Source: an uncultured Acetatifactor sp.
GTDB lineage: Bacteria > Bacillota > Clostridia > Lachnospirales > Lachnospiraceae
Direction: 5' to 3'
Assembly: GCA_934394665.1 (NCBI GenBank)
Contig: CAKRRS010000071.1
Location: forward strand, 1-14,764
DNA: 14,764 nucleotides
Both the position numbers and the translations under genes were made by a program. The notes beneath the pieces are model-generated. The model saw only the letters and a list, made by a program, of their open reading frames with translations, searched no databases and was not told the origin of the DNA. This document shows, one piece after another, positions 1 through 14,764 of this stretch; position 1 is the first letter of the stretch, and the number at the start of each line of letters is the position of its first letter.

Positions 1-18
1 GACAAATCAAAATTTGTC
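1..18. promoter_or_regulatory. Perfect inverted repeat, possible operator upstream of hsdR
   Basis: GACAAAT and ATTTGTC form a perfect 7-bp inverted repeat around the four bases CAAA. It lies about 30 bp upstream of the -10 box of the restriction gene, so it could be an operator or the tail of a terminator of an upstream gene. No T-tract follows it, which argues against a terminator. The window starts at its first base, so a longer palindrome cannot be excluded. Confidence 0.35.
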
Positions 19-48
19 GAAATCACAGCATTGCCTTGAAAATTATAG

Positions 49-54
49 TATAAT
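49..54 (+). promoter_or_regulatory. Candidate -10 box for hsdR
   Basis: A consensus TATAAT lies about 60 bases before the preferred ATG of hsdR. No good -35 sits 16-18 bp upstream: TTGCCT at 31-36 is only 12 bp away. The promoter may therefore be activator-dependent, or hsdR may also be read from upstream genes. Confidence 0.4.
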
Positions 55-114
55 CTATTTGAATACGTAAAATTGTTACCAACAATCCTTTTCATTTTTG
101 CAAAGGGGGATTCT

Positions 115-3100
115 ATGACAACTAACTTTGACTATTTAAAGCAAGAACCTAAATTTTCAACATTTGCAGATATTGCCATATCTGCTGAGAAAGTTATTTT
201 ATTGGATCCGGCGACGTGTATTCTTAACTGTCGTCGTGCTATGGAATCTGCCGTGAAGTGGATGTACTCTGTAGATAATGAATTGCAGATGCCGTATCAG
301 GATAATTTGCAGAGCCTTATAAATGCAGAAGAATATCGGCAAATCGTTGGACAAGATATTTGGAAACGAATGGATTATATTCGTTGCTGTGGTAACATTG
401 TTGCTCATACGACTAAAAAAATGAGTCGGGATGAGGCTATGCTTTGCCTGGAAAATCTTTTTATTTTCCTTGATTATGTTGCGTATTGCTATTCAGATCA
501 TTACGAAGAGCAAAACTTTAATAAAGAGTTGATTGCAGGTAGAATTGAAAAGGCAAAGCAATCTAAAAAAGAAACTGCAGAAATCAAAGAGAAATACGAA
601 AAAAATCAGCGGGAATTGGAAGAAAAAGAAATCAATCTTCAAAAGCTGATGAAAGAGAATGAATCTTTAAAAGAGGAATTATCGGCTAGAAGACAGGAGA
701 AAAAAGCTGGCTATATTCCTAAGCCGTTGGATTTATCGGAATATGATACAAGAAAATTATATATAGATGCAATGGTGATGGATGCCGGATGGAAAGAGGG
801 CAAGGATTGGCTGAATGAGGTAGCTATCCCGGGAATTCCGAGCAAATCAGGTAGTGGAAGGGCGGATTACGTTCTGTATGATGACAGAAACAGACCTTTA
901 GCAATTATAGAAGCAAAATCAACCGGAAGAGGAGTAGAAGAAGGTCGTTATCAGGCAAAAGTATATGCGGATGCATTGGAAAAAGAGTATCATCGTAGGC
1001 CAGTTGTATTCCTGACAAATGGATTTGAGACGCACATTATTGACGGACAGTATCCGCAGAGAAAATGTTCAGGTATTTATTCTAAGAGAGACCTGGAAAA
1101 GTGGTTTAATTTGCAGTCAATGAAAACCGGATTGAGCCATATTTTGGTGAACAAGGAAATAGCAGGACGTTATTATCAGGAAGAAGCAATCAAGAGGGTA
1201 TGTGAAAGCTTTGACCAGAAGAATCGTAGAAAAGCCTTGCTGGTAATGGCTACAGGAAGTGGTAAAACCAGAACGGTTATTGCTTTGTGTGATGTATTAT
1301 TAAAGGCAGGCTGGGTGAAGAATATACTTTTTCTGGCTGATAGGACGTCATTAGTTACACAGGCAAAGAGAAATTTTGTAAATCTGTTGCCGAGTTTGTC
1401 ATGCACAAATTTGGTAGAAGAAAAAGATAATTATTCTGCACATTGCGTATTTTCGACATATCAGACAATGATGAAATGCATTGATACAGTAAATGATAGT
1501 GAAGGAAAATTATTTACGTGTGGCCATTTTGATTTGCTGATTTGTGATGAAGCACATAGGTCTATTTATAACAAATATAGAGATATTTTCGATTATTTTG
1601 ATGCACCGTTAGTGGGATTGACTGCAACACCCAAAGATGAGATAGATAAGAATACATATGGTGTTTTTGAACTGGAAAATGGTGTTCCTACATATGGTTA
1701 TGATTTGGCACAGGCGGTTAAAGATGGTTATTTGGTGGATTATGTTTCGGTGGAAACAGAGCTAAAGTTTTTGACGCAGGGAATTGTATATGATGACTTA
1801 TCGGAAGAAGATAAGGAGGAATATGAAGAAAAATTCGCTACAGATGATGGAAATATGCCGGACAGTATAGAGGCATCCGCTTTAAATACATGGATATATA
1901 ATGAGGATACCATACGTCAGGTATTAAATATTCTGATGACAGAGGGAATTAAAATTGATTATGGACAGAAGATAGGAAAGACGATTATCTTTGCAAAAAA
2001 TCATGCACATGCAGAAAAAATTTTGGAAGTATTTAATAAAGAATATCCCAATTTAATAGGTTATGCAATGGTAATTGATAACCGTATGTCATATGCACAG
2101 AATGCAATAGATGAATTTTCGGATGCTAGGAAGTTGCCGCAGATTGCAATATCAGTAGATATGCTGGATACAGGCATAGATGTTCCGGAAGTGTTGAATC
2201 TGGTATTTTTCAAAAAGGTAATGAGTAAGGCGAAATTTTGGCAGATGATTGGTCGTGGAACCAGATTATGTCCGGGATTGTTGGACGGCGAGGATAAGTC
2301 AAAATTTTATATATTCGATTTTTGTGGAAATTTTGAATTTTTCCGGATCAATAAGGGAAAAGCAACTGCAAACATGATTGCTTTGCAGGGAGCTATCTTT
2401 AATTTACAGTTTGAGATGACCTACAAATTGCAGGCAGCAGAATTTCAGCAGAAACGCTTGATTGCCTATCGCAATCACTTAGTAGGGCAGATGGCAGGAA
2501 AAGTGCGCGAAATACCGAGGGATAATTTCGCTGTAAAGCAGCATTTAAAGTATGTGGAATTATATTCGATAGAGGATAATTATCAGTCATTAACATTTGA
2601 GGACACATTGACAGTAAAAGAGGAAGTAGCACCTTTGATATTGCCTGAAAAGGACGAGGTAAATGCAATTCGTTTTGACGCACTGATGTATGGAATAGAA
2701 TTGGCTTATTTACTTGGTGAAAAATATACCAGAGCAAGAGGTGATTTATTAAAGAAAGTAAATGGTATTGCAGGCGTAGCAAATATTCCTGAGATACAGG
2801 CGAAGACGGATCTAATCAATAAAATATTGCATACGGATTATGTTGAAACAGCAGATGTTGATGACTTTGAAAAGATACGTGAAGAATTACGAAATTTAAT
2901 GAAGTACATTCCGAAAAACGTAGTAAGATATGATACCAATTTTGAAGATGATATTCTTACAATTGAATGGAATGAGGCAGAATTGGATGATGATCAGCTG
3001 AAAAACTACAAAGCAAAGGCGGAATATTATATTCGTCAGCATCAGGATAATATTGCTATTGCAAAATTGAAAACGAACAAACCTCTAACCAGTACAGATG

Positions 3101-3459
3101 TGGATACATTAGAAGAGATTCTTTGGAAAGAGATTGGAACAAAGAAAGATTATGAAACAGAATATGGCGAAAAACCTTTAGGAGAATTTGTGAGGGAAAT
3201 CGTAGGTCTGGATATGAATGCTGCCAAAGAGGCTTTTTCGGAATATCTTAATGACACTAACATGGATAGTAGACAGATATATTTTGTGAACCAGATTGTC
3301 GAGTATATTGTTCACAATGGTATGCTGAAAGATTTATCTGTGCTTCAAGAATCTCCGTTTACAGATCAGGGAAGCATTGTGGAAATCTTTACAGATATGA
3401 CAGTGTGGATGGGGATAAAGAGTGTGATTGATAGAATCAACGCAAACGCAGTGGCGTAA
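115..3459 (+). CDS. hsdR: Type I restriction enzyme, R subunit (HsdR, EcoKI/EcoEI-like)
   Basis: This is the ATP-dependent translocase and nuclease subunit of a type I restriction-modification complex; with HsdM and HsdS it would cut DNA lacking the host methylation pattern. Seen in the 1114-residue product: an N-terminal DUF4145-like helical region (about 10-130), a charged coiled coil (about 140-195), a PD-(D/E)XK nuclease (D251, then E266-A-K268) with the QxxxY motif (Q280...Y284), Walker A ATGSGKT (379-385), DEAH box (478-481), motif III LTATP (502-506), GIDVPE (687-692) and motif VI QMIGRGTR (710-717), then a helical C-terminal domain of EcoEI_R_C type. Length fits the family. I chose ATG 115 because AAAGGGGGA lies just upstream; an in-frame TTG at 73 would add 14 residues but has no such site. 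All catalytic motifs are intact. No methylase or specificity gene is in the window, and the gene is AT-rich compared with the DNA right of 4069, suggesting acquisition. Confidence 0.93.
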   Translation: MTTNFDYLKQEPKFSTFADIAISAEKVILLDPATCILNCRRAMESAVKWMYSVDNELQMPYQDNLQSLINAEEYRQIVGQDIWKRMDYIRCCGNIVAHTTKKMSRDEAMLCLENLFIFLDYVAYCYSDHYEEQNFNKELIAGRIEKAKQSKKETAEIKEKYEKNQRELEEKEINLQKLMKENESLKEELSARRQEKKAGYIPKPLDLSEYDTRKLYIDAMVMDAGWKEGKDWLNEVAIPGIPSKSGSGRADYVLYDDRNRPLAIIEAKSTGRGVEEGRYQAKVYADALEKEYHRRPVVFLTNGFETHIIDGQYPQRKCSGIYSKRDLEKWFNLQSMKTGLSHILVNKEIAGRYYQEEAIKRVCESFDQKNRRKALLVMATGSGKTRTVIALCDVLLKAGWVKNILFLADRTSLVTQAKRNFVNLLPSLSCTNLVEEKDNYSAHCVFSTYQTMMKCIDTVNDSEGKLFTCGHFDLLICDEAHRSIYNKYRDIFDYFDAPLVGLTATPKDEIDKNTYGVFELENGVPTYGYDLAQAVKDGYLVDYVSVETELKFLTQGIVYDDLSEEDKEEYEEKFATDDGNMPDSIEASALNTWIYNEDTIRQVLNILMTEGIKIDYGQKIGKTIIFAKNHAHAEKILEVFNKEYPNLIGYAMVIDNRMSYAQNAIDEFSDARKLPQIAISVDMLDTGIDVPEVLNLVFFKKVMSKAKFWQMIGRGTRLCPGLLDGEDKSKFYIFDFCGNFEFFRINKGKATANMIALQGAIFNLQFEMTYKLQAAEFQQKRLIAYRNHLVGQMAGKVREIPRDNFAVKQHLKYVELYSIEDNYQSLTFEDTLTVKEEVAPLILPEKDEVNAIRFDALMYGIELAYLLGEKYTRARGDLLKKVNGIAGVANIPEIQAKTDLINKILHTDYVETADVDDFEKIREELRNLMKYIPKNVVRYDTNFEDDILTIEWNEAELDDDQLKNYKAKAEYYIRQHQDNIAIAKLKTNKPLTSTDVDTLEEILWKEIGTKKDYETEYGEKPLGEFVREIVGLDMNAAKEAFSEYLNDTNMDSRQIYFVNQIVEYIVHNGMLKDLSVLQESPFTDQGSIVEIFTDMTVWMGIKSVIDRINANAVA

Positions 3460-3470
3460 AGTGAGGAAAA

Positions 3471-4055
3471 ATGAAAGGGAAGAAGCAAAAGGTAAAAAGT
3501 AAACCGGTACAAAACAATAATGAAACTAAAATATGTATACAAGATTTAGATGAAGAAAAATGGATATGCATGCAGGCAGAAGCCTATTATCGGGCAATGA
3601 AACGAATAGATAATGAAAACACTAAGAAACTGAGTGATAATGAAAATGTTGAGAAACAGACTAGTGATTCAGCGAATATAAAGTGTTTATATAAAATATT
3701 GTATGTTTTCAATTTTTTGCTATGGCCTTTTAAAATTTTCGGAAGAGTGAAATTAAAGGAAGGAGTTTATAATTTGCCTATTGTTTTTGCTGTTTCGTTG
3801 ATTATGTGGTTTATAGGACTTATGTCTTGGCTATTCGGTTTATTATTAATACCATATTCAAAAATTTTAGGAAAAATCCCGTTTGATATTGCACTAGTTC
3901 CCGTAGCTATTATATCAGTTTTTATAGGTAGTATGTTAATTATTGGGGCGCGAGAATTTGAAAAAGAGGAAGATAACAATCAAATTTATGCATTTTCAGC
4001 TACGTTTTTGGCATTGGTAAGCTTGTGCGTAAGCATAGCGTCATTTTTTAGATAA
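3471..4055 (+). CDS. Hypothetical membrane protein coupled to hsdR
   Basis: I do not recognise this 194-residue protein. The first 70 residues are hydrophilic and lysine/asparagine/glutamate-rich, with a short repeated pattern DNEN..K around 47-62. A hydrophobic, aromatic stretch at about 73-90 may be amphipathic or re-entrant. Three likely transmembrane helices follow at about 102-127, 138-160 and 172-193, with a charged loop (REFEKEEDNN, 161-170) between the last two. There is no signal peptide or catalytic motif that I can see. It starts 11 nt after the hsdR stop, with GTGAGGA as ribosome site, and shares hsdR's AT-rich composition, so the two are probably co-transcribed and were acquired together. 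A role as a membrane-linked defence accessory is only inference; it could also be an unrelated passenger gene. Confidence 0.75.
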   Translation: MKGKKQKVKSKPVQNNNETKICIQDLDEEKWICMQAEAYYRAMKRIDNENTKKLSDNENVEKQTSDSANIKCLYKILYVFNFLLWPFKIFGRVKLKEGVYNLPIVFAVSLIMWFIGLMSWLFGLLLIPYSKILGKIPFDIALVPVAIISVFIGSMLIIGAREFEKEEDNNQIYAFSATFLALVSLCVSIASFFR

Positions 4056-4068
4056 GAAGGGAATTTGT

Positions 4069-5229
4069 ATGACAAAAGAAATCAAATCCGAAGCCCATCT
4101 CACCACCTTTGAAGCCATCAGCATGATCGTCGGCAACAGCATCGGCACAGGTATTATCGCTGTCCCATATCTTGCGACGAAGAACAGTATGCTCGACGTC
4201 GTGTGGATGGTGCTGGTAGCTTATTGCGTGAACGTAATCCTACATCTGATCATTGCCGAATTGTCTTACAATAACGGTGGTGTCCAGTTGGTGAAAAGCT
4301 TTGAAGGCGAGCTGTTTCATGGGAAAATGAAGCAGATTTTCAGCTGGTGTGTGTTCGTGGTATACGGACTGGCAATCATGATCGGTGTCAGCGGCAATAT
4401 CAACGGCGGCGCGCAGATCTTCGTGAACTGGTTCGGGATACCCTTTGTCCTGGCGCAGATATTGTATTATACAATCGCCGGTGCGGTCGTATTTATCGGT
4501 ATGAAGGCGGTCGGCATTGCGCAAAAATATGCCGTTATTATCTTAATGGGTATCGTAGCGGTGATGACGGTCGGGACTTTTCTGCATCCGCTGAATTCCC
4601 TGCAGAGAGCAGATTTCCATTGGAACAATTTGCTGGCATTATACAGCATGGTGGTGTTCGCTACCTCTGCGAATCAGGCGGTGATCCAGGTAGTGAAGGG
4701 ACTGGACGGCAATGTGAAGAAGATTCGCAGTTCCATCTTTATCGGTTTTGGACTTTCCTCAGTATTTGTCCTGATCGTGACGGGCACAGTATTGTTGGGC
4801 ACGGAAGGCGCTTTGGAAAAAGAGCTTGCGTATATGCAGCTGGGAGAAAGTATCGGTACCTGGGCAGTGGTCTTGGCAGGTGTATTTTCCCTGTTTGCGC
4901 TGTTGACTACATTCTGGTCCAACACGCTGGCGCTGCGTGACGTCGTCCATGAACAGATCGGTATCGGCAACCGGATCAGCTGGCTGATCGCGACGGTTCC
5001 CTGCATCCTTTTTGCGATTTTCGGTGTGAACAGTTTTATCGTGTTGACCCGTATCATGAGTGGCGTCGTGGTGCTGGTGAGCATTATGCTGGTATTGACG
5101 TACGGCAAGTCGAGAAAAAAGGCAGGCAGCAGTCCTATCTGCGGCGTGATCGGCACGGTGCCTTTTCAGGTGTTGATGGTGATTTCCACGATTCTTTCTG
5201 CTGTGGGAGCATTGATTCCGTTAAGCTAA
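4069..5229 (+). CDS. Amino-acid permease (APC superfamily, aromatic-type HAAAP-like)
   Basis: A predicted secondary transporter of 386 residues with about 11 hydrophobic membrane helices. The first helix carries GNSIGTGI (22-29), the glycine-rich signature of APC-fold amino-acid transporters that forms the unwound substrate-binding part of TM1. Overall layout resembles the Trp/Tyr permease (HAAAP) group, but the substrate cannot be read from sequence; GerAB-like or other APC families are alternatives. The start is supported by AAGAAGGGA seven bases before the ATG. It begins 13 nt after the stop of the AT-rich membrane gene, yet its own composition is much richer in G+C (34 of 60 bases in the line starting at 4381). 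It therefore belongs to the chromosomal backbone, although it may be read through from upstream. Confidence 0.85.
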   Translation: MTKEIKSEAHLTTFEAISMIVGNSIGTGIIAVPYLATKNSMLDVVWMVLVAYCVNVILHLIIAELSYNNGGVQLVKSFEGELFHGKMKQIFSWCVFVVYGLAIMIGVSGNINGGAQIFVNWFGIPFVLAQILYYTIAGAVVFIGMKAVGIAQKYAVIILMGIVAVMTVGTFLHPLNSLQRADFHWNNLLALYSMVVFATSANQAVIQVVKGLDGNVKKIRSSIFIGFGLSSVFVLIVTGTVLLGTEGALEKELAYMQLGESIGTWAVVLAGVFSLFALLTTFWSNTLALRDVVHEQIGIGNRISWLIATVPCILFAIFGVNSFIVLTRIMSGVVVLVSIMLVLTYGKSRKKAGSSPICGVIGTVPFQVLMVISTILSAVGALIPLS

Positions 5230-5256
5230 ATGTAATGTTACTATTGCAGTAAGTTC

Positions 5257-5305
5257 GATGCGGCGGCTGGAATGATGCTGCATCAGAAAATAGATGTTTC
5301 TATTT
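5257..5305 (+). terminator. Two adjacent hairpins after the permease, possible weak terminator
   Basis: Downstream of the permease stop, GATGCGGC (5257-5264) pairs with GCTGCATC (5277-5284), including one G-U pair. AAATAGA (5288-5294) then pairs with TCTATTT (5299-5305) around TGTT. A T-run (TTTTT) appears only five bases further on, so termination is possible but not convincing. The rest of the 154-base gap to the next gene is AT-rich, with no clear promoter. Confidence 0.25.
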
Positions 5306-5383
5306 GTAAGTTTTTAAAAATAAATGTGGTGCTGAATAATTACAAAAAAATAAAATGAAATAGAACAGAAAAGAGACTTCCTC

Positions 5384-6406
5384 ATGTATACTTCCCCCAA
5401 CTTCTGCATCCTGGATGAAGAGACATTTTCTCTTCGTATCCCGGATGACAGAGATTACAAAATTTTACAACTGACGGATCTGCACCTCGGTTTCGGACTT
5501 TTTTCCGGGAAAAAGGACAGGCTGGCGCTGTCTGCGGTCACGGAATTGATCCGCCGGACAAATCCTGATCTGATCGTCCTGACCGGCGACTCGGTGTTCC
5601 CGTTTTTCCCGAAAAGCGGCACAATGAATAACCGGAAGCAGGCACAGAAGCTGCTGGCATTTCTGGATGATTTTCAGATTCCGTATACATTTGTGTTCGG
5701 TAACCACGATTGTGAGATGGGTTCCACCTGCGACAAGGAGCAGCTCACCGATATTTTTTCCACAGGAAAATATGCTATTTTTACCAAAGGAAGATATGAA
5801 CACAGCGCGAAGGATCCGATTGCCGGTGTGGGCAATTTCGTGTTGAATCTGGTAGATAGTGAAGATCATCTTCTCTTACCGTTGATTATGCTCGATTCCA
5901 ACATGTACGGCGACGGCTGGTTTTTCAGCGGATTTGATTGTATCCATGAGGATCAGACGGACTGGTGCATGGAGAAATTGCACGCCGGGAAAGTCCCTGC
6001 CATGGCCTTTTTCCATATGCCGCCTGCAGAGTTCAAGGAAGCTTATGAGAAGATGAAATTGGGTGACCATAGTGTCATTTACGAGCACGGCAGCATCGGA
6101 GAAAAAGATGAGTATTTCGGAATCTCGAACCGTACGCCGCATTTTTTTCAAAAAGCGGTGCATAACGGTCTGCTGAAATGGATCTTCTGTGGACACGATC
6201 ATCTGAATACCTTGTCCCTGACGTATCAGGGCATCCGGATGACTTACGGAATGTCCATCGATTATCTGGGGTATTCCGGAATCGCGAAACAATACGTGCA
6301 GCGCGGAGCGACGCTGATCACCCGGAGACCGGATGGTGAGGTGGCAATCTCCATGGTGCCGCTGACGAAGGTGGTCTCTACAAGAGTGCGCGGAGAAAAA
6401 TCGTAG
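5384..6406 (+). CDS. Calcineurin-like metallophosphoesterase
   Basis: A 340-residue protein with every metal-binding motif of the calcineurin-like phosphoesterase fold in order: D32-x-H34 (TDLHLG), GD at 68-69 (LTGDS), GNHD (106-109), H211 (AFFHMPP) and GHDH (270-273). These bind a dinuclear metal centre that hydrolyses phosphoester bonds. The layout resembles YkuE/Dcr2/purple-acid-phosphatase-like members, but the substrate (nucleotide, phospholipid or phosphoprotein) is unknown. No signal peptide or membrane segment is apparent, so it is probably cytoplasmic. The ATG is preceded by a weak AAAAGAGA ribosome site. It lies 105 nt upstream of the transglutaminase-like gene in the same direction and may share a transcript with it. 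Confidence 0.88.
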   Translation: MYTSPNFCILDEETFSLRIPDDRDYKILQLTDLHLGFGLFSGKKDRLALSAVTELIRRTNPDLIVLTGDSVFPFFPKSGTMNNRKQAQKLLAFLDDFQIPYTFVFGNHDCEMGSTCDKEQLTDIFSTGKYAIFTKGRYEHSAKDPIAGVGNFVLNLVDSEDHLLLPLIMLDSNMYGDGWFFSGFDCIHEDQTDWCMEKLHAGKVPAMAFFHMPPAEFKEAYEKMKLGDHSVIYEHGSIGEKDEYFGISNRTPHFFQKAVHNGLLKWIFCGHDHLNTLSLTYQGIRMTYGMSIDYLGYSGIAKQYVQRGATLITRRPDGEVAISMVPLTKVVSTRVRGEKS

Positions 6407-6511
6407 AAATAAGAGAATCTTAGCTTTTATGTGTTTCAAACGAAAACGCCAGATGCAATATAAGAATGCGGTTGCAAATAAAGGATTTTACGAAACGGAC
6501 AAGCAAATGCC

Positions 6512-7567
6512 ATGGAAGCATATTACTATCAGAAAATGAACAAGCCCCAACAGGCGGCATATCACGCCATGCTGCAGGGCGTGACAGCACTATCGGATTC
6601 TTTTCAGTTACCAAGAATCTCAGCCGAGGAACTGTATGACGTATTTTTCCGGCTGCGGCTGGACCATCCGGAGATCTTCTGGCTGGTAAGCTATCGTTAT
6701 AAATATTATCAGGATTCCCCCAACCTAATCTTCGAACCGGAGTATCTGTTTGATAAAAATAAGATCAGAGAGCACAGGAAAGCAATGCAGTCGAGGGTGG
6801 AAAAGCTGGTACGTCCTGCCGCAAAACTTACAGAATGGGAAAAGGAAAAGTATATTCATGATTTCATATGTGAAAATGTGACGTATGATAAGCTGAAAAA
6901 ACCGTACTCCCATGAAATCATAGGTCCTCTGGGCCAGGGAGTGGGTGTCTGTGAGGGTATTGCCAAAGCCGTGAAAGTGCTCTGCGATGCGCTTGGGGTG
7001 TGGTGTGTGATCGTCATTTGTGGGAACAATCCCGAGAAGGGAATCAAGTACCGGCATACCTGGAACATTGTGCGGATCGGCGGACAGTACTATCACCTGG
7101 ATGCTACCTTTGACAATACACTGGGCAAACATCAAGGGGATGAGGCCGCTTCTGCACAGATTCGCTACGATTATTTCAATCTGGGAGACAAGGCAATATT
7201 CCGGGACCACGAGCCGTTGATCGCACCGGCACCGGCCTGCCCGGACAACGATCATTTTTACTACAAAGAGAAAAAGCTCTCTTTTACCAAGACGGAGGAA
7301 GTATACAAGCGGGCACAGCAGATGGCAAAGAAGGGGAAGGCATTGATGTTCCAGTGGCGCGGCGGATATCTGACCAGAGAAGTATTACAGGAGCTGTTGG
7401 ATCTGATCCGCAAGGCCGGAGAGGAACGACAGAAAACCGCCCGGATCAGTCTTAACTGGTCACAGGCGGTACTTCATTTTAGCTATGTGGAAAATGCCGG
7501 AATTCCGGAACCTGAGGTCATCATGGAAGAAGCCAATGAAGGAGAACAGTTCGATACCGGGGAATAA
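6512..7567 (+). CDS. Transglutaminase-like (papain-fold) protein
   Basis: A 351-residue protein with a transglutaminase-core domain in its middle third. The likely catalytic triad is C147 (GVCEGIAKAVKVLC), H182 (RHTWNIV) and D197 (YHLDATFD), with the usual spacing. In bacteria this fold usually acts as a cysteine protease or amidase rather than a cross-linking enzyme. The N-terminal 110 residues are helical, rich in Tyr and charged residues, without a signal peptide or membrane helix, which is unusual since many bacterial homologues are exported. The C-terminal 120 residues are charged and contain no motif I know. The ATG has only a weak ribosome site; an in-frame TAA at 6479 leaves no earlier plausible start. 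It ends 7 nt before the convergent dihydrouridine synthase gene, with no T-tract hairpin between them. Confidence 0.82.
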   Translation: MEAYYYQKMNKPQQAAYHAMLQGVTALSDSFQLPRISAEELYDVFFRLRLDHPEIFWLVSYRYKYYQDSPNLIFEPEYLFDKNKIREHRKAMQSRVEKLVRPAAKLTEWEKEKYIHDFICENVTYDKLKKPYSHEIIGPLGQGVGVCEGIAKAVKVLCDALGVWCVIVICGNNPEKGIKYRHTWNIVRIGGQYYHLDATFDNTLGKHQGDEAASAQIRYDYFNLGDKAIFRDHEPLIAPAPACPDNDHFYYKEKKLSFTKTEEVYKRAQQMAKKGKALMFQWRGGYLTREVLQELLDLIRKAGEERQKTARISLNWSQAVLHFSYVENAGIPEPEVIMEEANEGEQFDTGE

Positions 7568-7574
7568 ATGCCGA

Positions 7575-8519
7575 TTATTTTAGGGCGCATTCCCTATACA
7601 AGGTATTGACAGCAAGCTTATATTCTCCGATATCTTTTGCCTTGCGGATTCTTTTTATATATTTTTCCGGTGTTTCAAAGCTGCTGCTTAAGAAGGTCCA
7701 GAGATCCTTCATCTTATACAGGGTGTTCGTATCACCGGACATGATTTCTTGATAACCGCACAGGAGAAGGTTGTGGAATTCCTTCAATACAGCCAGGCGT
7801 TCCGCAGTTTCCACGGCAGACTGCCCGGAAGACTTTAACTGCTGCAACAATCCCGGATTTTGCAGAATGCCCCGACCAATCATAACCGTATCGATCATGG
7901 GCAGTTTGTCCAGAATCCGGGTCAGTGATTCCGGGGAAGTAATGTCACCGTTATAGCATAGTGGACATTCCAGGAGATCGACGGCTTTGGCAAAAGCATC
8001 CAGATGTGGTGTCCCTTTGTAACCTTCGGACTGAAGCCTTGGGTGGATGATCAGTTCCTTCATAGGGAATTTCCGATAGATCTGAAGCAAAGTTGACCAT
8101 TCATTCAGATCACTCATACCAATGCGTGTTTTGACAGAGATCGCCAACGGACATTTTTCAAAGATTTCATCCAGAAAAGCTTCTAGTTCCCTGGGGGTTC
8201 CTAAGAATCCTGCGCCCCGGTTCCGGGCTACTACGGTGCCGGAAGGGCAACCAAGGTTCAGATTGACTTCCTGATAGCCGTATCCGGCCAGCTGGTCTGC
8301 CAGAGACAGGAAATCTTCTGCCTTATTGGTAAGAATCTGTGGCACGGTATACATACCTGCATTATGTTCCGGCAGCACATCGCCACGCTCGCGGCTGTTC
8401 ATGCGCCGGTTAGAGATAAACGGGGTAAAATATTTGTCCATGCCGCCGTAACAGCGGTTCCAACAGGTTCGAAAATGATAAGTGGTAAGCCCCTCCATGG
8501 GAGCAAGGTAATATTTCAT
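7575..8519 (-). CDS. tRNA-dihydrouridine synthase family protein (COG0042)
   Basis: An FMN-dependent, NADPH-using enzyme that reduces specific uridines of tRNA to dihydrouridine. The 314-residue product has a TIM-barrel opening (LAPMEG, 5-10), the family signature NLNLGCPSGTVV with catalytic C91 (the proton donor in characterised Dus enzymes), RGAG at 101-104, SVKTRIG (128-134), the FMN/tRNA-contact segment HPRLQSEGYKG (159-169) and the phosphate-binding MIGRG near the C-terminus. Which uridine position it modifies cannot be told. CGGAG lies just upstream of the ATG on the minus strand, and a strong promoter (8564-8592) is 45 bp further. It is transcribed towards the transglutaminase-like gene. 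Confidence 0.92.
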   Translation of the reverse strand: MKYYLAPMEGLTTYHFRTCWNRCYGGMDKYFTPFISNRRMNSRERGDVLPEHNAGMYTVPQILTNKAEDFLSLADQLAGYGYQEVNLNLGCPSGTVVARNRGAGFLGTPRELEAFLDEIFEKCPLAISVKTRIGMSDLNEWSTLLQIYRKFPMKELIIHPRLQSEGYKGTPHLDAFAKAVDLLECPLCYNGDITSPESLTRILDKLPMIDTVMIGRGILQNPGLLQQLKSSGQSAVETAERLAVLKEFHNLLLCGYQEIMSGDTNTLYKMKDLWTFLSSSFETPEKYIKRIRKAKDIGEYKLAVNTLYRECALK

Positions 8520-8563
8520 AAAAAACTCCGGAATTAAAAAAATGTACTTTTGGTATTCCCATC

Positions 8564-8592
8564 ATTATATATGGATAGAAGGAAAATTGCAA
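8564..8592 (-). promoter_or_regulatory. Sigma-A-type promoter of the dihydrouridine synthase gene
   Basis: Read on the minus strand, TTGCAA (8592-8587) and TATAAT (8569-8564) are separated by exactly 17 bp. Transcription would start near 8557, giving a leader of about 38 nt before the ATG at 8519. Confidence 0.75.
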
Positions 8593-8654
8593 AGGAGAAA
8601 CTGTGCTGACTGTGAAAAATGCATACGTCAGATTGAACGCATAAAATGAGGAGT

Positions 8655-8680
8655 GCCCAGACACCTTTCGGCGCCTGGGC
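8655..8680. promoter_or_regulatory. GC-rich hairpin with GAAA loop on the minus strand
   Basis: GCCCAG-ACACC and GGCGC-CTGGGC form an 11-position stem around TTTC. On the plus strand two positions are A-C mismatches. On the minus strand the same positions become G-U pairs and the loop becomes GAAA, a GNRA tetraloop, so the structure fits a minus-strand RNA better. No T-tract follows on either side, so it is not a normal terminator. Confidence 0.5.
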
Positions 8681-8716
8681 TATTATGAAAAAATTTATCT
8701 TATATGCTTTGTTTGT

Positions 8717-8731
8717 TTGGAAGCGTTATCA
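8717..8731. promoter_or_regulatory. Candidate CcpA catabolite-responsive element (cre)
   Basis: TTGGAAGCGTTATCA fits the Gram-positive cre consensus WTGNAARCGNWWWCA at every position. CcpA with phosphorylated HPr binds such sites for carbon catabolite control. It is 166 bp upstream of the -35 of the coiled-coil gene promoter and 125 bp from the -35 of the divergent dihydrouridine synthase promoter. The regulated promoter is therefore unclear; an unrecognised promoter nearby may be the real target. Confidence 0.5.
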
Positions 8732-8762
8732 CTTCCTTGACTGTGATTAAAGTATACCAATG

Positions 8763-8804
8763 AATTATGAACAAATTATGAACATCATGTGAAAACTTAG
8801 TGAA
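8763..8804. promoter_or_regulatory. 11-bp phased direct repeats, candidate response-regulator box
   Basis: AATTATGAACA occurs twice in perfect tandem (8763-8773 and 8774-8784). TGAA recurs at exactly 11-bp steps, at 8768, 8779, 8790 and 8801. Direct repeats with one-helical-turn spacing are typical of OmpR/PhoB-family response regulators; the regulator here is unknown. Confidence 0.45.
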
Positions 8805-8896
8805 TATTACGAAAAACGCAAAAACTTAAAAAAGAAACTGTACAAATTGCACAAAAATAAAGAACGCCTAAAAATGCAGGATTCATGGGGTTTTAG

Positions 8897-8925
8897 TTGT
8901 ATCTGTGAGATAAACATGATAAAAT
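8897..8925 (+). promoter_or_regulatory. Extended -10 promoter for the coiled-coil gene
   Basis: TTGTAT (8897-8902) and TAAAAT (8920-8925) are 17 bp apart, and TG at 8917-8918 adds the extended -10 motif. Transcription would start near 8932, giving a leader of about 195 nt. Confidence 0.55.
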
Positions 8926-9125
8926 AAAAACGATATATGCAGAGAAAATGCCTCATTGCAGAAAAATTTTTGTATATATTTTGTAGCGATTCAAAGTTTG
9001 ACAGGTATCATTAAATGTTCGTTGGGTGCAGTATTCGTAAGAAAGTTTGATGATGCTCATAAGACTGAGGGAACTTTGGATGTAAACAGTTCACAAGAGG
9101 GACAAACATGTTTGGAGGAAGATGG

Positions 9126-9761
9126 ATGGATACTTTTATGGATAAACTTGCACAAAAGCTCAATGCGCAGGAAATGATCAAAGCGAATTCCGCAGCGGAT
9201 GCGGAAGAGATGGATCAGTTGAAGAGCCAGTTGCGGGAATACGATGAATGTCTGGCGCAGATGCAGCAGGTTAATAAGGAACTGAAGGCAATCAATCAGG
9301 AGATGGAGCGCCTGATGGCTGAGACCATTGCTCCGGAAGTGACAAAGCTGTCCGAAGAAGGTGCGGCAGCTATGATCAGACTGAAAGAGGAGAGCGCAGC
9401 TGTCCTGAACAAGCAACAGGAGGAAAATACTGCTAAGTTACAGGAACTTGTGCAGGAGTACACGGCGAAGCTGGAAGCGATTCAGCAGAGCACCGAGGCA
9501 CTTGAAGAACTGAAAAATCATCTTGATGAAAAGCTGAATAACGGTGAAGAGAGCGTCCATAAGGAATGCGTCAAAGTATACCGCAACGTACAGGCTGCCG
9601 TAGTTGAGGAAAATGAAAAGCAGACCGAAGCAGTGGTAGCCGGTATCAAGGCAGGACTGAACGGAAAACTGAACGGTGTCATGGGTGTGTCCATTGCGGC
9701 ATTGGTAGTTGCGATTGCGGATGTGGTAATCCATGTACTGAATATCCTTCATGTCTTTTAA
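9126..9761 (+). CDS. Predicted tail-anchored coiled-coil protein of unknown function
   Basis: I do not recognise a named family. The 211-residue product (from ATG 9126) is Glu/Gln/Ala/Lys-rich and looks alpha-helical and coiled-coil from about residue 15 to 175, with no prolines after residue 70. It ends in a single hydrophobic helix (about 186-210) followed by nothing, so it is probably anchored in the membrane by its C-terminus with the coiled coil in the cytoplasm. A first helix with MDKLAQKLNAQEMIKAN is followed by an acidic stretch. I prefer the ATG at 9126 because GGAGGA lies six bases before it; an in-frame ATG at 9108 (GAGGGA upstream) would add MFGGRW. It probably has its own transcript from the promoter at 8897-8925. 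A scaffold or division-related role is conceivable but not shown. Confidence 0.72.
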   Translation: MDTFMDKLAQKLNAQEMIKANSAADAEEMDQLKSQLREYDECLAQMQQVNKELKAINQEMERLMAETIAPEVTKLSEEGAAAMIRLKEESAAVLNKQQEENTAKLQELVQEYTAKLEAIQQSTEALEELKNHLDEKLNNGEESVHKECVKVYRNVQAAVVEENEKQTEAVVAGIKAGLNGKLNGVMGVSIAALVVAIADVVIHVLNILHVF

Positions 9762-9903
9762 ATGGAAGTAATCTGGGGTATAAGCAAACGAATTATCCCG
9801 ACAGGTGAAGCGTGTAAAAAGGGTGGGATTCGCGTCATAATGAGTATAAGAGATCCGGAAGGTTATTTACGGACTTTAACAGAAATGAGGTCATAGAGTA
9901 TTC

Positions 9904-10467
9904 ATGGGAAAAGAACTTTGGAAACCGGGGAATATGTTATATCCCCTTCCGGTTGTCATGGTAAGTCTGGCAGATCGGGATGGGCGCCCCAATATTATCA
10001 CCGTGGCCTGGGTAGGTACGGTATGTACGAATCCGCCGATGGTATCGATCTCTGTCCGGCCGGAGAGATATTCCTATCCGATTTTGAAGGAGACCGGAGA
10101 GTTCGTCATCAATCTGACAACGAAAGAACTGACTTTTGCCACGGACTATTGCGGTGTCAAAAGCGGTCGTGACGTGGATAAATTCAAAGAAATGGGCTTG
10201 ACTGCCATTCCTGGATCACAGGTGAAAGCGCCTATGATCGGGGAAAGTCCCGTCAATATCGAATGCAAAGTAAGGCAGGTACTTCCTCTGGGATCCCACG
10301 ACATGTTCCTGGCAGATGTGGTTGCTGTCCATGCAGATGAAAAATACATGGATGAGAATCACAAGTTCCACTTAGAACAGGCAGACCCCATCATTTACTC
10401 CCACGGATCCTATTTCGGGTGCGGAGAATTACTGGGAACCTTCGGATACAGCGTGCGCAAAAAATAA
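9904..10467 (+). CDS. Flavin reductase-like FMN-binding protein (split beta-barrel)
   Basis: A 187-residue member of the flavin-reductase-like, FMN-binding split-barrel family (DIM6/NTAB type). Visible family hallmarks are the opening MLYPLPVVMVSL, NIITVAWVGTVCTNPP (substrate/FMN pocket), the following SISVRPERYSY, and GEFVINLTT. Members bind FMN as dimers and reduce free flavins or other small acceptors; this subgroup is common in anaerobes, mostly uncharacterised. No signal peptide is visible. The ATG has only a distant TGAGG (13 bases upstream); an in-frame TGA at 9886 excludes longer starts. The gene is followed 1 nt after its stop by the promoter of the XRE-cupin regulator, so that regulator may sense something related to it, but this is inference. 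Confidence 0.88.
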   Translation: MGKELWKPGNMLYPLPVVMVSLADRDGRPNIITVAWVGTVCTNPPMVSISVRPERYSYPILKETGEFVINLTTKELTFATDYCGVKSGRDVDKFKEMGLTAIPGSQVKAPMIGESPVNIECKVRQVLPLGSHDMFLADVVAVHADEKYMDENHKFHLEQADPIIYSHGSYFGCGELLGTFGYSVRKK

Positions 10468-10468
10468 C

Positions 10469-10497
10469 TTGACGTTTTTGCAAGGGTTGGGTATGAT
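10469..10497 (+). promoter_or_regulatory. Near-consensus promoter upstream of the XRE-cupin regulator
   Basis: TTGACG (10469-10474) and TATGAT (10492-10497) are exactly 17 bp apart. Start of transcription is expected near 10504. Only about 30 bases later the transcript meets a strong intrinsic terminator. Confidence 0.75.
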
Positions 10498-10534
10498 TAA
10501 GTATCATAAATAAAAATATTTACTACGAAGAAGT

Positions 10535-10566
10535 AGCATCAGACAAAAATGTCTGGTGCTTTTTTC
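10535..10566 (+). terminator. Intrinsic terminator, possible attenuator before the regulator
   Basis: GCATCAGACA (10536-10545) pairs with TGTCTGGTGC (10550-10559) around AAAA, with one U-G pair, and an outer A-T adds an 11th pair. Six T residues follow (10560-10565). It lies between the promoter at 10469-10497 and the regulator's ATG, and it would also end read-through from the flavin-reductase gene. A small preceding hairpin CTAC/GTAG (10523-10536) overlaps its base. Confidence 0.8.
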
Positions 10567-10610
10567 ATTTTTTGCAAATGTGATTCTGAATTATTGCCAT
10601 TTTTATGATG

Positions 10611-10625
10611 CAGATAAAATATCTG
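10611..10625. promoter_or_regulatory. Perfect palindrome, candidate operator of the XRE regulator
   Basis: CAGATA-AAA-TATCTG is a perfect 6+3+6 inverted repeat ending 20 bp before the regulator's ATG. XRE-family proteins bind such short palindromes as dimers and often repress their own gene. A weak TTGCCA-N15-TAAAAT promoter (10594-10620) would overlap it. Confidence 0.4.
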
Positions 10626-10645
10626 GGAAAGTCTGGGTGAAGCGT

Positions 10646-11200
10646 ATGACACAGATAGACAAAAACATAGCATGTAATCTGAAGAGAATCCGGAAGTCGA
10701 AAAACATGAGCCTGGATATGCTGGCAGAGCGCACCGGTGTCAGCAAAAGCATGCTGGGGCAGATTGAGAGGGGAGAATCCCATCCCACGGTTTCTACGAT
10801 CGGGAAAATCGTGGAAGGATTAAAGGTGCCGTTTGAACAGCTGATCTATGACAGAAAGGAGATCATGGTGATGCCCTCCCCGGAGGAAGCTCCGGTGTTC
10901 AAGGCAAGAGAGGGAGAGTACCGGATCTATGTGATGCTCCCTTATGATGCGGGCAGGAATTTCGAGATTTATCAGGGAGAGCTCGCCCGGAACGCCAGGA
11001 TGGAAAGCGAATCCCACGGAGAACAGACATGGGAGTATCTGACCGTGGTATCCGGAGAGATCGAGCTGGTGCTGGAGGATGGCAGTTTCCTGGTGAAAAC
11101 GGGCAGCTCGCTTTATTTTGCCTGTGACCGCAGACATACCTATCGCAATATCGGCGAGTCGAAAGCGGTACTCAACATGATTATTACCACGCAGCGTTAG
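10646..11200 (+). CDS. XRE-family transcriptional regulator with C-terminal cupin
   Basis: A 184-residue one-component regulator. Residues about 9-66 form an XRE helix-turn-helix (NLKRIRKSKNMSLDMLAERTG, then VSKSMLGQIERGESHPTVSTIGKI with the recognition helix). Residues about 105-182 form a small cupin barrel, with H124, E126, E130 and H164 in the positions of cupin metal ligands. Such proteins typically control genes for amino-acid, polyamine or small-molecule metabolism next to them and bind the effector in the cupin. I start at ATG 10646, preceded five bases away by GGGTGA, because the protein then begins just before the HTH as in homologues. The frame is open back to 10556, but those 30 residues would run through the terminator tail and carry no domain. 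It converges on dinB 11 nt away. Confidence 0.88.
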   Translation: MTQIDKNIACNLKRIRKSKNMSLDMLAERTGVSKSMLGQIERGESHPTVSTIGKIVEGLKVPFEQLIYDRKEIMVMPSPEEAPVFKAREGEYRIYVMLPYDAGRNFEIYQGELARNARMESESHGEQTWEYLTVVSGEIELVLEDGSFLVKTGSSLYFACDRRHTYRNIGESKAVLNMIITTQR

Positions 11201-11211
11201 AAAAAACAGCT

Positions 11212-12402
11212 TTAGAGAAAACGTCCCCGTTTGATGGCGTCTTTGCCGTATTTTGTGCGGATGTCATCCAGTGCGGCATCGAGTTTTTTCTGTTTTTCGG
11301 AGCGCGGCGCCGCAAAGTCGAAGAGGCTGAGTTGGACCGGTTCGTCTTCCGGTACAAGTTTCGAAGTACGGACGCCCAACAGGCGGATCGGCGAAGCGTC
11401 CCACAGTTCGTCAAACAGGGCACAGGCATTTTCATACAGAAGGTTCACGGAAGCAGTGGGCACGTCTAACGGCATCTGGTGAGAAACATTCCGGAAATCA
11501 CTGTAACGTATTTCCGTACAAATCTGTCCTGCCAGTTTGTGAGACGCGCGTAAACGCCTGCCTACGGATTCACAGAGGGACAGCAGTACTTTGTAGGCTT
11601 CTTCTTTGGTCAGAGCGTCGTTGCCAAGCGTCGTCGAATTGCCGATTCCTTTTGCTTCGGAACGCTCCACCGTTACCGTGGAAGGATCAATGCCGTTGGC
11701 ATATTGCCACAGGCTGCGACCGTGACTTTTCAGGTGTGCTTCCAGAATCGAGGGATCAGTACATGCAAGGTCACCGATGGTGAGAATCCCAAGCTTGTGA
11801 AGGGTTTCGGCACTGGAACGCCCACAGGTGAACAGATCCGATACGGGGAGCGGCCACATCTTCTGTCTAATCTCTCTATAATATAAGGTATGTGTCTTAT
11901 CCGGTTTTTCAAAATCCGAAGCCATCTTGGCCAGTACTTTTCGATCGGAAATCCCCACATTTACAGTAAATTGAAATTTTTCAAATACGGAGCTCCGGAT
12001 ATATGCGGCAGCTGCTTCGGGAGAAGCGTAATTCCCGGCAATGGGCGTATAGTCCATGTAACATTCGTCGATGCTGACCTGTTCGATATCGGGACAGATA
12101 GCGGAGAGGTGTTCCATAAGCTGCCGGCTCTTTTCTCGGTACATATTATGATTCGGAGCAGCCATGACCAGATTCGGACATTTGCGCAGGGCATTGACCA
12201 CAGGCTCACCGGTGGTGATTCCAAAGGCTTTGGCAGGGATGGATTTGGCCAGGACGATACCGTGACGGGTGGAAGTGTCGCCGCCGACAATCGCCGGAAT
12301 GGTGCGCAGATCCACAGAATTGCCCTGCTGCAGCTTATCCAGAGCCGTCCAGCTTAAAAAAGCGGAATTCACATCAATATGAAATATGATCGGGTCGTTC
12401 AC
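11212..12402 (-). CDS. dinB: Y-family DNA polymerase (DNA polymerase IV, DinB type)
   Basis: A translesion DNA polymerase of 396 residues. Seen: HIDVNSAF with catalytic D10 and probable steric-gate F15, the second catalytic site SIDE (110-113, D112/E113), a helix-hairpin-helix region (CGRSSAETLHKLGILTIGDLA, about 193-213), a little-finger domain (about 245-350) and a C-terminal beta-clamp-binding motif QLSLFDF (357-363). The start is a GTG, supported by AAGGAGG (12416-12410) seven bases upstream; no ATG fits better. An extended -10 promoter lies directly upstream. I see no LexA box near that promoter, so SOS control is not evident. The gene converges with the XRE-cupin gene. Confidence 0.93.
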   Translation of the reverse strand: MNDPIIFHIDVNSAFLSWTALDKLQQGNSVDLRTIPAIVGGDTSTRHGIVLAKSIPAKAFGITTGEPVVNALRKCPNLVMAAPNHNMYREKSRQLMEHLSAICPDIEQVSIDECYMDYTPIAGNYASPEAAAAYIRSSVFEKFQFTVNVGISDRKVLAKMASDFEKPDKTHTLYYREIRQKMWPLPVSDLFTCGRSSAETLHKLGILTIGDLACTDPSILEAHLKSHGRSLWQYANGIDPSTVTVERSEAKGIGNSTTLGNDALTKEEAYKVLLSLCESVGRRLRASHKLAGQICTEIRYSDFRNVSHQMPLDVPTASVNLLYENACALFDELWDASPIRLLGVRTSKLVPEDEPVQLSLFDFAAPRSEKQKKLDAALDDIRTKYGKDAIKRGRFL

Positions 12403-12434
12403 GCGGCGTCCTCCTTTCCGTTTCTTTTACGCTC

Positions 12435-12443
12435 ATTATATCA
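12435..12443 (-). promoter_or_regulatory. Extended -10 promoter of dinB
   Basis: On the minus strand TGATATAAT (12443-12435) is a full extended -10 motif. It lies 32 bp before the GTG start, so the leader would be about 25 nt and include the AAGGAGG site. No good -35 is present, as is allowed for extended -10 promoters. The box is inside the first copy of the direct repeat. Confidence 0.6.
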
Positions 12444-12489
12444 CGATTCGCATCTTCGATGCTCTACGCTGCGTTGCAGCTATCGTGAT
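12440..12489. repeat. Branched inverted repeat with two inner hairpins
   Basis: ATCACGAT (12440-12447) pairs with ATCGTGAT (12482-12489). Inside sit two further perfect hairpins: GCATC-TTC-GATGC (12450-12462) and GCTGC-GTT-GCAGC (12468-12480). Together they make a three-way junction in RNA or single-stranded DNA. Confidence 0.6.
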
Positions 12490-12503
12490 CTAATTCGCCG
12501 TTC

Positions 12504-12531
12504 GCCAGAAATCTGCCAGCAGCTTTCTGGC
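12504..12531. repeat. Long hairpin
   Basis: GCCAGAAA (12504-12511) pairs with TTTCTGGC (12524-12531), and inside it CTGC pairs with GCAG (12513-12516 with 12519-12522), leaving one mismatch. It is followed immediately by the second direct repeat. Confidence 0.6.
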
Positions 12532-12565
12532 TCTCTTGCGCTCATTATATCATAAGCTTGCAGTG

Positions 12566-12610
12566 CATCCCGGAAACACGTTGTGTTCCCGGGATGTCCG
12601 GGCTTCGCCC
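12566..12610. repeat. Two GC-rich hairpins with three-base loops
   Basis: The first is a 14-position stem, 12566-12579 with 12583-12596 (CATCCCGG...CCGGGATG), with loop GTT and one A-C mismatch that becomes G-U on the minus strand. The second is GGGC-TTC-GCCC (12600-12610). On the minus strand it contains GCGAAGC, a sequence known to form an unusually stable DNA mini-hairpin. Confidence 0.65.
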
Positions 12611-12623
12611 TATTGTCCCCACA

Positions 12624-12677
12624 TATTACACAATATTGCCTGCAAGCAGTCATATTGTGTAATACGTGTGACCACAC
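12624..12677. repeat. 13-bp perfect inverted repeat plus small hairpin
   Basis: TATTACACAATAT (12624-12636) pairs perfectly with ATATTGTGTAATA (12652-12664). The 15-base interval contains a nested CTGC-AA-GCAG hairpin (12640-12649). Directly after it, GTGTG-AC-CACAC (12666-12677) forms another short palindrome. No T-tract follows, so this is not a terminator. Confidence 0.7.
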
Positions 12678-12736
12678 TGCTCATTGCCTACGCTCATTAT
12701 ATCACAACAATTCGCAAAAAGAACATATATTCTTTC

Positions 12737-12765
12737 TTTACAAGGTATATAAATGCTGTTAGAAT
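12737..12765 (+). promoter_or_regulatory. Promoter of the LysM-G5-M23 peptidase gene
   Basis: TTTACA (12737-12742) and TAGAAT (12760-12765) are 17 bp apart. Transcription would start near 12772, leaving a leader of about 175 nt. In that leader I see one weak hairpin (CAGT..GCC with GGC..ACTG, near 12892-12916) and no known riboswitch. Confidence 0.65.
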
Positions 12766-12946
12766 CTATATGTTACAAAGTTATTACAGCAGTCCCAAAG
12801 CGAAGTGCCAAATAAGCGGCATGTGCATTGCAGGAACATGGTACAAAGCATGACGTGGGATCTGTGAGAAAACGTTTTGAAAAAGGTATACAGTTCGCCT
12901 TGCACGGGCATACTGTTTGCAGATACGATAGATCGAGAAGGAATCA

Positions 12947-14533
12947 ATGAAGAAACTGACAGCTTACTCTAAAAGAGTAAAATATACATATGTGAAAACG
13001 ACGCTGGCAACACTTTTTGTGAGCCTGTTTTTCCTGAAAGGATATGCTGCGTTTGAAAAAACCGGAGAGAATTATTTTCATGTGTTCTTGAATGGCAATG
13101 AGATCGGAACGGTCGGCGAGGCCGACAGAGCGGAGCAGCTTTTACAGGAAGCCAGAAGAAATATTGCCTCCCAGAGCGATGATATGATTTTCATGGATGC
13201 GGATCTGAAATTGGTCGGCGAGGAAGTACTGTGGGGCACGCTTGATAACGAGGATTCCATGCTGGCGGGAATGGAGAGAGAACTGGAAAGCAGCATTCGT
13301 GAGACTTCCCACAGGTCTTATACCATGAAAGTGAATGAATACATGGTCAACCTGGCAAGTGTGGAGGAAGTCAAATCTCTCCTGCAGGCGGCTGTGGACA
13401 AATATGATACCGAAGGGAAATTCAGCGTGGATCTGATGCATGATGCGCAGAAGGAATTTAACGTGCTGACCACGGAAGTCGTGAACAGGCAGGAGCTGAC
13501 TGCACAGGAGGAACAGAAGGAAGAAGCCATCTATGCGGGCGGTGTGCAGACAGCACTGGATCAGGCAGGTTCCCAGGCAGAGCAGCAGGGCGAGAAGGAT
13601 TTCGAGGATTATGATCTGGGTCTGATGACCATGGATTTTGCGGAAAAAGTGGAAATCGTTGAGACCTATCTGCCCGAGAGTATGTTGACACCGTTAGATC
13701 AGGCTGTGGAAGATGTGATCAAGGATCAGGAGACACCCGGAGAGTATGAAGTAGTCAGCGGTGATACCCTGTCCGAGATTTCTATTAAGGTCAATATTCC
13801 TATCGATCAGATCATTGCCATGAACAGCGAGACACTGACGGACGAGAATTCCACGATCCGTGTAGGGGACAAGCTGATCATTACCGTGCCGGAACCGGAG
13901 CTGTCCGTAGAACGTATGGAACAGAATTATTATGAAGAAATCTATGATGCGGACGTAATTTACGTGGATAATGATTCCTGGTATACGACGCAGACGAAGA
14001 TTTTGCAGCAGCCTTCGGCAGGATTCCGCCGTGTGGTTGCGGATGTTTCTTATCTGAATGACAGAGAAGTCACGAGAGATATTTTAAAAGAAGAAGTAGT
14101 CATGGAGGCAGTTCCCAAGATTGTGGAGCGCGGTACCAAGATTCCTCCTACCTATATCAAGCCGATTTCCGGCGGCCGACAGACTTCCGGTTTCGGACGC
14201 AGAAAAGCACCGACCAAGGGAGCCAGCAGCTATCATAAGGGTGTGGATTGGTCAGTTCCTACCGGAACTGCAGTATTTGCATCCTGTGGCGGAACAGTTG
14301 CCAAAGCCGGATGGGGAAGCGGATACGGATATTGTGTCTACATCAACCACGAGGACGGCAGACAGACCAGGTACGGACACCTGAGCAAGGTGTTAGTAAA
14401 AGCGGGACAGACGGTAAAACAGGGAGAACGTATTGCACTGAGCGGTAACACCGGCGTAAGTACGGGACCTCATCTTCACTTTGAGATCCTGATTAACGGC
14501 AGCCAGGTGAACCCGTTAAAATACCTGAATTAG
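12947..14533 (+). CDS. LysM-G5-M23 cell-wall metallopeptidase
   Basis: A predicted peptidoglycan hydrolase of 528 residues acting outside the cytoplasmic membrane. A basic N-terminus and hydrophobic helix (about 16-35) form a signal peptide or signal anchor. A roughly 200-residue region without a clear named domain follows, with Glu/Gln-rich sequence at 180-220. Then come LysM (about 267-315, EYEVVSGDTLSEIS...IRVGDKLIIT), which binds glycan chains, and G5 (about 323-400), often found in wall-binding proteins. Last is a C-terminal M23/LytM domain with zinc ligands H430, D434 and H511 (HLHFE) and the assisting histidines H478 and H509, so it should be active. GAAGGA lies six bases before the ATG. 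It stands just upstream of murA; SpoIIQ-type M23 proteins also occur near murA in Bacillus, but this architecture differs, so I do not assign a sporulation role. Confidence 0.9.
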   Translation: MKKLTAYSKRVKYTYVKTTLATLFVSLFFLKGYAAFEKTGENYFHVFLNGNEIGTVGEADRAEQLLQEARRNIASQSDDMIFMDADLKLVGEEVLWGTLDNEDSMLAGMERELESSIRETSHRSYTMKVNEYMVNLASVEEVKSLLQAAVDKYDTEGKFSVDLMHDAQKEFNVLTTEVVNRQELTAQEEQKEEAIYAGGVQTALDQAGSQAEQQGEKDFEDYDLGLMTMDFAEKVEIVETYLPESMLTPLDQAVEDVIKDQETPGEYEVVSGDTLSEISIKVNIPIDQIIAMNSETLTDENSTIRVGDKLIITVPEPELSVERMEQNYYEEIYDADVIYVDNDSWYTTQTKILQQPSAGFRRVVADVSYLNDREVTRDILKEEVVMEAVPKIVERGTKIPPTYIKPISGGRQTSGFGRRKAPTKGASSYHKGVDWSVPTGTAVFASCGGTVAKAGWGSGYGYCVYINHEDGRQTRYGHLSKVLVKAGQTVKQGERIALSGNTGVSTGPHLHFEILINGSQVNPLKYLN

Positions 14534-14542
14534 GGCGCTGTA

Positions 14543-14571
14543 TTTACAAATGCCCCAAAATGTGGTATAAG
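14543..14571 (+). promoter_or_regulatory. Promoter of murA
   Basis: TTTACA (14543-14548) and TATAAG (14566-14571) are 17 bp apart. The -35 starts only 10 bases after the peptidase stop codon. Expected start of transcription is near 14578, about 40 nt before the ATG. Confidence 0.65.
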
Positions 14572-14618
14572 TGCATAAGAAGGTTTTTCTGATCTGAGAA
14601 TGACAGAGGTAAGAAACA

Positions 14619-14764
14619 ATGGAACAATACGCAATTAAAGGCGGTAATCCATTAGTCGGAGAAGTAGAAATAGGAGGTGCCAAGAACGCGGCACTTCCTA
14701 TTCTTGCTGCCTCCGTAATGACGGATGAGACTGTTTATATAGAGAATATGCCGGATGTAAGAGA
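14619..14764 (+). CDS. murA: UDP-N-acetylglucosamine 1-carboxyvinyltransferase (MurA), 5' part
   Basis: First committed enzyme of peptidoglycan precursor synthesis: it transfers enolpyruvate from PEP to UDP-GlcNAc in the cytoplasm. Only the first 48 codons are present; the gene runs off the window end. The visible part matches the MurA N-terminus, with the IKGGNPLVGEVEIGGAKNAA pattern; K22 and N23 fall exactly at the UDP-GlcNAc-contacting positions known from the E. coli enzyme. AGAGGT lies eight bases before the ATG. Whether the catalytic cysteine loop is normal cannot be seen here. Confidence 0.92.
   Translation, partial: MEQYAIKGGNPLVGEVEIGGAKNAALPILAASVMTDETVYIENMPDVR

Follow-up and report, generated by a model that had tools for sequence, protein, structure and literature searches.

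Short hairpin-rich modules placed 3' of TATAAT-like boxes, from the dinB promoter of an Acetatifactor to dispersed sites in Lachnospiraceae: probable non-autonomous mobile units

The 14,764-nucleotide stretch of DNA from an uncultured Acetatifactor sp. analysed here (hereafter, the window) carries a dinB gene preceded by three identical promoter-like boxes separated by sequences that mostly consist of hairpins. How did a single gene come to be preceded by three such boxes, and do these boxes derive from the promoter of the host or from elements that spread? Our analysis indicates that this segment most probably consists of two short hairpin-rich modules, one of type A and one of type B, which belong to a family of non-autonomous mobile units spreading in Lachnospiraceae and placed 3' of a TATAAT-like hexamer. 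Promoter-bearing non-autonomous repeats are a kind of element already known, and these modules are a variant of it.

Three boxes and two modules upstream of dinB

The dinB gene (11212–12402, minus strand) starts with GTG and encodes a protein of 396 aa identified with Pfam as a Y-family DNA polymerase. Upstream of it, CGCTCATTATATCA is present on the plus strand as three exact copies, at 12430–12443, 12539–12552 and 12691–12704, as an earlier note on this DNA had claimed. The window harbours no further match to it with up to 2 mismatches, and 200 dinucleotide shuffles contain a mean of 0.17 copies, none of them reaching 3. On the strand of dinB (minus), every copy reads TGATATAATGAGCG, and the claim that each is an extended -10 is exact, since this is a perfect TGnTATAAT. 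In the proximal box (12430–12443), the TATAAT hexamer (12435–12440) lies 32 nt before the dinB start codon, and GGAAAGGAGG (12410–12419, minus strand), probably the dinB ribosome-binding site judging from its sequence, sits between this hexamer and the GTG. The hexamers of the middle box (12539–12552) and of the distal box (12691–12704), which is the left junction of the array, are located at 12544–12549 and 12696–12701, respectively. A scan for TTGACA/TATAAT pairs on the minus strand between 12300 and 12960 finds none, so that the boxes of the window are devoid of a good -35.

Read on the minus strand, the boxes split the region into a module A of 152 bp (12544–12695, GAGCGTAGGC...TTATGATATAAT) and a module B of 109 bp (12435–12543, GAGCGCAAGAGA...TCGTGATATAAT), both of which have dispersed relatives. 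Each module is taken here to start at the first base after one TATAAT and to finish with the last base of the following one, the shared hexamer keeping the insertion point ambiguous. The last ~20 bp of module A in the window may belong to the left end of module B, since A-type copies found at two other loci (L081 and L095) end in CACTGC and not in TATAAT.

The region had also been described as packed with hairpins, and it does contain four inverted-repeat pairs of 13–17 nt, both modules being mostly hairpin. Module A includes a long hairpin recognized from its inverted repeat and from folds (12620–12668, with 17-nt arms at 12620–12636 and 12652–12668) and a second long one recognized from its inverted repeat (12566–12596, 14-nt arms). 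Module B includes a left hairpin (12504–12531), whose stem displays compensatory changes among 13 B and E copies, and a right structure (12435–12494) made of two small hairpins within an outer stem that reaches into the TGATATAAT box. When folded as a single strand, the region is far more stable on the minus strand than 200 shuffles (z -8.3 as DNA and -7.9 as RNA, vs -6.2 for the plus-strand RNA). Two mechanically called frames with GTG/TTG starts, of 65 and 105 aa, run across the array. A CRISPR array was ruled out, as both spacers have dispersed relatives in other genomes, and no plasmid match was found to the array of the window or to a B+C array. Elsewhere in the window, positions 73–3459 encode a type I restriction R-like protein with an N-terminal DUF4145 and an EcoEI_R_C domain; neither an S nor an M gene was seen among the window ORFs scanned.

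The earlier note had proposed to align the dinB upstream regions of relatives in search of an empty site with one box. The two closest dinB loci, L001 (88% identity) and L002 (87%), provide it: they harbour no module at dinB and a single extended -10, TGCTATACT, and their genomes carry both module types A and B elsewhere. Once deprived of its modules, the window aligns upstream with L001 and L002, and TGATATAAT falls on TGCTATACT in both alignment modes; downstream, a GTAAA..AAACG stretch is common to the window and L002 in one alignment mode, the end being gapped differently in the other. As both outer flanks are native by homology, the distal (12691) and proximal (12430) copies correspond to one ancestral -10. 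The idea that the first copy sits where dinB's own promoter should be has to be amended in that the distal and proximal copies represent this -10 jointly. The exact 14-mer of the box is absent from dinB in all 80 dinB loci compared (in L058 it occurs 2 kb downstream of the gene). None of the 80 dinB upstream stretches compared, each of at most 400 nt, contains TGATATAATGA, even when 1 mismatch is allowed. The segment is thus not kept at the same place in all relatives; such conservation had been named beforehand as part of what would refute the claim. Modules being absent at the dinB of relatives, the array is a lineage-specific gain at the native -10.

LexA control of dinB was considered and rejected: a CGAAC-N4-GTTCG-like site with up to 2 mismatches is found in 5 of the 80 upstream regions vs about 2.5 in shuffles. 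Upstream of the native promoter, such a site has 2 mismatches in L001 and L002 and 3 in the window. A GAAY-N4-RTTC-like site, which resembles a LexA site and shows no enrichment over the 80 loci, is seen at 12720–12733 of the window and in L001 and L002, between the divergent dinB and M23 genes. A possible promoter of this divergent LysM/G5/M23 gene (12947–14533), TTTACA-17-TAGAAT, lies at 12737–12765 on the plus strand (1 found, 1.4 expected in shuffles).

A family of modules dispersed in Lachnospiraceae

The search of the array against other Lachnospiraceae genomes, suggested in the same note, reveals dispersed matches. The array of the window matches 11 places in Lachnospiraceae bacterium GAM79 (G002), 3 in G001 and none in G003, i.e. 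two of these three genomes, and it has matches in 8 of 61 genomes around GAM79, GAM79 included. Five module types, A to E, can be distinguished, with sizes ranging from 70 to 152 bp (C, 125 bp; D, 70 bp; E, 79–81 bp). Types B, C and E usually end in the extended -10 TGATATAAT and D in CGATATAAT, which is devoid of the TG, and several copies display decayed right-end boxes such as TATATT, TATAGT or TATACA. Among 10 modules, no terminal inverted repeats were found (the longest inverted end run is 2–6 nt, within the range of shuffles) and the longest ATG frame is 36 aa. Like Correia-like MITEs, the modules are short (70–152 bp), non-coding, multi-copy and, according to filled and empty sites, mobile.

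At the scale of the family, the exact 14-mer is found at 93 sites in 44 of 299 genomes (GAM79 included), the reversed control being found at 2. As a native promoter without module can hold much of the box, for example TACATGATATAATGAGC at 1529878 in GAM79 (L111), some of these 93 sites may be plain promoters. Eight neighbouring pairs of the 14-mer, in 5 genomes, are 81, 110 (three times), 111, 112, 148 and 154 bp apart, which resembles the lengths of modules E, B and A as judged from spacing alone. Modules of various types were also read side by side at individual loci, in mixed arrays (C-B-D, B-D, B-C, C-B and D-B) and in chimeras that join the left half of one type to the right half of another (2864229 in GAM79; L406). 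In addition, positions 3595650–3595930 of GAM79 carry at least three head-to-tail units with a period of 112, related to the right half of module A and located upstream of a mechanical ORF.

No viral contig matches two long B-type patterns. The bare 14-mer gives at least 120 rows in the viral collection, which we take as chance in so large a collection; among the 80 viral contigs listed, 3 have CAA or TAA after the 14-mer, one of which (L356) is a B-type module. The matches from the phage collection are unannotated human fecal scaffolds, of which L095–L098, L405 and L406 were read. L405 and L406, labelled as bacteriophage from human feces, resemble a bacterial chromosome by their reading frames and carry arrays with at least three boxes. 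A further repeat, F, is present in three human fecal scaffolds (L096, L097 and L098), and its two inner hairpins match those of module B (window 12448–12481, 34 nt, 94%); in L097, repeat F has inverted TTACAGTTCAC sequences at its ends, as an ordinary MITE would. This hairpin pair seems common to unlike elements. In Hominisplanchenecus faecis, a hairpin repeat that resembles F and has TAGAGCCA/TGGCTCTA as inverted ends (L074, 4823–4965, coordinates by eye) is found directly upstream of dinB (5001), which makes it a second, different element near a dinB promoter.

The modules are oriented towards genes. In GAM79, where 35 BLAST rows were grouped to 20 element sites (2.8 of 4.08 Mb covered, ORFs called mechanically; a weak 29-bp row at 230206, E 0.005, and a hairpin reverse-arm row at 2533831 being dropped), 16 of the 20 sites have an ORF of at least 100 aa starting within 120 nt downstream in the direction of the box. 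Such an ORF is present downstream only at 13 sites, on both sides at 3, on the reverse side only at 0 and on neither side at 4 (13 vs 0, p 2.4e-4). Such a bias would be produced by selection for promoters, and equally by the targeting of oriented -10 boxes.

The boxes found on the host side and those at the right end of modules differ in quality. The best match to a -35 has a mean of 3.14 out of 6 for 22 host-side boxes (two of which, L058 and L067, are orthologous) vs 2.45 for the background (P 0.001), and of 2.08 vs the same background for 12 right-end boxes, which are devoid of -35. Only 4 of the 22 host-side boxes, two of them orthologous, have a 5–6/6 match to TTGACA, and the distal box of the window has 2/6. 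Therefore, some host boxes belong to a full promoter, and the box brought by the module is at best an extended -10 without -35. Host-side boxes are not all promoters, and L106 and L089 seem, by eye, to lie at the 3' end of an upstream ORF. As host boxes were gathered largely by searches with the box or the left end, their match to TATAAT is not independent evidence.

Filled and empty sites and the origin of the boxes

The cleanest evidence for insertion comes from one orthologous promoter found in five species (L058, L065, L066, L067 and L073), all of which share a conserved TTGAG(A/G)-17-TATAAT. The sequence is GTATGATATAAT|AGG in L065 vs GTATGATATAAT|79 bp|AGG in L058, without any other loss or gain of sequence; the insert is a type E module ending in TTCATGATATAAT, located exactly 3' of the native TTGAGA-17-TATAAT and bringing a new TATAAT at its own end. 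L067 carries a C-like module after the box, and L066 and L073 carry shorter remnants. The sequence following the box in L065, AAAAACAAGC, may itself be a remnant of C, so that L065 is empty for E and not surely for all modules. In the window, positions 9108–9761 encode a protein without Pfam match. Judging from its start region only, this protein appears orthologous to the one encoded downstream of the L058 promoter that received module E; its own upstream region in the window shows no TGATATAAT.

Other sites differ between GAM79 and G001. At 1.26 Mb, D is alone in G001 and is accompanied by B, at its left box, in GAM79; another site harbours B in G001 and B+C in GAM79, C being directly after the TATAAT of B. 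At 2.864 Mb, the site is filled in GAM79 and reads TGATGATAAG in G001. At 2.855 Mb, a C-B-D array in GAM79 corresponds to a plain promoter in G001, whose -10 is aligned with the last box. At 9313, 2719711 and C29 of G001 (L086), one genome has a short intergenic gap and the other has a module there; two of these gaps are devoid of a TATAAT-like hexamer by eye and the third (L284) has GATATATGAG. As the sequence around the module also differs at 2.855 Mb, 9313, 2719711 and C29, those pairs are less clean. A-type sequence is present in both genomes at 3.399 Mb, and at 776 kb the G001 site (L084) is too different from that of GAM79 to be compared. Some of the filled/empty pairs could be deletions.

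The mechanism that we propose would be the following. A module would insert in a single orientation, immediately 3' of a TATAAT-like hexamer that in some cases is the -10 of an existing promoter. Since types B to E terminate in (T/C)GATATAAT, the insertion would keep the old box at the left and add a new one at the right; this new box would in turn be a target, so that repeated insertion would lead to arrays with one box per junction. At dinB, two insertions into an ancestral promoter with one TGATATAATGAGCG-like box would have given the three boxes. Two readings had been offered in the earlier note, and they describe a single process, since a TATAAT-like site precedes the modules and another forms the end of most types. 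The first, in which two insertions into the dinB promoter leave a box at each junction, fits the module-free sites of L001 and L002, and the origin that it gives to the boxes is putative. The second, in which each module carries a promoter box and spreads, agrees with the dispersed copies, the mixed arrays and the filled/empty pairs; firing of the boxes is putative.

The right-hand boxes could alternatively be host DNA, if the elements duplicate a TATAAT-like target of 6–10 bp and have no promoter box of their own. We consider this unlikely, even though it would give the same picture at L058/L065, at dinB and at the B|C sites, and even though the box ATnATATnAT comes close to a palindrome, a property of some targets. 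Indeed, the right-end TGATA pairs and co-varies with the left stem arm of the module itself, and so looks like module DNA; the left and right boxes of one copy are often unlike; and the modules have no terminal inverted repeats and, by eye, a single orientation. The covariation was examined in 13 aligned B and E copies, for which RNAalifold gives 21 pairs. Ten of the 21 have changes on both sides with pairing kept; 95.5% of cells pair vs 85.9% in shuffles and double changes affect 32 cells vs 10.8, a number reached by none of 500 shuffles, although relatedness among the copies inflates these counts. The signal collapses in slid versions of the alignment, and the number of further pair types is not above that of shuffles (435/500 as high). 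The two co-varying helices are the subterminal hairpins at both ends, and the right one takes in the TGATA of the box, so that the right box is counted as module DNA. TATAAT stands as a direct repeat at both module ends, and its right copy continues into a stem of the module that co-varies.

Strong stems with compensatory changes, a sense strand more stable than the antisense one relative to shuffles and some G-U pairs on the sense strand are also what would be expected of conserved structured RNA leaders or small RNAs retained for regulation instead of spreading. That explanation is improbable: the presence of modules varies among close species, several types share sites, the downstream reading frames, which are unannotated, are unlike each other by eye, and the window has no Rfam match above the gathering score (a weak-threshold scan gives one match only, to a miRNA family, E 4.4). 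The direct repeats within one intergenic region might also suggest that the dinB promoter was duplicated in tandem on the spot and that the copies then diverged. This is hardly credible, since the two spacers do not resemble each other and relatives of each are found at different loci of other genomes.

Relationships with known elements and possible consequences

According to the descriptions consulted (PMC10969869, PMC2229807), the Correia elements or NEMIS of Neisseria are dispersed elements of about 100–155 bp found upstream of genes and carrying sigma70-like promoters. The modules, too, are short, dispersed and located upstream of genes with promoter-like boxes. However, Correia elements are described with 24-bp terminal inverted repeats and a target duplication (PMC2229807), whereas the modules have no terminal inverted repeats, a single orientation and box-to-box arrays of several types. 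The REP/REPIN, as presented in the cited accounts, are dispersed intergenic palindromes thought to move in trans (PMC3733652; see also PMC3116915 and PMC8266576), REPs being palindromes of 20–40 bp, most of them with a GTAG or CGTC tag. The modules are likewise dispersed, palindromic and intergenic and would also be moved by an enzyme acting in trans, but unlike REPs as so described they reach 70–152 bp and have at least 2 hairpins and a promoter-like end.

ISDra2, of the IS200/IS605 group, is reported to insert 3' of TTGAT and to act on single strands (PMC2806898). Similarly, the modules are found 3' of a fixed hexamer kept at the left, in one orientation by eye, and have hairpins near both ends; TATAAT precedes the left end of the module at dinB, at L058 and at the B|C sites, where a 6-bp target duplication would look alike. 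Unlike IS200/IS605 elements, the modules contain no transposase gene. A Y1 transposase was tried as partner and rejected. It had seemed to fit in 12 picked genomes (7 of 8 with modules or boxes vs 1 of 4 without), but across 299 genomes Y1_Tnp is not associated with the box, being present in 25 of the 44 genomes that have it vs 150 of the 255 others (Fisher p 0.87). The nearest Y1/box pair among the matches listed is ~52 kb apart by eye (G284 C2). As no partner enzyme was found for the modules and Y1_Tnp is unassociated, we do not claim that they belong to IS200/IS605.

There is a slim chance that the modules, as single-stranded DNA, target the -10 and are inserted by an enzyme, of IS200/IS605 or other type, 3' of TATAAT in the non-template strand of the open promoter complex. 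As the right end is itself TATAAT, such an insertion would keep the promoter alive, move its start and offer a new target, and the promoter would grow a chain of starts. If so, the modules would be mobile elements whose target is the initiation of transcription. More generally, whichever enzyme moves them, TATAAT^GAGCG...TGATATAAT provides a sequence handle to search for it.

In the open-access literature that was searched, we found no family of repeats whose members lie at a -10 box, carry a -10-like box at their own end and form arrays joined at these boxes, with a distribution that covers a major gut family. Putative mobile promoters, i.e. promoters that spread between genes, were reportedly described by Matus-Garcia et al. 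in 2012, and the modules share this idea with them. If their boxes fire, the modules add promoters inside gene clusters, three cases being located in short gaps between genes. At dinB, up to three tandem starts would be expected, two with structured leaders and the proximal one with a short plain leader. By changing dinB expression, the modules could thus set the level of an error-prone polymerase in the strains that carry them.
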